A program made the position numbers and the translations under genes. From an uncultured Pelagibacteraceae bacterium (lineage in GTDB: Bacteria > Pseudomonadota > Alphaproteobacteria > Pelagibacterales > Pelagibacteraceae), in the NCBI GenBank assembly GCA_902576395.1, contig CACGVB010000002.1, positions 1 through 64,000 of the forward strand: a stretch of DNA of 64,000 nt, in the 5' to 3' direction. This document shows, piece after piece, positions 1-64,000 of the stretch. The notes beneath the pieces are model-generated. The model had not been told where the DNA came from. It did not search any database and saw only the letters and a program-made list of their open reading frames with translations. Every line of letters starts with the position of its first letter. Positions within the stretch are counted from its first letter, which is position 1.

Positions 1-861
1 CTAGATTATGATTTAATTGATATATTTAAAAATTGGTTCAACCCAGGATTTTTAAAACTAAGAAAAATAACTTGGGATACTAAAGCTGCAATTTTAGAAA
101 AATTATTGAAATACGAAAAAGTTCATTCAATGAAAGATATGAACGAGTTAAAAAGAAGGCTCGGAAAAGATAGAAGGTTTTTTGCTTATTTTCATCCTGC
201 CTTAGAAGATGAGCCTATTATATTTGTTGAAATTGCTTTAACAAAAGGATTAAGTCAATCGATACAAGAGTTGACAAGACCTTCAGATGAAAAAATAAAA
301 AACTATGATACAGCAACTTTCTATTCAATAAGTAACTGCCAAGATGGTTTATCAAGGGTAACTTTAGGAAATTTTTTAATTAAAAGAGTTGTATATGAGC
401 TTCAAGAAGAGCTTCCAGATATTAAATATTTTGGAACTTTGTCACCAATGGTTGGCTTTGCTAATTGGTTTAAAAAAATGGATAGCGCTCAAGTTGCAGA
501 GATTTTAAGTGAAGCAAATAAAAATAGCCTAGATTTTTTAAAGTCATCTGATTTAAAAATAGGAGATAAAAGAATTGCAGACAATAAGCCAATGATTAGT
601 AAACTTGCAGTAAATTATTTAACAAAACAGAAAAATGATTTTGGTTTTCCAATTAACGATGTTTGTAGATTTCATTTAAAAAATGGGGCTGATATTGATG
701 ACATTGCCATAAATGCAAATGTTTCAGAAATAGGCTTTAAAAGATCTTTTGGTGTAATGGTTAATTATCGATACGAATTGGCAAAAATTGAAAGAAATCA
801 CCAAGAATATGTAAACGAAAAGAAAGTTAATGTATCCAACAAAGTTAAAAAATATGTCTAA
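1..861 (+). CDS. malonyl-CoA decarboxylase, C-terminal part (5' truncated by window edge)
   Basis: Frame open from base 1 (LDYDLIDIFKNWFNPGFLKLRKITWDTKAAILEKLLKYEKVH...); MCD-like motifs incl. FHPALEDEPIIFVEIALTKG and YFGTLSPMVGFANWF. Confidence 0.9.
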   Translation, partial: LDYDLIDIFKNWFNPGFLKLRKITWDTKAAILEKLLKYEKVHSMKDMNELKRRLGKDRRFFAYFHPALEDEPIIFVEIALTKGLSQSIQELTRPSDEKIKNYDTATFYSISNCQDGLSRVTLGNFLIKRVVYELQEELPDIKYFGTLSPMVGFANWFKKMDSAQVAEILSEANKNSLDFLKSSDLKIGDKRIADNKPMISKLAVNYLTKQKNDFGFPINDVCRFHLKNGADIDDIAINANVSEIGFKRSFGVMVNYRYELAKIERNHQEYVNEKKVNVSNKVKKYV

Positions 862-1855
862 GATTAACAGATTGGTATCAGTTGCTCCTATGATGGACTG
901 CACAGATAGGCATGAAAGATACTTTTTAAGATTGATAAGTAAACATGTGCTTCTTTACACAGAAATGGTTGTTTCTGAAGCAATTGATAGAGGGGATAAA
1001 GATAAACTATTATCGTTTGATTTAAGAGAAAAACCAGTTGCTTTACAATTAGGAGGTTCTGCACCAAAATTATTATCAAATGCTGCAAAAATTGGTGAAG
1101 ATTATGGTTATGATGAAATTAATTTAAACTTAGGCTGTCCAAGTAAAAAAGTTCAAAAAAATAGATTTGGAGCGTGTTTAATCAAGGAACCTAATTTAGT
1201 GGCTGATTGTTTATCAAAAATGATTAATGCAACATCTTTGCCAGTCACAGTTAAGACTAGAATTGGTTATGATGATGTAGAAGACTACGAACATTTTTAT
1301 AATTTCATAAAAACTTTGAAGGAAACTGGGGTTAAAACTTTTATAATACATGCAAGAAAAGCTATGTTGGGTAAATTTACTCCTAAGCAAAACCTTAATA
1401 TACCTCCTTTGAAATATGATTATGTGTATAAACTAAAACAAGATTTCAAAGACCTTGAAATAATTATTAACGGTGGTGTCACTTCGACGGAAGAAGTAAA
1501 AGATCATTTAGTTAAAGTCGATGGAGCAATGATTGGAAGATCTGTTTATCATTCTCCTTACCTTTTAGCTGATATTGAAAAAGAAATATTCAACAATCAA
1601 AAAATTAAAGAACGGGAAGAAATTATTGAGGAGTTAATTGATTATGTTAAGGCTCAAGTAAAAATGGGTACAAGAGTAAATCAAGTTATGAGACATACAC
1701 TTGGTTTATTCCATGGACAAACAGGTTCAAGCCACTGGAAAAGATATTTAAGTGAAAATATGTGTGTAAGAGACGCGGATGTAAAAAAAATCGATCATAT
1801 TATGGATAAAGTTAGACTTTCTCCTAAATTACATTCGGCAGGTCGAATTGATTAA
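854..1855 (+). CDS. dusA: tRNA-dihydrouridine synthase A
   Basis: VAPMMDCTDRHERYFLR, NLNLGCPSKKVQ, GAMIGRSVYHSPY motifs; ATG at 854 preferred to ORF start 830. Confidence 0.92.
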   Translation: MSKINRLVSVAPMMDCTDRHERYFLRLISKHVLLYTEMVVSEAIDRGDKDKLLSFDLREKPVALQLGGSAPKLLSNAAKIGEDYGYDEINLNLGCPSKKVQKNRFGACLIKEPNLVADCLSKMINATSLPVTVKTRIGYDDVEDYEHFYNFIKTLKETGVKTFIIHARKAMLGKFTPKQNLNIPPLKYDYVYKLKQDFKDLEIIINGGVTSTEEVKDHLVKVDGAMIGRSVYHSPYLLADIEKEIFNNQKIKEREEIIEELIDYVKAQVKMGTRVNQVMRHTLGLFHGQTGSSHWKRYLSENMCVRDADVKKIDHIMDKVRLSPKLHSAGRID

Positions 1856-2678
1856 TACCATTCTTTCTAATCAGTATTATCTTTTAATTTTATTAATGGT
1901 AGTAACTGCATTTCCAGTTGGATTTTTTGCAGGTTATTTTGGGATAGGTGGAGGTCTAATATCTGTACCTGTACTTTTTTTTATTTTTGAAACCACAGAT
2001 GTTGATAAATCTTATTTGATGCATCTTTCAGTCGGAACTGCTTTTTCTATTACAATTTTTACTGCCTTTGTTTCAGTTATGACTCATAGAAAACACAAAG
2101 CTGTAGATATAAATATTTTAAAAACTTATGGACTATTTGTTATATTTGGGGTTTTATTGGGCACTTATATGGCAGCATTATTAAACACTAAATCTTTAGT
2201 TTTATTTTTTGCTGTAGTTGTATATTTTTTTGGTGGATATTTATTACTAGTAAAACAGGAGTTAAAGAAAAATAAAAAATTTAAGTTTCTACCTAGAGCA
2301 ACTTTTGGTTTTATTTCAGGTTTTATATCTGCACCTATGGGCATTACGGGAGCTATGATGAATGTTCCAATCCTAAGATATTTTGGATATCCTATAAGTA
2401 GAGCAATAGGAAGTTCTGCTGCTATAGGATTTGTAATAGCCACAATCGGCTCAATTGGGTTTTTAACATCTGGTTTTTTGCTAAATGCAAATCTTCCTTT
2501 AAGTATAGGTTTCGTAAATATTCCTGCTTTTTTGATATTTATTCCAATTACATCTTTTATGGCTCGAGTTGGTGCAAATATGGTTCACACTACTGACAAA
2601 AATAAAACTCAAAGAATGTTTGGGGTATTTTTATATGTAATAGGTACTCTCTTTTTAATTAGGTTCTTAGATCTTTAA
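1848..2678 (+). CDS. sulfite exporter TauE/SafE family membrane protein
   Basis: GFFAGYFGIGGGLISVPVL and APMGITGAMMNVPILR repeats typical of the TauE family; multi-TM. Confidence 0.88.
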   Translation: MINTILSNQYYLLILLMVVTAFPVGFFAGYFGIGGGLISVPVLFFIFETTDVDKSYLMHLSVGTAFSITIFTAFVSVMTHRKHKAVDINILKTYGLFVIFGVLLGTYMAALLNTKSLVLFFAVVVYFFGGYLLLVKQELKKNKKFKFLPRATFGFISGFISAPMGITGAMMNVPILRYFGYPISRAIGSSAAIGFVIATIGSIGFLTSGFLLNANLPLSIGFVNIPAFLIFIPITSFMARVGANMVHTTDKNKTQRMFGVFLYVIGTLFLIRFLDL

Positions 2679-4133
2679 TTAAATCTTTTGATCGTATTCG
2701 CCTATTTTACCAGTTTTTTGCAGTAAATCGTCAATAAATTCGAAAATTTTTTTCTTTCTTTCATCAGATGTTGGACTTTCTGTAACGACTACTAGCGAAG
2801 GTTTATTAGATGAAGCCCTTATTAAACCCCAAGAGCCGTCTTTGAAAGAAAATCTGATACCATTTACTGTAAGTATGTCCTCAATTTCTTGACTATCAAT
2901 TTGAAAATTATTTGTTTTTAAATCCTCAATTTGTTTAATTATTTCTTCAACAACTTGATATTTTTCATTATCTTCACAAAAAGGAGCCATGGTAGGTGAT
3001 TGATATGTATTAGGTAATTCAGTTATGATCTCACTCATTTTTTTATGATTATTATTTAGTAAATGGCAAACTTGAATAGCTGAATTTATACCATCATCAT
3101 ATCCGTAACCTAAAGGTTTGTTAAAAAAGAAATGACCACTTTTTTCAAAGCCTGCAAGTGCTTTTTCATTATTTACTTTTCTTTTGATATGGGAATGTCC
3201 AGTTTTCCAATACAATGTTTCACACGAGTTATTTTTCAAAATTTCATCTGTTGAATACAGCCCAGTTGATTTAACATCTACAACAAATTTAGAACCCTTG
3301 TGGTTTGAAGATAAGTTCCTTGCAATCAATAATCCAATTTTATCTGAAAAAATTTCATTACCATCGTTATCTATTACACCTACACGATCACCATCTCCAT
3401 CAAATCCAAATCCGATATCAGCATTATTATCTTTTACAGATTTACTTATTGCATGTAACATTTCAAGATCTTCAGGGTTAGGATTATACTTTGGAAAAGT
3501 ATAGTCCAAATTGCAATCTAGCTCTATTACATCACATCCTATTCCTCTTAAAATATCCGGTGCAAATATTCCTGCTGTTCCATTGCCACAGGCAACTACA
3601 GCTTTAATTTTTTTTTTTATTTTATTTTTATTTATAAGATCATCTTTATATACACTTTGAAAATCACTAATTTCTTTTTCATTTCCTTGACCTTCAATAA
3701 ATTTATTATTTAAGGTTATATCTTTTAATTCTTTCATCTCTTCCGGTGCATGTGTTAGTCCTTTTTTTATTCCCATCTTTACACCTGTCCAACCATTTTC
3801 ATTATGACTTGCTGTCACCATTGCAACAGCATCACTTTCTAAATTGAATTGTGCAAAATAAACCATCGGCGATAACGCTAATCCCACATCTTCAACATAA
3901 CAACCTGTTGATATTAGTCCTGTTTTCAAAGCTGATTTTATTTCTTCACTATAAGATCTGTAATCATGACCAACTATGATTCTTGGATTACTTTTATTTG
4001 TATGACTAATGATCTGCGTTCCTAAACCTTTCCCCAAATTTGTCACACCTTCTAAATTTATATTATCAGGGTACAACCATCGCGCGTCGTACTCTCTAAA
4101 GCCAAAAGGATCAATTTTTATTGAATTTTTCAT
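2679..4133 (-). CDS. phosphomannomutase/phosphoglucomutase
   Basis: TASHNENGWTG (phosphoserine loop), GFDGDGDRVGVID (metal loop), GFEKSGHFFF motifs. Confidence 0.92.
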   Translation of the reverse strand: MKNSIKIDPFGFREYDARWLYPDNINLEGVTNLGKGLGTQIISHTNKSNPRIIVGHDYRSYSEEIKSALKTGLISTGCYVEDVGLALSPMVYFAQFNLESDAVAMVTASHNENGWTGVKMGIKKGLTHAPEEMKELKDITLNNKFIEGQGNEKEISDFQSVYKDDLINKNKIKKKIKAVVACGNGTAGIFAPDILRGIGCDVIELDCNLDYTFPKYNPNPEDLEMLHAISKSVKDNNADIGFGFDGDGDRVGVIDNDGNEIFSDKIGLLIARNLSSNHKGSKFVVDVKSTGLYSTDEILKNNSCETLYWKTGHSHIKRKVNNEKALAGFEKSGHFFFNKPLGYGYDDGINSAIQVCHLLNNNHKKMSEIITELPNTYQSPTMAPFCEDNEKYQVVEEIIKQIEDLKTNNFQIDSQEIEDILTVNGIRFSFKDGSWGLIRASSNKPSLVVVTESPTSDERKKKIFEFIDDLLQKTGKIGEYDQKI

Positions 4134-4241
4134 GTTAATATTTTTATATTTTGTTTATTTTTTTATTGATAATTTTTTTCTTAAGTTCTATAAATGTTCT
4201 ATTGATTTGTTGGTCATATAGTATATTTACCAAACCATCAT

Positions 4242-4272
4242 ACAACATCTAGTTGTTTTACTTAATTAAGTA
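4242..4272. promoter_or_regulatory. two adjacent palindromes upstream of nrdA (ACAACATCTAGTTGT at 4242-4256; TACTTAATTAAGTA at 4259-4272); candidate regulator sites
   Basis: Perfect inverted repeats read in the sequence about 20-50 bp upstream of the nrdA start; identity as NrdR-type boxes is inference. Confidence 0.35.
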
Positions 4273-4292
4273 TAGTACAAAAAAGGAGCTAA

Positions 4293-6230
4293 ATGAACAA
4301 GATTTTATCACAAGCTATTAGGAAAGCTGTCTCTGATTATACACCAAATGTGAATCAAGATTCTAAAGATAAAAGATTAGATTTATTTTCTCTCAATAGC
4401 GAAACAGAACTATTTCAAAATTCAAAAGGCATAACAATTAAAATTGATAGAAGCAGAGACGATAATTTAACTGACTTTGGAAAAGCTACTCTTAGAGATA
4501 GATATTTGGGTGCTAACGAATCTTTTCAAGATTTGTTTGCTAGAGTTGCAAGCCATTATGCTGATGATAACTTGCACGCTCAAAGATTATATAATTACAT
4601 TAGTAATCTTTGGTTCATGCCAGCAACACCAGTTTTATCAAATGGAGGAACTACAAGAGGATTGCCAATATCTTGTTTTTTAAACGAAGCTAGCGATAGT
4701 CTTAACGGTATTCTTGATCTATGGAGTGAGAACGTTTGGCTTGCGGCACGTGGTGGTGGTATAGGAAGTTACTGGGGAAACCTTAGATCAATAGGAGAGA
4801 AAATTGGAAGAGTTGGTAAAACTTCAGGTATAATTCCTTTTATAAAGGTAATGGACTCTTTAACAATGGCAATTAGCCAGGGTTCATTAAGAAGAGGTTC
4901 TGCGGCCTGCTATATACCAATAGATCATCCAGAAATTGAAGAGTTTATTGAGATGAGAAGACCAACTGGAGGAGATCCTAATAGAAAATCATTAAATTTA
5001 CACCACGGTGTTTTAGTTTCAGATGCTTTCATGAGAGCCGTTGAATTAGATGAACAATGGGGACTTAAAAGTCCAAAAGATGGAGCAGTACAAGCAACTG
5101 TATCAGCAAGAAATTTATGGATAAGACTACTTACAGCAAGAATTGAAACAGGAGAACCGTATATTATATTCATCGATACTGTTAATAGACAAATTCCCCA
5201 ACATCATAAATTAGCAGGTCTTACCGTTAAAACTTCAAATCTGTGCAGCGAGATAACTCTTCCTACTGGAATTGATAAAGACGGCAAAGATAGAACTGCA
5301 GTATGCTGTTTATCATCTTTAAATGTTGAAAAATATGATGACTGGAAAGATGATGAAAATTTCATAGGTGATGTGATGAGATTTTTAGATAATGTAATGA
5401 CAGATTTCATTGAAAACGCACCAGAGCAATTTAGTGATGCTACTTACTCAGCAATGAGAGAAAGAAGTGTAGGATTGGGTGTGATGGGACTTCATTCTTA
5501 TTATCAAAAGAAAATGATCCCAATCGAATCTGTTATGAGTAAAGCTTGGAATAAAAAGATTTTTGAGCATATTCATAAAAATGTTGATAAGGCATCAAAA
5601 GATTTAGCTGAGGAAAGAGGACCATGTCCAGATGCTTCTGATTATGGTATAATGGAGAGATTTTCTAACAAAACTGCAATAGCCCCTACAGCTTCTATAT
5701 CAATAATATGTGGTGGAACGTCTCCAGGTGTCGAGCCAATTGCTGCTAATAGCTTTACACATAAAACTCTTTCAGGATCTTTTAACGTACGTAATAAATA
5801 TTTAAGACAACTATTAGAAAAACACGGAAAAGATACAGATGAAGTTTGGTCAAGTATTACGACTAACCAAGGATCAGTATCACATTTAGATTTTTTAACT
5901 CAAGATGAAAAAGATGTTTTTAAAACAGCTTTTGAGTTAGATCAAAGATGGCTTGTTGATTTAAGTGCAGACAGAACACCTCACATTTCTCAAGCTCAAT
6001 CTATTAACTTATTTTTACCTGCAGATGTACATAAAAGAGATTTGCATCAAATTCACTTCCAAGCTTGGAAGAAAGGATTGAAGAGTCTTTATTACTGTAG
6101 GTCTAAATCAATACAACGTGCTGAAAATGTTAATGATGCAAATTCAACTGACATTGCAGCAAACGTTTATAAATCAAAAGATGAAAGTAATAACCAACAA
6201 GATTATGAGGAGTGTTTATCATGTCAGTAG
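4293..6230 (+). CDS. nrdA: ribonucleoside-diphosphate reductase alpha subunit
   Basis: RNR large-subunit motifs (NLCSEITLPT, ATASISIICGGTSPGVEP) and C-terminal CLSCQ redox pair; good SD aaaggagct. Confidence 0.95.
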   Translation: MNKILSQAIRKAVSDYTPNVNQDSKDKRLDLFSLNSETELFQNSKGITIKIDRSRDDNLTDFGKATLRDRYLGANESFQDLFARVASHYADDNLHAQRLYNYISNLWFMPATPVLSNGGTTRGLPISCFLNEASDSLNGILDLWSENVWLAARGGGIGSYWGNLRSIGEKIGRVGKTSGIIPFIKVMDSLTMAISQGSLRRGSAACYIPIDHPEIEEFIEMRRPTGGDPNRKSLNLHHGVLVSDAFMRAVELDEQWGLKSPKDGAVQATVSARNLWIRLLTARIETGEPYIIFIDTVNRQIPQHHKLAGLTVKTSNLCSEITLPTGIDKDGKDRTAVCCLSSLNVEKYDDWKDDENFIGDVMRFLDNVMTDFIENAPEQFSDATYSAMRERSVGLGVMGLHSYYQKKMIPIESVMSKAWNKKIFEHIHKNVDKASKDLAEERGPCPDASDYGIMERFSNKTAIAPTASISIICGGTSPGVEPIAANSFTHKTLSGSFNVRNKYLRQLLEKHGKDTDEVWSSITTNQGSVSHLDFLTQDEKDVFKTAFELDQRWLVDLSADRTPHISQAQSINLFLPADVHKRDLHQIHFQAWKKGLKSLYYCRSKSIQRAENVNDANSTDIAANVYKSKDESNNQQDYEECLSCQ

Positions 6231-7228
6231 CAGAAAAAATTAATAAAGAAATAATTCAACCAAAAAAAATGGGTCTGTTAGTTGAGAACCCAGTTTACAA
6301 ACCTTTTAGATATCCATGGTGCTATGATGCATGGTTAACTCAACAAAGAATTCATTGGCTACCAGAAGAGGTTCCATTAGGAGATGATGTAAGAGACTGG
6401 CAAAAAAACTTGTCACAACCAGAAAAGAACTTATTAACTCAAATTTTTAGATTTTTTACTCAAGCAGATGTTGAAGTTAATAACTGTTACTTAAGACATT
6501 ACACAACTGTATTTAAACCAACTGAAGTACTAATGATGATGACTGCATTTGCATCTATGGAAACTGTTCATGTTGCAGCTTATTCACATCTTTTAGATAC
6601 AATTGGAATGCCTGAGTCCGAATATTCAGCTTTTATGAAGTATAAAGAGATGAAAGATAAATACGATTACATGCAAAACTTCAATGTAAATTCGAAAGAA
6701 GATATTGCAAAAACTGTTGCAGTATTTAGTGCATTCACAGAAGGTCTACAATTATTTGCAAGCTTTGCAATCTTACTTAACTTCCCAAGACATAATAAGA
6801 TGAAGGGTATGGGCCAAATTGTTACTTGGTCAGTAAGAGACGAAACACTTCACTGCAATTCAATGATTAGAGTCTTTAAGGAGTTTATTAAAGAGAATCC
6901 TGAAATATGGACGTCACAACTTAAAAAAGAACTTTATGAAGCTTGCAGAACAATCGTTGAGCATGAAGATTCTTTTATTGATTTAGCTTTTGAAATGGGT
7001 CCAATGGAAGGTTTAACCGCGAAAGAAGTTAAAGAATATATAAGATTTATTGCAAATAGAAGATTGGATCAATTAGGTTTAGAGCCAATTTATGATGTTC
7101 AAAAAAATCCATTAACATGGCTTGATACCATGCTGAATGCAGTGGAACATATGAACTTCTTTGAGGGTAGAGCTACAGAATATTCTAAAGCATCTACAAG
7201 AGGATCTTGGACAGAAGCTTTTTCTTAA
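6221..7228 (+). CDS. nrdB: ribonucleoside-diphosphate reductase beta subunit
   Basis: Ferritin-like R2 motifs ASMETVHVAAYSH (Tyr present) and WSVRDETLHCNSM. Confidence 0.95.
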   Translation: MSVAEKINKEIIQPKKMGLLVENPVYKPFRYPWCYDAWLTQQRIHWLPEEVPLGDDVRDWQKNLSQPEKNLLTQIFRFFTQADVEVNNCYLRHYTTVFKPTEVLMMMTAFASMETVHVAAYSHLLDTIGMPESEYSAFMKYKEMKDKYDYMQNFNVNSKEDIAKTVAVFSAFTEGLQLFASFAILLNFPRHNKMKGMGQIVTWSVRDETLHCNSMIRVFKEFIKENPEIWTSQLKKELYEACRTIVEHEDSFIDLAFEMGPMEGLTAKEVKEYIRFIANRRLDQLGLEPIYDVQKNPLTWLDTMLNAVEHMNFFEGRATEYSKASTRGSWTEAFS

Positions 7229-7230
7229 GA

Positions 7231-8355
7231 TTATCTTTGATTTAATTGCAAAACTTTACGGTGCTTGCTACCTTTATAGCTTGCTAAAGGTCTAATAAGT
7301 TTATTAGCAGCATGCTGCTCAATAATATGAGCTGACCAACCTGTAATTCTTGAAATTACAAATATTGGTGTGAAGAAATCAGTATCAAATCCCATTAGAT
7401 GATAGGTAGGACCAGTAGGATAGTCTACATTTGGATATATGTTTTTTCGATCTATCATTACTTTTTCTACAATATCGTAGATTTTTTCAAACTTTTTATC
7501 TTTTTTGATTTTAGCAACTTTTCCAAAATATTCTCTCATTGTAGGAACTCTTGAATCTCCACTTTTATAAACTCTATGACCAAATCCCATTACAACATCT
7601 TTATTATCTAGCGCTTTATTTATCCATTTAAGTGCATTCTCTGGTTTTTTGATTTTATTCATCATATGCATGACTTCTTCATTAGCACCTCCATGAAGAG
7701 GTCCTTTTAAACTTGCTATTGCACCAGTGATTGCGCCATGAATATCAGATAGACTACTTGTTATTGTTCTAGCTGTAAAAGTTGAAACATTAAAACTATG
7801 TTCTGCATATAGGATTAAAGAAACATCAAAAGCTTTAACTATATCTTTGTTTGGTACTTTGCCAAAACACATATGAAAAAAGTTTTCAGAAAATGAAAGT
7901 TTACTTTTTGGAGGTATAATTCTCTTTCCTTTTCTTGCTCTATAAAATGCAGCAAGTGCAACAGGCATTTTAGCAAAAATTCTCATTACTTTTCTCATAT
8001 TTGCTTTAGGGGAATTATCTTTTGTTTCTTTATCCTCTAGTCCCATGATACTCACTGCTGTCCTTGCTACATCCATTGGATGTGCTTTCTTTGGAAATTT
8101 TTTAATATCATCTAATAATGTTTTAGATAATTTTCTTTCTTTTCTCTCTTCTTTTTCAAATTTTTTTAATTGTTTTTTACTTGGAAGTTCACCATTTAAA
8201 ATAAGATAAGCTACTTCCTCAAATTTACACTTTGCGCACAAATCTTGAGCAGCATATCCTCTATAAGTCAAAGAATTAATCTCTGGCATTACTTTAGAAA
8301 CTTCTGTTTCGTCAACAACTATACCCAGTAAACCTTTTTTGATTTCTTCACTCAT
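7231..8355 (-). CDS. prpC: 2-methylcitrate synthase/citrate synthase family
   Basis: Citrate synthase motifs GPLHGGANEEV, GFGHRVYKSGDSR; next to prpB/prpD. Confidence 0.88.
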   Translation of the reverse strand: MSEEIKKGLLGIVVDETEVSKVMPEINSLTYRGYAAQDLCAKCKFEEVAYLILNGELPSKKQLKKFEKEERKERKLSKTLLDDIKKFPKKAHPMDVARTAVSIMGLEDKETKDNSPKANMRKVMRIFAKMPVALAAFYRARKGKRIIPPKSKLSFSENFFHMCFGKVPNKDIVKAFDVSLILYAEHSFNVSTFTARTITSSLSDIHGAITGAIASLKGPLHGGANEEVMHMMNKIKKPENALKWINKALDNKDVVMGFGHRVYKSGDSRVPTMREYFGKVAKIKKDKKFEKIYDIVEKVMIDRKNIYPNVDYPTGPTYHLMGFDTDFFTPIFVISRITGWSAHIIEQHAANKLIRPLASYKGSKHRKVLQLNQR

Positions 8356-9251
8356 TATTCGTGTCCATCAGTATTAAAATTATAAATTTTTTCGTCTAAA
8401 GAATTATATTTTTCGTATTCTACTAAATCATACAACCTTTTCCGCGTTTGCATTTTATCAATAATATTGTTTTGATGTCCATCAGCAAAAATGGCACGTA
8501 AACCATCCTCTACATTTTTCATTGCTAATCTTTGAGTGGAAACTGGATAAATAACAATATTATATCCCAAGTTTTCAAGTTGTTTATAATTGAGTAGTTT
8601 AGATTTTCCAAACTCTGTCATGTTAGCTAAAAGATAACAATCAAGGGATTTTCTAACTAATTCAAATTCTTTCTCATCTTTTAAAGCTTCTGGAAATATT
8701 ACTTCAGCACCTGCATCAACATATGCTTTACATCTATCAATCATACTTTCTATTCCTTCTACACTTTTTGCATCAGATCTAGCTATAATTTTGAAATTTT
8801 TATCTTTTCTAGCGCTAACACATTCCTTAATTTTAGAGACCATTTTTTCTTTAGTTATCAGTTCCTTATTATCTAGGTGACCACATCTTTTCTGCTCAAT
8901 TTGATCTTCCAAATGAACAGCCGCAACTCCAAACTCTTCAAATGTCTCAATAGTCTCTTTGCAGGATTTAAATCCAGTATCAATATCAACAATTGTTGGA
9001 AGGTTTGTTACTCTCGAGATAAGATAAGATCTAGTGCTTACATCCTGAAGTGTTGTTAGACCAATATCAGGAAATCCTAAATCATTCGCCATTACACCAC
9101 CAGATATATAAACAGCATCGTAACCGATTTCCTCTATTAATTTAGCTGTTAATGGATTGTACGCACCAGGTACTCTTAGAATTTTATTGGATTTAAGTTT
9201 GGTGTCTAGATCAATTCTTTTTTGTGTTAAATCTTTATCAACAAAATGCAT
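8355..9251 (-). CDS. prpB: methylisocitrate lyase
   Basis: PEP mutase/ICL family: GAYNPLTAKLIEEIGYDAVYISGG, DIDTGF, EDQIEQKRCGHL. Confidence 0.92.
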   Translation of the reverse strand: MHFVDKDLTQKRIDLDTKLKSNKILRVPGAYNPLTAKLIEEIGYDAVYISGGVMANDLGFPDIGLTTLQDVSTRSYLISRVTNLPTIVDIDTGFKSCKETIETFEEFGVAAVHLEDQIEQKRCGHLDNKELITKEKMVSKIKECVSARKDKNFKIIARSDAKSVEGIESMIDRCKAYVDAGAEVIFPEALKDEKEFELVRKSLDCYLLANMTEFGKSKLLNYKQLENLGYNIVIYPVSTQRLAMKNVEDGLRAIFADGHQNNIIDKMQTRKRLYDLVEYEKYNSLDEKIYNFNTDGHE

Positions 9252-10754
9252 TTAAAAAATCCCTTTTTTATTATTTTTCTTTAAATATTTTCTACTTACC
9301 TCGATATTTAATTTATTAAGACTTCCTTTTTTTAACTTTTTAAGATTTTGTACAGTTTTTATAAATCTATCACTTTCTTTTTTTGATAATATTTTATTAG
9401 TTAATGTTAAAAATTTCTTAATATAATCTTTTCTTTGAAAAGGTCTTGCTCCGTATGGATGTGCATCAGCTCTTTCAAGCTCCTCAGATATTTTTTTTCC
9501 GTTATTTAAAGTAACGACAACTTTTGCTCCAAATGATTTCTTTTGTGGATCTGGATGATGATATTTTTTTGTCCATTTTTTATCTTCATGTGTTTTTATA
9601 GATTTCCATATTTTTATAGTACTTTTTCTGTTAGCTCTTGATTTTGTATATGATTTTACATGATGCCAGTCTGCATCCTCTAAGGCTACTGCAAATATAT
9701 ACATTATCGAATGGTCTAATGTTTCTCTAGATGCATTAGGGTCCATCTTTTGAGGATCATTTGCACCAGTGCCTATTACGTGATGTGTATGGTGACTGGT
9801 GTAAATATCTATTTTTTTTATACTTTTTAAATCTAAAATTTTTTTATTTAATATTTTACCTATATCTATTAATGCCTGGGCTTGATATTCTGCTGAATAT
9901 TCTTTTGTATACGTTTCTAGGATAGCTTTTTTTGGCTCATTTTTTTTTGGTAATGGCACATTATATTTTGCATTTTTTCCATTTAATATGCGTGCAATTA
10001 CACTGTCTTCTCCTTCATAAATAGGACTAGGAGCTCCTTCACCTCTCATAGCTCTATCAACTGCTTCAATTGCTAATTTACCTGCATGTGCTGGTGCATA
10101 AGCTTTCCAGCTCGAAATTTCACCTTTTCTTGACTGACGTGTAGAAATAGTTACATGAAGAGCTTGTTGAACAGCCTGATATATAGTTTCTGTATTTAAT
10201 TTTAACATTGAGCCAATTCCAGCAGCAACGCTTGGTCCTAAATGTCCAATGTGATCTATTTTATGTTTATGAAGACAAATGCCTTTAACTAAATTTACCT
10301 GAACTTCATAAGCTGTTATAATTCCTCTTAAAAGGTCTATTCCACTTTTTTTTAGTTTTTGACCAACGGCTAAAATTGGAGGAATATTATCACCTGGGTG
10401 ACTATAGTCTGCGGCTAAAAAAGTGTCATGAAAATCTAACTCCCTAACAGCTGTTCCATTTGCCCATGCCGCCCATTCTGCATCAAATTTTATTTTTGAA
10501 TTAACCCCAAATAAAGTTGAGCCATTATTTCTTAAATGACCTTTCGCCATTTCACGTGCTGATATAACTGGATTTCTATTTAATGAAGCTATTGCAACAG
10601 AAGCGTTATCAATAATTCTGTTAATTGACATCTCAATTGCATCATTATTTAATTTAGCATTATCAGATGCTATTTCTGCAATTTTCCAAGCTAATTGCTT
10701 TTTCTTTGGTAGAGCAATTTTTGATGGATAAACTTTTACTTTGTGTAATATCAA
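9252..10754 (-). CDS. prpD: 2-methylcitrate dehydratase (MmgE/PrpD family)
   Basis: MmgE/PrpD family features ([28 protein letters not shown]), cluster context. Confidence 0.92.
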
Positions 10755-10768
10755 AATATTTCCTTTTT

Positions 10769-11455
10769 TTAATTAATATACGGCAACACTAATTTTTCCA
10801 AATTAATAAAATTTTTAACAAGATAATTGTGATAAATTTCATCAGGATTTTTATCAGTATAACCACCCTCAACTAAAATAAAGGGCATATCCGCAGCTTT
10901 AGCAGACTCAGCGTCTGTTTCACTATCACCAACCATAATCGTTTTTTTAACGTCTCCCTGTAAGATTTCTACTACACTAGTTAAATGTCTTGGATCTGGT
11001 TTGCAGTACTCAAATGTATTATAACCTGCAACATATTCAAAAAAATCATAAATTTTTATTTGTTTTAGAAGATCAACAGCCAAATGCTCTGTTTTGTTTG
11101 TGCATACTGCCATTGAAATATTATTTTTTTTACACCAAAGTAGAAATTTACTTACACCCTTGATTAGTTTGCTTTCCTTTGCAATATTTTTACTATAATA
11201 GTCTATAAATTCCTTTACCATTTCTGATTTAATTTTATCATCGTCAATTTTTTTTAGTTCTTTTTTTGCTTGATTCCACAAAGATCTACCAATCATTGAC
11301 TCAGCGCCTTTGCCAACTAAATTTCTTATTTCTTCTGTTGATCGTGTTTCGTAGCCAAATTCATTCATCACATGATTATGAGCATTCATTAAATCTGGAG
11401 CTGTATCAATTAGAGTTCCATCTAGATCAAAAAGAATGGTTAATTTTTGGTTCAT
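10769..11455 (-). CDS. gph: HAD-family phosphoglycolate phosphatase
   Basis: [40 protein letters not shown]. Confidence 0.88.
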
Positions 11456-11523
11456 TTAAAAGTATTATTAAGAAATATATTGTGAATTAATTTAACTAAT
11501 ACTCAAATATATAAAAATATCAA

Positions 11524-12144
11524 ATGAAACAAAAAAAAATAACAAACATCCAATTAAATTTAAGAAATAAATTTTTAAAAAAAGGTGTCAAAATGATTGC
11601 GCCAGAGACAGTTTTTTTTTCAAAAAATACTAAAATTGGAAAAAATGTTACTATTGATCCATATGTTGTTATTGCAGATAAAGTATCTATAGGGGATAAT
11701 GTCAGAATTCTATCATTCTCTCATTTAGAAGGTGTAAAAATTGAAAATAATGTAAATGTTGGACCTTACGCAAGATTAAGACAAGGAACGATACTTAAAT
11801 CAGGTTCAAAGATTGGAAATTTTGTAGAGGTAAAAAAAAGTATTATTGGTAGTGACTCAAAGTTAAATCATTTATCATATGTTGGTGACACTAAAATTGG
11901 AAAAAAAGTAAATATCGGAGCAGGAACAATCACCTGTAATTATGATGGTATAAAAAAAAATAAAACAATAATCGAGGATGAGGTGTTTGTAGGCTCAAAC
12001 TCATCATTAGTTGCCCCAATTAGGTTAGAAAGAAAAAGTATAATCGGTGCTGGATCAACTATAACTAAAAAAGTTTCTAAAAATGCATTAGCTCTAACTA
12101 GAGTTGAGCAGATTGAAATAAAAAATTATAAAAGAAAAAAATAA
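11524..12144 (+). CDS. GlmU acetyltransferase-like left-handed beta-helix protein, no uridylyltransferase domain
   Basis: Hexapeptide repeats; GPYARLRQGTILKSGSKIGNFVEVKKS, NHLSYVGDTKIGKKVNIGAGTITCNYDG as in the GlmU C-terminal domain; only 206 aa. Confidence 0.85.
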   Translation: MKQKKITNIQLNLRNKFLKKGVKMIAPETVFFSKNTKIGKNVTIDPYVVIADKVSIGDNVRILSFSHLEGVKIENNVNVGPYARLRQGTILKSGSKIGNFVEVKKSIIGSDSKLNHLSYVGDTKIGKKVNIGAGTITCNYDGIKKNKTIIEDEVFVGSNSSLVAPIRLERKSIIGAGSTITKKVSKNALALTRVEQIEIKNYKRKK

Positions 12145-13965
12145 ATGTGTGGAATAGTAGGAATAATTAGCTCAAAAGAAGTCACTAGAAGAATAATAAA
12201 CTCATTAAAGAAACTTGAATATCGTGGATACGATTCAGCTGGGATAGCCACACTAGTTGATGGAGATATTAATGAAGTCAAATGTGAGGGTAGGGTTGAA
12301 GTGTTAGAAAAAGATATATCTAAATTTAATCTGAAAGGTGATATTGGTATAGGACATGTTAGGTGGGCAACTCACGGTAAACCAAGTAAAATTAATGCTC
12401 ATCCTCATTCATCTGAGCAGGTCTCTGTGGTGCATAATGGAATTATTGAAAATTCAACAATATTGAAAAAATTTTTAGAAAAAAAAGGTTACATATTTAA
12501 ATCACAAACTGACACTGAAGTAATAGCTCACTTAGTTACTGAATACTTAAAAAAGAATTCATTGAAGGATACAATAATAAAAGTTCTTAAAAAACTTCAC
12601 GGAAGTTTTGCCTTAGGAATAATATTTAAAGATCAAAGTAATCTTATGATTGGAGCGAAAAGAGGGTCTCCATTAGCTGTAGGTTATGGTCCAAATGAAA
12701 ATTATATTGGTTCAGATTCGTATGCATTAAAATCTATGACAAATAAAATTTCTTATTTAGATGATGGAGAATTTTGTATTGTAAAAAAAGATCAAATTGA
12801 ATTTTTTGATACTGCAGGCACTAAAGTAAATAAAAAAGTAATGAATTTATCTAAAGATGAAATAGACTACGATAAAGGTGATTATAAATATTTTATGGAG
12901 AAAGAAATTGATGAACAGCCATCAACAATTATTGCTTGTATAAATGAGTACGTTGATAAACATAACAAACAAATTAATATTTACAATTTCCCATGGAAAA
13001 TAAGCTCTATCGAGTCAATAATGCTAATAGGTTGCGGTACAGCTTTCCACTCGTGTTTAATGGCAAAATATTGGATGGAACAAAATACCAATTTAGATGT
13101 CAGTGTTGATATAGCTTCTGAATTTAGATATCGAAAAGTTAGATTTAAGAAAAACTGCCTTTATATTGTTGTTTCACAATCTGGAGAAACAGCTGACACT
13201 CACGCAGCGTTAGCTTTATGTAAAAAAAATAAAATGAAAACTTGTGCAGTTGTGAATGTTATAGAAAGTTCAATAGCTAGAGATGCTGACTTGGTATTAC
13301 CAATCTATTGTGGGCAAGAAGTTGGTGTTGCCTCAACCAAGGCATTTATTGGTCAAATGTTAGTTTTATATATTCTATCAATTAAAATTTCTTTTGATCA
13401 AAAATGTATTTCAAAAAAAAAGTATCAAGATAAGATTAAAAATTTATTAACATTATCTAATTCTACAAAAAAAACGTTAAAACTTGATCAAAAAATTCTT
13501 CAGATAGGTAAAACATTTGCCGAAGCAAAAGGTTCGATGTTTTTAGGAAGAGGCTATTCTTTTCCTATTGCTTTAGAGGGAGCTTTAAAACTCAAAGAAC
13601 TGGCTTATGTGCATGCTGAGGGGTATCCAGCTGGTGAAATGAAACATGGTCCTTTAGCATTAATCGAACAAGGTATGCCAGTGGTCGTTTTGGCTCCTAG
13701 AGATGAGTATTACAAAAAAACAATTTCAAATATGCAGGAAGTAATTGCTAGAGGTGCAAAAGTTTTGCTTGTAACGAACAAAAATAAGGATGAGGTAATC
13801 TCAGAAAATATTTGGGAAAAGATAGAAGTTGATCAATTAGATGAAGAATTAATTCCTTTTCTAATGACAATACCTTTACAAAAACTTGCATTTTATTCAG
13901 CATTAGAAAAAGGTTATGACATAGATAAACCAAGAAATTTGGCAAAATCTGTTACTGTTGAATAA
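12145..13965 (+). CDS. glmS: glucosamine-fructose-6-phosphate aminotransferase (isomerizing)
   Basis: MCGIVGIIS N-terminal Ntn domain, two SIS domains, C-terminal DKPRNLAKSVTVE. Confidence 0.97.
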   Translation: MCGIVGIISSKEVTRRIINSLKKLEYRGYDSAGIATLVDGDINEVKCEGRVEVLEKDISKFNLKGDIGIGHVRWATHGKPSKINAHPHSSEQVSVVHNGIIENSTILKKFLEKKGYIFKSQTDTEVIAHLVTEYLKKNSLKDTIIKVLKKLHGSFALGIIFKDQSNLMIGAKRGSPLAVGYGPNENYIGSDSYALKSMTNKISYLDDGEFCIVKKDQIEFFDTAGTKVNKKVMNLSKDEIDYDKGDYKYFMEKEIDEQPSTIIACINEYVDKHNKQINIYNFPWKISSIESIMLIGCGTAFHSCLMAKYWMEQNTNLDVSVDIASEFRYRKVRFKKNCLYIVVSQSGETADTHAALALCKKNKMKTCAVVNVIESSIARDADLVLPIYCGQEVGVASTKAFIGQMLVLYILSIKISFDQKCISKKKYQDKIKNLLTLSNSTKKTLKLDQKILQIGKTFAEAKGSMFLGRGYSFPIALEGALKLKELAYVHAEGYPAGEMKHGPLALIEQGMPVVVLAPRDEYYKKTISNMQEVIARGAKVLLVTNKNKDEVISENIWEKIEVDQLDEELIPFLMTIPLQKLAFYSALEKGYDIDKPRNLAKSVTVE

Positions 13966-14000
13966 TATCTAAACTCTGTTAGAACACTCATAGGTTGAAT

Positions 14001-15380
14001 ATGAAAAAATGGAAAGTAAATAGTTGGAGAAACTGTCCAGTTAAACACATCCCTGAATATAAAGATCAGGAGGAGTTAAATGTTGTTTTAGGTAAGTTAA
14101 AAAATTTTCCTCCTTTAGTATTTGCTGGTGAAACTAGACATCTTAAAGATCAGCTTGCAAACGTTGTCGATGGAAAAGCATTTTTGTTGCAAGGTGGGGA
14201 CTGTGCTGAGAGTTTTGCAGAATTTCATCCAGATAATATTAGAGACTATTTTAAACTAATGTTACAGATGTCTTTAGTGCTTACATATTCAGCATCTTTA
14301 CCTGTTGTTAAACTTGGAAGAATTGCTGGGCAATTTTCTAAACCAAGAAGTGCGCCAACCGAAAAAATTGGAGATGTAGAACTACCCAGTTATCTAGGAG
14401 ACAATATTAATTCTATAGAATTTACTGAAAAAGGAAGAGCTTATGATCCAAAGAGATTATTTAGGGCTTATTCACAATCTGCTTCAACTTTAAATTTATT
14501 AAGAGCATTTTCTAATGGTGGTTTTGCCGACTTAAAAAATGTTCATATGTGGAATTTAGGTTACATTAAATCTGCAACTCAGGCTAAAAAATTTAAAGAA
14601 TTAGAAGATAAAATAGCTGATGCTCTAGCGTTCATGGAGGCTTGTGGAATAACATCTGACTTTAATAGAAGGCTATACACTGTTAATTTCTGGACCTCTC
14701 ATGAAGCACTACATTTACCATTTGAAGAAGCTATGACCAGAGTAGACTCTACAACGGGTGAATATCACGATACTTCAGCACATTTTGTTTGGATAGGGGA
14801 TAGAACAAGACAAATCGATGGAGGACATGTTGAGTTTTGTAAAGGAATTGAAAACCCAATTGGAATTAAGTGTGGACCAACCTCCAAACCTGAGGAAATT
14901 GCTAAAATTTGCGAATTAATTAATCCTAAAAATGAAAAAGGTAAAATTACTTTAATTTCTAGATTTGGCCATGATCAAGTTGAAAAATATTTACCAAAAC
15001 TAATTAGAGGAGTTAAAAAAGAAGGGCTGAATGTGATCTGGTCATGTGATCCAATGCACGGAAACACAATTAAATCAACAACTGGATTTAAAACAAGACC
15101 TTTTAATAATGTTTTAAATGAAGTTAAAAATGTATTTGGTGTACATCAAAGTGAAGGTTCTTATGCTGGAGGTCTTCATATTGAGATGACTGGCCAAAAT
15201 GTGACAGAATGTACTGGTGGAGCACAAAAAATATCAGACACTGACTTATCAAGTAGATATCATACTCAATGTGACCCAAGACTTAATGCTAATCAAGCTC
15301 TAGAGTTAGCTTTTTTAATATCAGATGAGATTAAAAAGAATACCTTGTATGCTAAAAATGGTATTAGAGCGGCATCTTAA
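14001..15380 (+). CDS. 3-deoxy-7-phosphoheptulonate synthase, class II
   Basis: LLQGGDCAESF, GRIAGQFSKPRSAP, CDPMHGNT motifs of plant-type DAHP synthase. Confidence 0.95.
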   Translation: MKKWKVNSWRNCPVKHIPEYKDQEELNVVLGKLKNFPPLVFAGETRHLKDQLANVVDGKAFLLQGGDCAESFAEFHPDNIRDYFKLMLQMSLVLTYSASLPVVKLGRIAGQFSKPRSAPTEKIGDVELPSYLGDNINSIEFTEKGRAYDPKRLFRAYSQSASTLNLLRAFSNGGFADLKNVHMWNLGYIKSATQAKKFKELEDKIADALAFMEACGITSDFNRRLYTVNFWTSHEALHLPFEEAMTRVDSTTGEYHDTSAHFVWIGDRTRQIDGGHVEFCKGIENPIGIKCGPTSKPEEIAKICELINPKNEKGKITLISRFGHDQVEKYLPKLIRGVKKEGLNVIWSCDPMHGNTIKSTTGFKTRPFNNVLNEVKNVFGVHQSEGSYAGGLHIEMTGQNVTECTGGAQKISDTDLSSRYHTQCDPRLNANQALELAFLISDEIKKNTLYAKNGIRAAS

Positions 15381-15417
15381 TCATTTAATTTTTTAAATTA
15401 ATTATTATATTTTGATT

Positions 15418-16155
15418 ATGGAACCGAGAAAAAAAATTACATTTATTAAAGATTGGATATTGAATTACGTTAATTCAATGCCAAAAAAAGCCGAGTCTTT
15501 AGTAATTGGAATATCAGGTGGAATAGATTCGTCTGTTTCAAGCACGTTAAGTGCGATGACAGGACTTAAAACTATTGTTTTATCTATGCCTATAAAACAA
15601 AAAAGTGCACAACATGATTTAAGTTTAAAGCATCAAGAGTGGTTAAAACAAAATTTTAAAAATGTTGATGGTATTACAGTAGAGCTTGATAGCCTTTTTT
15701 CTACATTCGAAAATACATTAAAAGATTTTAATAGTTTGCATGGAATGGCAAACTCTAGAGCGAGATTAAGGATGACTACTCTTTATCAGGTTGCTGCAGC
15801 AAACAATGGAATAGTGGTTGGTACTGGAAATAAAGTTGAAGACTTTGGTGTAGGTTTTTACACAAAGTATGGTGATGGTGGAGTTGATATATCACCAATA
15901 GCCGATTGTAATAAAACAGAAGTTTGGCAATTAGGTAAAGAGTTAAAAATTTTACAAGAGATTATAGATGCTCCCCCAACTGATGGTTTGTGGGATGACG
16001 GCAGAACTGATGAAGGCCAATTGGGTTTAAGTTATAAAGAACTTGAAGAAGCAATGGAAAATGAAAATTCAAAAAATAGAGAAAAATATATCCAAATAAG
16101 AAACGCAAACTTGCATAAAATGGATCCTATTCCAGTTTGCAAGATTCCTAACTAA
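15418..16155 (+). CDS. nadE: NAD+ synthase (ammonia-dependent)
   Basis: ISGGIDSSVSSTL PP-loop, GTGNKVEDFGVGFYTKYGDGGVDISPI. Confidence 0.93.
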   Translation: MEPRKKITFIKDWILNYVNSMPKKAESLVIGISGGIDSSVSSTLSAMTGLKTIVLSMPIKQKSAQHDLSLKHQEWLKQNFKNVDGITVELDSLFSTFENTLKDFNSLHGMANSRARLRMTTLYQVAAANNGIVVGTGNKVEDFGVGFYTKYGDGGVDISPIADCNKTEVWQLGKELKILQEIIDAPPTDGLWDDGRTDEGQLGLSYKELEEAMENENSKNREKYIQIRNANLHKMDPIPVCKIPN

Positions 16156-16200
16156 TCAAATAGATTCACAAATCTATAATTTAAGTATATTCCTAGAAAA

Positions 16201-17562
16201 ATGAATAAAGATATTTTTTTAACAAATAGCTATGGTGGAAAAAAAGAAAAATTCCAACCAATTGATGTAAATAATATCAAAATGTATGTATGTGGCCCAA
16301 CAGTTTATGATGATCCACATATAGGTAATGCAAGACCATTAGTTGTATTCGATTTACTTTTTAAAGTACTAAAGTGCAAATATGGTAATGACAAAGTTAT
16401 ATATGTAAGGAATATTACAGATATTGATGATAAAATAATACAATCCGCAAAAGAAAAAAAAATCTCAATCAAAGATCTAACCAATAAAATTAACAATAAT
16501 TTTCAAGAAGATTGTAATTATCTTATTTGTGAAAAACCTAGCTTTCAACCCAAAGCAACAGAAAACATTAAAGAGATGATAGAGATGATCAGAATTTTAA
16601 TTGAAAAAGGTTTTGCATATGAAAGTGAGAATCATGTCTATTTTGAAGTTAATAAATTCAAAGATTATGGAAAATTATCTAATAAAAAAATAGATGATTT
16701 AATATCTGGATCTAGAATAGAGGTATCAAGTAACAAGAAAAATACTGAAGATTTTGTATTATGGAAACCCTCAAACGAAGATGAGCCATGTTGGGCATCT
16801 CCTTGGGGAAAGGGTAGACCGGGCTGGCATTTAGAATGTTCAGCAATGTCAAAAAAATATCTTGGTGATAAATTTGATATTCATGGAGGCGGTAGAGATT
16901 TATTATTTCCACACCATGATAATGAGATCGCACAATCATGTTGTGCCAACGGAACTGAAACTTTCTCTAATTATTGGGTTCATAATGGATTTATTACGCA
17001 ATCAAATGAAAAAATGTCTAAGTCACAAGGTAATATTTTAAAAATAAGAGATTTTAAAGAAAATGTTAATGGTCAGGTTTTAAGATTAGCTCTTATGAGT
17101 GCACATTATAGACAGCCATTAGATTGGAATGATAAACTTTTAGAAGAAAGTCAGAAAACAATTGATAAATGGTACAACGGCTATATTAAATTAGATAAAC
17201 CTAAACTAATCTCTGATGATGATCTATATCCTTTATACGATGATTTAAATACACCAAAGTATATAGCTAACCTTCATAAGCTATATGAAAAATCACAATC
17301 AGGGAATTTAGAAGATAAAAAAGTATTTGTATCAGCATGTAATTTTGCAGGACTGTTAACTGAAACTAAAGAAGAATGGAATAATTTTAAAAAAAATAAA
17401 TCTACTTTAAGCAAAGAATTAATTGAATCAAAAATTAAAGAAAGAAATAAGGCTAGAGGTGACAAAAATTACGAATTAGCAGATAAAATCCGTAATGAGC
17501 TTTTGGAAAAAGGAGTTCAAATAGAAGATAAAGATGGTAAAACCTCGTGGAAATTTAAATAA
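16201..17562 (+). CDS. cysS: cysteinyl-tRNA synthetase
   Basis: [18 protein letters not shown] (HIGH), [21 protein letters not shown] (KMSKS). Confidence 0.97.
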
Positions 17563-19160
17563 TGACAGATAAAATTTATATTTTTGATACTACTTTACGT
17601 GACGGTGCACAGACACAAGGAGTTGATTTCTCTTTAGATGATAAAGAAAAAATCTCAGTAGCATTAGATAATCTAGGAGTAGACTATATAGAAGGTGGTT
17701 GGCCAGGAGCAAATCCAACAGATACAGAATTTTTTAATAAAAAACATTCTTTTAAAAATTCAATATTAACTGCTTTTGGGATGACTAAGAAGTCTGATCA
17801 TAGTGCTGAAAATGATCCAATGATTTCATCATTAATAAATTCTAAAGCAAATTCAATTTGTTTGTTTGGAAAATCTTGGGATTTTCATGTTGATGTTGCT
17901 TTAGGTATATCAAAAGAACAAAATCTAAAAAATATTAGTGAAAGTGCAAAACACATTATTAATTCTGGAAAAGAATTTATGTTTGATGCTGAACATTTTT
18001 TTGATGGTTATAAATCTAATAAAGAATATGCTTTAAGTTGTATTAAATCTGCATTTGACCAAGGAGCGAGGTGGATTGTTCTTTGCGATACTAATGGTGG
18101 AACATTGCCTCATGAAATATCTAAAATAGTTGCAGATGTGTCAAAACACATTCCAGGTAAAAATTTAGGTATTCATGCACATAATGATACAGAAAATGCC
18201 GTTGCTAATTCATTAGTTGCAATTCAAGCTGGTGTTAGACAAGTGCAGGGAACTATTAATGGTTTAGGAGAAAGATGTGGCAATGCTAATTTAATGTCAC
18301 TAATTCCATCTTTATATTTAAAACACGAATTTTCTAATAATTATGAAATAAATATAAATGATGAGAATATTAAACATCTTACACAATGCTCCAGACTTTT
18401 AGATGAAATTTTAAATAGAAAACCAAATAAACATTTACCTTATGTTGGCGCTGCAGCATTTTCGCATAAAGGTGGAATGCATGTTTCGGCTGTACAAAAG
18501 GATCCAAAAACTTATGAACACATTGATCCCAAAGAAGTTGGAAATACAAGAAATATTGTTGTTTCAGATCAAGCTGGACAATCAAATATTTTGTCTAGAT
18601 TAGAAACTATAGGAATTGGTATAGAAAAAAATGATCCAAAAATAAAACAACTCTTAGAAGAGGTTAAAGGAAGAGAATTTATTGGTTATAGTTATGATGG
18701 CGCAGATGCTTCGTTTGAATTATTAGCTAGAAGAATAGTAGGAGAAATTCCAAGGTATCTAATCATTAAAGCTTACGATGTGTCTGTTAAGAAAAATTCA
18801 TCTGGAGAAATTGTTTCATCAGCTAAAGCTGAATTAGAAGTCGATGGGGAAACAATTGTTTGTGAAGGTGAGGGTAATGGCCCAGTAAATGCTCTTGATA
18901 ATGCAATTAGAAACAACATAAAAAAGATTTCTAAATATTCTGATTATCTTAAAGATTTAAGATTAGTTGATTATAAAGTAAGAATATTAAATACAGGAAC
19001 AGAAGCCGTAACTAGAGTTTCAATTGAAAGCACAGACTCTCAAGGTAAGAATTGGTTTACAATAGGTGTATCACCAAATATTATTGATGCTTCATTTAAA
19101 GCATTAATAGATAGTCTTGATTATAAGTTATTTAAAGATAATGCACCAGCAAGTGCTTAA
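17562..19160 (+). CDS. cimA: citramalate synthase
   Basis: DTTLRDGAQTQGVDFS, HAHNDTENAVANSL; full-length CimA-type architecture. Confidence 0.9.
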   Translation: MTDKIYIFDTTLRDGAQTQGVDFSLDDKEKISVALDNLGVDYIEGGWPGANPTDTEFFNKKHSFKNSILTAFGMTKKSDHSAENDPMISSLINSKANSICLFGKSWDFHVDVALGISKEQNLKNISESAKHIINSGKEFMFDAEHFFDGYKSNKEYALSCIKSAFDQGARWIVLCDTNGGTLPHEISKIVADVSKHIPGKNLGIHAHNDTENAVANSLVAIQAGVRQVQGTINGLGERCGNANLMSLIPSLYLKHEFSNNYEININDENIKHLTQCSRLLDEILNRKPNKHLPYVGAAAFSHKGGMHVSAVQKDPKTYEHIDPKEVGNTRNIVVSDQAGQSNILSRLETIGIGIEKNDPKIKQLLEEVKGREFIGYSYDGADASFELLARRIVGEIPRYLIIKAYDVSVKKNSSGEIVSSAKAELEVDGETIVCEGEGNGPVNALDNAIRNNIKKISKYSDYLKDLRLVDYKVRILNTGTEAVTRVSIESTDSQGKNWFTIGVSPNIIDASFKALIDSLDYKLFKDNAPASA

Positions 19161-19873
19161 TGAATTTCAATAATATTTCATTTATTCTTCACAAGCCTCA
19201 GCTATCTGAAAACATAGGGTTATGTGCAAGGGCCATAAAAAATTTTGGTTTCAAGAATTTATCAGTAATAGACCCAAAACCAATATTCCCAAATGACAAA
19301 ATTATAGCAACTTCTGTTGGAGCAAAAGATATAATAAAAAAAACTAAAGTTTATTTAAATTTAGAAAAATCATTATTTAAAACTGATATTTTAATTGCAA
19401 CTTCAGCAAGGTTTAGAAATAAAAATATTAAACATATTTCATTAGATGACTTAAAAAAAATAAACCTTACAAAGAGAGTTAGTTTTTTGTTTGGTTCAGA
19501 AGCTTCTGGATTAACAAATAATGAAGTAAGTTATGCTGATTATACACTACAAATTCCAAGTAATAATAAATTTAGATCGCTAAATTTATCACATAGCTTA
19601 GTAATTGTAGCTCAAGCAGTTTCAAATTTAATATCAATAAGTAAAGTTGATTTTCAAAAGTCAAAAAAAATACAAACAGCTACTAAGAAAGAAATATCTA
19701 GTATGCTTAATTTCTGTCTGTCCACTTTAGAAAATCAGAATTTTTTTAAACAAAAAGCTAAAAAATCAATAATGATAGAAAATTTAAGGAGTATTTTTTA
19801 TAAAATGGAACTCTCAAAAAAAGAAATACGCATTTTATCAAGTGTATTTGCCGGTCTAGCTAAAAAACCTTGA
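19160..19873 (+). CDS. trmJ: tRNA (cytidine/uridine-2'-O-)-methyltransferase TrmJ family (SPOUT)
   Basis: PQLSENIGLCARAIKNFGF, LFGSEASGLTN, SLNLSHSLVIVAQ. Confidence 0.88.
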   Translation: MNFNNISFILHKPQLSENIGLCARAIKNFGFKNLSVIDPKPIFPNDKIIATSVGAKDIIKKTKVYLNLEKSLFKTDILIATSARFRNKNIKHISLDDLKKINLTKRVSFLFGSEASGLTNNEVSYADYTLQIPSNNKFRSLNLSHSLVIVAQAVSNLISISKVDFQKSKKIQTATKKEISSMLNFCLSTLENQNFFKQKAKKSIMIENLRSIFYKMELSKKEIRILSSVFAGLAKKP

Positions 19874-19916
19874 TTGACAAAAATATTTTGATGTCTATAA
19901 ACCCCATTACCACAAT

Positions 19917-20534
19917 ATGACAAAACGATTAAATTCAAAACATAAAGTAGATAGAAGACTTAAAGTTAATTTATGGGGTAGACCTAAAAGTCCTTTTAAT
20001 ACTAGAGCTTATCCTCCAGGTCAGCACGGACAGACAAAATCATCTAAACCATCAGATTACGGAATTCAACTTCAAGCTAAACAAAAACTTAAATGTTACT
20101 ATGGTAACATGAACGAAAGACAATTTCGTAATATGTATAAGAGAGCTATTATGAAAAAAGGTGATACTGCAGAAAATTTAATTGGATTACTTGAGAGAAG
20201 GTTAGATGCAGTAATTTATAGATCAAAATTATCAAATACTATTTTTTCGTCTAGACAATTAATAAACCATGGGCACGTTAGAGTTAATGGTAAAAAAGTT
20301 AATATATCAAGTTACCAAGTAAAAGAAGAAGATAGTATTGAAATAAGAGACAAATCTAAACAATTAGCTTTGATAGATATAGCTCTAGCAAATAAAGAAA
20401 GAGAAGTTCCTGAGTATTTACAACTAGATGAAAAAAATAAAAAAGTTAAATTTGTAAGAATTCCAAAATTTGAGGAAGTTCCTTACCCTGTTGTGATGGA
20501 ACCAAACCTTGTAATTGAGTATTATTCTAGATAA
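19917..20534 (+). CDS. rpsD: 30S ribosomal protein S4
   Basis: LERRLDAVIYRSKL, SRQLINHGHVRVNGKKV. Confidence 0.98.
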   Translation: MTKRLNSKHKVDRRLKVNLWGRPKSPFNTRAYPPGQHGQTKSSKPSDYGIQLQAKQKLKCYYGNMNERQFRNMYKRAIMKKGDTAENLIGLLERRLDAVIYRSKLSNTIFSSRQLINHGHVRVNGKKVNISSYQVKEEDSIEIRDKSKQLALIDIALANKEREVPEYLQLDEKNKKVKFVRIPKFEEVPYPVVMEPNLVIEYYSR

Positions 20535-20559
20535 TTAATCTTTAAGACTTAAAGTAACC

Positions 20560-20898
20560 TTAGCTTTTCTTTTTAAATTCTATTCCATTGTCTTCAAGAA
20601 GTTTTGCTAATTCACCACTTTCGTACATTTCTTTAACAATATCACACCCGCCGATGAATTCATTTTTTACATATAGCTGCGGGATTGTAGGCCAATCACT
20701 ATAAACTTTAATTCCTTCTCTAAGATTTTGATCAGCTAAAACATTTACACCTTTAAAATTCACTTCAAGCATTTTTAATATATTTGTAACAGCCATAGAA
20801 AATCCACACTGAGGGGCGTCTGGTGTTCCTTTCATGAACAAGCAAACTTCATTACTTTTAATTTCATTGTTAATTAATTCATTTGTTTGATTATCCAT
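20560..20898 (-). CDS. grxD: monothiol glutaredoxin (Grx4/GrxD type)
   Basis: LFMKGTPDAPQCGFS (CGFS active site), WPTIPQLYVKNEFIGGCDI. Confidence 0.96.
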   Translation of the reverse strand: MDNQTNELINNEIKSNEVCLFMKGTPDAPQCGFSMAVTNILKMLEVNFKGVNVLADQNLREGIKVYSDWPTIPQLYVKNEFIGGCDIVKEMYESGELAKLLEDNGIEFKKKS

Positions 20899-21129
20899 TT
20901 ATTTCTCCTTTGTTTTAACTGCTAGTGCATGTAATTCGTTGCCCATTTTTCCTTTAAGTGAATTATATACCATTTTGTGTTGTTGAATTTTACTCTTTCC
21001 TGCAAATTGCGACGAAATTACTGTAGCTGAGTAATGATTACCATCTCCTGCAAGATCCTGAATTTCTATCTTAGCATCTGGTAATGCCTCTTTTATTAAG
21101 TTTTCAATTTCTTTTAAATCCATTGCCAT
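20899..21129 (-). CDS. bolA: BolA family protein
   Basis: GDGNHYSATVISSQF...GKMGNELHALAVKT; adjacent to grxD. Confidence 0.93.
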   Translation of the reverse strand: MAMDLKEIENLIKEALPDAKIEIQDLAGDGNHYSATVISSQFAGKSKIQQHKMVYNSLKGKMGNELHALAVKTKEK

Positions 21130-23324
21130 TAGTTAACCATATATTCCTTTAGCCATTTTTTATAGCCTTCTTTGATATCGTCAATTGATAATTTTAGATC
21201 ATTTTCATATGTAATTTTATCACCTTCCACTAAACCTAATTTATCAAAATGAATGGATTCTTTTTTAAGCATATTTTCAACATTTTCTAAATTTTCAGGT
21301 TTAATTTCAATTATATATCTTCCTTGATCCTCACCAAAAAAATACTCAAATTTATTTACTAAGCCCTCCAAAGGAAATAATTTTATGCCTTTACCACTCT
21401 TTATACCCATTTTAGATATAGCAGTTAAAATTCCTCCTAAAGACACGTCATGACAGGTTTCTATTAAATTTTTATTTTTCAAATTCAAAATACTGTTTCC
21501 ATTTTGTTTTTCGTTGAATAAGTTAACTTCTGGTGGAGGACCATTAAATTCAGTTAATATATTTCTTGCAAATATTGATTGATCTAAGTGTCCTTCAGTT
21601 TTACCAATTACGAAAAGATAATTACCTTCATCTTTAAATTCCATAGTCATCATCTTGTTGTAGTTAGATAATAGTCCTATACCTCCAATTGAGGGTGTGG
21701 GCTTAATTCCTTTATCTTTTGTTTCATTATAAAAAGAGACATTTCCTGAAACTACTGGATAATTTAAATATTTAGATGCCTCAGCAATACCTTCAACACA
21801 TTCAACAAATTCACCCATATTTTTCTCCTTTTCTGGATTACCAAAATTAAGGCAATTTGTAATTGCTATTGGTTTTGCACCTACAGAAATCATATTTCTC
21901 CAGCTTTCACAAACTACTTGTTTGCCTCCCGTTAATGGGTGTGCATAACAATAAGTTGCTGATGAGTCTACAGATGCAGCAACAGCTTTATTTGTGCCAT
22001 GAACTCTAACAACACCAGCATTTCCTCCAGGTTTTTGTATAGTGTCGCCCATAACTGTATGATCATACTGGTCCCAGATCCATTCTTTATCTGCAATATT
22101 CGGATCAATTAAAACTTTCATTAAACAATCACTAAGTTTTAAAGATTTAAATCGATCTTTTGAAAATTTATTTTCTTTTGGAAGTTTTGCTTTTATCCAT
22201 TTTCGATCGTACATAGGTGCATTCTCCGCTAAAAAATCAATTGGTATTTCAGCAACTTTTTTATTCTTGAAAAACAATTCAATATTTTTACTATTTGTTG
22301 TTTTTCCAATTACTGCAAAGTCTAAGTTCCACTTATCAAATATTTTTTTCGCCTCATTTTCTTTTCCTTCCTCTAAGACTATAAGCATCCTCTCTTGGCT
22401 TTCTGATAGCATTATCTCATAAGGTGTCATATTTTCCTCTCTACAAGGAACTTTTGTTAAATCTATTTCAATACCTAAATCACCTTTAGATGCCATTTCA
22501 ATACTAGATGATGTCAAACCTGCAGCACCCATATCTTGAATTGATATTATTGATTTACCAGCCATTAGTTCAAGACAAGCCTCAAGAAGAAGTTTTTCTG
22601 TGAATGGATCACCAACTTGAACAGTGGGTTTTTTTTCTTCTATTTTGTCATCAAAAATAGCAGATGCCATACTTGCTCCATGTATCCCATCTCTTCCTGT
22701 TTTTGAGCCAACATAGATTACTGGTTTGTTAATCCCAGCAGCTTTTGAATAAAATATTTTATTTTTATTAACTAAACCCAATGTCATTGCGTTTACTAAA
22801 ATATTTCCATTATAAGACTCATCAAAGCAAGTTTGACCAGCTATTGTTGGAACACCAATGCAGTTACCATATCCACCAATCCCTTTAACAACTCCTCTTA
22901 ATAGATTTCTTGTTTTTTCATGGTCTGGTGAGCCAAAATGAATAGAGTTTAAGTTTGCAATAGGTCTGGCGCCCATTGTAAATACATCTCTCATAATCCC
23001 ACCAACACCTGTAGCTGCCCCTTGATAGGGCTCAATAAATGAAGGATGGTTATGACTTTCTATTTTAAATACAATTGCATCATCGTCTTCAATATCAACA
23101 ATTCCAGCATTTTCTCCTGGACCCTGAATTACCTGTTCACCTTTGGTGTGTAATTTTTTTAAATGTCTTCTGGATGATTTGTAAGAGCAGTGCTCATTCC
23201 ACATTGCTGAAAAAATACCTAATTCAGTAATATTTGGTGTTCTTTTTAAAAGATCACAGATTTTCTTATATTCGTCACTTTTTAATCCATGCTCAATTGC
23301 TATTTTTTCGTTAACATCAACCAT
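21129..23324 (-). CDS. purL: phosphoribosylformylglycinamidine synthase II
   Basis: [34 protein letters not shown]; purSQL order. Confidence 0.97.
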
Positions 23325-24004
23325 TATAAGCTTTCAATTAAATTCTCAAAAAATAATGATCCATCTTCACCTGAAAGAAATGGATCAATCATTCTCTCTG
23401 GATGAGGCATCATACCTAAAATATTTTTATCTTTATTAAATATTCCAGCTATATTTTTTAAGGCGCCGTTTGGATTATTTTTATCATCATCATTTCCTTT
23501 ATGGTCACAATAAGTAACAGCAATTTGACCATTATCTTCAATTGATTTTAACTCATTTTTTGAGCAAAAATAATTTCCTTCGTTGTGAGCAATATGGAGT
23601 TCTAAAACTTCTTTTTTAATTTTTTTAAAATATTTGTTTTCTTTATTTTTAATTTTTACGAAAACATTTTTGCAAATAAAGTTTAAGTATTTATTTTGTT
23701 GAAGTATTCCTGGTAACAAACCTGTCTCAGTGAGTATTTGAAAACCATTACAAATTCCAAGAACTAATCCTCCTGAGTTAGCAAAATCAATTACAGATTT
23801 TATTATTCTTGATTTTCCAGCAATACTTCCACATCGAAGGTAATCTCCGTAAGAAAATCCTCCAGGTAGTACTATTAAGTCACTTTTAGGTATTTCCGCA
23901 TCATTATGCCAAACCATTTGATTTTCAAAACCAAATTTCTTTAAAGCCACATCCATGTCTCTATCACAATTTGAACCAGGGAATATAATTACAGATGATT
24001 TCAT
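23324..24004 (-). CDS. purQ: phosphoribosylformylglycinamidine synthase I
   Basis: [25 protein letters not shown]. Confidence 0.97.
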
Positions 24005-24011
24005 TCAGTAG

Positions 24012-24245
24012 TTACAAGATTTTATAATCCTCAATAACTAGGTTTGCTAAAAGCTTTTTACACATTTCCTCTACTTGTGATTTAGCTTTATTTTCATCAC
24101 TCTCATTTACCTCAATATCAAAATATTTACCTTGTCTAACCTCTGAAACATTATCAAAAGTCATTCCATTTAGAGTTTGCTGAATTGCTTTACCTTGTGG
24201 ATCTAGCACTCCATTTTTTAAAGTGACTATTACTTTTACTTTCAT
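24012..24245 (-). CDS. purS: phosphoribosylformylglycinamidine synthase subunit PurS
   Basis: LKNGVLDPQGKAIQQTL; position in pur operon. Confidence 0.95.
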   Translation of the reverse strand: MKVKVIVTLKNGVLDPQGKAIQQTLNGMTFDNVSEVRQGKYFDIEVNESDENKAKSQVEEMCKKLLANLVIEDYKIL

Positions 24246-25027
24246 TTTTTCTTAATTTTTACTGCTTTAGGTTTAGGATAATTTAATGGTCTTATATTTG
24301 ATTGTTCATGTAATATATTAAGTCTAATCGCTACTTCTTGGTATGCTTCAACTAAGTTTCCAAGGTTATTTCTAAATCTGTCTTTATCTAGTTTTTTATC
24401 TGTTCTCATGTCCCAAAGTCTGCACGTATCAGGACTAATTTCATCAGCTAACATAACTTCTCTTTTGCCTTCAGCTTCAAATCTTCCAAATTCAACTTTA
24501 AAATCTACTAATTTAATTCCAACACCTCTAAACATGCCTTGCAGAAAGTCATTTATTCTTCTTACTTCTTCAGAAATAAAATCTAATTCGAAAACATCCA
24601 TCCATTTAAATGCTAAAATATGTTCTCTGCTTACAAGAGGATCTCCTAGATCATCATTTTTTAGGCAATATTCAACTAGAGGATAATCAAGCACTGTTCC
24701 ATCCTCTATACCCAATCTTTTTGTCAATGAACCTGTTGCAATATTTCTAACAACAAATTCTATTGGAATAATCTCTACTAACTTAACAAGTTGTTCCCTC
24801 ATATTAAGTCTTTTTACCAAATGATTTTTTATTCCAACATTGCTCAATTGTGTAAGAATATGTTCTGAAATTCTATTATTTAAGATTCCTTTACCTTCAA
24901 TGACATCTTTTTTTTGATTATTAAAAGCGGTTGCATCATCTTTGAAATGTTGAATTACTAAATTTTTATCATTGCTAGCATAGATTATTTTAGCTTTACC
25001 TTCGTATAACTTTTTACCTTTTTTCAT
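24242..25027 (-). CDS. purC: SAICAR synthase
   Basis: KLYEGKAKIIY, EFVVRNIATGSL, DEISPDTCRLWD. Confidence 0.97.
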   Translation of the reverse strand: MKKGKKLYEGKAKIIYASNDKNLVIQHFKDDATAFNNQKKDVIEGKGILNNRISEHILTQLSNVGIKNHLVKRLNMREQLVKLVEIIPIEFVVRNIATGSLTKRLGIEDGTVLDYPLVEYCLKNDDLGDPLVSREHILAFKWMDVFELDFISEEVRRINDFLQGMFRGVGIKLVDFKVEFGRFEAEGKREVMLADEISPDTCRLWDMRTDKKLDKDRFRNNLGNLVEAYQEVAIRLNILHEQSNIRPLNYPKPKAVKIKKK

Positions 25028-26319
25028 TATTTAAAGACCCTATTAAAAATTAAATTAACATTCTTAAAGTGTGATGAATAATCAAATATTTTTTTCATTT
25101 TCTTGCTTGATATTCTAGATGTAATGTTTTTGTCACTCATCACAACATCAAAAAGATTAAGATTATCTGCTATGCATTTTTTGGCATGTGCTTGAACTAA
25201 TCTATAAGAGTTTTCTCTAGTCAAACCTGATTTTGTGAGTTCTAACATCAACTCTTGGGAGAAAATGGTACCTTTTGTAATATTAAGGTTATTAAGCATT
25301 TTTTTTGGATAGACGATCATCTTGTCTAATAAGTTTGCTAACCTTATTAATGCAAAATCTAAAGTTATATTAGCATCTGGACCAATATTTCTCTCAACGC
25401 TTGAATGTGAAATATCCCTTTCATGCCAAAGAGCAATATTCTCTAGTGCTGGTATAGTATGACTTCTAACCATTCTAGCTAGTCCAGTTAAGTTTTCACT
25501 TAAAATTGGATTTTTTTTATGAGGCATTGCACTTGAGCCTTTTTGTTTTTTTGAAAAAAATTCCTGCAATTCATAAACTTCAGTTCTTTGTAAATGTCTA
25601 ATTTCAGTTGAAACTCTCTCAATTGATCCTGCTATAATTCCTAAAACTGAAAAATAATATGCATGTCTATCTCTTGGAATAACTTGTGTAGATATTGGTT
25701 CAACTTTTAATCCTAGTTTTTTAGCAACATGTTTTTCTACATTAGGATTAATATTGGCAAATGTTCCAACAGCACCAGATATTGCGCAAGTTGATATTTC
25801 ATCAATTGCACTAATTAATCTTTTTCTATTTCTTTTAAATTCCTCATAATATGAAGCTAATTTAAGCCCAAATGTTATAGGTTCTGCGTGAATACCGTGG
25901 CTTCTACCCATACATGGTGTGAATTTATATTTTTTAGCTTTTGATTTTAAAACTTTTAATATTTGATCAATATCCTTTATTAAAATCTTTCCAGATTGAG
26001 CTAACTGAATATTAAAACTTGTATCTACTACATCTGATGAGGTCATTCCTTGGTGTAAGTATCTTGCTTTAATGCCTACTTTTTCAGTAACTGATGTAAG
26101 AAATGCTATAACATCATGTTTTACTTTAGCTTCGATATTATGGATTCTTTTAACGTTAATTTTAGCTTTTTTTCTAACAGCACTTGCAACACCTTTTGGA
26201 ATTGTACCTAATTTTTCCATTCCTTCAGCTGCAGCAATCTCTACATCTAACCAGATTTGATATTTGTTATATTCGGACCAGATATCCGTAAGTTCTTTTC
26301 TAGAGTATCTTGTTATCAT
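25027..26319 (-). CDS. purB: adenylosuccinate lyase
   Basis: GRSHGIHAEPITFG, GSSAMPHKKNPI. Confidence 0.97.
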   Translation of the reverse strand: MITRYSRKELTDIWSEYNKYQIWLDVEIAAAEGMEKLGTIPKGVASAVRKKAKINVKRIHNIEAKVKHDVIAFLTSVTEKVGIKARYLHQGMTSSDVVDTSFNIQLAQSGKILIKDIDQILKVLKSKAKKYKFTPCMGRSHGIHAEPITFGLKLASYYEEFKRNRKRLISAIDEISTCAISGAVGTFANINPNVEKHVAKKLGLKVEPISTQVIPRDRHAYYFSVLGIIAGSIERVSTEIRHLQRTEVYELQEFFSKKQKGSSAMPHKKNPILSENLTGLARMVRSHTIPALENIALWHERDISHSSVERNIGPDANITLDFALIRLANLLDKMIVYPKKMLNNLNITKGTIFSQELMLELTKSGLTRENSYRLVQAHAKKCIADNLNLFDVVMSDKNITSRISSKKMKKIFDYSSHFKNVNLIFNRVFK

Positions 26320-27089
26320 TAATTATATGGAGGCCTCTTATAACCTTTAACAGATTCTGTAAAAATTTCATAAGAGTCTTCTGTTATTCCTATTGTATGC
26401 TCAAATTGTGCTGATAAAGACTTATCCTTTGTCACTGCTGTCCATCCATCATTAAGGACTTTTACATCTAATTTACCAACATTTATCATAGGTTCTATTG
26501 TAAATGTCATGCCAGGTTTTAGTTCATGACCTGTATTTTTCTTTCCATAATGAAGAATATTAGGTTGCTCATGAAAAGTATTACTAATGCCATGACCACA
26601 AAAATCTCTAACAACTGAAAAACCTCTTTCTTCTACAAAGGATTGAATTTCATAGCCTATGTCTCCTAATTTTACTCCTGGTTTTAAAATTTTAATTCCT
26701 TTCATCATAGACTCGTAAGTTGTTTCTATTAAGTTTTTAGCTTTTACTGGAATATCTCCAATGGTAAACATTCTGCTGGTGTCACCGTAGTATTCATTAA
26801 CTATTGCCGTAACATCAATATTAACTGCATCTCCATCATTTAAAACTCTGTCAGAAGGAATACCATGACAAACAACATGGTTTAAAGATGTGCATAAAGA
26901 TTTTTTAAAACCCCTGTAGTATAGTGGAGCAGAATGTCCACCATTGTCTCTAATAAATTCATAACCCAATTGATCAATTTTATCTGTTGTAACACCTTCC
27001 TTAACTTCATCTGTGAGCATATCTAAAGTTCTAGATGCAAGCTTCCCAGCAATTCTCATTTTTTCAAATTTTTCTGAATAATTACTCAT
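26319..27089 (-). CDS. map: methionine aminopeptidase type I
   Basis: NHVVCHGIPSDRVLNDGDAVNIDVTAI, GHGISNTFHEQPNI, FTIEPMI. Confidence 0.96.
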   Translation of the reverse strand: MSNYSEKFEKMRIAGKLASRTLDMLTDEVKEGVTTDKIDQLGYEFIRDNGGHSAPLYYRGFKKSLCTSLNHVVCHGIPSDRVLNDGDAVNIDVTAIVNEYYGDTSRMFTIGDIPVKAKNLIETTYESMMKGIKILKPGVKLGDIGYEIQSFVEERGFSVVRDFCGHGISNTFHEQPNILHYGKKNTGHELKPGMTFTIEPMINVGKLDVKVLNDGWTAVTKDKSLSAQFEHTIGITEDSYEIFTESVKGYKRPPYN

Positions 27090-27768
27090 CTAAAATTTTT
27101 ATTTTCTTTTCAATTTTAATTTCTTTAGAATTTAAACTACATCTGTAAGCAAGAAAGCTTACACCAGATTTTTTAGCATCTAAATATTCTTTATAATAAG
27201 TAGAGTCTATATCTTTAGCTATTCTAAAATTATTTATACCCTGAATTTGAGTTAAAAATAAGACATAAGGTTTATATCCTTTTTTAATTGATTCCTTTAA
27301 CTTTTGGAGGTGTTTTGTGCCTCTTGATGTAACAGCATCTGGAAATTCTGCAATATCATCTTCTCTCATTAACGTAGTATTTTTTACTTCTAATATTTTC
27401 TTATCACACAAAAAGTCAAATCTAGTATCATCAGAATACTTAAATTCAGCTCGTATATTTTTAATTGTACTAAATTCTTTAATTAATTTATTTTTTAATC
27501 CATGTTCGACAATTCTATTTGCTCTATGAGTATTTACTCCAATTATTCTATTTTTTACTTTAATCATTTCTAAGGTAAATTTTAATTTACGCTTTGGATC
27601 ATTGTGTTCGCTTATCCAAGCTTCATTTTCTTGATCTAATAAACCCATCATAGAGCCCGTATTTGGACAATGTGCTACAACAGTTTTATTATTTACTTCT
27701 ATATCTGCGAAAAATCTCTTATATCTCCGTTGTAATTTGCCTTTTAATAAAGTGTTGGTAAATTTCAT
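27082..27768 (-). CDS. sfsA: SfsA family protein
   Basis: KRYKRFFADIE, HCPNTGSMMGL, EVKNTTLMREDDIAEFPDAVTSRGTKHLQ. Confidence 0.94.
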   Translation of the reverse strand: MKFTNTLLKGKLQRRYKRFFADIEVNNKTVVAHCPNTGSMMGLLDQENEAWISEHNDPKRKLKFTLEMIKVKNRIIGVNTHRANRIVEHGLKNKLIKEFSTIKNIRAEFKYSDDTRFDFLCDKKILEVKNTTLMREDDIAEFPDAVTSRGTKHLQKLKESIKKGYKPYVLFLTQIQGINNFRIAKDIDSTYYKEYLDAKKSGVSFLAYRCSLNSKEIKIEKKIKILDE

Positions 27769-27790
27769 AGAATTTTATTTATATTTGGAA

Positions 27791-28543
27791 ATGACTAATA
27801 AAAAAGAAATATCTGCAGCAATTATAATTATCGGTAACGAAGTATTATCAGGCAGAACAAAAGATTTGAATACAAGTACATTAGCTACTTGGCTTAATTC
27901 TCTAGGAATTTCTGTTGGAGAAGTAAGAGTAATTCCTGATGTGGAAAAAACCATTATAGATACTGTTCATGAATTAAGAGTTAAATACAACTATGTCTTT
28001 ACTACAGGTGGTATTGGTCCTACTCACGATGACATAACTGCAGAGTCAATATCAAAGGCATTTAAAATTGAATATGGATTTCATAAAGAGGCATTTGCAA
28101 TTCTAGAAAAATATTACGAACCAGGTAATTTTAATGATGGTAGACAAAAAATGGCAAAGATGCCAGTTACAGCTAATCTAATTTTAAATCCAACTAGTGG
28201 TGCCCCAGGCTTCTATGTAGACAATGTATTTTCTCTTCCAGGCGTTCCATCAATATTAAAAGCTATGATTGGTGGACTTGGTAATGTATTGGTAGGTGGA
28301 GACCCCATTCTTAGCAAAACAATAAATTTGATGACTTATGAAAGTGAAATAGCAAGTTCATTAACTGATGTTCAAGATAATAACAAAGATGTAGAAATTG
28401 GTAGTTATCCTTTTTTTAGACAAGGTAAATTAGGTGTATCAATTGTATTAAGATCAAAAGATCAAGATAAAATAAACTTATGTAACTCACTAATCCTCGA
28501 ATTTGTAAAAGCAAAAAATATTAAAGTAGTTGAACTAGAGTAA
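27791..28543 (+). CDS. competence/damage-inducible CinA-N / molybdopterin-binding domain protein
   Basis: IIIIGNEVLSGRTKDLN, FTTGGIGPTHDDITAESI. Confidence 0.88.
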   Translation: MTNKKEISAAIIIIGNEVLSGRTKDLNTSTLATWLNSLGISVGEVRVIPDVEKTIIDTVHELRVKYNYVFTTGGIGPTHDDITAESISKAFKIEYGFHKEAFAILEKYYEPGNFNDGRQKMAKMPVTANLILNPTSGAPGFYVDNVFSLPGVPSILKAMIGGLGNVLVGGDPILSKTINLMTYESEIASSLTDVQDNNKDVEIGSYPFFRQGKLGVSIVLRSKDQDKINLCNSLILEFVKAKNIKVVELE

Positions 28544-28950
28544 TGTTATATTTTGCTTACGGAAGTAATCTTAACCTTTTTCAAATGAAGCGGAGATGTA
28601 AAGACTCTGTTTTCTTAAAAAAATACGAACTTAAAGGCTACAGATTAAACTTTAGAAGCAAATATAGAGCCGCTGACATTGAAAAAAGCAAAAATTCTTT
28701 AGTTCCTGGTGCTTTATTTGAAATATCAAAAAGTGATGAAAAAAAACTTGATGTCTATGAAGATTATCCAACTCTTTATAAAAAACTTTATTTTACTTAT
28801 TACAATAAAACAGTGATGACTTATATCATGGTTAATAAAACAGAATTTAGATATCCAACTGAAAGGTATTTAAATGTTGTTAAACGAGGATACAAAGATT
28901 GTAAGTTGGATGTCAAATATCTAAAAATAGCTCTACAATCAGTTAAGTAA
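28543..28950 (+). CDS. gamma-glutamylcyclotransferase-like (AIG2/GGCT fold)
   Basis: MLYFAYGSNLN start and YEDYPTLYKK. Confidence 0.75.
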   Translation: MLYFAYGSNLNLFQMKRRCKDSVFLKKYELKGYRLNFRSKYRAADIEKSKNSLVPGALFEISKSDEKKLDVYEDYPTLYKKLYFTYYNKTVMTYIMVNKTEFRYPTERYLNVVKRGYKDCKLDVKYLKIALQSVK

Positions 28951-29637
28951 ATGCTCTCTAAAAAACAAATATTTTCCAAAGGAATATTGGCTGTAGCACC
29001 GCATATGTTCTCAGTAATTCCTTTTGGAATTGTATGTGGAGCAATTGGTATTGAACTTGGTTTTAGCCCTATTTTAGTTTATGCAATGTCCATCATTATA
29101 TTTGGTGGAGCCTCTCAAATTGTTTTTTTGCAGCTTCTATCAGGAGGAGCATCTGCATTAATTGCAGTAACATCTGTTGGAGTAATTAATTCTAGACACT
29201 TATTATATGGGGCTGTTTTATCAGAATACTTGGAAAAATTATCATTTATTAAAAAGCTTTTGATATCTTATTTAGTTGTAGATCAAGGTTTTGCTGAGTC
29301 TAACAAGTTTTTTCAAAAAAATAGAAATGAAACGCATCTGCATTATCATTTATTAGGTAGTGGTGGAACTCTATGGGTTTGTTGGCAGATATCTACACTT
29401 GCTGGAATAATTCTTGGCTCGTTTGTACCTGAAGAATTAGGATTGAAATTTGCTGTTCCTTTAACTTTTATCGCAATTGTTGTTCAAGATATTAAAAAAT
29501 TAGATCATGTAATAGTTATGATTACGTGTGGGTTGAGTTCATTATTATTTTTTGATGCACCTTTTAAATCTTACATAATCATTTCACCTATAATTGCATT
29601 GTTTGTTGCTGCGTTAGTTCTGAGGTTAAAAAAATGA
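28951..29637 (+). CDS. azlC: AzlC family ABC-independent permease (branched-chain amino acid export)
   Basis: PFGIVCGAIGIELGFSP, FGGASQIVFLQLL, NSRHLLYGAVLSEYL. Confidence 0.88.
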   Translation: MLSKKQIFSKGILAVAPHMFSVIPFGIVCGAIGIELGFSPILVYAMSIIIFGGASQIVFLQLLSGGASALIAVTSVGVINSRHLLYGAVLSEYLEKLSFIKKLLISYLVVDQGFAESNKFFQKNRNETHLHYHLLGSGGTLWVCWQISTLAGIILGSFVPEELGLKFAVPLTFIAIVVQDIKKLDHVIVMITCGLSSLLFFDAPFKSYIIISPIIALFVAALVLRLKK

Positions 29638-29945
29638 CTTGGTTAACAATTATAATTGCAGGAATAATTACTTATTTTATGAGAATGACTATGGTTGCTT
29701 TAGTAGATAGGGATCTATTAGGTGAGAAAGTTAAAGCTGTATTAGCATATGTTCCATCAGCAGTATTTCCAGCAATAATATTTCCAGGAATATTTATAAA
29801 TGATTATGGAACTTTTATAGAAATGAATGATCCTAAAATCTTTGGAGCAATAATTGCTATACTAGTTGGTTATTTTTCAAAAAATGTAATAGCAACGATT
29901 ATATCTGGACTATTTTCATATTGGATTATTATATTTTTATTATAA
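29634..29945 (+). CDS. azlD: AzlD domain-containing protein
   Basis: Small multi-TM, overlaps azlC end; AVLAYVPSAVFPAIIFP. Confidence 0.85.
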   Translation: MTWLTIIIAGIITYFMRMTMVALVDRDLLGEKVKAVLAYVPSAVFPAIIFPGIFINDYGTFIEMNDPKIFGAIIAILVGYFSKNVIATIISGLFSYWIIIFLL

Positions 29946-29954
29946 AATTAACTA

Positions 29955-30854
29955 ATGAGTATCACTAGATCTGAGAGTAACTTTTACAAAAAGAATGGCT
30001 ACTTATTAAAAGATGAGCTTGTTTCAAAGAAAGATATCAATAAGTTAAATGATTTAATTAATCAAATTGTAACAAAAGAAAAGAAAAGTAAAAAAAAAGT
30101 TAAAAATCAAGGTGGTACTCAAAGTTACAATAATTATCACTTTGTATTCAATAGCAACTCTTCAAAAAATAAAGAAATACTCAGATTAAATAACCCCCAA
30201 AATAACAACAAATTATTTTATGACTTATCAAGAAATAAAAAGATTATTGATATAGTTAAAAAGCTAATTGGAGGAACAGTAAGATTTCATCTTGGAAAAT
30301 TAAATTTCAAGTTACCCAATAAGAAAAAAGGAAGTTTAGTTGAATGGCATCAGGACTTTGCTTTTTATCCCCATACAAATGATGATTTAATTACAGTAGG
30401 TATTTATCTTGAGGATTGCGATGAAAAAAATGGTCCATTAAAGGTTATAAAAGGTTCTCATAAAAAAGAACTATTTAGCCATCATAGTAATGACAATTAT
30501 TTTGTAGGTAAAATTAATACTAAAAAAAATAAAATTAATTTAAAAAAATCTGTTTCTTTAACTGGAAAAGCAGGATCAGTTGCTTTCTTTCATTGTCGAA
30601 CAATTCATGGCTCAGGCTTAAATCATACTAATGGATCAAGACCTTTAATACTATTTGGTTATAGAGCAACTGATGCATGGCCTATCATTAATGATGGTAA
30701 TCCACATCCAGAGACAAATTTTGAAAATTATGATGCAAATATTATTTATGGAAAAAAATCAATAGCTCCGAGATGTACTGATGTGCCTATAATTATTCCA
30801 TTACCCAAAAAGAAACATTACGTCTCAATTTATCAGCTTCAAAAAAGTAGATAA
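29955..30854 (+). CDS. phytanoyl-CoA dioxygenase (PhyH) family Fe(II)/2OG oxygenase
   Basis: EWHQDFAFYPHTNDDLITVGIYLEDCDEKNGPLKVIKGSHK...FFHCRTIHGSGLNHT. Confidence 0.9.
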   Translation: MSITRSESNFYKKNGYLLKDELVSKKDINKLNDLINQIVTKEKKSKKKVKNQGGTQSYNNYHFVFNSNSSKNKEILRLNNPQNNNKLFYDLSRNKKIIDIVKKLIGGTVRFHLGKLNFKLPNKKKGSLVEWHQDFAFYPHTNDDLITVGIYLEDCDEKNGPLKVIKGSHKKELFSHHSNDNYFVGKINTKKNKINLKKSVSLTGKAGSVAFFHCRTIHGSGLNHTNGSRPLILFGYRATDAWPIINDGNPHPETNFENYDANIIYGKKSIAPRCTDVPIIIPLPKKKHYVSIYQLQKSR

Positions 30855-30857
30855 TAA

Positions 30858-31427
30858 TCAGCCTTTAAAAATTTTGTCAGGTTTGCCCGTACACATCAGA
30901 TGAGCCTCAGTAATTTTTTCAGGAAACTTGTCTAATTTCCAATTGTTGTCCAAAATATCAAAATATTTTTCTGGGTCAAAATCATCAGACTTTGCAAGCG
31001 TTATACTAAATTCATTATCTTTTCGATAATCTTTCATAATTCCATCAGTAAAATCATCTAAAGGATAATACTCAGGAGCCGTAAACATTACAAAAAAAGC
31101 CATATTGCTAAAAGCTGGCCTAACAAGCACAACATCCGCAACATTCAAAGTATCAGACCCATTTATTCTTATAGGAACCTTTTTTCCTTGTAATTCGGGT
31201 GTCTCTGAACTTTTATAAGTTAAAAAGGAAAACATTATTCCAATTTTATTGCAGTTTCTTTTTTCAAGAACAAATCTCATTTTATCTCCATGAACTACTT
31301 CGCCAGGGACACTAGCTACAACATAACTTCCAAAATCATGTATATTCCATTCATCATCATTAGCATAAGAAAACGTTGTAAAAATAACTGAAACCAATAA
31401 AAAATTTCTTAAAATTTTAAAAAACAC
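30858..31427 (-). CDS. secreted protein of unknown function, paralog of 31482-32057
   Basis: Signal peptide; GTG start at 31427; shares HGD motif, conserved Cys pair and 'YFDI..NNWKLD.F.E' with neighbour. Confidence 0.75.
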   Translation of the reverse strand: MFFKILRNFLLVSVIFTTFSYANDDEWNIHDFGSYVVASVPGEVVHGDKMRFVLEKRNCNKIGIMFSFLTYKSSETPELQGKKVPIRINGSDTLNVADVVLVRPAFSNMAFFVMFTAPEYYPLDDFTDGIMKDYRKDNEFSITLAKSDDFDPEKYFDILDNNWKLDKFPEKITEAHLMCTGKPDKIFKG

Positions 31428-31481
31428 CTAAAAACAATCCTGCTATTTTAACTATTATTAAAGCTTCCATACCTACAAACA

Positions 31482-32057
31482 TTAACTTTCCTTAATTTTA
31501 TTTTTTTCGTTACAACGCCTATAGAATTCCTTAAAATTTTCAGAGAAATAATCTAGTTTCCAATTATTTCTTCTAATATCGAAATAATTTTTAACCTCAA
31601 AATTTAAGCCATCATTTAATGAAATTTCATATCTCTCGTTTTCCTCAATGAACCCTGATAATTTTTGGGCATATTCTTTTGAATCGTAGGAACCTAACTT
31701 AAATACTACCCAATGAGCTCTATGATCTAATATTTTTTCTATATGAGTAACTTCAGCAAAAAAATCAAAATTATTTATTTTTATTGGAATATTTTGATTT
31801 TCAAATTGGTAAATATTGGCATCACCTTTTGTCGTTAAAAAAGTAAATAAATGATAAACGGTGTCACAATCCTTGTAATTTAAAGATAAAACAATTCTAT
31901 CACCATGTATAAATTCACCGTTTTTAGACATGTAAATAAAGTTTTTATCTTTCTCAATTATAGCCCACCCATCATCCTGAGCTCTAGCATGAGGGTGGAC
32001 TATCAAAAGGATAACAAACGCTACTAAATGAAGAAAAAAGAATAATGATAATCTCAC
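31482..32057 (-). CDS. secreted protein of unknown function, paralog of 30858-31427
   Basis: Signal peptide; residues FIHGDRI, YFDIRRNNWKLDYFSENF shared with downstream gene. Confidence 0.75.
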   Translation of the reverse strand: MRLSLFFFLHLVAFVILLIVHPHARAQDDGWAIIEKDKNFIYMSKNGEFIHGDRIVLSLNYKDCDTVYHLFTFLTTKGDANIYQFENQNIPIKINNFDFFAEVTHIEKILDHRAHWVVFKLGSYDSKEYAQKLSGFIEENERYEISLNDGLNFEVKNYFDIRRNNWKLDYFSENFKEFYRRCNEKNKIKES

Positions 32058-32123
32058 GATTCTATTTCTAATAAATTGATTTGTTAAAAATTGGCCCTGA
32101 TTCAGTTCAAATTATGATTTATA

Positions 32124-32161
32124 AAACTAGATCTGTGAAGTAACTCGCAGATCTAGTTTTT
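32124..32161 (-). terminator. hairpin terminator, 13-bp perfect stem
   Basis: aaaactagatctg (32124-32136) pairs with cagatctagtttt (32149-32161); lies just 3' of the 32176-32319 micro-ORF. Confidence 0.75.
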
Positions 32162-32175
32162 ATTCTTACTCATGG

Positions 32176-32319
32176 TTACTTACGCATACCACCTAAAACT
32201 AAATTAAAAACAGCGGTTAATGCAAAAAAGCTAAACCACCATCCAGTAGCTGGTAAAATAACTCCTAGAACTATAGCTTGCTCTATTGCACCAGCTATTA
32301 AGTATTGTTTCATAGTCAT
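32176..32319 (-). CDS. 47-aa predicted membrane micro-protein (not in ORF track)
   Basis: MTMKQYLIAGAIEQAIVLGVILPATGWWFSFFALTAVFNLVLGGMRK; SD-like aaaggaaa upstream, terminator downstream. Confidence 0.7.
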   Translation of the reverse strand: MTMKQYLIAGAIEQAIVLGVILPATGWWFSFFALTAVFNLVLGGMRK

Positions 32320-32329
32320 TTTGTTTCCT

Positions 32330-32356
32330 TTCTGTAAGATTATTTGTCTTACAGAA
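32330..32356. promoter_or_regulatory. 9-bp perfect inverted repeat in leader of the 47-aa micro-ORF
   Basis: ttctgtaag (32330-32338) / cttacagaa (32348-32356), directly upstream of the SD on the minus strand. Confidence 0.4.
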
Positions 32357-32417
32357 TTAATATAATTATTGAGAATTTAAATTTCCTGTGAAATCAATTT
32401 GAAACTATTGGACAATT

Positions 32418-33632
32418 TTACTGAAATGTAGGACCTTTTATAAATGCCATTACTCCTTCTAGATTGTAGAAATATACATAAAGAAAAAAAAGGATAGCAA
32501 AATAACTTCCTGGACCGACTGTTTGCGCATATTTATCAACAATACTTAGGTCTTTTCCAGATTTTAGTTTTCTAACAAATGAATAGACGCATAACATAGT
32601 AGCTATACCTGTGTAAAAGTATGAAACTAAAATAAAACAATCAAGAAAAGTTAAATACGAAAGTTTTGGCAAATCTTCATCAATAATAAAATTATAGGCA
32701 ATTAAAGACAGCAAACATACAATGGTTACATTGACTTTAGCTTCTAATTGAGAACCTCTAACCCAAAATACAGACCATGAAATTGCGAGTATAAAAATAA
32801 TTGGTAAAATTATTTTGAACAAATAGTAGGCAGACTGCCTTTCTATCATTATATCTACATATAAACCTTGATAAGGTAAACCATCGTTATCAACATACGG
32901 ATATTGATAATAATCAACTTCACTTATATTCCAACCTGGAATTTGAATTGTTTGATCTAAAAAAAAATATTTTGTTTCTTTGTAGATAGGCATTGATATT
33001 GGTTCTGGCAAAATTTCAACTAAAGTGGATGGAAATTCTGACCACAGTTCAAAAGAAAGAATTTGGTTATCAAATGGAAATCTCCTGAAATCAAAATTGG
33101 CTGAGAATCTTGCACTGTCTCTTAAACGAGTTCCAACATTACCATCACTATAAATATCTACCCAATCTGCATCACCACCAAGATTAACATTTGTCTTACT
33201 TTTTTTATTATAGAATTCGATCGTTGGATAAAAAAGTCTGTTTGCTTGATTCCAAAGTTCCAATGGATTGTATGAACATAGATATGTTCTTTTACCTTTG
33301 TCATTATACAAACCTAAATTTTTGAGAGTATCTCCCAATCTACTCTCATTCCAATCATACCACATTGAATAAAAAGCCTCAAATTCCATTTCTTTTCCAT
33401 TAATCTCAAAAATTTTTTCTATTAGTAAATCGACATATACTTTTACTGGTTCATCAGATTTATAGTTAGGATTTGGATAGTTCATCGCAGATAATATCTT
33501 GTCACAATCCTCACGACTTACTGTGTAGTCTGGATATTTATATACATTTTGTGAAAACGCATAATTATAAAAGCTAAAAAAAGAAAATAAAAAAATAAAA
33601 AAAACTAAAATTTTATGCTCAACTCTATTCAT
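32418..33632 (-). CDS. pentameric ligand-gated ion channel (pLGIC), paralog 1
   Basis: Signal peptide, beta-sandwich ECD with FDFRRFPFDNQILSFELWS (Pro-loop), four-TM C-terminus; M2 EAKVNVTIVCLLSLIAYNFIIDEDLPK resembles GLIC. Confidence 0.88.
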   Translation of the reverse strand: MNRVEHKILVFFIFLFSFFSFYNYAFSQNVYKYPDYTVSREDCDKILSAMNYPNPNYKSDEPVKVYVDLLIEKIFEINGKEMEFEAFYSMWYDWNESRLGDTLKNLGLYNDKGKRTYLCSYNPLELWNQANRLFYPTIEFYNKKSKTNVNLGGDADWVDIYSDGNVGTRLRDSARFSANFDFRRFPFDNQILSFELWSEFPSTLVEILPEPISMPIYKETKYFFLDQTIQIPGWNISEVDYYQYPYVDNDGLPYQGLYVDIMIERQSAYYLFKIILPIIFILAISWSVFWVRGSQLEAKVNVTIVCLLSLIAYNFIIDEDLPKLSYLTFLDCFILVSYFYTGIATMLCVYSFVRKLKSGKDLSIVDKYAQTVGPGSYFAILFFLYVYFYNLEGVMAFIKGPTFQ

Positions 33633-34979
33633 TTAAATTGAACTCACTATTTTTTTAGCTTGATTTATTCCAGATACTTGAGCTCCATTAACAGTACCCC
33701 AATCTTTTGCAGTTGCCTCGCCAGCAAAATAAATTCTATCACCTACAGATTGTCTTAAAATCTCCCTATATTTAAATGCTCCAGGTTCTGCAGATGCCCA
33801 TGCTCCTAAAAATAAAGGATTAGTTGACCAGTTGGCCACGTGAGATTGTTTTAAGTCTTTATTAATTTTATTTCCAAAAATCTTTTTTAATTCACTTAGA
33901 GCAAAATCTAATGAAGCATCTACACCTGCTTTTGCTAGGTTCTTTCCAAATTCACCACCTGGATCACACATACATAATTTAGTATCTGAGGGATTAATTG
34001 TTACACAAAAACCCTCTGGGGATGATGTATTTTGTTTGTCAATTCTGTAATACAAATAATTGTCTTTAGCTTTTTTTTTAAAAAGTTTTTTAAATTTAAA
34101 AGTCACTCTGTTGTAATGACCCATAGAGATTTTGAAAAAAGACTCTTCTTTTTCAGCACTTAAATTAGGTGTGAATTTAATTTGACCAGAACTTAAAACT
34201 CCGTTTGAAACAGTAACAATACATTTTTTTGCTGAAATTATTCCTTTGTCTGTTGATAATTTAACACCTGATCCACTCCAATCAATTGCAGTTACTTTAG
34301 TATTTAGTTGCACTGGTATTTTTTTATACATGTCAGCTACCAGTGAACCATAACCCTCTTTACAATGCCATACTCCACTTTCAGGTATTTCATAATCAAA
34401 ATTAAAATCTTTACATGAATAGTTTGAAAAATCTTTTCCCATTTCCCATGGACCAATTATTGTATGAACCGTATTAAACCATCTATCATCTTGATATGGA
34501 ACTACATCGATAGGAGCCACATCTTTTCTAGTTTTTGCGATTGCTGCAGTTGCATTATCGTAAACTTTCCATAATGCATCCTCATTTGATATTCTTTTGT
34601 TTCCACTATAAACAGAATACATTTCTTCGTATCGCTCTTTGTAAACATTAAAATTGCTATTATTTTCTCCATAAATTTTAAAATTATTTGTATTTCCATT
34701 TTCAATCCACAAAGCTCCAAGATCATATGGCTCCCCAAATATCTGATTATCTGTTATTGCTCTACCACCAATCATATTTGAAGCTTCTAAACAGATAACT
34801 TTTTTACCAGATTTTATAAGTTCATCAGTTGCTGCAAGACCTGCTGCACCAGCACCAATTACCACAACATCATAATTTTCTTTTGAGTTTGCTAAAATAA
34901 TATTTGGAAATGATAATAAACCCAAACCTAAAAGTGATGTCTTTATAAAGCTTCTTCTATTTTTAGGTTTTTGTATCAT
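33633..34979 (-). CDS. flavin-dependent amine oxidase with Tat signal
   Basis: RRSFIKTSLLGLGLLSFPNIILA Tat signal; VVVIGAGAAGLAATDELIKSGKKVICLEAS Rossmann; C-terminal IYFAGEATAKDWGTVNGAQVSGINQA. Confidence 0.9.
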   Translation of the reverse strand: MIQKPKNRRSFIKTSLLGLGLLSFPNIILANSKENYDVVVIGAGAAGLAATDELIKSGKKVICLEASNMIGGRAITDNQIFGEPYDLGALWIENGNTNNFKIYGENNSNFNVYKERYEEMYSVYSGNKRISNEDALWKVYDNATAAIAKTRKDVAPIDVVPYQDDRWFNTVHTIIGPWEMGKDFSNYSCKDFNFDYEIPESGVWHCKEGYGSLVADMYKKIPVQLNTKVTAIDWSGSGVKLSTDKGIISAKKCIVTVSNGVLSSGQIKFTPNLSAEKEESFFKISMGHYNRVTFKFKKLFKKKAKDNYLYYRIDKQNTSSPEGFCVTINPSDTKLCMCDPGGEFGKNLAKAGVDASLDFALSELKKIFGNKINKDLKQSHVANWSTNPLFLGAWASAEPGAFKYREILRQSVGDRIYFAGEATAKDWGTVNGAQVSGINQAKKIVSSI

Positions 34980-34983
34980 AAAA

Positions 34984-36153
34984 TTAATCAGTAAAAAAAA
35001 TTAATATCAAAATTAAATTAATTAAAAGATACACTGGAAATGAAAATTTTCTACATCTTTGATCCACTATAAAAGAGGTTTTTCTATCCTTCTTCTCAAC
35101 GTAGGAATAATTTACATAAATAGTTAAAAGCCCAGACAAACCTACAAATAAATAAGAAATTAAAGTTAGACTATCATAAACTGTAAGATAATTGTAATCA
35201 GGGAGTTTGTCCGACATAACAAAATTAAATGCAATTAAAGACAACAACGAAATTATCGATAGTTCAACGCGTGTACGTATATTTTTAATATCTATCCAAA
35301 ATACACTTAGAGCAATAAAAACTATAAACACTATTGGCAAACCAAATTTGATTAAATAAGAGAAAGAGTTTCTCTCAATATTTATTGTAGTTGTAATCCT
35401 TGAATTTAAGTCTTTTCCATCTTCTTTCCAAAAAGTTCTTTTATACTCAGTATCATAATTTAAAAAATTAATTTTCCATCCAGGTGAGCTTATTCCAAAG
35501 TCTTTATTTTTATTATTAAGTATTAATCTCTCTTTAGCTGAGTTGGAAATTTTAAATTCTATATAATTTGGTACATCTGAGTATTGGACTATTTTAAGTT
35601 CATGTTGATCAAATGGAAATTTTTTAAAATTAAGTTCATTATTAGAAAATTTGTAAAGTTCGTCGTAATACGAATAATAAACCCAACCACTTGTATAAAT
35701 TTTAATCCAATTAGAAGCATAAGACTCAGTTTCATTTAAATTATCAAAAAAGAATTGAAAATCTTTTATTTTTCTATCAGTTAGCGCTTTATCTAGATCA
35801 TATTTACAGTATATATCTTCTTCTTTACCAAGATTTTGCTCAATTATTTTATATTCTGTAAATTCTTCAAATAAATTTAAAACTGAATAATCTTTGTAAG
35901 TGAAATGCCTATCAGCCAAAATATTAAATGTATCATTTATCTCATCTATAAAAATACTGTCAATTTTTAATTTGTGATATACATTAATCTTTTCATTATA
36001 ATTCTCATTTCCAAAATTAAGCTTAGCATAAATCTTGTTACATAAATCAATACTAATATTTTCTCTTATTTTTTTATCCTCATCACTAAAAGAAACACTA
36101 TTAAATAAAAAAAAAATTATGATTAGGAAAATATTTTTATAATTTTTTTTCAT
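34984..36153 (-). CDS. pentameric ligand-gated ion channel (pLGIC), paralog 2
   Basis: Same architecture as 32418-33632: LNFKKFPFDQHELKIVQYS, IERNSFSYLIKFGLPIVFIVFIALSVFWI, M2 RTRVELSIISLLSLIAFNFVMSDKLPD. Confidence 0.87.
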   Translation of the reverse strand: MKKNYKNIFLIIIFFLFNSVSFSDEDKKIRENISIDLCNKIYAKLNFGNENYNEKINVYHKLKIDSIFIDEINDTFNILADRHFTYKDYSVLNLFEEFTEYKIIEQNLGKEEDIYCKYDLDKALTDRKIKDFQFFFDNLNETESYASNWIKIYTSGWVYYSYYDELYKFSNNELNFKKFPFDQHELKIVQYSDVPNYIEFKISNSAKERLILNNKNKDFGISSPGWKINFLNYDTEYKRTFWKEDGKDLNSRITTTINIERNSFSYLIKFGLPIVFIVFIALSVFWIDIKNIRTRVELSIISLLSLIAFNFVMSDKLPDYNYLTVYDSLTLISYLFVGLSGLLTIYVNYSYVEKKDRKTSFIVDQRCRKFSFPVYLLINLILILIFFTD

Positions 36154-36823
36154 ATTCTCTCTTTTTTTTCTTCTGAGATTTTTTAAGCCTTGAAAACATT
36201 CTTAAACCAATGATCCAAGCAATTATTATTACAGCAAATCCTATTACTGGAGTATTGTATATGAAAAAGTTATATGACCCGTGAAGAACAAAAGGTACTA
36301 TAAAAGCAAGTAATAAGTTATCACCTTTTTTTATGAATGAATATTTCATGAAAAAATACCCCATGAATAAGCCAAACACGGCATGTGCTGGCACTGCTGA
36401 AAATGCTCTAACAATTGCAAGTGAAATTGATGAAGTATTAAAATAATCTGCCAATAAGTAGACGTAGTAAAAATTTTCTAATGTTGCAAAACCAAGTGAA
36501 GCACAAACACCATAAACAATACCATCCATTGGCTCATTAAAATCCTTCATCTTATAAACTAAGAAGTATAGTACTGATAATTTTAAACCTTCCTCAACAG
36601 GGGCTGCAGTTAAGAATGAATTAATTAAAGCATCGCTTAGTTCTGTTTTTTCTAATGCTTCACCAAAATATGTATTTAGAAAATATGCAGGTATTGTAAT
36701 TAAAATGCCATAAAAAAATACTTTGATAATTTCAAACTTTGGTTCTCTAAATTTATCGGAAAAAACAAATATTAATATTATTAGTATAGATGGCAGGATT
36801 GTTGCGAGTAACAATTGCATCAA
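36137..36823 (-). CDS. PrsW-like intramembrane metalloprotease family protein
   Basis: AAPVEEGLKLSVLYFLV (EExxK), PMDGIVYGVCASLGFATLENFYYV, PAHAVFGLFMG. Confidence 0.88.
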   Translation of the reverse strand: MMQLLLATILPSILIILIFVFSDKFREPKFEIIKVFFYGILITIPAYFLNTYFGEALEKTELSDALINSFLTAAPVEEGLKLSVLYFLVYKMKDFNEPMDGIVYGVCASLGFATLENFYYVYLLADYFNTSSISLAIVRAFSAVPAHAVFGLFMGYFFMKYSFIKKGDNLLLAFIVPFVLHGSYNFFIYNTPVIGFAVIIIAWIIGLRMFSRLKKSQKKKKREYEKKL

Positions 36824-37281
36824 CTATTTTCTATAGTGGTTTTAATCTTGAGAATTTTATTTTCTAATGCCTCAAAAGCTTGAAAAATTTCTTTTTTCTC
36901 TATCGATGAAATTTCTTTGCCTTTATGACTTGAATTAGTTTTAGATGAATTAATTACATCCATTAATTGTCCATGTAAGATAGTAAATTTAATTAAAAGT
37001 TCGCTTAAATTTTCACTATTAGTCTTTATTTTTTTTAACTCTTTTAAAATTATATATTCATGTGCTCTCAAAAGATAAGGAGTAAGTCCATGCTCAACGC
37101 AAGCTCTATCAATTTTCACGGCATCTCTGTGATCTAACTGCTGATCTAAATCTGGATCACTACATTTTCTAAGAAAAGATTCACTTTTTCCTGTTGCTTC
37201 CTGAATAATTTCTGATTTCAGTTCTTTTATTGCCTCTGTCAGTCCGTGTTCTATTGATGAAATTTCTCTTATCTTAGCCAT
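36820..37281 (-). CDS. predicted HTH/CII-like DNA-binding regulator
   Basis: N-terminal small helical segment ATGKSESFLRKCSDPDLDQQLDHRDAVKIDRACVEHGLTPYLL resembling phage CII-like proteins; first gene of the pLGIC operon. Confidence 0.4.
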   Translation of the reverse strand: MAKIREISSIEHGLTEAIKELKSEIIQEATGKSESFLRKCSDPDLDQQLDHRDAVKIDRACVEHGLTPYLLRAHEYIILKELKKIKTNSENLSELLIKFTILHGQLMDVINSSKTNSSHKGKEISSIEKKEIFQAFEALENKILKIKTTIENS

Positions 37282-37310
37282 AAATTTATTTATGAAATTC
37301 TAATACAAAT

Positions 37311-37351
37311 ATTGGACAAATAAAAATAAATAAAATCAGGATTTGTCCAAT
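37311..37351. promoter_or_regulatory. 11-bp perfect inverted repeat ATTGGACAAAT-N19-ATTTGTCCAAT in a divergent promoter region
   Basis: Direct reading; lies between 36820-37281 (-) and 37423 (+); half-site ATTGGACAA recurs at 32407. Confidence 0.5.
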
Positions 37352-37422
37352 AATACCTATCTCTTTTCACATAAAAAAAAAATTAAAAGTGACTATTTAA
37401 TTTTTATAACGAAAGGAAAAAA

Positions 37423-37509
37423 ATGAAAAATATATTTAAGTATTTACGAATAATCGAAATCAATTTTGAATTCGATTTAATTAAACCATACAGAAAGGAG
37501 GTACTATGA
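37423..37509 (+). CDS. 28-aa leader micro-ORF overlapping the start of the 55-aa ORF (ATGA)
   Basis: gaaaggaaaaaaATG; MKNIFKYLRIIEINFEFDLIKPYRKEVL; stop TGA overlaps next ATG. Confidence 0.4.
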   Translation: MKNIFKYLRIIEINFEFDLIKPYRKEVL

Positions 37510-37673
37510 AAAAATTAGCATTAATAGTTGGATTACTATCTATGATTGCAAGTTCAGCTCATGCATTTAGTTACAGCACACCAAATGTGTTTGGTGGTTA
37601 TAACTACTATGGCGATGTTTCTGGTTATAGCACAAGCAATGTTTTCGGCGGTTATAACTACTACCTAAATTAA
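37506..37673 (+). CDS. 55-aa secreted peptide with tandem YST-NVFGGYNYY repeat (not in ORF track)
   Basis: MKKLALIVGLLSMIASSAHA|FSYSTPNVFGGYNYYGDVSGYSTSNVFGGYNYYLN; SD AAAGGAGGT 5 nt upstream; terminator follows. Confidence 0.85.
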   Translation: MKKLALIVGLLSMIASSAHAFSYSTPNVFGGYNYYGDVSGYSTSNVFGGYNYYLN

Positions 37674-37681
37674 TCAACAAA

Positions 37682-37707
37682 TAAGCCCCTCAATAATGAG
37701 GGGCTTA
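37682..37707 (+). terminator. hairpin terminator after the 55-aa peptide gene
   Basis: taagcccctca (37682-37692) / tgaggggctta (37697-37707), loop ataa. Confidence 0.75.
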
Positions 37708-37787
37708 CAACAAAATAGAAAGGTTAGAAGAATTAATTATAAATAAGATTATTTTTGAGATAAAATTATAATTCTTTAAATACAATT

Positions 37788-39317
37788 ATGGAAAATGAAA
37801 AACTAGACATAACACCAACAGTTGGGCTCTTAGCTCTGTTAAAAAATATGCGTTATACAGAGTGGTACGCTCTTGGTGAATTTGTAGATAATTCAATACA
37901 AAGTTATCGGTTAAATAAAAAAGTTTTAAAAAAACTAGATCCTCGTTTTAAACTTAAAATTAAGATAGATATTTTTAGTAATGAAATCACAATAAGAGAT
38001 AATGCAGCTGGTATTGGACATGAGAGATATGCTGCAGCTTTTGAAACTGGAAAACCACCGCCTGATAGTTCAGGGCTTTCAGAGTTTGGTGTAGGTATGA
38101 AGATTGCAGCTTGTTGGTTTGCAGATAGATGGAGAGTACATACTAAGGCAATTGGAGAAACCGTTTATAGATTAGTAGAATTTGATATAAATAAAATAAG
38201 AGAAAAAAATACTACTACTCTTGACGTAATTAGATCTCCAGCTAAACAAAATGCGCATTATACGATTGTTACATTAAGTAAATTAAACCATAGACCTAAA
38301 ACTACCACTGTAACAAAAATAAAAGAACATTTGGCTTCAATGTACAGGCATCTTATTAATAAAGCAGAAATTGATATTATTGTAGATAATAAAAGTCTTC
38401 GTTACGAAAAACCTAAAATTCGTACATCAGGTTATTATAAAGAGTGGGAGGATGGAATAATTAAAAAACCTAAACCTATTAAATGGTACAAAGAATTTGA
38501 TTTTGATTTTGATAATATACCAATCAATGGATTTGTTGGTATTAGAGAAAAGGGTAGAGTCAAACAACCAGGTTTTTCATTGTTTAGAAGAGGAAGATTA
38601 ATCACTGGCACAGAAGAAAACCCCTTCAAGCCTGAAAAAATTTTTGGTCAAAGTAATGATAGACGACAGCAAGTTATATTCGGCGAGATTAATATGGATG
38701 ATATGCCTGTAGCTTTTTCAAAAAATGATTTTGTGTGGGATGAAGTTAAAAAAAATAAATTTATTACAAAATTACATGAAGCTATACAATTTATAGATAA
38801 AAAGAAATCGATAGATTTAATTAAACAATCAAAACATTGGTCAGAAGATCTTGAAAGAGATGATATAAGAGAAGAGTCAAAAAAAGGGTTAGAGCAAGTA
38901 GAAAAATTTACTGCAAGAGGACTTGAAGAAGCCAAAAATGAAAATAACAAAGTTTCGTCTCTAACAAAAATACATGAAGTGGCTAAAGAAAAACAAAAAG
39001 GCCGTCCTTTTTCGGTAAATTACTTAGGAAAGGAATATCAAGTACAGTTTACTTATGAGTATGATCCAAATGCAACTGAGCTTTATGACATTCAAGTCTC
39101 AAGTGATAAAAAAAAAATAGATATTTTTCTAAATTTAAAACATACATTTGCAAGTAGATTTTTTACCACTCAAAATGAAAGAAATGGTTTCACTATTTTT
39201 ATTGCATACCTTGCTGTATGTGAGGTTCATTTAGTTAGCAAAGAAGGAGTCAGGGATGTTTCTATGATTAGAAATAGATTAAATCAAATTTGTCAAAACA
39301 TCCCTCCTAGAACATGA
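37788..39317 (+). CDS. GHKL ATPase (bacterial MORC/MutL-like) of a restriction/defense locus
   Basis: ALGEFVDNSIQSY (N box), IRDNAAGIG (G1), GLSEFGVGMKIAACWFADRW (G2). Confidence 0.88.
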   Translation: MENEKLDITPTVGLLALLKNMRYTEWYALGEFVDNSIQSYRLNKKVLKKLDPRFKLKIKIDIFSNEITIRDNAAGIGHERYAAAFETGKPPPDSSGLSEFGVGMKIAACWFADRWRVHTKAIGETVYRLVEFDINKIREKNTTTLDVIRSPAKQNAHYTIVTLSKLNHRPKTTTVTKIKEHLASMYRHLINKAEIDIIVDNKSLRYEKPKIRTSGYYKEWEDGIIKKPKPIKWYKEFDFDFDNIPINGFVGIREKGRVKQPGFSLFRRGRLITGTEENPFKPEKIFGQSNDRRQQVIFGEINMDDMPVAFSKNDFVWDEVKKNKFITKLHEAIQFIDKKKSIDLIKQSKHWSEDLERDDIREESKKGLEQVEKFTARGLEEAKNENNKVSSLTKIHEVAKEKQKGRPFSVNYLGKEYQVQFTYEYDPNATELYDIQVSSDKKKIDIFLNLKHTFASRFFTTQNERNGFTIFIAYLAVCEVHLVSKEGVRDVSMIRNRLNQICQNIPPRT

Positions 39318-41878
39318 TTGAATGGAGCCCAAAAGAGAATGGTCATTTTGCAAATCTCTATAAGGAAAAATTATCTGAAAAAAATTTTATAGATGCAGAT
39401 GTAAAAAAAATATTCGAAAATTCAAAAGATGTCTTGTCAAAAACAATTAACCCAAACACAAGAAAAAATCATGGAAGGTTATCTTCAAAAAATATAGTGT
39501 TAGGCTACATACAAAGTGGAAAAACTACTTCTATGGAAGCAGTCTCATGTATGGCAAGAGACAATGGGTTTAAATTAATTATTATTCTTTCAGGCCATGT
39601 ATCGAACTTAGCAGATCAGACAAAAGGCAGAACTTATAAGTCATTTGATAATATGTATGGCTGGAAAAAGATCGAAATATTGAGGGGAACCAAAATTGAT
39701 TATACAAATACAGATAATCAATTAAAAAACATTATATCTTCTACTCAGGATGAATTTTTAGATGAAGATGAGAAACCATGTTTATTGATGGTTGTTATGA
39801 AACAATGGCAAAGACTTGATAAAATAATTTCAATTTTTAATCATGCTAATGAAAGTGGTATAGATTTATCTAAAGTTCCAACTTTGATTATAGATGATGA
39901 GGCAGATCACTATTCTTTAGATACAAAAAGTAACTCTAAATCAAATTCAAAAGATAGAAATGCTTCAGAATATTATATCATAGAACAAGGCGATACTCTT
40001 GAAAGTATTTCAGAAAAAAAATTCATTCCAGAAGAAATGTTAAGAAATTTAAATGGATACAATGAGGAAGATGAAGTTATTTTACTTCCTGGTAAAGAAC
40101 TTTTGCTAGAAAAAAACGAAAGTACTACACATAGAAGAATAAAAAGATTAAGACAACTACTACCTAAACATACTTTCCTAGGATATACAGCAACACCAAT
40201 GGCAAATTTTCTTATCTCTACAGTTAATAATTTATCACCAAAGAGTGGTACTGTGCTAGCTCCAGGTTCCATGTATACAGGTGCAAAGTATTTTTTTGGA
40301 ATCGAAGAAAATAAAAAAAAACATGTTAAATTAGTAAGTGAAAAATACGAAAAGGGCGTAAGACCTAATAGTCTTTTAGAAGCTGTCAGAATATTTATCT
40401 TGGGTGTGGCATGTGGGATGATGAATGGAGACCATAAAAAAAAACAAAAAAAAAGATCAATGTTAATTCATCCATCTACAAGTAGAATTGTTCATCAAGA
40501 ATATAAAGATTGGATTGAGGGAATTATTAGAGATTATTCAAAAGCTTATGAAAGTAAAGCTAGAAATACTAGAGATAATTCAAAAAGAATTGATTTTTCT
40601 TTTACTGAAATTGAAAAAGATTTTATAAATTCCTATGAGGAATTGAAAAAAACTCAAAAGAACCTTCCTAAATATGATGATAAATTTATAATTAACATTC
40701 ATAAAGCATTAAAAGAAATTAGTAATAATATTGAATTATTTAATGCAGAGCAGGGCTCTATTCCATTTATAGATTGGGAGAGTGGTGATTTTTATTCAAA
40801 AATTCTGATTGGTGGCATAGGTCTTGAAAGAGGTTATACAATACAAGGCCTAACAATATCATATGTAGTTAGAGAAAGTGGAAGTGATGATACTGTTTAT
40901 CAAAGAGCTAGATTTTTTGGTTATCACAAATCATATATAGGTTTTGTTAGGATGTACTTACCTGATTATTTAATTTCAAATTTTGAGGATCAATATGGAC
41001 AAGAAATAGTTGTTAGAGAAAAAATGCAAGAAGTAATAAACAGAGGTGGTGACCTAAGAAAAGAATTAAAAAGAAGCTTTCCTTTTATATCTAGCAAATA
41101 TGGACCTGTTAGAAAAAATATACTAGGACATAATTTAAAAAAATTCCCTAATCATGGAATTATAATGGATAACAGGGCACATCATCTAGAAATCAATAAC
41201 ATAGAGGAAAATAAAAAAATCTATAATGAACTTAATAATATTAATGGAAAAAAGGATATTTCAGAAATATCAAATCATGCTTATGTAAAAAATATTAAAG
41301 GTATTGAAATTAAAGATAATTTAGATCTGACAGATTTTACTGAAAAATATATAAGTAAAATAAATAGTTATGAGGATACGGCAGACCAGTATGATATTTT
41401 ATCAGAACTCGTAGCCTGGAGAAAAATGAAAAAAGAAGAGGCTATTAAAAATAAAGAAGATCCATCTAAATATAAAAATTTAGAACTTGCAATAATGTTT
41501 ATGAATGACGATGAAAACTTTAACAGAAGAGTTCCAGAAAGAGATTTCAATGATTTATCAAGCAGAATACCAGTAGAACAGGGAGCTAATATGAATAGAC
41601 CAGGTCATGCATATCTCCATTGTGAATTTCTTAGAAACGATGAACCTAAATGGCAACCGACACCAAAAAAAAATTCTCCATATGGAACACCTATCCAAGG
41701 AAAAACACTTAAGACAGCGAATAAGATAGCAACATTGCAAGTTTATAAATTCAACATTTTATCAAAAGAAACTGATCAGATATTAAAAGTTGGAGATTTT
41801 GAAATGATAAATATTCCATATTTTAGATTATATATCCCAAAAATTTTAGGCACAGGTTTCACAGCAGTTAAATTTTAA
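39314..41878 (+). CDS. Z1-domain helicase-like protein with LysM-like insertion
   Basis: Walker A GYIQSGKTTSM, Walker B LIIDDEADHYSLD, FLGYTATPMANFL, RGYTIQGLTISY...QRARFFGY; ATGA overlap with 5' gene; LysM-like segment 39971-40108. Confidence 0.88.
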   Translation: MIEWSPKENGHFANLYKEKLSEKNFIDADVKKIFENSKDVLSKTINPNTRKNHGRLSSKNIVLGYIQSGKTTSMEAVSCMARDNGFKLIIILSGHVSNLADQTKGRTYKSFDNMYGWKKIEILRGTKIDYTNTDNQLKNIISSTQDEFLDEDEKPCLLMVVMKQWQRLDKIISIFNHANESGIDLSKVPTLIIDDEADHYSLDTKSNSKSNSKDRNASEYYIIEQGDTLESISEKKFIPEEMLRNLNGYNEEDEVILLPGKELLLEKNESTTHRRIKRLRQLLPKHTFLGYTATPMANFLISTVNNLSPKSGTVLAPGSMYTGAKYFFGIEENKKKHVKLVSEKYEKGVRPNSLLEAVRIFILGVACGMMNGDHKKKQKKRSMLIHPSTSRIVHQEYKDWIEGIIRDYSKAYESKARNTRDNSKRIDFSFTEIEKDFINSYEELKKTQKNLPKYDDKFIINIHKALKEISNNIELFNAEQGSIPFIDWESGDFYSKILIGGIGLERGYTIQGLTISYVVRESGSDDTVYQRARFFGYHKSYIGFVRMYLPDYLISNFEDQYGQEIVVREKMQEVINRGGDLRKELKRSFPFISSKYGPVRKNILGHNLKKFPNHGIIMDNRAHHLEINNIEENKKIYNELNNINGKKDISEISNHAYVKNIKGIEIKDNLDLTDFTEKYISKINSYEDTADQYDILSELVAWRKMKKEEAIKNKEDPSKYKNLELAIMFMNDDENFNRRVPERDFNDLSSRIPVEQGANMNRPGHAYLHCEFLRNDEPKWQPTPKKNSPYGTPIQGKTLKTANKIATLQVYKFNILSKETDQILKVGDFEMINIPYFRLYIPKILGTGFTAVKF

Positions 41879-42907
41879 TTATTTTAATTTTAATTGCTTC
41901 TTAATTTCGTAAGAAATCTTTTCAGAAAGCAATGGAGGTACAGCATTACCAATCTGTCTCCATTGATCATTAAAATTACCACAAAGTTTATATTGATCAG
42001 GAAAGGTTTGTAATCGTTTTATTTCTGAAATTCTTAAAAAACGGTTTTTCCAATGAAATGGTCCCATATTATTTGAAAAACTTGCTTGAATTGTCCAAGA
42101 TGGTTTATTAGGTGAAAGTTTCAATAAAAAGGACCAATATCTGGATCTCCATTTAAATTTTGGCTTAGGGTGATTTCTTTCCTTTGTAAAAAATAAATAA
42201 TTTTCACCTGGAGGAATTAATTTTAATAGATCCTTATCCTTAGAACCTGGTATTTTTTCTTTATCTTCTTTAAGCGGGTAATCTAAATCACCAATCGCAT
42301 CCTTACAAGTTACCCATGGTTTGTATAAGAGATTGTCGTCTTGAATTTGATTGAAATGTGTTGGGATGGGAAAGACAAATTTGCCTAAGTCTTTTCTAAA
42401 TCCTACACATATAAACCTTTGTCGAATTTGAGGAACACCATAATCAGCACAATTAATAATTTGATAAGAAATATTATATCCTAGTTTTTCCGACTCTTTT
42501 TCAATGTATTCTAAAGCTGCTCGATGAGGCTTGTAAACAAAACCATGAACATTTTCAAAAAAAAAAGCTTTAGGTTTAAATGTTTTTATGGCTAAAAAAT
42601 AATTTATTAAAGTGTGTGTATCTTCATCATCCATGGCTCTTTTTTTATTTTTTAAATAAAATCTAGATTTAGAAAATGGTGGACAAGGAGGTCCACCAAC
42701 TACAATATCAAATTTATATTCTTTCTTTAAATTTCCGAAATTAATATTTCTTATATCATCACAAATAATTTTAGAGCAAATTTTGTTATTTTTTAGCGTT
42801 TCACAAGCTTTATCCCAATTTTCTATGGCTAAAGTTGTTTGAAATTTGTTTTTTTTAAAACCTAAATCAATACCACCAGCACCTGAGTATAAACTTAAAG
42901 TTTTCAT
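41879..42907 (-). CDS. DNA (cytosine-5-)-methyltransferase 1
   Basis: SLYSGAGGIDLGF, VVGGPPCPPFSKS, FFENVHG, QIRQRF, RQIGNAVPPLL. Confidence 0.95.
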   Translation of the reverse strand: MKTLSLYSGAGGIDLGFKKNKFQTTLAIENWDKACETLKNNKICSKIICDDIRNINFGNLKKEYKFDIVVGGPPCPPFSKSRFYLKNKKRAMDDEDTHTLINYFLAIKTFKPKAFFFENVHGFVYKPHRAALEYIEKESEKLGYNISYQIINCADYGVPQIRQRFICVGFRKDLGKFVFPIPTHFNQIQDDNLLYKPWVTCKDAIGDLDYPLKEDKEKIPGSKDKDLLKLIPPGENYLFFTKERNHPKPKFKWRSRYWSFLLKLSPNKPSWTIQASFSNNMGPFHWKNRFLRISEIKRLQTFPDQYKLCGNFNDQWRQIGNAVPPLLSEKISYEIKKQLKLK

Positions 42908-42943
42908 TACTTTTTAAATTAATTTTGCTAATTTATCTGTAGT

Positions 42944-44428
42944 ATGATTTATAATCTAATTAATTATTCTTTAGAACAAAAATTATATAATTATACACTT
43001 AAGCAAATTGATGGGAATCTTTTAGAAATTATTTTTAATGATAATAAATTTCTTATATATCATTCGAATATACAAGGACCAGTAAATAAAAGACCTCCTG
43101 CAGAAAGAAGGATACAACTAAATCCAAAACTTAAAGAAACACTCCATTCATATATGGGAGAGGATTATAGAATAATACTATTAGGATTTGATAAAACAAC
43201 TAATACATTTTCATTTTGGAATTATGGATATGATATAAATATAAGATCTACTCAATCATTACCGACAAGAATTCAAACACTTAACAAAGCCAAAGCAGTA
43301 GGTTTTGATTTTCATTATTACAAAAATAAAAACTTAGCTGATCGAGCGACCACAGAACACTCTTTTGCAATTAATGCTTTCTTATTTCCCCTAATTTTGG
43401 AAAACTATCAATTAATTTTTAATAAAGATTTCCCAGAAATATTTAGAAAAAAAATCCAGAGTTGGAATAATAGATTTCGAAAAGATGAATTAGTTCTATG
43501 TTTGGATTTATATAACAGAAAATATCCTATTAATAAGAACGCATTAGAAGTTGAGGAAATATCGAATTATTGTAAAAAAAGATCTGATTTGATGGGATTT
43601 GTACCTCGAGAATTCTATTACCAAGAATTATCTGCTAAAAACTTTAGAAATATAAATGGAATAAGTAAAAAAATTGAAAATATTGCTACGGCCGATCCTA
43701 CAAAAAAATTATCAAGAAAAGGCTTAATTCCAGATCCACATGCAAAGAAAATTTTGATAGAAGAATATATTACAAAATCAAATGTAATAGATCATAAAAA
43801 ATTATATGAAAATGCTAAACAAATAAAAAATAGAATTATTTCAGATAAAATTGATGTTTTAATTGGAGCAACACCAATCGAGCAATTTGAAAATAATGTA
43901 CAAAATATATTTAATGAAGAACATCCTAATGTACTTTTAAATTTTGATATAAACCGTTCATATAAAGATCCAAATTTTGATGAAAAAAATTATTCTGATC
44001 CAATTGATGCATTTAATGCAAGAGATAGAGCTACTAAACTTCATGAGTTTGTGGTCAAAAGTTTAGCAGAAATTTGTATTGAGAAAGGTCTTAAAGTTTT
44101 AGATTCTGTTCATATCGATTTCTATACAGAATATAAAAATAGAGGTAAGTTATTTGAAATAAAAACCTTTAATAAAACTAATTTAAAAAAACAAATTAGA
44201 TATGCAATTATTCAATTAAAAGAATATTATTTTAAATATGCTAAATTTAATAAACAAATACTCAAGGATACTGATTTATTCATTTTGTTAAACGATAGCC
44301 CTCAAGAATTTATTAAAATAGAAGAAATTGAATTTTTAAAGGATCAAAATATCAATATATGTTGGTTTAAAAATAATAAAATTCAAACATTCAAAGATAA
44401 TCAATCAAAAATTAATTGGCTATTATAA
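42944..44428 (+). CDS. predicted restriction endonuclease (PD-(D/E)XK-like) of the MORC/Z1 locus
   Basis: C-terminal VHIDFYTEYKNRGKLFEIKTFNKTNLKKQIRYAIIQLKEYYF fits a D...ExK...Q nuclease pattern; lies between two MTases. Confidence 0.65.
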   Translation: MIYNLINYSLEQKLYNYTLKQIDGNLLEIIFNDNKFLIYHSNIQGPVNKRPPAERRIQLNPKLKETLHSYMGEDYRIILLGFDKTTNTFSFWNYGYDINIRSTQSLPTRIQTLNKAKAVGFDFHYYKNKNLADRATTEHSFAINAFLFPLILENYQLIFNKDFPEIFRKKIQSWNNRFRKDELVLCLDLYNRKYPINKNALEVEEISNYCKKRSDLMGFVPREFYYQELSAKNFRNINGISKKIENIATADPTKKLSRKGLIPDPHAKKILIEEYITKSNVIDHKKLYENAKQIKNRIISDKIDVLIGATPIEQFENNVQNIFNEEHPNVLLNFDINRSYKDPNFDEKNYSDPIDAFNARDRATKLHEFVVKSLAEICIEKGLKVLDSVHIDFYTEYKNRGKLFEIKTFNKTNLKKQIRYAIIQLKEYYFKYAKFNKQILKDTDLFILLNDSPQEFIKIEEIEFLKDQNINICWFKNNKIQTFKDNQSKINWLL

Positions 44429-45466
44429 ATTACGAATCAAGTATTTAACCATTGCTTTGCCAAGTAAAGGGGGCACCGCATTTCCGATTTGTTTTTGGAT
44501 GGATCTTCTATTTCCATGAAATTTATAGTTTTTTGGAAATGTTTGAATAGCAGCTATTTCAGGAACCCTGAGCCTTCTATTGTTCCAATGAAAAGGGCCA
44601 ACCCAGGGACCAGGCTGCGCAGCAATTGTCCATGAAGGTAAATCCTCTTTTAGTTTTAATAAAAAATTCCAAAATCTCGTATTTTTTATAAAACTTGATT
44701 TCTTCCCATCACATAATGCTAAATAATTCTCTCCAGGTTTCACTTTTTTTAATTCTTTATAATACGTACCTTTATTTGTTTTCTCATGCTCCTCTTCATA
44801 AATATCCGTATTAAATTCTTTAATGTGTTCACCAACTGTTTCATATGGTTTAAGATTTAGATTAAGTAAATCAGGTTTATTTGGATCATAATGTGTTTTT
44901 TCAGGCTCTTGATCGTCAAATTTATTTTTAGATCCCATAAAAAAAACCCTTTTTCTTTTTTGAGGCACTCCGTAGTCAAGAGCATTGGTTCTTATCATTT
45001 TAAAATTGTAATTAAATTTTTTTGTTTTTCGAACTATGGTATCAACTGCTTTCTTATTTGTCGGATGAAGAATACTTTCAACATTCTCAATTAAAAAACC
45101 ATCAGGGTTAATTTCATTTATAAAATTAAAAAAATCGTCAATACAATTTCTTGGATCTTTAGTTATTTTTCTATTTTCGTTTGTAATCCAATAGCCATTT
45201 TTAGAAAAAGGTTGGCATGGAGGCCCCCCTATAATTATTGTCTTTCCTGTTCCCAAATGTTTTTCAACATTTTTTATTTTTATTTTTTTTACATCTTCAT
45301 GAATTACCTCAGTATTCTCAAATTCTGAATTCAGTTTTAAGGTTTTGATTGAGTCCTCATCATTATCAATTGATACTTTAATATCAACGTTGTTAAGTTT
45401 GCATCCCAAATCTAAACCACCAGCACCAGAAAAAAGACTTATTGCTTGAATTTTGTTATTTTTCAT
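44423..45466 (-). CDS. DNA (cytosine-5-)-methyltransferase 2
   Basis: SLFSGAGGLDLGC, GGPPCQPFSKNG, IENVES, QKRKRVFF, KQIGNAVPPLL. Confidence 0.95.
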   Translation of the reverse strand: MKNNKIQAISLFSGAGGLDLGCKLNNVDIKVSIDNDEDSIKTLKLNSEFENTEVIHEDVKKIKIKNVEKHLGTGKTIIIGGPPCQPFSKNGYWITNENRKITKDPRNCIDDFFNFINEINPDGFLIENVESILHPTNKKAVDTIVRKTKKFNYNFKMIRTNALDYGVPQKRKRVFFMGSKNKFDDQEPEKTHYDPNKPDLLNLNLKPYETVGEHIKEFNTDIYEEEHEKTNKGTYYKELKKVKPGENYLALCDGKKSSFIKNTRFWNFLLKLKEDLPSWTIAAQPGPWVGPFHWNNRRLRVPEIAAIQTFPKNYKFHGNRRSIQKQIGNAVPPLLGKAMVKYLIRNL

Positions 45467-45591
45467 AAAGAATCAAATATGATTATATTATCCTATTTTA
45501 AGATAAAATTATTTTAAAAATCAAATTTGTTAAATTTATTGTTACTAAAGTCTGTGTACTTTATTTTTGATTAGGGATAAAATTAGGACAT

Positions 45592-46191
45592 ATGAGCAAG
45601 TATTTTCAAAGCAAGACTGGTTTAATAGACTTTGTAGCCATTGAGGAAGAATTAGATCAACTTGAAGATTATTCAACTCAACTGCTTAACTTTTCAAAAC
45701 AGAGACTAAAGTTTTTAAATTTAAAATATAGTAAAAAAAACTACGATTATGCAGAAGAACAAGACATAGATACTGATGAAATATTAAAATGGACAGAGAG
45801 TACAAACTTCATAGGACCAAGTATATTTTTGTTATCACTTTATTTTTTCACGGAAAAAAGCTTAAAAAATCTCTGTTATTCATTTACTGAGGGTACAAAA
45901 CATTGGCAGGTACCTATGGGAGAAAGATTTAAAGTTTCTCAAAAAAAAAATGAAAGCATTGTAGAAGCGTCAATCCGATATTTGAAAGAAACAAGGAAAT
46001 TTAATTTTGATCTTAATCAAGAAACACTTTCTTTATTTGAAGAAATTAGAGTGTTGAGAAATAATTTCGCTCATGGAGATTGGGAAAATGTTCATAAAAA
46101 CTTGTCTCTGATTAAAATAGATGATGCTTTTAAAATTGTTGCAGAAATTTTTGTTCAAATAGAAGAAGGTATGTCTGAAAATACTCATTAA
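45592..46191 (+). CDS. HEPN-like protein of unknown function
   Basis: EEIRVLRNNFAHGDWENV contains an Rx4H (RNNFAH) motif in a small helical protein. Confidence 0.5.
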   Translation: MSKYFQSKTGLIDFVAIEEELDQLEDYSTQLLNFSKQRLKFLNLKYSKKNYDYAEEQDIDTDEILKWTESTNFIGPSIFLLSLYFFTEKSLKNLCYSFTEGTKHWQVPMGERFKVSQKKNESIVEASIRYLKETRKFNFDLNQETLSLFEEIRVLRNNFAHGDWENVHKNLSLIKIDDAFKIVAEIFVQIEEGMSENTH

Positions 46192-46523
46192 TTATCATTA
46201 CTCCATGTGAATGTGTCGTGTTCATATGGAATATTTCTGAACTTTAGAAGTTCTTTGTATTTTTGAATTCTTTGATCTTTCTCAGATTGTTTTAAATATA
46301 ATAATATTTGATCATATGTGAGATTTCCTAAATGTATTTTCTTAACATCAACATATTCCTCATAATCCATACCACATACAGAAAAACCTTTTTTTGGATC
46401 TATATGCTCTGAATAACTAATTGTGTCTCTTGTTTCGCTTAAAATATCATAATAATGTGCAATCTGATTTTCCCTATCAAAAATATAATCTTTTCTATAA
46501 TCAAATAGATCTAATTGCTGCAT
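46188..46523 (-). CDS. hypothetical protein
   Basis: 111-aa ORF in accessory region, no recognised motif. Confidence 0.5.
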   Translation of the reverse strand: MQQLDLFDYRKDYIFDRENQIAHYYDILSETRDTISYSEHIDPKKGFSVCGMDYEEYVDVKKIHLGNLTYDQILLYLKQSEKDQRIQKYKELLKFRNIPYEHDTFTWSNDN

Positions 46524-46673
46524 ATATTGAGGTTTGTAAAGTTAGAAAAATAACTCTAACAATTAATAAAATAACTAAAAAATATGACTAAACTATGATA
46601 TAAAATTACTAGTCCTGATTTAGAACTTAACTCTACTTGCTGGGACTTTAAACACAACGCTAAAGGAGAAGAC

Positions 46674-46829
46674 ATGGCAAAAATAACAATTAAACCATTA
46701 AGTAAAAATGATCCAATTTTTACTAAAAGCTTCATGACTTTCTCTAAATTTAAAAACAAAAGGAGAAATAATGAAATTAATAATTCAAAAAATAAGAGAC
46801 TTTTTATTAAGAAAAAAAAGAAAAGGTAG
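46674..46829 (+). CDS. 51-aa basic micro-protein (candidate, not in ORF track)
   Basis: aaaggagaagacATG; MAKITIKPLSKNDPIFTKSFMTFSKFKNKRRNNEINNSKNKRLFIKKKKKR. Confidence 0.4.
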   Translation: MAKITIKPLSKNDPIFTKSFMTFSKFKNKRRNNEINNSKNKRLFIKKKKKR

Positions 46830-46944
46830 ACAGCTTATATTCTTTGAAAAAATAGGTGATAGAAATACTTCACGAGATGAAATACTTAAAAATTTGATAG
46901 CAGTTCTTGAAAAAAATGGTTTTAAAATAAAGAACAAAAAATAA
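46771..46944 (+). CDS. 57-aa micro-protein (candidate, not in ORF track), overlaps previous out of frame
   Basis: aaaggagaaataATG; MKLIIQKIRDFLLRKKRKGRQLIFFEKIGDRNTSRDEILKNLIAVLEKNGFKIKNKK. Confidence 0.5.
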   Translation: MKLIIQKIRDFLLRKKRKGRQLIFFEKIGDRNTSRDEILKNLIAVLEKNGFKIKNKK

Positions 46945-46969
46945 TATTTTTCCTATATGATAAGAAATT

Positions 46970-47437
46970 ATGAATAAATTTATTAAAAACCTTAAGAATG
47001 TTTCTGAAAAAATATATGATCAAATAGGTGGTACTGAAGAGAAACATATACAGGCTGCATTATCTATTGAGTTTGATAAATTAAAAATACCTCATTTAAG
47101 AGAGCCAAGTATTCAAATTTATTATGACGGGAATCCCTTAGGTTTTTTAGAGTTAGACTTTATTGTTTCACCTCATGATGATTTGGAGGAATACTTAATT
47201 ATTGAGATGAAACAAGCTTCTAAAATTGATGACTCAAACCGACATCAGCTAAAATCTCAATTAAGATCAGCCCCTTATAATAATCATGAAATAATTAAAA
47301 AAGTAACAAAAGGAATTCTTTTAAACTTTAAAAAAGTAGAAAAATACAAAGAAGGTACTAATGAAATACCTAGTGAAAAAATTGATCTGGAAATCTGGAC
47401 TTATAAAGAAGATAAATTAATAAAGGATGAAACATGA
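46970..47437 (+). CDS. GxxExxY/PDDEXK_3-like nuclease-fold protein
   Basis: EEKHIQAALSIEFDKLKIPHLREPSIQIYYDGNPLGFLELDFIV...YLIIEMKQASKI...HQLKSQLR. Confidence 0.6.
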   Translation: MNKFIKNLKNVSEKIYDQIGGTEEKHIQAALSIEFDKLKIPHLREPSIQIYYDGNPLGFLELDFIVSPHDDLEEYLIIEMKQASKIDDSNRHQLKSQLRSAPYNNHEIIKKVTKGILLNFKKVEKYKEGTNEIPSEKIDLEIWTYKEDKLIKDET

Positions 47438-47556
47438 AGTACATTTTATTAGGTGCTGTTATCGCTTTTGCAATGTATTTGGGTGATAAATACATACTTT
47501 AAGGATACGTCAATTTTATACACAAAAATTTTAAATAATTTTGATATGGATGATTT

Positions 47557-48000
47557 ATGAGCGCTGAAGCAATAAGTTTTAATTGGAAATGTAAACATAC
47601 CTGGAGAAGAAGTGCCAAGAATACAGCTTGGTGTTTGTTAGGGTGTGCTATTGGTGATTTTGGAACGATATTATTTTTTCAATTAACTAAAATTCCATTC
47701 CCAGTTTTAAGTATTATGATTTTAGCAATAATAAATGGTTTGATTACAAGTGTAATTTTAGAGACATTTATTTTAATGAAACAAAATTTTACCTTTCAAA
47801 AAGCATTAAAGACTGCATTAGGCATGAGCTTTATTTCTATGATTAGTATGGAAGTTGCAATGAATATTACAGATTATGCATTAACAGGTGGTGCAATGCT
47901 TACTTGGTGGGTAGTACCAATAATGTTAGCAGTTGGATTTGTTACTCCTTGGCCTTACAATTATTGGAGACTTAAAAAACATAACCAAGCCTGTCATTAA
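47557..48000 (+). CDS. DUF4396-like membrane protein
   Basis: HTWRRSAKNTAWCLLGCAIGDFGTI...PYNYWRLKKHNQACH. Confidence 0.75.
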   Translation: MSAEAISFNWKCKHTWRRSAKNTAWCLLGCAIGDFGTILFFQLTKIPFPVLSIMILAIINGLITSVILETFILMKQNFTFQKALKTALGMSFISMISMEVAMNITDYALTGGAMLTWWVVPIMLAVGFVTPWPYNYWRLKKHNQACH

Positions 48001-48022
48001 ATTAATTAGCCAAAGGACTAAA

Positions 48023-48208
48023 ATGAGAATATTAAAAGAATTAGAAGATGCAAAATTAGTAATTGTTGATTTGGAAGTAAGATTAGGTGAAGAAGTTAGA
48101 AGTGCCCCAACTTTATGTGCAAAATATAAAGGTAAAATTATACCTCTTAATACTGCACATGATGTAAGACCAATATTAATGAAAGAAGAAAATTCAATAG
48201 AAAACTAA
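48023..48208 (+). CDS. small conserved-looking hypothetical protein
   Basis: MRILKELEDAKLVIVDLEVRLGEEVRSAPTLCAKYKGK...; start ATG at 48023 preferred over ORF start 47933. Confidence 0.5.
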   Translation: MRILKELEDAKLVIVDLEVRLGEEVRSAPTLCAKYKGKIIPLNTAHDVRPILMKEENSIEN

Positions 48209-48211
48209 ATT

Positions 48212-48601
48212 ATGATTGAGCAGACTAGTATTTATTTGACATCAATGATTTTAGGAATAATGTTATTTTTTTCATTTGTTATTGCTCCAGTAGTGTTTAC
48301 TACATTAGATGAAGATAATGCTCGAAAGTTCATAAGAAAAATATTCCCATTTTACTATAATGTAAATTTAGGCTTGAGTTTAATTGTTCTATTAACTTTT
48401 TTATTCATAAGTAAATTAGGAATTGATTTTTACTTAATTCTGGCAATCACACTTTTATTTGCTACCTCAAATTACTTATTAATGCCTTTGATTAATAAAT
48501 ATAGAGATGAAAAGCAGGATAAAAAATTTAAATATTCACACTTTATATCTGTTGCGATTAATTTTGTTCAAATGTTATTCTTAGTAGTTATGTTAATTTA
48601 A
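48212..48601 (+). CDS. DUF4149-like membrane protein
   Basis: SMILGIMLFFSFVIAPVVFTTLDEDNARKFIRKIFPFYY. Confidence 0.65.
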   Translation: MIEQTSIYLTSMILGIMLFFSFVIAPVVFTTLDEDNARKFIRKIFPFYYNVNLGLSLIVLLTFLFISKLGIDFYLILAITLLFATSNYLLMPLINKYRDEKQDKKFKYSHFISVAINFVQMLFLVVMLI

Positions 48602-49383
48602 TGAACAAATTATCTTCAAAAGAATTAGATTTATATTCTAATCAAATTCTTGAAGATTATGATGCAAAAAAACCCAGCCAAATATTTAAAAATAAAGTAA
48701 AGGTAAGCAACGAGGATGCTTTACTTATACAAAATAAAGTAACTGAATTAAGAGTATCCAGAGGCGAGGAAATCATCGGTTATAAAATAGGCTGTATTTC
48801 AAAAGATACTCAAAAAAATATGGGTTTTACTCATCCAGCAAGTGGTTATCTATGGAAAAGTGAACTTCATCAAACTGATGTGGAACTTAATAAAAAAGAT
48901 TATTCTAATCCTGCAATGGAAGCCGAATTTGGGATTACACTTAATAGAGATATTAATCCTGATTTAGTATCTTTTGATTATATATTAGAGTCTGTTCAAT
49001 CGATTTATGCCTTAATAGAAATACATAATTTAGTATTTAATGGAGATCCTCCAAATGGTGCAGAGCTTTTAGCTAATAATGCAATTCATGCTGGAGTTAT
49101 TTTAGGTCCAGAAAATATGGTTCCAAACAACAATGAAATTACAGATCTTAAACTTGTTTATAACAATGAAGTAGTTGATAAATGGATAGATAAAAAATGG
49201 CCTTTTGATATGCTTGGAGATGTAGAGTGGCTAGTAAAAGATAAAGCAAAAACAAATAATATTTTAAAAAAAAATGATTTAATTTTAACTGGTGCTTATG
49301 GCTTCCCAGTGCCAATAAAAGAAAAGAAATATATTGAGGTTATGTCATCTGCTTTTGGTAATATCAAATCAACATTTATTTAG
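48601..49383 (+). CDS. 2-keto-4-pentenoate hydratase-like (fumarylacetoacetase fold)
   Basis: GYKIGCISKDTQKNMGF, EAEFGITLNRDI, ELLANNAIHAGVILG. Confidence 0.85.
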   Translation: MNKLSSKELDLYSNQILEDYDAKKPSQIFKNKVKVSNEDALLIQNKVTELRVSRGEEIIGYKIGCISKDTQKNMGFTHPASGYLWKSELHQTDVELNKKDYSNPAMEAEFGITLNRDINPDLVSFDYILESVQSIYALIEIHNLVFNGDPPNGAELLANNAIHAGVILGPENMVPNNNEITDLKLVYNNEVVDKWIDKKWPFDMLGDVEWLVKDKAKTNNILKKNDLILTGAYGFPVPIKEKKYIEVMSSAFGNIKSTFI

Positions 49384-49406
49384 AATAAATTTGGGAAGAA
49401 TTATTA

Positions 49407-50105
49407 ATGATTTATTTAAATAAAATATCTCGTAAACTTATTTTACTGCAAAGAAATGAATTATTATCAAATACACAAAAATATCTGAGGAAAAGATTTG
49501 GAAGATACATTTTTACAAATTTTTTAATTCATTATTTTCAAAAAAATGACTTACAAATATTAACAGAAGAGTTATTTAAACAAGAATTTAAAACGTTTGA
49601 AAAATATTTACCTTCAAATGTTGAAAATATTATGGATATTGGATGCGGATTGGGAGTTGTAGGTATTTTTCTAAATCAAAAATATCAAAATAATCCTAAT
49701 TTTTATTTATTAGATAAGAATACAGTAGATACCAAAATTAAATATGGATTTAGTAAAGATTATGAAAGCTATAATGACTTAAATGAAACAAGAAATATCT
49801 TATTAAAAAATGGATTTTCAAAAGAACAGATTTATATGAAAAATGTTGATCAAGAGATAACGATAGATAATAAAATCAATTTAGTTATATCACTTAAATC
49901 AATGGGATATCATTACCCTATAGAAAATTATATCGATCTTATTAAAAAAACGTGTAGCACTGAAACAGTATTCATTTTTGATGTTTTTGAGCAAAAATAT
50001 AGCTTAAGTGATGTTAAAAAATATTTTAATGAAGCTAAAATAATTTATCAGGAAAACGGCTTACATTCATTGAAAAGACTTTATTGTTCTGGATTATATT
50101 TATAA
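49407..50105 (+). CDS. SAM-dependent methyltransferase-like protein
   Basis: IMDIGCGLGVVGIFL motif I. Confidence 0.65.
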   Translation: MIYLNKISRKLILLQRNELLSNTQKYLRKRFGRYIFTNFLIHYFQKNDLQILTEELFKQEFKTFEKYLPSNVENIMDIGCGLGVVGIFLNQKYQNNPNFYLLDKNTVDTKIKYGFSKDYESYNDLNETRNILLKNGFSKEQIYMKNVDQEITIDNKINLVISLKSMGYHYPIENYIDLIKKTCSTETVFIFDVFEQKYSLSDVKKYFNEAKIIYQENGLHSLKRLYCSGLYL

Positions 50106-50181
50106 AATAATTTAGATTTTTTGTTTACATTTTAATTAATTATTGGCAGATTTCATTTATAAACTAAAAAGGAAACTGTAC

Positions 50182-51186
50182 ATGTATGTTACTACAATAG
50201 GTGTGATTGGCTTAGGAAATGCTGGTGCTCCAATTTTAAATAATTTATATAATTCAAAAAAGTATAAACTCTTAGCTTTTGATATTGATAAAAATAAACT
50301 CAATGATACACCACAGGAAGTTACTAAGGCAAATTCTATTAGAGATCTTGCTACAAAGTGCAATGTAGTTTTAACTTGTTTGCCAAAACCAGAGCATGTT
50401 TTAAAGGCTGTTGATGGTGCAGACGGTTTATTGAGAAATGCGTCTTCTAGTATGGTTTGGATAGACACATCCACTACTGACTTCAAACAAACACAAAAAT
50501 TAGCTGAAAAAGCAAAAACTTATGGTGTTTCAATGTTAGAAGCTACTCTTACTGGAGGTGTGCATGCTTTACAAAACAATAATATGGTTTGTTTAGCTGG
50601 AGGTGATAACGAAATTTTTAAAAAATGGAAAAAAGTTTTACAAGATGCAATTGGTGAAGTTGTTGTTTTATGTGGAGATGTAGGGGCAGGAGCTATTGCA
50701 AAAGTTGTTTCAAATATGCTTGCATTTACAAATATGGTTGCAGCATCTGAATGTATGATGATTGCTAAAAGAGCAGGATTAGATTTAGAGAGTTTTTTTG
50801 ATGCTATTAGAGTTTCAGCTGGAAATTCTTTTGCCTGGGAAACAGTCGTACCTCATATTTTCAATCAAAAATATGAGACTGGATTTACAATGGATTTGGC
50901 ATGTAAAGATATGAACCTAAGTTATTTACTTGGCCAGCATTTAAATGTTCCATTAGATTTACATATGGAAGTTAAGAAGAAAATGGATCAGGCAAGAGTT
51001 CAATATGGAGATAATGAGGGATGTTATGTTTATCCACGTATTCTAGAAGATCAGCTTGGTGAGCCATTATCCTTAAAAGGATGGGATAATTGGGGTTATG
51101 ATATTAAAGTTGTGGATGGATCAATCGTTGTAAAACATAAAAACAGACCTATTTCAAAACATCATCAATATAATTCTAAAAATTAA
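50182..51186 (+). CDS. 3-hydroxyisobutyrate dehydrogenase-like NAD(P)-dependent oxidoreductase
   Basis: TIGVIGLGNAGAPI, WIDTSTTD, LEATLTGGVHAL, GAGAIAKVVSNML. Confidence 0.88.
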   Translation: MYVTTIGVIGLGNAGAPILNNLYNSKKYKLLAFDIDKNKLNDTPQEVTKANSIRDLATKCNVVLTCLPKPEHVLKAVDGADGLLRNASSSMVWIDTSTTDFKQTQKLAEKAKTYGVSMLEATLTGGVHALQNNNMVCLAGGDNEIFKKWKKVLQDAIGEVVVLCGDVGAGAIAKVVSNMLAFTNMVAASECMMIAKRAGLDLESFFDAIRVSAGNSFAWETVVPHIFNQKYETGFTMDLACKDMNLSYLLGQHLNVPLDLHMEVKKKMDQARVQYGDNEGCYVYPRILEDQLGEPLSLKGWDNWGYDIKVVDGSIVVKHKNRPISKHHQYNSKN

Positions 51187-51241
51187 TTAGAATTTTTTAA
51201 CTTTATATAGACTAAAATTAATAGTTTTGATATTTTTAATA

Positions 51242-53017
51242 GTGATCAAAAAATATTTAATTTTTCTTCTCCCATTAATTTTCATTCTTATTATTGGTTG
51301 CGGTACTCAAGTTCCAACAAAAACAAAAGTCAAAACCAAAACAATAAAAGGAGATGAAAAAAAAGTATTCTTAGAGGAAAAAGCTGAGAAAATTAGTGAA
51401 AAACTAATCTTTAATAAATATTCAGAGGGAAATTATTTTTCATTTGAATTTAAACACAGAGAGCAATTTAGAGTCCCAGAAGTAATTATGAGAGAGGATA
51501 TAGCAAGAAAATATATCACAAGAAAGAAACAAGCCACAATGATACATAATCCTTTAGGTGAAGTTACTGGTTCAATATTTGCCATGGGCATGATTGAAGC
51601 ATGGTGTTTAGCAGAGTTGGCAGCAAAAGCTTTACCTGGAAAACAAAAGAATATTTATCTAGACAAGTGTAAAGAAAGATACATTGGCACCAAAACTAAA
51701 ACAACTGAGGACAAAATTGTAAAAAAAATTTTAAAGTTCACAGGAAATTATAAACAGGCATATCAAGATTCCTCAGAAAAAATATTTTATGAATTTCCAA
51801 AATTCCCAGGTCAAGTGTTTGATCTTAATTATAAATATAATACTAAATGTATAAATAATAAGTTTGAAGAGTTTAATTGTGGAAAAACATATTATTTGAG
51901 ATCAAAAAACTTAATTAATGAATATCTTGCTCTTAACCAAAGTAAAAAAGTGAATTATCCAATAACTGTGAAAGTTATGACAAATAATAATAATCAAATT
52001 TTATCTTTTCAAAAAAGTGAAGTTGAATTTATAGTTGTGGAAACACTTGAAGAAATTGAACTTAAGAGATTGGCTGCAATCAAAAAAGAGGAAGAAAGAA
52101 AAAAAAGAGAATTAATAGAGGAAAAAGAGAGAAAAGAACGAGAGAGAATAGCCAAGCTTCAAAAAGAAGAGGATGAGAGAAAAAGAAAAGAGAGACAAAA
52201 AAAATTAGAAAAAGAGAGAAAAGAAAGAGAAAGAATAGCTAAGATAGAAGAAGAAAAAGAGAGAAAAAGAAAACAAAAGGAATTAGAGGAGCTTTATAAA
52301 CCAACGATCGCATGGAATGGAACTGGTTTTTTTGTTAGTCCAAATGGACATATAGTAACAAATAATCATGTGATCCATGACACAACAGTAACAAAGGTTA
52401 GTGGTAAATGTGATGTAGTAAACGCATATTTAGATAATAAAAAATTTGAAGCAGATATTTTATCTCAAGATCCATTAAATGATTTGGCTTTATTAAAAGT
52501 AAAAGATAACTTTAAAATAGATTCTTATGCAAAGTTTAAGTCTGACGAACCACAATTAGGTGAAAAAATTTCAACTCTTGGTTATCCATTCGGCAAAGCA
52601 ATAAGTTCTAAAATTAAAATAACTAGTGGTGTTGTGAGTTCTTTATCAGGATTAGGAGATGAATTTACTAGAATTCAGATTGATGCTGCTTTACAACCGG
52701 GAAATAGTGGAGGACCAATATATGATTCTTCAGGAAATGTTATTGGTGTTGCAGTTGCAAAAGCAGGTATATTTTACTTTTTAAAATCTTATGGTGTATT
52801 GCCAGAAAATATGAATTTTGGCATTAAATCATCTGTCGTCAAATCCTTTCTTCAAGCAAATAATGTTAATTACAAAACATCTTTAAAAAGTAGTCCTATT
52901 AGCACTGTAGAAATAGCAAAGATTGGAACAAAACACACTCTCTACTTAGAATGTTTAATTAGAAAAGACAAATTAGCAAAAATTAATAAAGAAATTAATA
53001 ACAGAGAAAATAATTAA
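51242..53017 (+). CDS. lipoprotein trypsin-like serine protease with long charged coiled coil
   Basis: Lipobox LIIGCG; K/E/R-rich segment; TNNHVIHD, DLALLKV, ALQPGNSGGPI catalytic motifs; GTG start 51242. Confidence 0.85.
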   Translation: MIKKYLIFLLPLIFILIIGCGTQVPTKTKVKTKTIKGDEKKVFLEEKAEKISEKLIFNKYSEGNYFSFEFKHREQFRVPEVIMREDIARKYITRKKQATMIHNPLGEVTGSIFAMGMIEAWCLAELAAKALPGKQKNIYLDKCKERYIGTKTKTTEDKIVKKILKFTGNYKQAYQDSSEKIFYEFPKFPGQVFDLNYKYNTKCINNKFEEFNCGKTYYLRSKNLINEYLALNQSKKVNYPITVKVMTNNNNQILSFQKSEVEFIVVETLEEIELKRLAAIKKEEERKKRELIEEKERKERERIAKLQKEEDERKRKERQKKLEKERKERERIAKIEEEKERKRKQKELEELYKPTIAWNGTGFFVSPNGHIVTNNHVIHDTTVTKVSGKCDVVNAYLDNKKFEADILSQDPLNDLALLKVKDNFKIDSYAKFKSDEPQLGEKISTLGYPFGKAISSKIKITSGVVSSLSGLGDEFTRIQIDAALQPGNSGGPIYDSSGNVIGVAVAKAGIFYFLKSYGVLPENMNFGIKSSVVKSFLQANNVNYKTSLKSSPISTVEIAKIGTKHTLYLECLIRKDKLAKINKEINNRENN

Positions 53018-53025
53018 TCTTTAAT

Positions 53026-53065
53026 GTCCTTGTGGTGAAATTGGTAGACACGAAGGACTTAAAAT
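53026..53065 (+). pseudogene. truncated tRNA-Leu(UAA) 5' half (ends at anticodon loop)
   Basis: gtccttgtggtgaaattggtagacacgaaggacttaaaata matches 58138 tRNA with 3 mismatches, then diverges. Confidence 0.85.
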
Positions 53066-53086
53066 ATTTTTTTAGAAAAAGTTAAC

Positions 53087-53950
53087 TTATTTATCTTTCA
53101 CGGAAATTAATTCTGGATACTTATCAAATAAAATTTCAGCAGGTCTCTCTCCAGACCTTAATGGATCAATCAGCATTACTTGGCTAGGCATAATATTAGT
53201 TAAATTGCAATCTGTACCAAAAAGTTCAAAATAATTAAGTATATCTGAATACCATCTCACTTCAGCTTCCTTTGGTGAAGTTACTTCAAATGCAACTTTA
53301 TTTTTACCAAAGTGTTCGAGCACCCCAGTTAGTACATCTGACTTACTATCATGAAGTTCAATTTCTTCATGATCAATAAGCATTGAAAATGCTCCATATT
53401 CAAAAAAAGGTTCAGCGCTTTCAACAATTTGTTTTAATGTTGCAGGAGAATTTTTTTTTGTTTTGTCCCATCCACTTTCTGGATGATGTTCATAAATTAT
53501 ATTCATTCCATTTTTAATCGCAAGATTGCACCAAGATTTAATTTGATTTTCAGGGATGTCTCCAAATGTATTCATGAATTCCATTGCAGAAAATCCTAAA
53601 TCTGCCGCAACATCAATTGCTTCATTTACTTTTCCCTTTTTAAAAGCTTTTATAAAATAACCATGATCCAAGTAAGGCTCTATCGAGTGTTTTTTGTAAA
53701 GATCATTTTTACGTTCCAACCATTCCTTTGGATGTCCCAGAACTTGCATTGTTGCAATTTTAACATGGTCAATCCTGTTACCAGCAACCTCTAGAAAGTC
53801 TTCTAATTCACGAAGTCCCATTCTTTCGTGGTACCAAGGGCCTTCATCAAAACCCACATCTTTCAACCATAGTTGTGATTTAGTTCTGGGCTTAGGTTCT
53901 ATAGCATTTAAATCAAATACTTTTGATATCGAATTTTTTGTTTTAGACAT
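53087..53950 (-). CDS. phosphosulfolactate synthase (ComA)-like TIM-barrel protein, paralog 1
   Basis: KPRTKSQLWLKDVGFDEGPW...LEDFLEVAGNRIDHVKIATMQVL resembling ComA family. Confidence 0.6.
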   Translation of the reverse strand: MSKTKNSISKVFDLNAIEPKPRTKSQLWLKDVGFDEGPWYHERMGLRELEDFLEVAGNRIDHVKIATMQVLGHPKEWLERKNDLYKKHSIEPYLDHGYFIKAFKKGKVNEAIDVAADLGFSAMEFMNTFGDIPENQIKSWCNLAIKNGMNIIYEHHPESGWDKTKKNSPATLKQIVESAEPFFEYGAFSMLIDHEEIELHDSKSDVLTGVLEHFGKNKVAFEVTSPKEAEVRWYSDILNYFELFGTDCNLTNIMPSQVMLIDPLRSGERPAEILFDKYPELISVKDK

Positions 53951-54101
53951 GTTTTTTGCTTTTATATTAGTCAAATAGATAAATTTCTAACTAAATTCGT
54001 CATTTTCAAAGTTCTTGAGGATGTAAAAAAATATAATTAGTTGAAAGACCCATAATGAACACGTTATACTATCTATAACAATATTCTCAAGGGGGGAAAT
54101 T

Positions 54102-55175
54102 ATGCGTAAAATTCTAATATTAATATTAATGTCGTTATTTTCGTTTGTATCTATTGGAAATGCAGATGTGAATTTCGCAGGCAAAACAGTTACATGGGTT
54201 GTGCCATTTAAAGAAGGTGGTGGTACGAGTAGATTTGCAAGATTTATTCAACCTTTCTTAAAAAAATATTTACCTGGAAATCCTGATGTCCAAATCATGC
54301 ACATACCAGGAGGTGGAGCCATTAAAGGTTCAAATTATTTTGAAAAAAATGCAAAAGCAGATGGAACTTTTATTTTTGGATGCTCAACTTCAGTTATAGT
54401 TAATGTTGCGACTGGAAATCCACTTGTTAAATATAATCTTAGTGAATACCGACCAGTAGTTCTGCTACCGCAAAATACTCATTGGTTCACACGTTCAGAT
54501 TTAGCTGAGCCTCACGATCTATCAAAAATTAAAGAAAGAAAATTGGTTCTCTATGCATTGAAAACTCCTGCATCTGCAGATTTATTTCACATATGGATTT
54601 ATGAGAAACTTGGAATCAAAGGAGCTAAACCTATACCTGGTCTTTCATCTTCAGGAGGTTATCAAGCATTCCTAAGAGGTGAAATTCATCTAAGTTCACA
54701 TGGTGCAGCGAATTATGTAAAAAAAGTTAAGCCTGAAATAGAAAAAGGAAAAGTTGTAGATTTAATGACATTAGGAATTATTGGAGCTGACGGTTCAGTT
54801 TCTAGAAATCCTTTGGCACCTAATGCACCTACATTTCCTGAAATGTATGAGAAGGTAAATGGTAAAAAACTTGAAGGTGATGACTTAGAAGCATACTATG
54901 CAATAGGTGCTGCATGGTCTCAAGCATCTAAAGCAATGATGCTTCCAGCAGATGCATCCGATGAAATAGTAAAAGCATACAGAGATGCAGCTATTAAAAT
55001 GACAAATGACCCAGAGTTTAAGGCTAAAGCTGTAAAAGCTCTTGGACCATTTCCATTAATCATAGGAGAAGAAGCTGGTGAAATTATTAAAAAGGCTGCA
55101 GTATTCTCTGATACTACTAAAAAGCAATTAAATGCAGCTCTAAAGAAACATAAATTCACATATAGAGTTCAATAG
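54102..55175 (+). CDS. tripartite tricarboxylate transporter substrate-binding protein (TctC/Bug)
   Basis: Signal peptide; GKTVTWVVPFKEGGGTSRFARFIQPFLKKYLPGNPDVQIMHIPGGGAIKGSNYF. Confidence 0.88.
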   Translation: MRKILILILMSLFSFVSIGNADVNFAGKTVTWVVPFKEGGGTSRFARFIQPFLKKYLPGNPDVQIMHIPGGGAIKGSNYFEKNAKADGTFIFGCSTSVIVNVATGNPLVKYNLSEYRPVVLLPQNTHWFTRSDLAEPHDLSKIKERKLVLYALKTPASADLFHIWIYEKLGIKGAKPIPGLSSSGGYQAFLRGEIHLSSHGAANYVKKVKPEIEKGKVVDLMTLGIIGADGSVSRNPLAPNAPTFPEMYEKVNGKKLEGDDLEAYYAIGAAWSQASKAMMLPADASDEIVKAYRDAAIKMTNDPEFKAKAVKALGPFPLIIGEEAGEIIKKAAVFSDTTKKQLNAALKKHKFTYRVQ

Positions 55176-55181
55176 AACAAA

Positions 55182-55223
55182 TAAAAAAAAACTGCTGCTA
55201 GCTATTAGCTAGCAGCTTTTTTT
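55182..55223 (+). terminator. intrinsic terminator/attenuator between tctC and tctA
   Basis: gctgctagc (55194-55202) tatta gctagcagc (55208-55216) followed by T7; tctA ATG at 55224. Confidence 0.85.
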
Positions 55224-57209
55224 ATGGAACAATTATTAGCTGCACTTTTTCAACTTTTTGAGCCTACTCATTTAGCATTTCTATTTGCAGGTACATTACT
55301 TGGTTTAATTGTTGGTATCCTCCCAGGTATGGGTGGAACATCAGGTTTAGCCCTTGTTTTACCTTTCGTTTTTACAATGGAGCCTTCACATGCTCTTGCA
55401 ATGATGATTGGAGTTTTAGCTCCTACGACAACTTCTGATACTTTTCCTGCTGTGCTTATGGGAGTACCTGGTACTGCAGGATCTCAAGCAACAGTGATGG
55501 ATGGTTTTCCACTTTCTAAAAAAGGTATGGCAGCAAGAGCTTTGAGCGCTGCCTTTAGTGCTTCATTGCTTGGAGGTATCTTTGGGGCGTTTATATTATC
55601 AATATCTATTTATTACGCCATTCCAATAATAATGGCTTTTGGATTTGGAGAACAGTTTCTGTTAGTAGTTCTTGCTTTATTAATGGTTGGTGCTCTTACA
55701 GGTGACAATCTATTTAAAGGTATTGCCTCTTGTTTTTTAGGATTAATTATTGGATCAATTGGAACAGCCCCAATTACTGGAGATCCAAGATACACATTTG
55801 ACACATTATATCTTTTAGAAGGTGTTCCCCTTGTTGTTGTTGGACTTGGATTATTCGCAATTCCAGAAATTGTCGGACTTCTCGATGCCAAAGGCTCAAT
55901 CGCAAAATCACTTAATACCAAAAAAGGATGGTTCACAGGCTTAAAAGATGTAGTAAAAAATTGGTTTTTAGTTTTACGGTGTTCTACTCTTGGTTGTCTT
56001 GTTGGAGCTTTACCAGGTTTGGGAGGAACAGTTGTTGATTGGATTGCATATAGTCACTTAAAACAAACAACAAAAGATACTTCACAATTTGGTAAAGGTG
56101 ATATCCGAGGAGTTATAGCTCCTGAATCTGCTAATAATGCTAAAGAGGGTGGAGCATTAATTCCAACATTAATTTTTGGCATACCTGGTTCTGGTAATAA
56201 GGTTTTATTACTTGGAGGTTTTGTTCTAATTGGAATTGAACCTGGTTTAGATATGGTAACGACAAACCTAGATCTTACCTATCTAATGATTTGGTCATTA
56301 GCTATTGCAAATATTTTAGGTGCTGGGATTTGTATGGGCTTTTCATCTCAAATTTCAAAATTCACTTTAGTTCCATATTACATACTTGCACCTGTGATGG
56401 TTTGTTTAATATTTTTTGCAACATTTAACATTAATAGGGACTGGTATGATTTTATTGGACTATTATCATTTGGTATAATTGGTATTACCTTTAAAAACTT
56501 TGGCTGGTCTAGACCGGCACTTTTAATTGGTTTCTTTTTATCAAGCAAAGTTGAACTTCTAAGCTATCAAACTCAAGCAGTATATGGTTTAAGTTTTTTA
56601 TCTCGACCAGTTTCAATAATTCTTATAATTTTGTGTCTTGCTACCATCGTTCTTTTAACAAAACAAAAGTTTGACAACAATTATAGGTCTGATCTTATTA
56701 AAGGTAAGCTAACTCAAATTTATTATATAGTCGCATTACTTTGTCTGCCATTATCAATGATTTGGTTTACAAGTAGTTTAGATTATCGAGCAAATTTGTT
56801 TCCAATAAGCCTAAGTGTAATAGCTTTATCACTCTTGGTTTTTATACTTATTGTAAAAATTGCAGACTTAAAAAACTTAACATTTTTAAATAATACATTT
56901 ATGAAGTTTGCTAAGTCAAATATTTTTGAAATTAGTGGGAACTTTAATAATCAACTTTTTTATTATTTAAGTTTTATTGGTTTTTTATTAATGAATTTTA
57001 TATTTGGTTTTCCAATTGCAGCAGCACTTTTTATTAATATGTTTATATTATTTCACAATAGGAAAGCTTATGTATCATCAGTTTGCATTTCTGCTGCATT
57101 GATGGTAATACTCTGGGCGTTATCGTCTCTGCTAACTTTACAGTTTCCAAATGGGTTGATAGGATTATTTATCGATTTACCTTGGTGGCTAGGTGGGCAA
57201 TTGAATTAA
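55224..57209 (+). CDS. TctA-family permease, with C-terminal TctB-like extension
   Basis: GLIVGILPGMGGTSGLALVLPF, APTTTSDTFPAVLMGVPGT; 661 aa with additional four-TM-like C-terminus. Confidence 0.88.
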   Translation: MEQLLAALFQLFEPTHLAFLFAGTLLGLIVGILPGMGGTSGLALVLPFVFTMEPSHALAMMIGVLAPTTTSDTFPAVLMGVPGTAGSQATVMDGFPLSKKGMAARALSAAFSASLLGGIFGAFILSISIYYAIPIIMAFGFGEQFLLVVLALLMVGALTGDNLFKGIASCFLGLIIGSIGTAPITGDPRYTFDTLYLLEGVPLVVVGLGLFAIPEIVGLLDAKGSIAKSLNTKKGWFTGLKDVVKNWFLVLRCSTLGCLVGALPGLGGTVVDWIAYSHLKQTTKDTSQFGKGDIRGVIAPESANNAKEGGALIPTLIFGIPGSGNKVLLLGGFVLIGIEPGLDMVTTNLDLTYLMIWSLAIANILGAGICMGFSSQISKFTLVPYYILAPVMVCLIFFATFNINRDWYDFIGLLSFGIIGITFKNFGWSRPALLIGFFLSSKVELLSYQTQAVYGLSFLSRPVSIILIILCLATIVLLTKQKFDNNYRSDLIKGKLTQIYYIVALLCLPLSMIWFTSSLDYRANLFPISLSVIALSLLVFILIVKIADLKNLTFLNNTFMKFAKSNIFEISGNFNNQLFYYLSFIGFLLMNFIFGFPIAAALFINMFILFHNRKAYVSSVCISAALMVILWALSSLLTLQFPNGLIGLFIDLPWWLGGQLN

Positions 57210-57225
57210 ATAAATATAATTTATA

Positions 57226-58020
57226 ATGACTGAAATAACATTTCCAAAATTACCTTTCATAAAAAGAAAGGAGAAACCTCGTGAGACAGGCATAAATTAT
57301 GTTAGGGCACCTGTGATGGTGGGAGATTGTATAGATGATTACCTAGAGGCATATGCAAACCTTGTTGATATATTTAAGATTTCAGGAAAACAAGGTGCAA
57401 TGATGAGCAAAAAATCTCTTTTGAGATTTATCGAAACTTGCAAAAAGCATAGTGTTCAAGTTGCATTAGGAAATCCAATTATGGACGTTGCAATGTCCGG
57501 TGGTAAAGAAGTGGTAGATGATTATCTAGATACTGTTGTTAATTTGGGTATTGATATAATTGAAATTTCAAGAATAGCTCGTTCTTTAGATGATGATGAG
57601 ATGTGTAGACTGATCGAAAATGCAACAGGTAAAGGGATAAAAGTTATTAATGAGGTTGGTGTCGCGTTTGCACATTCCAAGGTTATCGAGGAAGAAATTT
57701 TTGTAGAAAGAATTAAAATGCAATCTAAAAGATTTATTGAGGCAGGTTCTTGGAAAATATTGCTAGAATCAGAGGGTTTGACAGAAAACCTTGATAAGAA
57801 AGATTATAGATGGAATGTAATTGATAAAATCATTAGTCCACTAGAATTGAATCAGTTTATGGTTGAGGCCGATGATCAGGATGTATTATCAAAATACATA
57901 GAGATCTATGGTCCAGGTATAAATATGATGGTTGATCATAGTAGGGTTCTTAAAATGGAAGATGCTCGAATAGGGTATGGACCCTCTCAATCCCTATGGG
58001 GCAAAGTAGTAAAATATTAG
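57226..58020 (+). CDS. phosphosulfolactate synthase (ComA)-like protein, paralog 2
   Basis: KPRETGINYVRAPVMVGDCIDDYLEAYANLVDIFKISGKQGAM...DIIEISRIARSLDDDEMCRLIENATGKGIKVINEVG. Confidence 0.65.
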   Translation: MTEITFPKLPFIKRKEKPRETGINYVRAPVMVGDCIDDYLEAYANLVDIFKISGKQGAMMSKKSLLRFIETCKKHSVQVALGNPIMDVAMSGGKEVVDDYLDTVVNLGIDIIEISRIARSLDDDEMCRLIENATGKGIKVINEVGVAFAHSKVIEEEIFVERIKMQSKRFIEAGSWKILLESEGLTENLDKKDYRWNVIDKIISPLELNQFMVEADDQDVLSKYIEIYGPGINMMVDHSRVLKMEDARIGYGPSQSLWGKVVKY

Positions 58021-58137
58021 ATTTAATTACTATAATTTTTTAATAAAGTTAGTCACCAGTTATGCACCGATAATTCTTGAACACGCAAAAGAAGTTGTGT
58101 TAAAACAAAAGACAGATATACAATGCTAAATCTAGAT

Positions 58138-58223
58138 GCCCTCGTGGTGAAATTGGTAGACACAAAGGACTTAAAATCCTTGCCATTTATGGAGTGCCAG
58201 TTCGAGTCTGGCCGAGGGCACCA
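58138..58223 (+). tRNA. tRNA-Leu(UAA), CCA encoded
   Basis: gccctcg...cgagggc acceptor pairing, anticodon arm aagga-cttaaaa-tcctt, ttcgagtc T loop, A+CCA. Confidence 0.96.
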
Positions 58224-58227
58224 CTAA

Positions 58228-58998
58228 ATGTTAAAATCTCATATTCTATTTGATCATACAAAAACATCAAAAAAAATTAAAAATTTTCTAGATAATAAAA
58301 TTAAAAATATATCTCTAGGAAAATGTAATTTAATAATTGTTGTTGGTGGTGATGGTTTTATGCTTTCAGCACTTAAAAAATATAATAAGTATAAAAAACC
58401 TTTTTATGGAATCAATGCCGGCAACTATGGTTTTTTGATGAATAAATTTTCTTCAAAAAATACTGTAAAAAATCTATCTAAGGCAAAGTCAGTTACAATT
58501 TCACCTTTAGAAATGATTGTTAAAAATAAATATAATAAAATCAAAAAGTCTATTGCAATAAATGAAGTATCCATATTAAGACAAAGCAGGCAAACTGCCT
58601 CATTAGAAATTTTGAGTGGGTCTCAGAAAATTATAAAAAAATTAGTATCTGATGGAATATTAGTATCTACACCAGCTGGAAGTACCGCATATAATATGTC
58701 AGTTTATGGTCCTATATTAAATTTAGACTCAAATAAATTATCCATTAGACCGATTAGTGCTTTTAGGCCTAGAAGATGGAAGGGTAGAGTGGTAAGTGAT
58801 AAATCAAAAATTGTTATCAGAAATCTTAACACTCAAAAAAGACCAATTAGTGCGGTAGCTGATAACTATGAAGTAAGGAATGCTAAAAGTATTTCAATTA
58901 AAATAAATAAAAAAATTAAGTTTAATCTTCTTTATGACTCAAACAGAAGTCTTCAAAAAAAAATTAAAATAGAACAAATCAGAAAAGAAACTAATTAA
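58228..58998 (+). CDS. nadK: NAD kinase
   Basis: IIVVGGDGFMLSAL, GINAGNYGFLM, DGILVSTPAGSTAYNMSVYGPI. Confidence 0.93.
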   Translation: MLKSHILFDHTKTSKKIKNFLDNKIKNISLGKCNLIIVVGGDGFMLSALKKYNKYKKPFYGINAGNYGFLMNKFSSKNTVKNLSKAKSVTISPLEMIVKNKYNKIKKSIAINEVSILRQSRQTASLEILSGSQKIIKKLVSDGILVSTPAGSTAYNMSVYGPILNLDSNKLSIRPISAFRPRRWKGRVVSDKSKIVIRNLNTQKRPISAVADNYEVRNAKSISIKINKKIKFNLLYDSNRSLQKKIKIEQIRKETN

Positions 58999-60146
58999 TG
59001 AGCATAAAAAATTTTGGGTTTGGAACTCAAATTAGAAAATCTCCATATTTTGATTCTACAGTTAAATGGGGAGCAAAAGGTTTTTCTGTATATAATCATA
59101 TGTATATACCTCGTGATTTTGGTGATCCAGAACAGAACTTTTGGAACTTAATACAAACAGCTATACTTTGTGATGTTGCAGTCGAAAGACAAGTTGAAAT
59201 AACTGGACCAGATGCCTATAAATTTATTCAATTATTAACACCAAGAGATTTATCAAAACTATCTATTGGTCAATGTAAATATGTTTTAATTACAAATGCC
59301 GATGGTGGCGTATTAAATGATCCTGTTCTTTTAAGATTGGGAGAAAATCACTTTTGGTTATCTTTAGGAGATAGTGATATTTTATTATGGGCTCAAGGTG
59401 TGGCTGTCAACTCGGGATTAGATGTAAAAATAACAGAGCCAGATGTTTCTCCATTACAATTACAAGGACCAAAGTCTGCTGAAATTATGATCAAATTATT
59501 TGGCGAAATTATTAAAGATATAAAATATTATTGGTTTAAAGAATTAGATCTAGACGGAATTCCATTAGTAGTTTCCCGAACAGGTTGGTCTAGTGAATTT
59601 GGCTACGAATTATTTTTAAGAGATGGTTCAAAAGGAAATGAACTATATGAAAAAACAATGGAAGCTGGAAAAGATTTTGGTATCAAACCAGGCCATACAT
59701 CCACAATAAGAAGAATAGAGGGAGGAATGCTTTCTTATCATGCTGATGCAGACATTAATACAAATCCATTTGAATTAGGTTTAGATCGTTTGGTTAACTT
59801 AGATAGTAATATTAATTTTATAGGTAAAGAAGCACTCAAGAAAATTAAAGTCAATGGAGTAAAAAGATTGCAGGTCGGTTTAGAAATTAAATGTGACAGA
59901 TTAAGTGGACCAAATACATCATTCTGGACATTAAAAGCTAATAAAAAGAACATTGGAAAAGTAACTTCAGCTGTTTACTCTCCACGTTTAAAGAAGAATA
60001 TTGCATTAGCCATGGTTGACATTAAATATTCCAAAATTGGTCAAGAAATTGAAGTTTTAATCAAAGATAAGAAATGTATATGCGAAGTTATTGAGAAACC
60101 TTTTTTTGACCCCAAAAAAAAAATTACATCAAAATCATTAAAGTAG
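58998..60146 (+). CDS. GcvT-family folate-dependent demethylase, DmdA (DMSP demethylase)-like
   Basis: IRKSPYFDSTVKWGAKGFSVYNHMYIPRDF, LTPRDLSKLSIGQCKYVLITNADGGVLNDPVLLRL, DVSPLQLQGPKS, TGWSSEFGYELFL. Confidence 0.75.
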   Translation: MSIKNFGFGTQIRKSPYFDSTVKWGAKGFSVYNHMYIPRDFGDPEQNFWNLIQTAILCDVAVERQVEITGPDAYKFIQLLTPRDLSKLSIGQCKYVLITNADGGVLNDPVLLRLGENHFWLSLGDSDILLWAQGVAVNSGLDVKITEPDVSPLQLQGPKSAEIMIKLFGEIIKDIKYYWFKELDLDGIPLVVSRTGWSSEFGYELFLRDGSKGNELYEKTMEAGKDFGIKPGHTSTIRRIEGGMLSYHADADINTNPFELGLDRLVNLDSNINFIGKEALKKIKVNGVKRLQVGLEIKCDRLSGPNTSFWTLKANKKNIGKVTSAVYSPRLKKNIALAMVDIKYSKIGQEIEVLIKDKKCICEVIEKPFFDPKKKITSKSLK

Positions 60147-60149
60147 TTG

Positions 60150-60193
60150 TGGGGCCTACGCGGATTCGAACTGCGGACTTACTGATTACAAAT
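60150..60193 (-). pseudogene. tRNA-Thr(UGU)-like 3' half remnant
   Basis: Minus strand atttgtaatcagtaagtccgcagttcgaatccgcgtaggcccca: anticodon loop ttTGTaa, variable loop, T arm with one stem mismatch; 5' half absent. Confidence 0.75.
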
Positions 60194-60209
60194 AAATTAG
60201 ATTAATTGA

Positions 60210-61121
60210 TTATAATTTTTTATGTCCCTTAAAAATTTCTTGAGCTGCTAAAAAAATATTTTTCTTTATACGCCATCTCAAAATTTTTTTTGCAAAATGA
60301 TTATTTCCAATTACACAATGTTTTTTTTTGATTTTTTCATAATTTAAATTTAAGTCTAAATTATTTTTTTTAATTAAATATTTTATAATATCATTTATAT
60401 AAGTTTTTTTACCAGAGCTTAGAATAATATTATTTATCCTTTTTTTTAAAAATAAAATTTTTATTAGAGCATTACAAATATCTTCAGCATGACTAAAATC
60501 CATTGTTATATTTTCTTTAATAATTTTATTTAAAAATACACGATTTTTAGAAGTTAGTGCATAAATTATTCGAGGTATAAGAAATCTTTCATTTCTAAAT
60601 AATGAATCATGATTAAATAAAATGACGTTTGTGAAATCGAAATTTTTATTATTCCTTTTAGTATTAATTAAATATTTATTTGTTTCGATTCTAAATTTAC
60701 TATAAAAATCATTAACTGTTATCTTTGATTTTTCATTTACTAGTCCATTTTTCTTTTTAAAAATTCTTGAAGAGCCACAAGAAATAAATTTGACGTCATT
60801 TTTATATTTCACTGAATTATCTACCAGACTTTTTAAATTTTTTATGTTTTCTAAATAATGTTTAAGATAATTATTTTGACCATAATTTGGATTATTTGAC
60901 GCAAGATTTAGTATTATATCTATTTTGTATGATTTAAATAATTTTTCTAATTTTTTTTTATTTTTTAAATTAAATTCAAAATATTTAACATTTTTTTTTC
61001 TTATTTTTTTTTCAAAATTTTTATCAAGTAATATAAAATTTACTTTTCTATTAGCTAGTTTTTGTAAAATTATCTTACCATCTTGACCATTAGCTCCGGT
61101 TATAAGAATATTTTTATTCAA
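60210..61121 (-). CDS. NAD-dependent epimerase/dehydratase (GDP-mannose 4,6-dehydratase-like)
   Basis: NILITGANGQDGKIILQKL, LNLASNNPNYGQNNYL, NVILFNHDSLFR. Confidence 0.78.
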   Translation of the reverse strand: MNKNILITGANGQDGKIILQKLANRKVNFILLDKNFEKKIRKKNVKYFEFNLKNKKKLEKLFKSYKIDIILNLASNNPNYGQNNYLKHYLENIKNLKSLVDNSVKYKNDVKFISCGSSRIFKKKNGLVNEKSKITVNDFYSKFRIETNKYLINTKRNNKNFDFTNVILFNHDSLFRNERFLIPRIIYALTSKNRVFLNKIIKENITMDFSHAEDICNALIKILFLKKRINNIILSSGKKTYINDIIKYLIKKNNLDLNLNYEKIKKKHCVIGNNHFAKKILRWRIKKNIFLAAQEIFKGHKKL

Positions 61122-61170
61122 TTGTTATTTAATTTAATTTAGTATATCTAAGTTTTATAAAGACATTAAA

Positions 61171-62382
61171 TTGAAAATCAAATTTTGCAGAATCTGTAAA
61201 TCAAAAAAGTTAGAGAACGTATATGACTTAGGCACTATGTCCTTTACTGGTATTTTTCCTGATTCAATTAAAAGTAAAGTTCCAAGAGGTCAATTAAAAC
61301 TAGTTAGATGTAAGAAATGCACTCTCTTACAACTAGAGGACAATTTTGACTCAAATTTAATGTACGGAGAAAATTATGGATATATGTCTTCATTAAATAA
61401 AGCAATGGAATTTCATTTAAAATTAAAATCTAAATATTTGTTAGATACTTATAAATTAAAAAAAGGAAATTCAGTTTTAGATATAGGAAGTAATGATGGA
61501 ACCTTTTTAGGTTTTTTTAAAAAAAATTTTAAATTATTTGGTTGCGATCCAACTATTAAGAAATTTAAAAAATATTATAGAAAAGATATAAATTTAATAT
61601 CTAATTTTTTTTCATCTGAAAAATTTAAAAATCAAAAGTTTGAATTGATTACTTCAATTGCAATGTTTTACGATCTTCCTGATCCATTAAAGTTTGCTAA
61701 TGATGTTAAAAGAGTTTTATCAGATAACGGCATATGGCATATTGAGATGAGTTATATGCCCTCAATGATAAGTAATAATTCTTATGATACTATTTGTCAC
61801 GAACACTTAGAGTATTATTCAGTAAGATCTTTAAAATATTTGATGGATTTGGCAAATTTAAAAATTGTAAATATTTCATTTAATCAAACAAATGGAGGAA
61901 GTATTTCACTGGATGTGGCTAAGAAGAAATCAAAATATCGAGAAAATAGAGTTTTGATAAATTGGTTACTTTTAAGAGAAAAAACCAATGGATTTAATAG
62001 TTTAAAGGTTCAAAAAGATTTTTTTAATCAATGTAAAACACATAGATTTTTACTAAATAATTTATTAAAAAAAATTAAGTCACAAGGAAAAAAAATTTAT
62101 GGTTATGGGGCATCTACTAAAGGTAATGTTATTCTGCAATACTGCAAAATTAACAAGAATATTCTTGATTATATTATTGAAGTTAATAGTTTTAAGTATA
62201 ATAGATATACGCCAGGCTCTAAGATCAAAATTGTTTCTGAAAATTATTTAAAAAAAAGGAAACCAGATTATCTTTTGGTATTACCCTGGCATTTTAAAGA
62301 TCATATTATCAAAAAAGAAAAAAAATTTTTAGATAAAGGAGGGAAGTTAATATTTCCTTTGCCAGAAATAGAGATAATTTAA
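61171..62382 (+). CDS. sugar C-methyltransferase-like SAM-dependent methyltransferase
   Basis: N-terminal zinc motif CRICKSKKL..CKKCTLLQL; VLDIGSNDGTFLGFF; YGYGASTKGNVILQY. Confidence 0.88.
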   Translation: MKIKFCRICKSKKLENVYDLGTMSFTGIFPDSIKSKVPRGQLKLVRCKKCTLLQLEDNFDSNLMYGENYGYMSSLNKAMEFHLKLKSKYLLDTYKLKKGNSVLDIGSNDGTFLGFFKKNFKLFGCDPTIKKFKKYYRKDINLISNFFSSEKFKNQKFELITSIAMFYDLPDPLKFANDVKRVLSDNGIWHIEMSYMPSMISNNSYDTICHEHLEYYSVRSLKYLMDLANLKIVNISFNQTNGGSISLDVAKKKSKYRENRVLINWLLLREKTNGFNSLKVQKDFFNQCKTHRFLLNNLLKKIKSQGKKIYGYGASTKGNVILQYCKINKNILDYIIEVNSFKYNRYTPGSKIKIVSENYLKKRKPDYLLVLPWHFKDHIIKKEKKFLDKGGKLIFPLPEIEII

Positions 62383-63080
62383 TTAATTACGTTTTTTAAG
62401 GAATATTTAAATAAGTATAAAAGAGATCCAATAATATCTCTCATTGTCATTTTTGAGCTACCAACTTTCCTGTAAGGTAAATAGATAGGTATTTCTTTAA
62501 TTGAATATTTCTTTTTATTTAACAAATATAAACTTTCCCAAAAAAAAGAATAACCATTATTTTTTGCTTTTAAAATATCATTTAATTTAATATTTTTTGT
62601 ATTGTAACACCTGTAAGCTCCTGATGAGTCGTAGCTAATATTTAAAAGAATATTAATTAAATGGTATCTGACTTTCGTCAGAAATCTTCTTTGAATAGGC
62701 CATTCAATTAAAGAGTTTTTTTGTTCAAATCTATTCGTCGAAATTAAATCATACTTTGAAGAGTATTTAATTAAATTATTTATATATTTGGGATTGTGTG
62801 TTCCATCAGCATCCATAGTTAAAACTATTTTATATTTTTTTTTATATGCAAACTTTAGTCCAGCTTTATGAGCAGAACCAATGCCTAATTTTCTTGGTCT
62901 AAAAATATAAGAGATTGTTTTATGTTTCCCTTTCAAATATAATATTTCTTCTCTGGTTCCATCAATTGAATTATCATCAATAAAAAGAATATTTAATTTT
63001 TTATCAATTTTATTAATTTTCTTAAAAAGTGTAGATATATTTTTTCTTTCATTTAATGTTGGTATTATTAATAATTTCAT
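62379..63080 (-). CDS. dolichyl-phosphate mannosyltransferase-like family 2 glycosyltransferase
   Basis: IPTLNERKNISTLFKKI, FIDDNSIDGTRE, TMDADGTHNP. Confidence 0.9.
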   Translation of the reverse strand: MKLLIIPTLNERKNISTLFKKINKIDKKLNILFIDDNSIDGTREEILYLKGKHKTISYIFRPRKLGIGSAHKAGLKFAYKKKYKIVLTMDADGTHNPKYINNLIKYSSKYDLISTNRFEQKNSLIEWPIQRRFLTKVRYHLINILLNISYDSSGAYRCYNTKNIKLNDILKAKNNGYSFFWESLYLLNKKKYSIKEIPIYLPYRKVGSSKMTMRDIIGSLLYLFKYSLKNVIN

Positions 63081-63835
63081 TTTTTAGTTATAAAAAAAAT
63101 ATCTAATACTTTTTGATTTTTAAATCTTTCTAACTTACCATTATTATTATAATATTTTTTATAACCATATTTACCTAAATATTTACTGATTTCGTTAATT
63201 TTTTTATTATTTTCAATAACCATTAATGGGTAGTTTTTGATAATTTGTTTCTTGAGACACTTTACTATTTCAAATTCATATCCGTTAACATCAATTTTAA
63301 TTAGATGAATTTTATTATTAATTACTCTAAATTTTTTTAGTTTAAGAATAGTTTTTTTTATAATAATTTTTTTATAGTTTAAAAAATCTAACTTAATTTG
63401 TTTTTTTAATTCATCTATATTGTAAAAAGTGTAAGAATACAAATATAACGGTTTCCCAAAAAAAAATATTTTAGGAATATATACTTTTATATTTTTATTT
63501 GATGTACTAATTCCATATCCAAAAATTTTTATGTTTTGATACTTTTTTTTTAATTTTTCTAATTTTTTTATAAAAAAAATGTGAGGCTCAAAACAATAAA
63601 TATTTTTTACATTTAAATTTTTAATGAAAAAATTAGCTGAAATTCCATCACTAGCTCCAATATCAATAATATTTATTTTTTTATCCTCATAAATTTCTTT
63701 TAAAATTTTGAAATCCTCCTCAAAAATATCAAATTTGATAATGATCGATCTTATAAAATAATAAAAAGTAACAAATTTTCTTACATATTTTTCAATTAAA
63801 CCTAAAAATCCTATTTGAGTTTTACTTTTTTGCAT
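63077..63835 (-). CDS. FkbM-family methyltransferase
   Basis: INIIDIGASDGISANFFI, IYCFEPHIFF, LIKIDVNGYEFEIVKCL. Confidence 0.85.
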   Translation of the reverse strand: MQKSKTQIGFLGLIEKYVRKFVTFYYFIRSIIIKFDIFEEDFKILKEIYEDKKINIIDIGASDGISANFFIKNLNVKNIYCFEPHIFFIKKLEKLKKKYQNIKIFGYGISTSNKNIKVYIPKIFFFGKPLYLYSYTFYNIDELKKQIKLDFLNYKKIIIKKTILKLKKFRVINNKIHLIKIDVNGYEFEIVKCLKKQIIKNYPLMVIENNKKINEISKYLGKYGYKKYYNNNGKLERFKNQKVLDIFFITKK

Positions 63836-64000
63836 AAGTTATATAGATGTTAGATACAATATATTCATTACACTTGATATAATATATTCAATACAGGAAT
63901 GAATTATGTAATATCATGAATTAAATAAATTATTATAATTTATAAATTTTATGTATTTAAATGATTCTCAAAAAAAATTTCTTTTAATTTTTGGTTATTT

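Follow-up and report, generated by a model that had tools for sequence, protein, structure and literature searches.

The gene cluster described here, from a 64,000-nucleotide stretch (the window; contig CACGVB010000002.1) of an uncultured Pelagibacteraceae genome, is very probably a conserved functional module. Its core consists of a CII-like regulator, a PrsW-family intramembrane protease, and a pentameric ligand-gated ion channel (pLGIC), and its enzyme is exchangeable. This gene set is a previously undescribed context for the pLGIC family; like the initial annotation, which knew of no such system, a literature search found none with this combination of genes. The closest named relatives also place the genome in the Pelagibacteraceae (SAR11). 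An open reading frame check recovered five minus-strand genes (Table 1), their ends overlapping or abutting as first described, and the proposed identities were borne out by Pfam, alignments, and motifs, the 'HTH-like' regulator being a marginal member of the Phage_CP76/CII family (26.9 bits against a curated cut-off of 26). The five genes probably form a compact, co-transcribed unit. Membership of S2 is uncertain, with a gap of about 360 bp before this gene, and 5 of 78 pLGIC loci have an S1/S2 family member within four genes of the channel. A sigma-70 promoter scan gave no signal (43 found, 45.5 expected).

Table 1. Coordinates of the genes and the operator-like element of the locus in the window.
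Feature	Coordinates	Strand	Details
CII-like regulator (Phage_CP76)	36820..37281	minus	153 aa; PF06892 E=4.8e-6
PrsW-family glutamic intramembrane protease	36137..36823	minus	228 aa, TTG start; PF13367 1.7e-35
pLGIC-2, divergent channel subunit	34984..36153	minus	PF02932 (Neur_chan_memb) 1.5e-7
AO, Tat-exported (predicted) flavin amine-oxidase-family enzyme	33633..34979	minus	PF01593 (Amino_oxidase) 6e-45
pLGIC-1, ELIC/sTeLIC-like channel	32418..33632	minus	404 aa; PF02931 (Neur_chan_LBD) 1.2e-11 and PF02932 (Neur_chan_memb) 4.7e-7
Operator-like palindrome TTGGACAAA-N21-TTTGTCCAA (type A)	37312..37350	none	exact match in window
S2, secreted protein, possible downstream member	31482..32057	minus	about 190 aa; no Pfam match above cut-off
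S1, paralogue of S2	30858-31427

Conservation of the gene set was assessed in 196 genomes of the family (SAR11 relatives), among which pLGICs were patchily present (19 genomes). PrsW was encoded in 11 of these 19 compared with 10 of the 177 others (Fisher p=6e-8), always within 10 kb of the channel gene where both were present, and the CII-like regulator likewise co-occurred with pLGICs (Fisher p=1e-6). Since ten sampled genomes carry PrsW without a pLGIC, the protease also works without the channel. PrsW and/or CII lay within 8 kb of the channel in most of the 78 pLGIC loci, the CII-like gene was within four genes of it in 59, and at least one of PrsW, CII, HtrA, and caspase was nearby in 77. 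The co-occurrence check on the five genes, set beforehand as a refutation test, returned conserved co-occurrence. The enzyme slot of the sister loci is occupied by AO in some and by a DegP/HtrA-type protease (gene c2; HtrA identity 1.8e-32) together with a periplasmic caspase in others, and most sister systems among the 78 loci have no AO. PrsW, CII, and AO were not found beside the pLGICs of five other proteobacterial genomes or beside those of other SAR11 pLGIC subfamilies.

pLGIC-1 has the LBD and four-helix transmembrane domain of the pLGIC class, with both Pfam domains over cut-off, and its best PDB match was sTeLIC (7.5e-24), followed by GLIC and ELIC. The AlphaFold2 model, based on 12 sequences, was only moderate (pLDDT 63); Foldseek matched it at probability 1.0 to GABA-A receptors, sTeLIC, and others, consistent with a pLGIC fold. 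The FPFD loop and W234/R265 were invariant in the 12-member alignment, and the transmembrane region is under purifying selection (median pN/pS 0.14). The channel is predicted to be cation-selective, and its ligand domain should, from the sequence, face the periplasm.

Amine binding by ELIC involves Glu77, Glu131, and aromatic residues, and primary amines such as putrescine and GABA open the channel (PMC3119659). Residue mapping placed E139, R169, W197, E199, and Y254 in the pocket of pLGIC-1. The position of ELIC Glu77 is E or D in all 12 pLGIC-1-type channels compared with 28 of 80 other channels, and that of Phe188 is Y in 12/12. pLGIC-1 shares with ELIC and sTeLIC the overall fold and, in part, an acidic and aromatic pocket, and with ELIC the pore residues L9', A13', and F16'. 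It differs from ELIC in loop B, where E-x-F (Glu131/Phe133) is replaced by W-x-E, in the replacement of Asn103 by Arg, and in the loss of the aromatic residue at Tyr38, while gaps in the alignment cover Phe19 and Tyr175; it differs from both in being encoded with AO, PrsW, and CII. sTeLIC, the nearest solved relative, was among the Foldseek matches as a structure with 4-bromophenethylamine (9ewa). Amine gating of pLGIC-1 is plausible from the ELIC-like acidic and aromatic residues, and we put the chance that an amine or amino-acid-like ligand gates this channel at slightly under even.

The second channel is far more divergent. By Pfam, pLGIC-2 has the Neur_chan_memb domain only; its LBD was recognized by alignment with pLGIC-1 (30% over 352 columns, E=1e-26) and with GLIC/ELIC, structures of this type also being matched using phmmer, and together with the four-helix transmembrane domain this places it in the class. 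It forms the longest branch of the channel tree (best identity 30-33%), has an unusual pore with R at -2' and E at 2', and does not keep the ELIC-type pocket residues. Tree and identity comparison of the channels found no close relative or orthologue. For these last two reasons, the channel pair of the initial annotation is not the conserved rule.

Neither window channel has an extra domain, whereas a PDZ domain is present at the N-terminus of most sister channels. This domain was assigned by profile search, in which the sister-channel N-termini matched the PDZ of RseP-like site-2 proteases (2e-11) and DegP/DegQ; it was called only weakly by Pfam alone, gave only sub-threshold PDZ matches in a single-sequence search, and was captured too strictly by a single-motif regular expression (20 matches). 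A model of a PDZ channel (pLDDT 76) matched pLGICs including DeCLIC, but was not relied on for detail because its domain packing was poor (TM 0.32-0.37 to the query). An extra N-terminal periplasmic domain, and operon partners that may handle ligands, are also features of DeCLIC and the Cache/PBP-fused pLGICs (PMC549065, PMC9897478); there, however, the domain is Cache, PBP, or MCP-N rather than PDZ, and the partners here are proteases or a flavoenzyme.

The AO N-terminus contains a twin-arginine motif (NRRSFIKTS, RR at residue 8) whose RR is invariant in 17 aligned AOs, and the position of this RRxFxK motif before a hydrophobic stretch predicts Tat export. The amine-oxidase domain and a Rossmann FAD motif (GAGAAG at residue 42) are present. 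The best PDB profile match was LSD2 (5e-42), and the nearest enzymes, LSD1/2 and polyamine oxidase, share the flavin motif and a C-terminal FAGEAT..GA motif. A conserved lysine near flavin N5, found in LSD, PAO, and MAO enzymes, is linked to O2 reactivity in flavin amine oxidases. AO differs from these enzymes in being bacterial, in its predicted export, and in replacement of this lysine (LSD1 K661 type) by Arg291, which is Arg in 12/12 orthologues. Its oxidase activity is therefore uncertain, and it is best named an amine-oxidase-family enzyme rather than a proven oxidase. AO is under purifying selection (median pN/pS 0.23).

In 12/12 genomes, AO immediately precedes the gene for a pLGIC-1-type channel, with a gap of -3 to +11 bp, and this adjacency holds at different chromosomal sites. 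The AO-linked channels form one clade on one side of a branch (1 change compared with 11.5 after shuffling, 0/500), and the channel-linked AO (at least 64% identity) was present in only 2 of about 400 SAR11 genomes, both of which also have channels. AO paralogues of 40-45% identity adjoin tripartite tricarboxylate-type (TctABC-like) transporters and are not accompanied by channels. A mirror-tree comparison of AO and pLGIC-1 found uncorrelated distance matrices (r=0.10, p=0.17) and trees that were not congruent. In some loci (L044/L040), near-identical AOs accompany ligand domains that differ strongly. A shared-ligand model loses weight on this account, and we consider it possible, at well under even odds, that AO acts on the ligand of pLGIC-1.

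The catalytic motifs of PrsW are intact: EEGLK at 77 (EExxK), FATLEN at 112 (FxxxEN), and two His motifs, PAHAVF at 145 and LHGSYNF at 180. The NCBIfam PrsW model scored 1.6e-40, yet below the cut-off of that equivalog model. Intact PrsW motifs, and the HtrA-type protease and PDZ domains of sister loci, recall regulated intramembrane proteolysis by PrsW with HtrA or DegS in SigW and SigE envelope stress. The differences are that the regulator here is CII-like, that PDZ is carried by an ion channel, and that no anti-sigma or ECF sigma factor was recognized among the annotated recurring neighbors.

The type A palindrome (Table 1) precedes the start codon of the CII-like gene by 31 bp. Its arms and exact 21-nt spacer recur in about 20 other loci upstream of CII, a stand-alone pLGIC, or the small gene c3, and at no more than one mismatch it was found at only 4 places in the 196 SAR11 genomes, all of them CII holders. 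Another subtype of CII is associated with a different palindrome, type B (CCGTAGG-N16-CCTACGG), which was present in 9/9 type-B CII loci, nowhere else, and in no shuffled sequence. In AO loci with a type-B CII, this palindrome precedes CII/c3; a search for it ahead of PrsW found none. It is likely that the CII-like protein acts at the palindrome; subtype-specific conservation is circumstantial support for the predicted binding. The family match just above cut-off and the upstream palindrome are shared with phage CII (CP76), from which the CII-like gene differs in being chromosomal, in its PrsW/pLGIC partners, and in the long spacer of its predicted binding site. A viral origin was rejected: the channel profile had no relatives in 2.9 million viral contigs, CII had none in phage records, and pLGIC-1 had none in plasmids. 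Neither the palindrome nor the exchangeable enzyme modules of sister loci had been described in the initial annotation.

There is, in our estimate, an even chance that this locus represents a variant of a chemosensory or stress-response module of the SAR11 cell envelope, working as follows. pLGIC-1 would open in response to a small periplasmic nitrogen compound of cationic or zwitterionic character, causing cation influx and depolarization. AO, in the periplasm, would tune the signal by using up the agonist or by generating it from a precursor. The substrate of PrsW would be one of the module's membrane proteins, perhaps a channel subunit. Expression would be set by the CII-like protein via the nearby palindrome, these two forming an autonomous regulatory unit. 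The DegP/HtrA-type protease, caspase, and PDZ channels of sister loci argue for coupling of channel state to envelope proteolysis as the common theme. More tentatively, the family may represent a new class of envelope signaling in which pLGICs, many with PDZ, serve as receptors and ion flux or conformation controls proteolysis by PrsW and HtrA/caspase, the CII-like regulator and its operator being specific to each subtype. Where AO is present, the circuit would then resemble neurotransmission, with the exported flavoenzyme producing or removing the agonist that its own receptor detects.

The initial annotation had instead proposed amine sensing and clearing, in which one amine opens both channels and is destroyed by the periplasmic oxidase, PrsW and the regulator being ancillary. 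This proposal draws weak support from the acidic and aromatic pocket of pLGIC-1, the amine opening of ELIC, the aryl-ethylamine in the sTeLIC structure, and the invariable AO-channel adjacency, and uptake and metabolism of polyamines are known in SAR11 (PMC8437039). Against it, the catalytic lysine of AO is Arg, the AO and ligand-domain histories are not congruent, and pLGIC-2 has neither pocket residues nor an orthologue. As the widespread core is CII-PrsW-pLGIC and AO, missing from most sister systems, is one of two alternative modules, amine sensing and clearing cannot account for the family as a whole, and we regard it as unlikely.

Two further explanations are each quite improbable. In an anti-phage or abortive-infection module, a triggered channel would depolarize the cell, with the proteases or the enzyme as triggers, and the phage-type regulator family and patchy distribution at several chromosomal sites would mark a mobile defense set; the caspase and trypsin modules resemble PADLOC defense proteases, and a Z1/ATPase/methyltransferase system adjoins the locus in the window. 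However, PADLOC had no match for the channels, PrsW, or CII and only a nucleotide-binding-motif match for AO, among 56 long loci a C5 methyltransferase lay within 8 kb in only 3 and a Z1 gene in 3, many insertions lie between housekeeping genes, and the viral and phage searches described above were empty. The defense-system label was rejected, the core genes having no PADLOC match and neighboring restriction genes being occasional. As a nutrient-acquisition add-on, AO would process periplasmic organic nitrogen and the channel would be a passive cation/ammonium route or a sensor tuning uptake. The AO paralogues following TctABC-like transporters would fit this, as would the probable TRAP-transporter operon that includes one SAR11 pLGIC from a different subfamily, but no transporter genes were recognized in the conserved AO-pLGIC-1 neighborhoods and the fixed association of PrsW and CII is left unexplained. 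That the genes share no function and cluster by chance in a hypervariable island is very improbable and largely refuted: the site beside CinA and the adjoining core genes vary between genomes and the AO and channel trees disagree, but adjacency in 12/12 at different sites, the co-occurrence statistics, and the shared palindromes speak against it.

GLIC and ELIC serve as structural models for human nerve receptors, and the physiological role of bacterial pLGICs has been little understood so far. The locus bears on this role and opens it to experiment. It also provides further channels whose binding pockets are fixed yet unusual, and PDZ joins the accessory domains known for pLGICs. The conserved gene set of this marine SAR11 bacterium ties nerve-receptor-like channels to a protease embedded in the membrane, to a gene switch and its DNA control site, and to an exported enzyme resembling amine oxidases.

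The initial annotation had placed five minus-strand genes in a compact operon; ORF positions confirmed the genes at these coordinates, and their ends were found to overlap or abut. Pfam assigned both the ligand-binding and the transmembrane domain to pLGIC-1 and the transmembrane domain only to pLGIC-2, and identified the three other genes as a flavin amine-oxidase-family protein (AO), PrsW, and a CII/CP76-type regulator. Because pLGIC-2 could be aligned with pLGIC-1 (30% identity across 352 aligned columns) and also with GLIC/ELIC-type chains, it is a full pLGIC despite the TM-only match. The closest solved structure to pLGIC-1 was sTeLIC, and a moderate AlphaFold2 model (pLDDT 63, from 12 sequences) matched GABA-A receptors and sTeLIC in Foldseek with probability 1.0. 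No further pLGIC was found in the genome itself (1.1-Mb assembly, 75% complete). The named genomes nearest to it are single-cell genomes of Pelagibacteraceae (SAR11), from which the window is presumed to be of SAR11 origin.

Coordinates of the operon and of neighbouring features in the window
Feature	Coordinates	Strand	Remarks
S1	30858-31427		secreted, ~190 aa, paralogous to S2
S2	31482-32057		secreted, ~190 aa, paralogous to S1
16-pair hairpin (AAAACTAGATCTGTGA...)	32123-32160	plus	between pLGIC-1 and S2; terminator-like
pLGIC-1	32418-33632	minus	channel
AO	33633-34979	minus	Tat signal
pLGIC-2	34984-36153	minus	channel
PrsW	36137-36823	minus	intramembrane protease
CII-like regulator	36820-37281	minus
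Palindrome TTGGACAAA-N21-TTTGTCCAA	37312-37350		type A; 31 bases before CII start
Short ORF	37450-37710	plus	secreted peptide of ~56 aa, start near 37506 (read by eye); repeated YSTxNVFGGYNYY-like segments
Hairpin after short ORF	37681-37708		strong, terminator-like
Probable restriction/defence system	37788-45466		adjoins operon; HATPase_c_3 protein, Z1-domain protein with LysM match, MTaX1 protein, and two C5 methyltransferases on the opposite strand

No credible Pfam family was found for S1 or S2; relatives lay near pLGICs in several SAR11 loci, and with PhyH/AzlD in locus L066.

A profile scan of GTDB genomes yielded 77 loci, SAR11 nearly throughout, and 78 with the window counted in. Within four genes of a pLGIC, a CII gene was present in 59/78 loci and PrsW in 51/78, and at least one of PrsW, CII, HtrA, or caspase lay within 8 kb in 77/78. 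In one sample of 196 genomes of the family, pLGIC occurred in 19, PrsW in 21, and CII in 21. pLGIC and PrsW occurred together in 11 (2.0 expected; p=6e-8), pLGIC and CII in 10 (p=1e-6), and PrsW and CII in 11 (p=2e-7), all p values being uncorrected for shared ancestry; the gene set thus recurs beyond chance expectation. PrsW lay less than 10 kb from the pLGIC, by coordinates, in all 11 genomes with both. The loci occupied several chromosomal sites, for example one beside CinA and adjoining core genes and others which we take from sequence to lie between dihydrolipoamide succinyltransferase and PriA and past a primase gene, so that one inherited fixed site does not account for the linkage. PrsW was also seen without a pLGIC in SAR11 genomes (loci L119-L125 and L127), in several cases next to exported proteins (DUF2167-type among them) or to two paired two-helix membrane proteins, which suggests that it has other partners. 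A different SAR11 pLGIC subfamily lay directly behind an apparent TRAP transporter operon (L149:3199-7583), presumably encoding, by sequence inspection, a solute-binding protein, DctQ, and DctM.

AO at 64% identity or more was found in twelve genomes, the window included, and was directly followed by a pLGIC-1-type channel in all twelve (gap -3 to +11 bp). In the tree, a single branch (support 80) separated these channels from all others, with 1 change in AO linkage versus a shuffled mean of 11.5 (0/500 shuffles). Among ~400 SAR11 genomes (two samples), AO at this identity occurred only in the genome under study and in one other (G180), both of which also carry the channels; the remaining AO loci were collected with the channel as bait and are uninformative on channel-less AO. 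There were other paralogues at 40-45% identity, which in several genomes follow three transporter genes that we take to resemble TctABC; a second Tat-signal AO-family gene of the genome under study (L113:6304-7653, G000:C21; 44% identical) also sits directly behind a probable TctABC-type transporter. AO and pLGIC-1 distance matrices were not correlated (r=0.10, p=0.17), which points to parts exchanged by recombination. Synonymous divergence was close to saturation throughout, and median pN/pS was 0.14 for the channel TM region, 0.23 for AO, and 0.57 for the ligand domain: conservation is strong in pore and enzyme, and the ligand domain has more freedom to change. Mean identity in the pLGIC-1 family was 57% in the ligand domain versus 93.5% in M1-M3 at similar synonymous divergence, and the ligand domains were of distinct types while AO remained similar.

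Pocket and pore residues were mapped onto ELIC. The Glu77 position was E or D in 12/12 AO-linked channels versus 28/80 others, and in AO-linked channels Asn103 was replaced by Arg, Glu131 by Trp, Phe133 by Glu, and Phe188 by Tyr; Phe19 and Tyr175 were unscored owing to alignment gaps. Since the ELIC amine site lies between Glu77 and Glu131 in an aromatic frame (PMC3119659), pLGIC-1 appears to have, in rearranged form, what binding of a cationic or zwitterionic ligand would require. A structure of sTeLIC with 4-bromophenethylamine exists (9ewa). The AO-linked pore is lined by E at -2', L9', A13', and F16'; its -2' Glu is of the GLIC type and predicts cation selectivity. pLGIC-2 of the window lacked the pocket residues, had a pore unique among 92 channels (R at -2', E at 2'), formed the longest tree branch, and had no relative above ~33% identity among the 201 genomes scanned from the genus. 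It may serve as a partner subunit that does not itself bind ligand. pLGIC-1 was the sole channel in three AO loci and can therefore presumably act alone.

The nearest relatives of AO were LSD2 and polyamine oxidases. In this superfamily, reactivity with oxygen is promoted by the lysine that is catalytic in LSD enzymes; since Arg was aligned with that lysine in 12/12 AO, the enzyme may work slowly as an oxidase, or else act as a dehydrogenase. The proposal of the initial annotation, an amine that gates the channels and is cleared by the oxidase, survives as a sub-hypothesis, limited to the AO variant.

The system is modular, and the enzyme slot differs between loci. AO-less channels were often near a DegP/HtrA-type protease domain (c2; NCBIfam Do family, 1.8e-32) and a caspase with a signal peptide (c4; Peptidase_C14); within this locus set AO never shared a locus with the caspase and did so with HtrA in 1 case. 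Most channels without AO linkage carried 86-162 residues ahead of the ligand domain, versus 34-44 in AO-linked channels, and a profile of this extension matched the PDZ of RseP-like site-2 protease (2e-11) and of DegP/DegQ. PDZ domains are usually carried by HtrA and site-2 proteases; in sister loci the domain sits on the channel, next to an HtrA-type protease in which no PDZ was recognised. Neither channel of the window carries one. Caspases are usually cytoplasmic; caspase-like proteins with a signal peptide and visible His/Cys motifs were seen in two SAR11 channel loci (L024:4803-6224 and L026:4439-6328).

Type A palindrome arms at the exact 21-nt spacing were found in about 20 loci, ahead of CII, a stand-alone pLGIC, or the small gene c3. 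The scan gave 46 matches in total versus 11 in shuffles, 3-mismatch matches having mostly scattered spacers, as background; at one mismatch or fewer there were four places in the 196 genomes, each of them in a CII-bearing genome. The type B palindrome, CCGTAGG-N16-CCTACGG, was present in 9/9 loci with the second CII subtype and absent from the rest of the set and from shuffles; it serves CII/c3, and none was visible serving PrsW. These patterns make a good circumstantial case for action of the CII-like proteins at the palindromes.

No paper combining PrsW with ligand-gated channels, or SAR11 with ligand-gated ion channels, was found in a search of the openly accessible literature, in agreement with the earlier statement that no described system with this gene set is known; a study of pLGIC gene context gave PBP and Cache as partners (PMC549065). 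The gene set may have a defence role, though support for one is lacking. An envelope sensing or stress module is the reading with the best support, and for it we infer the steps from ligand to output: a periplasmic ligand would control a cation channel, PrsW would process a membrane partner, CII would set expression, and the enzyme or protease module would tune or execute the response.
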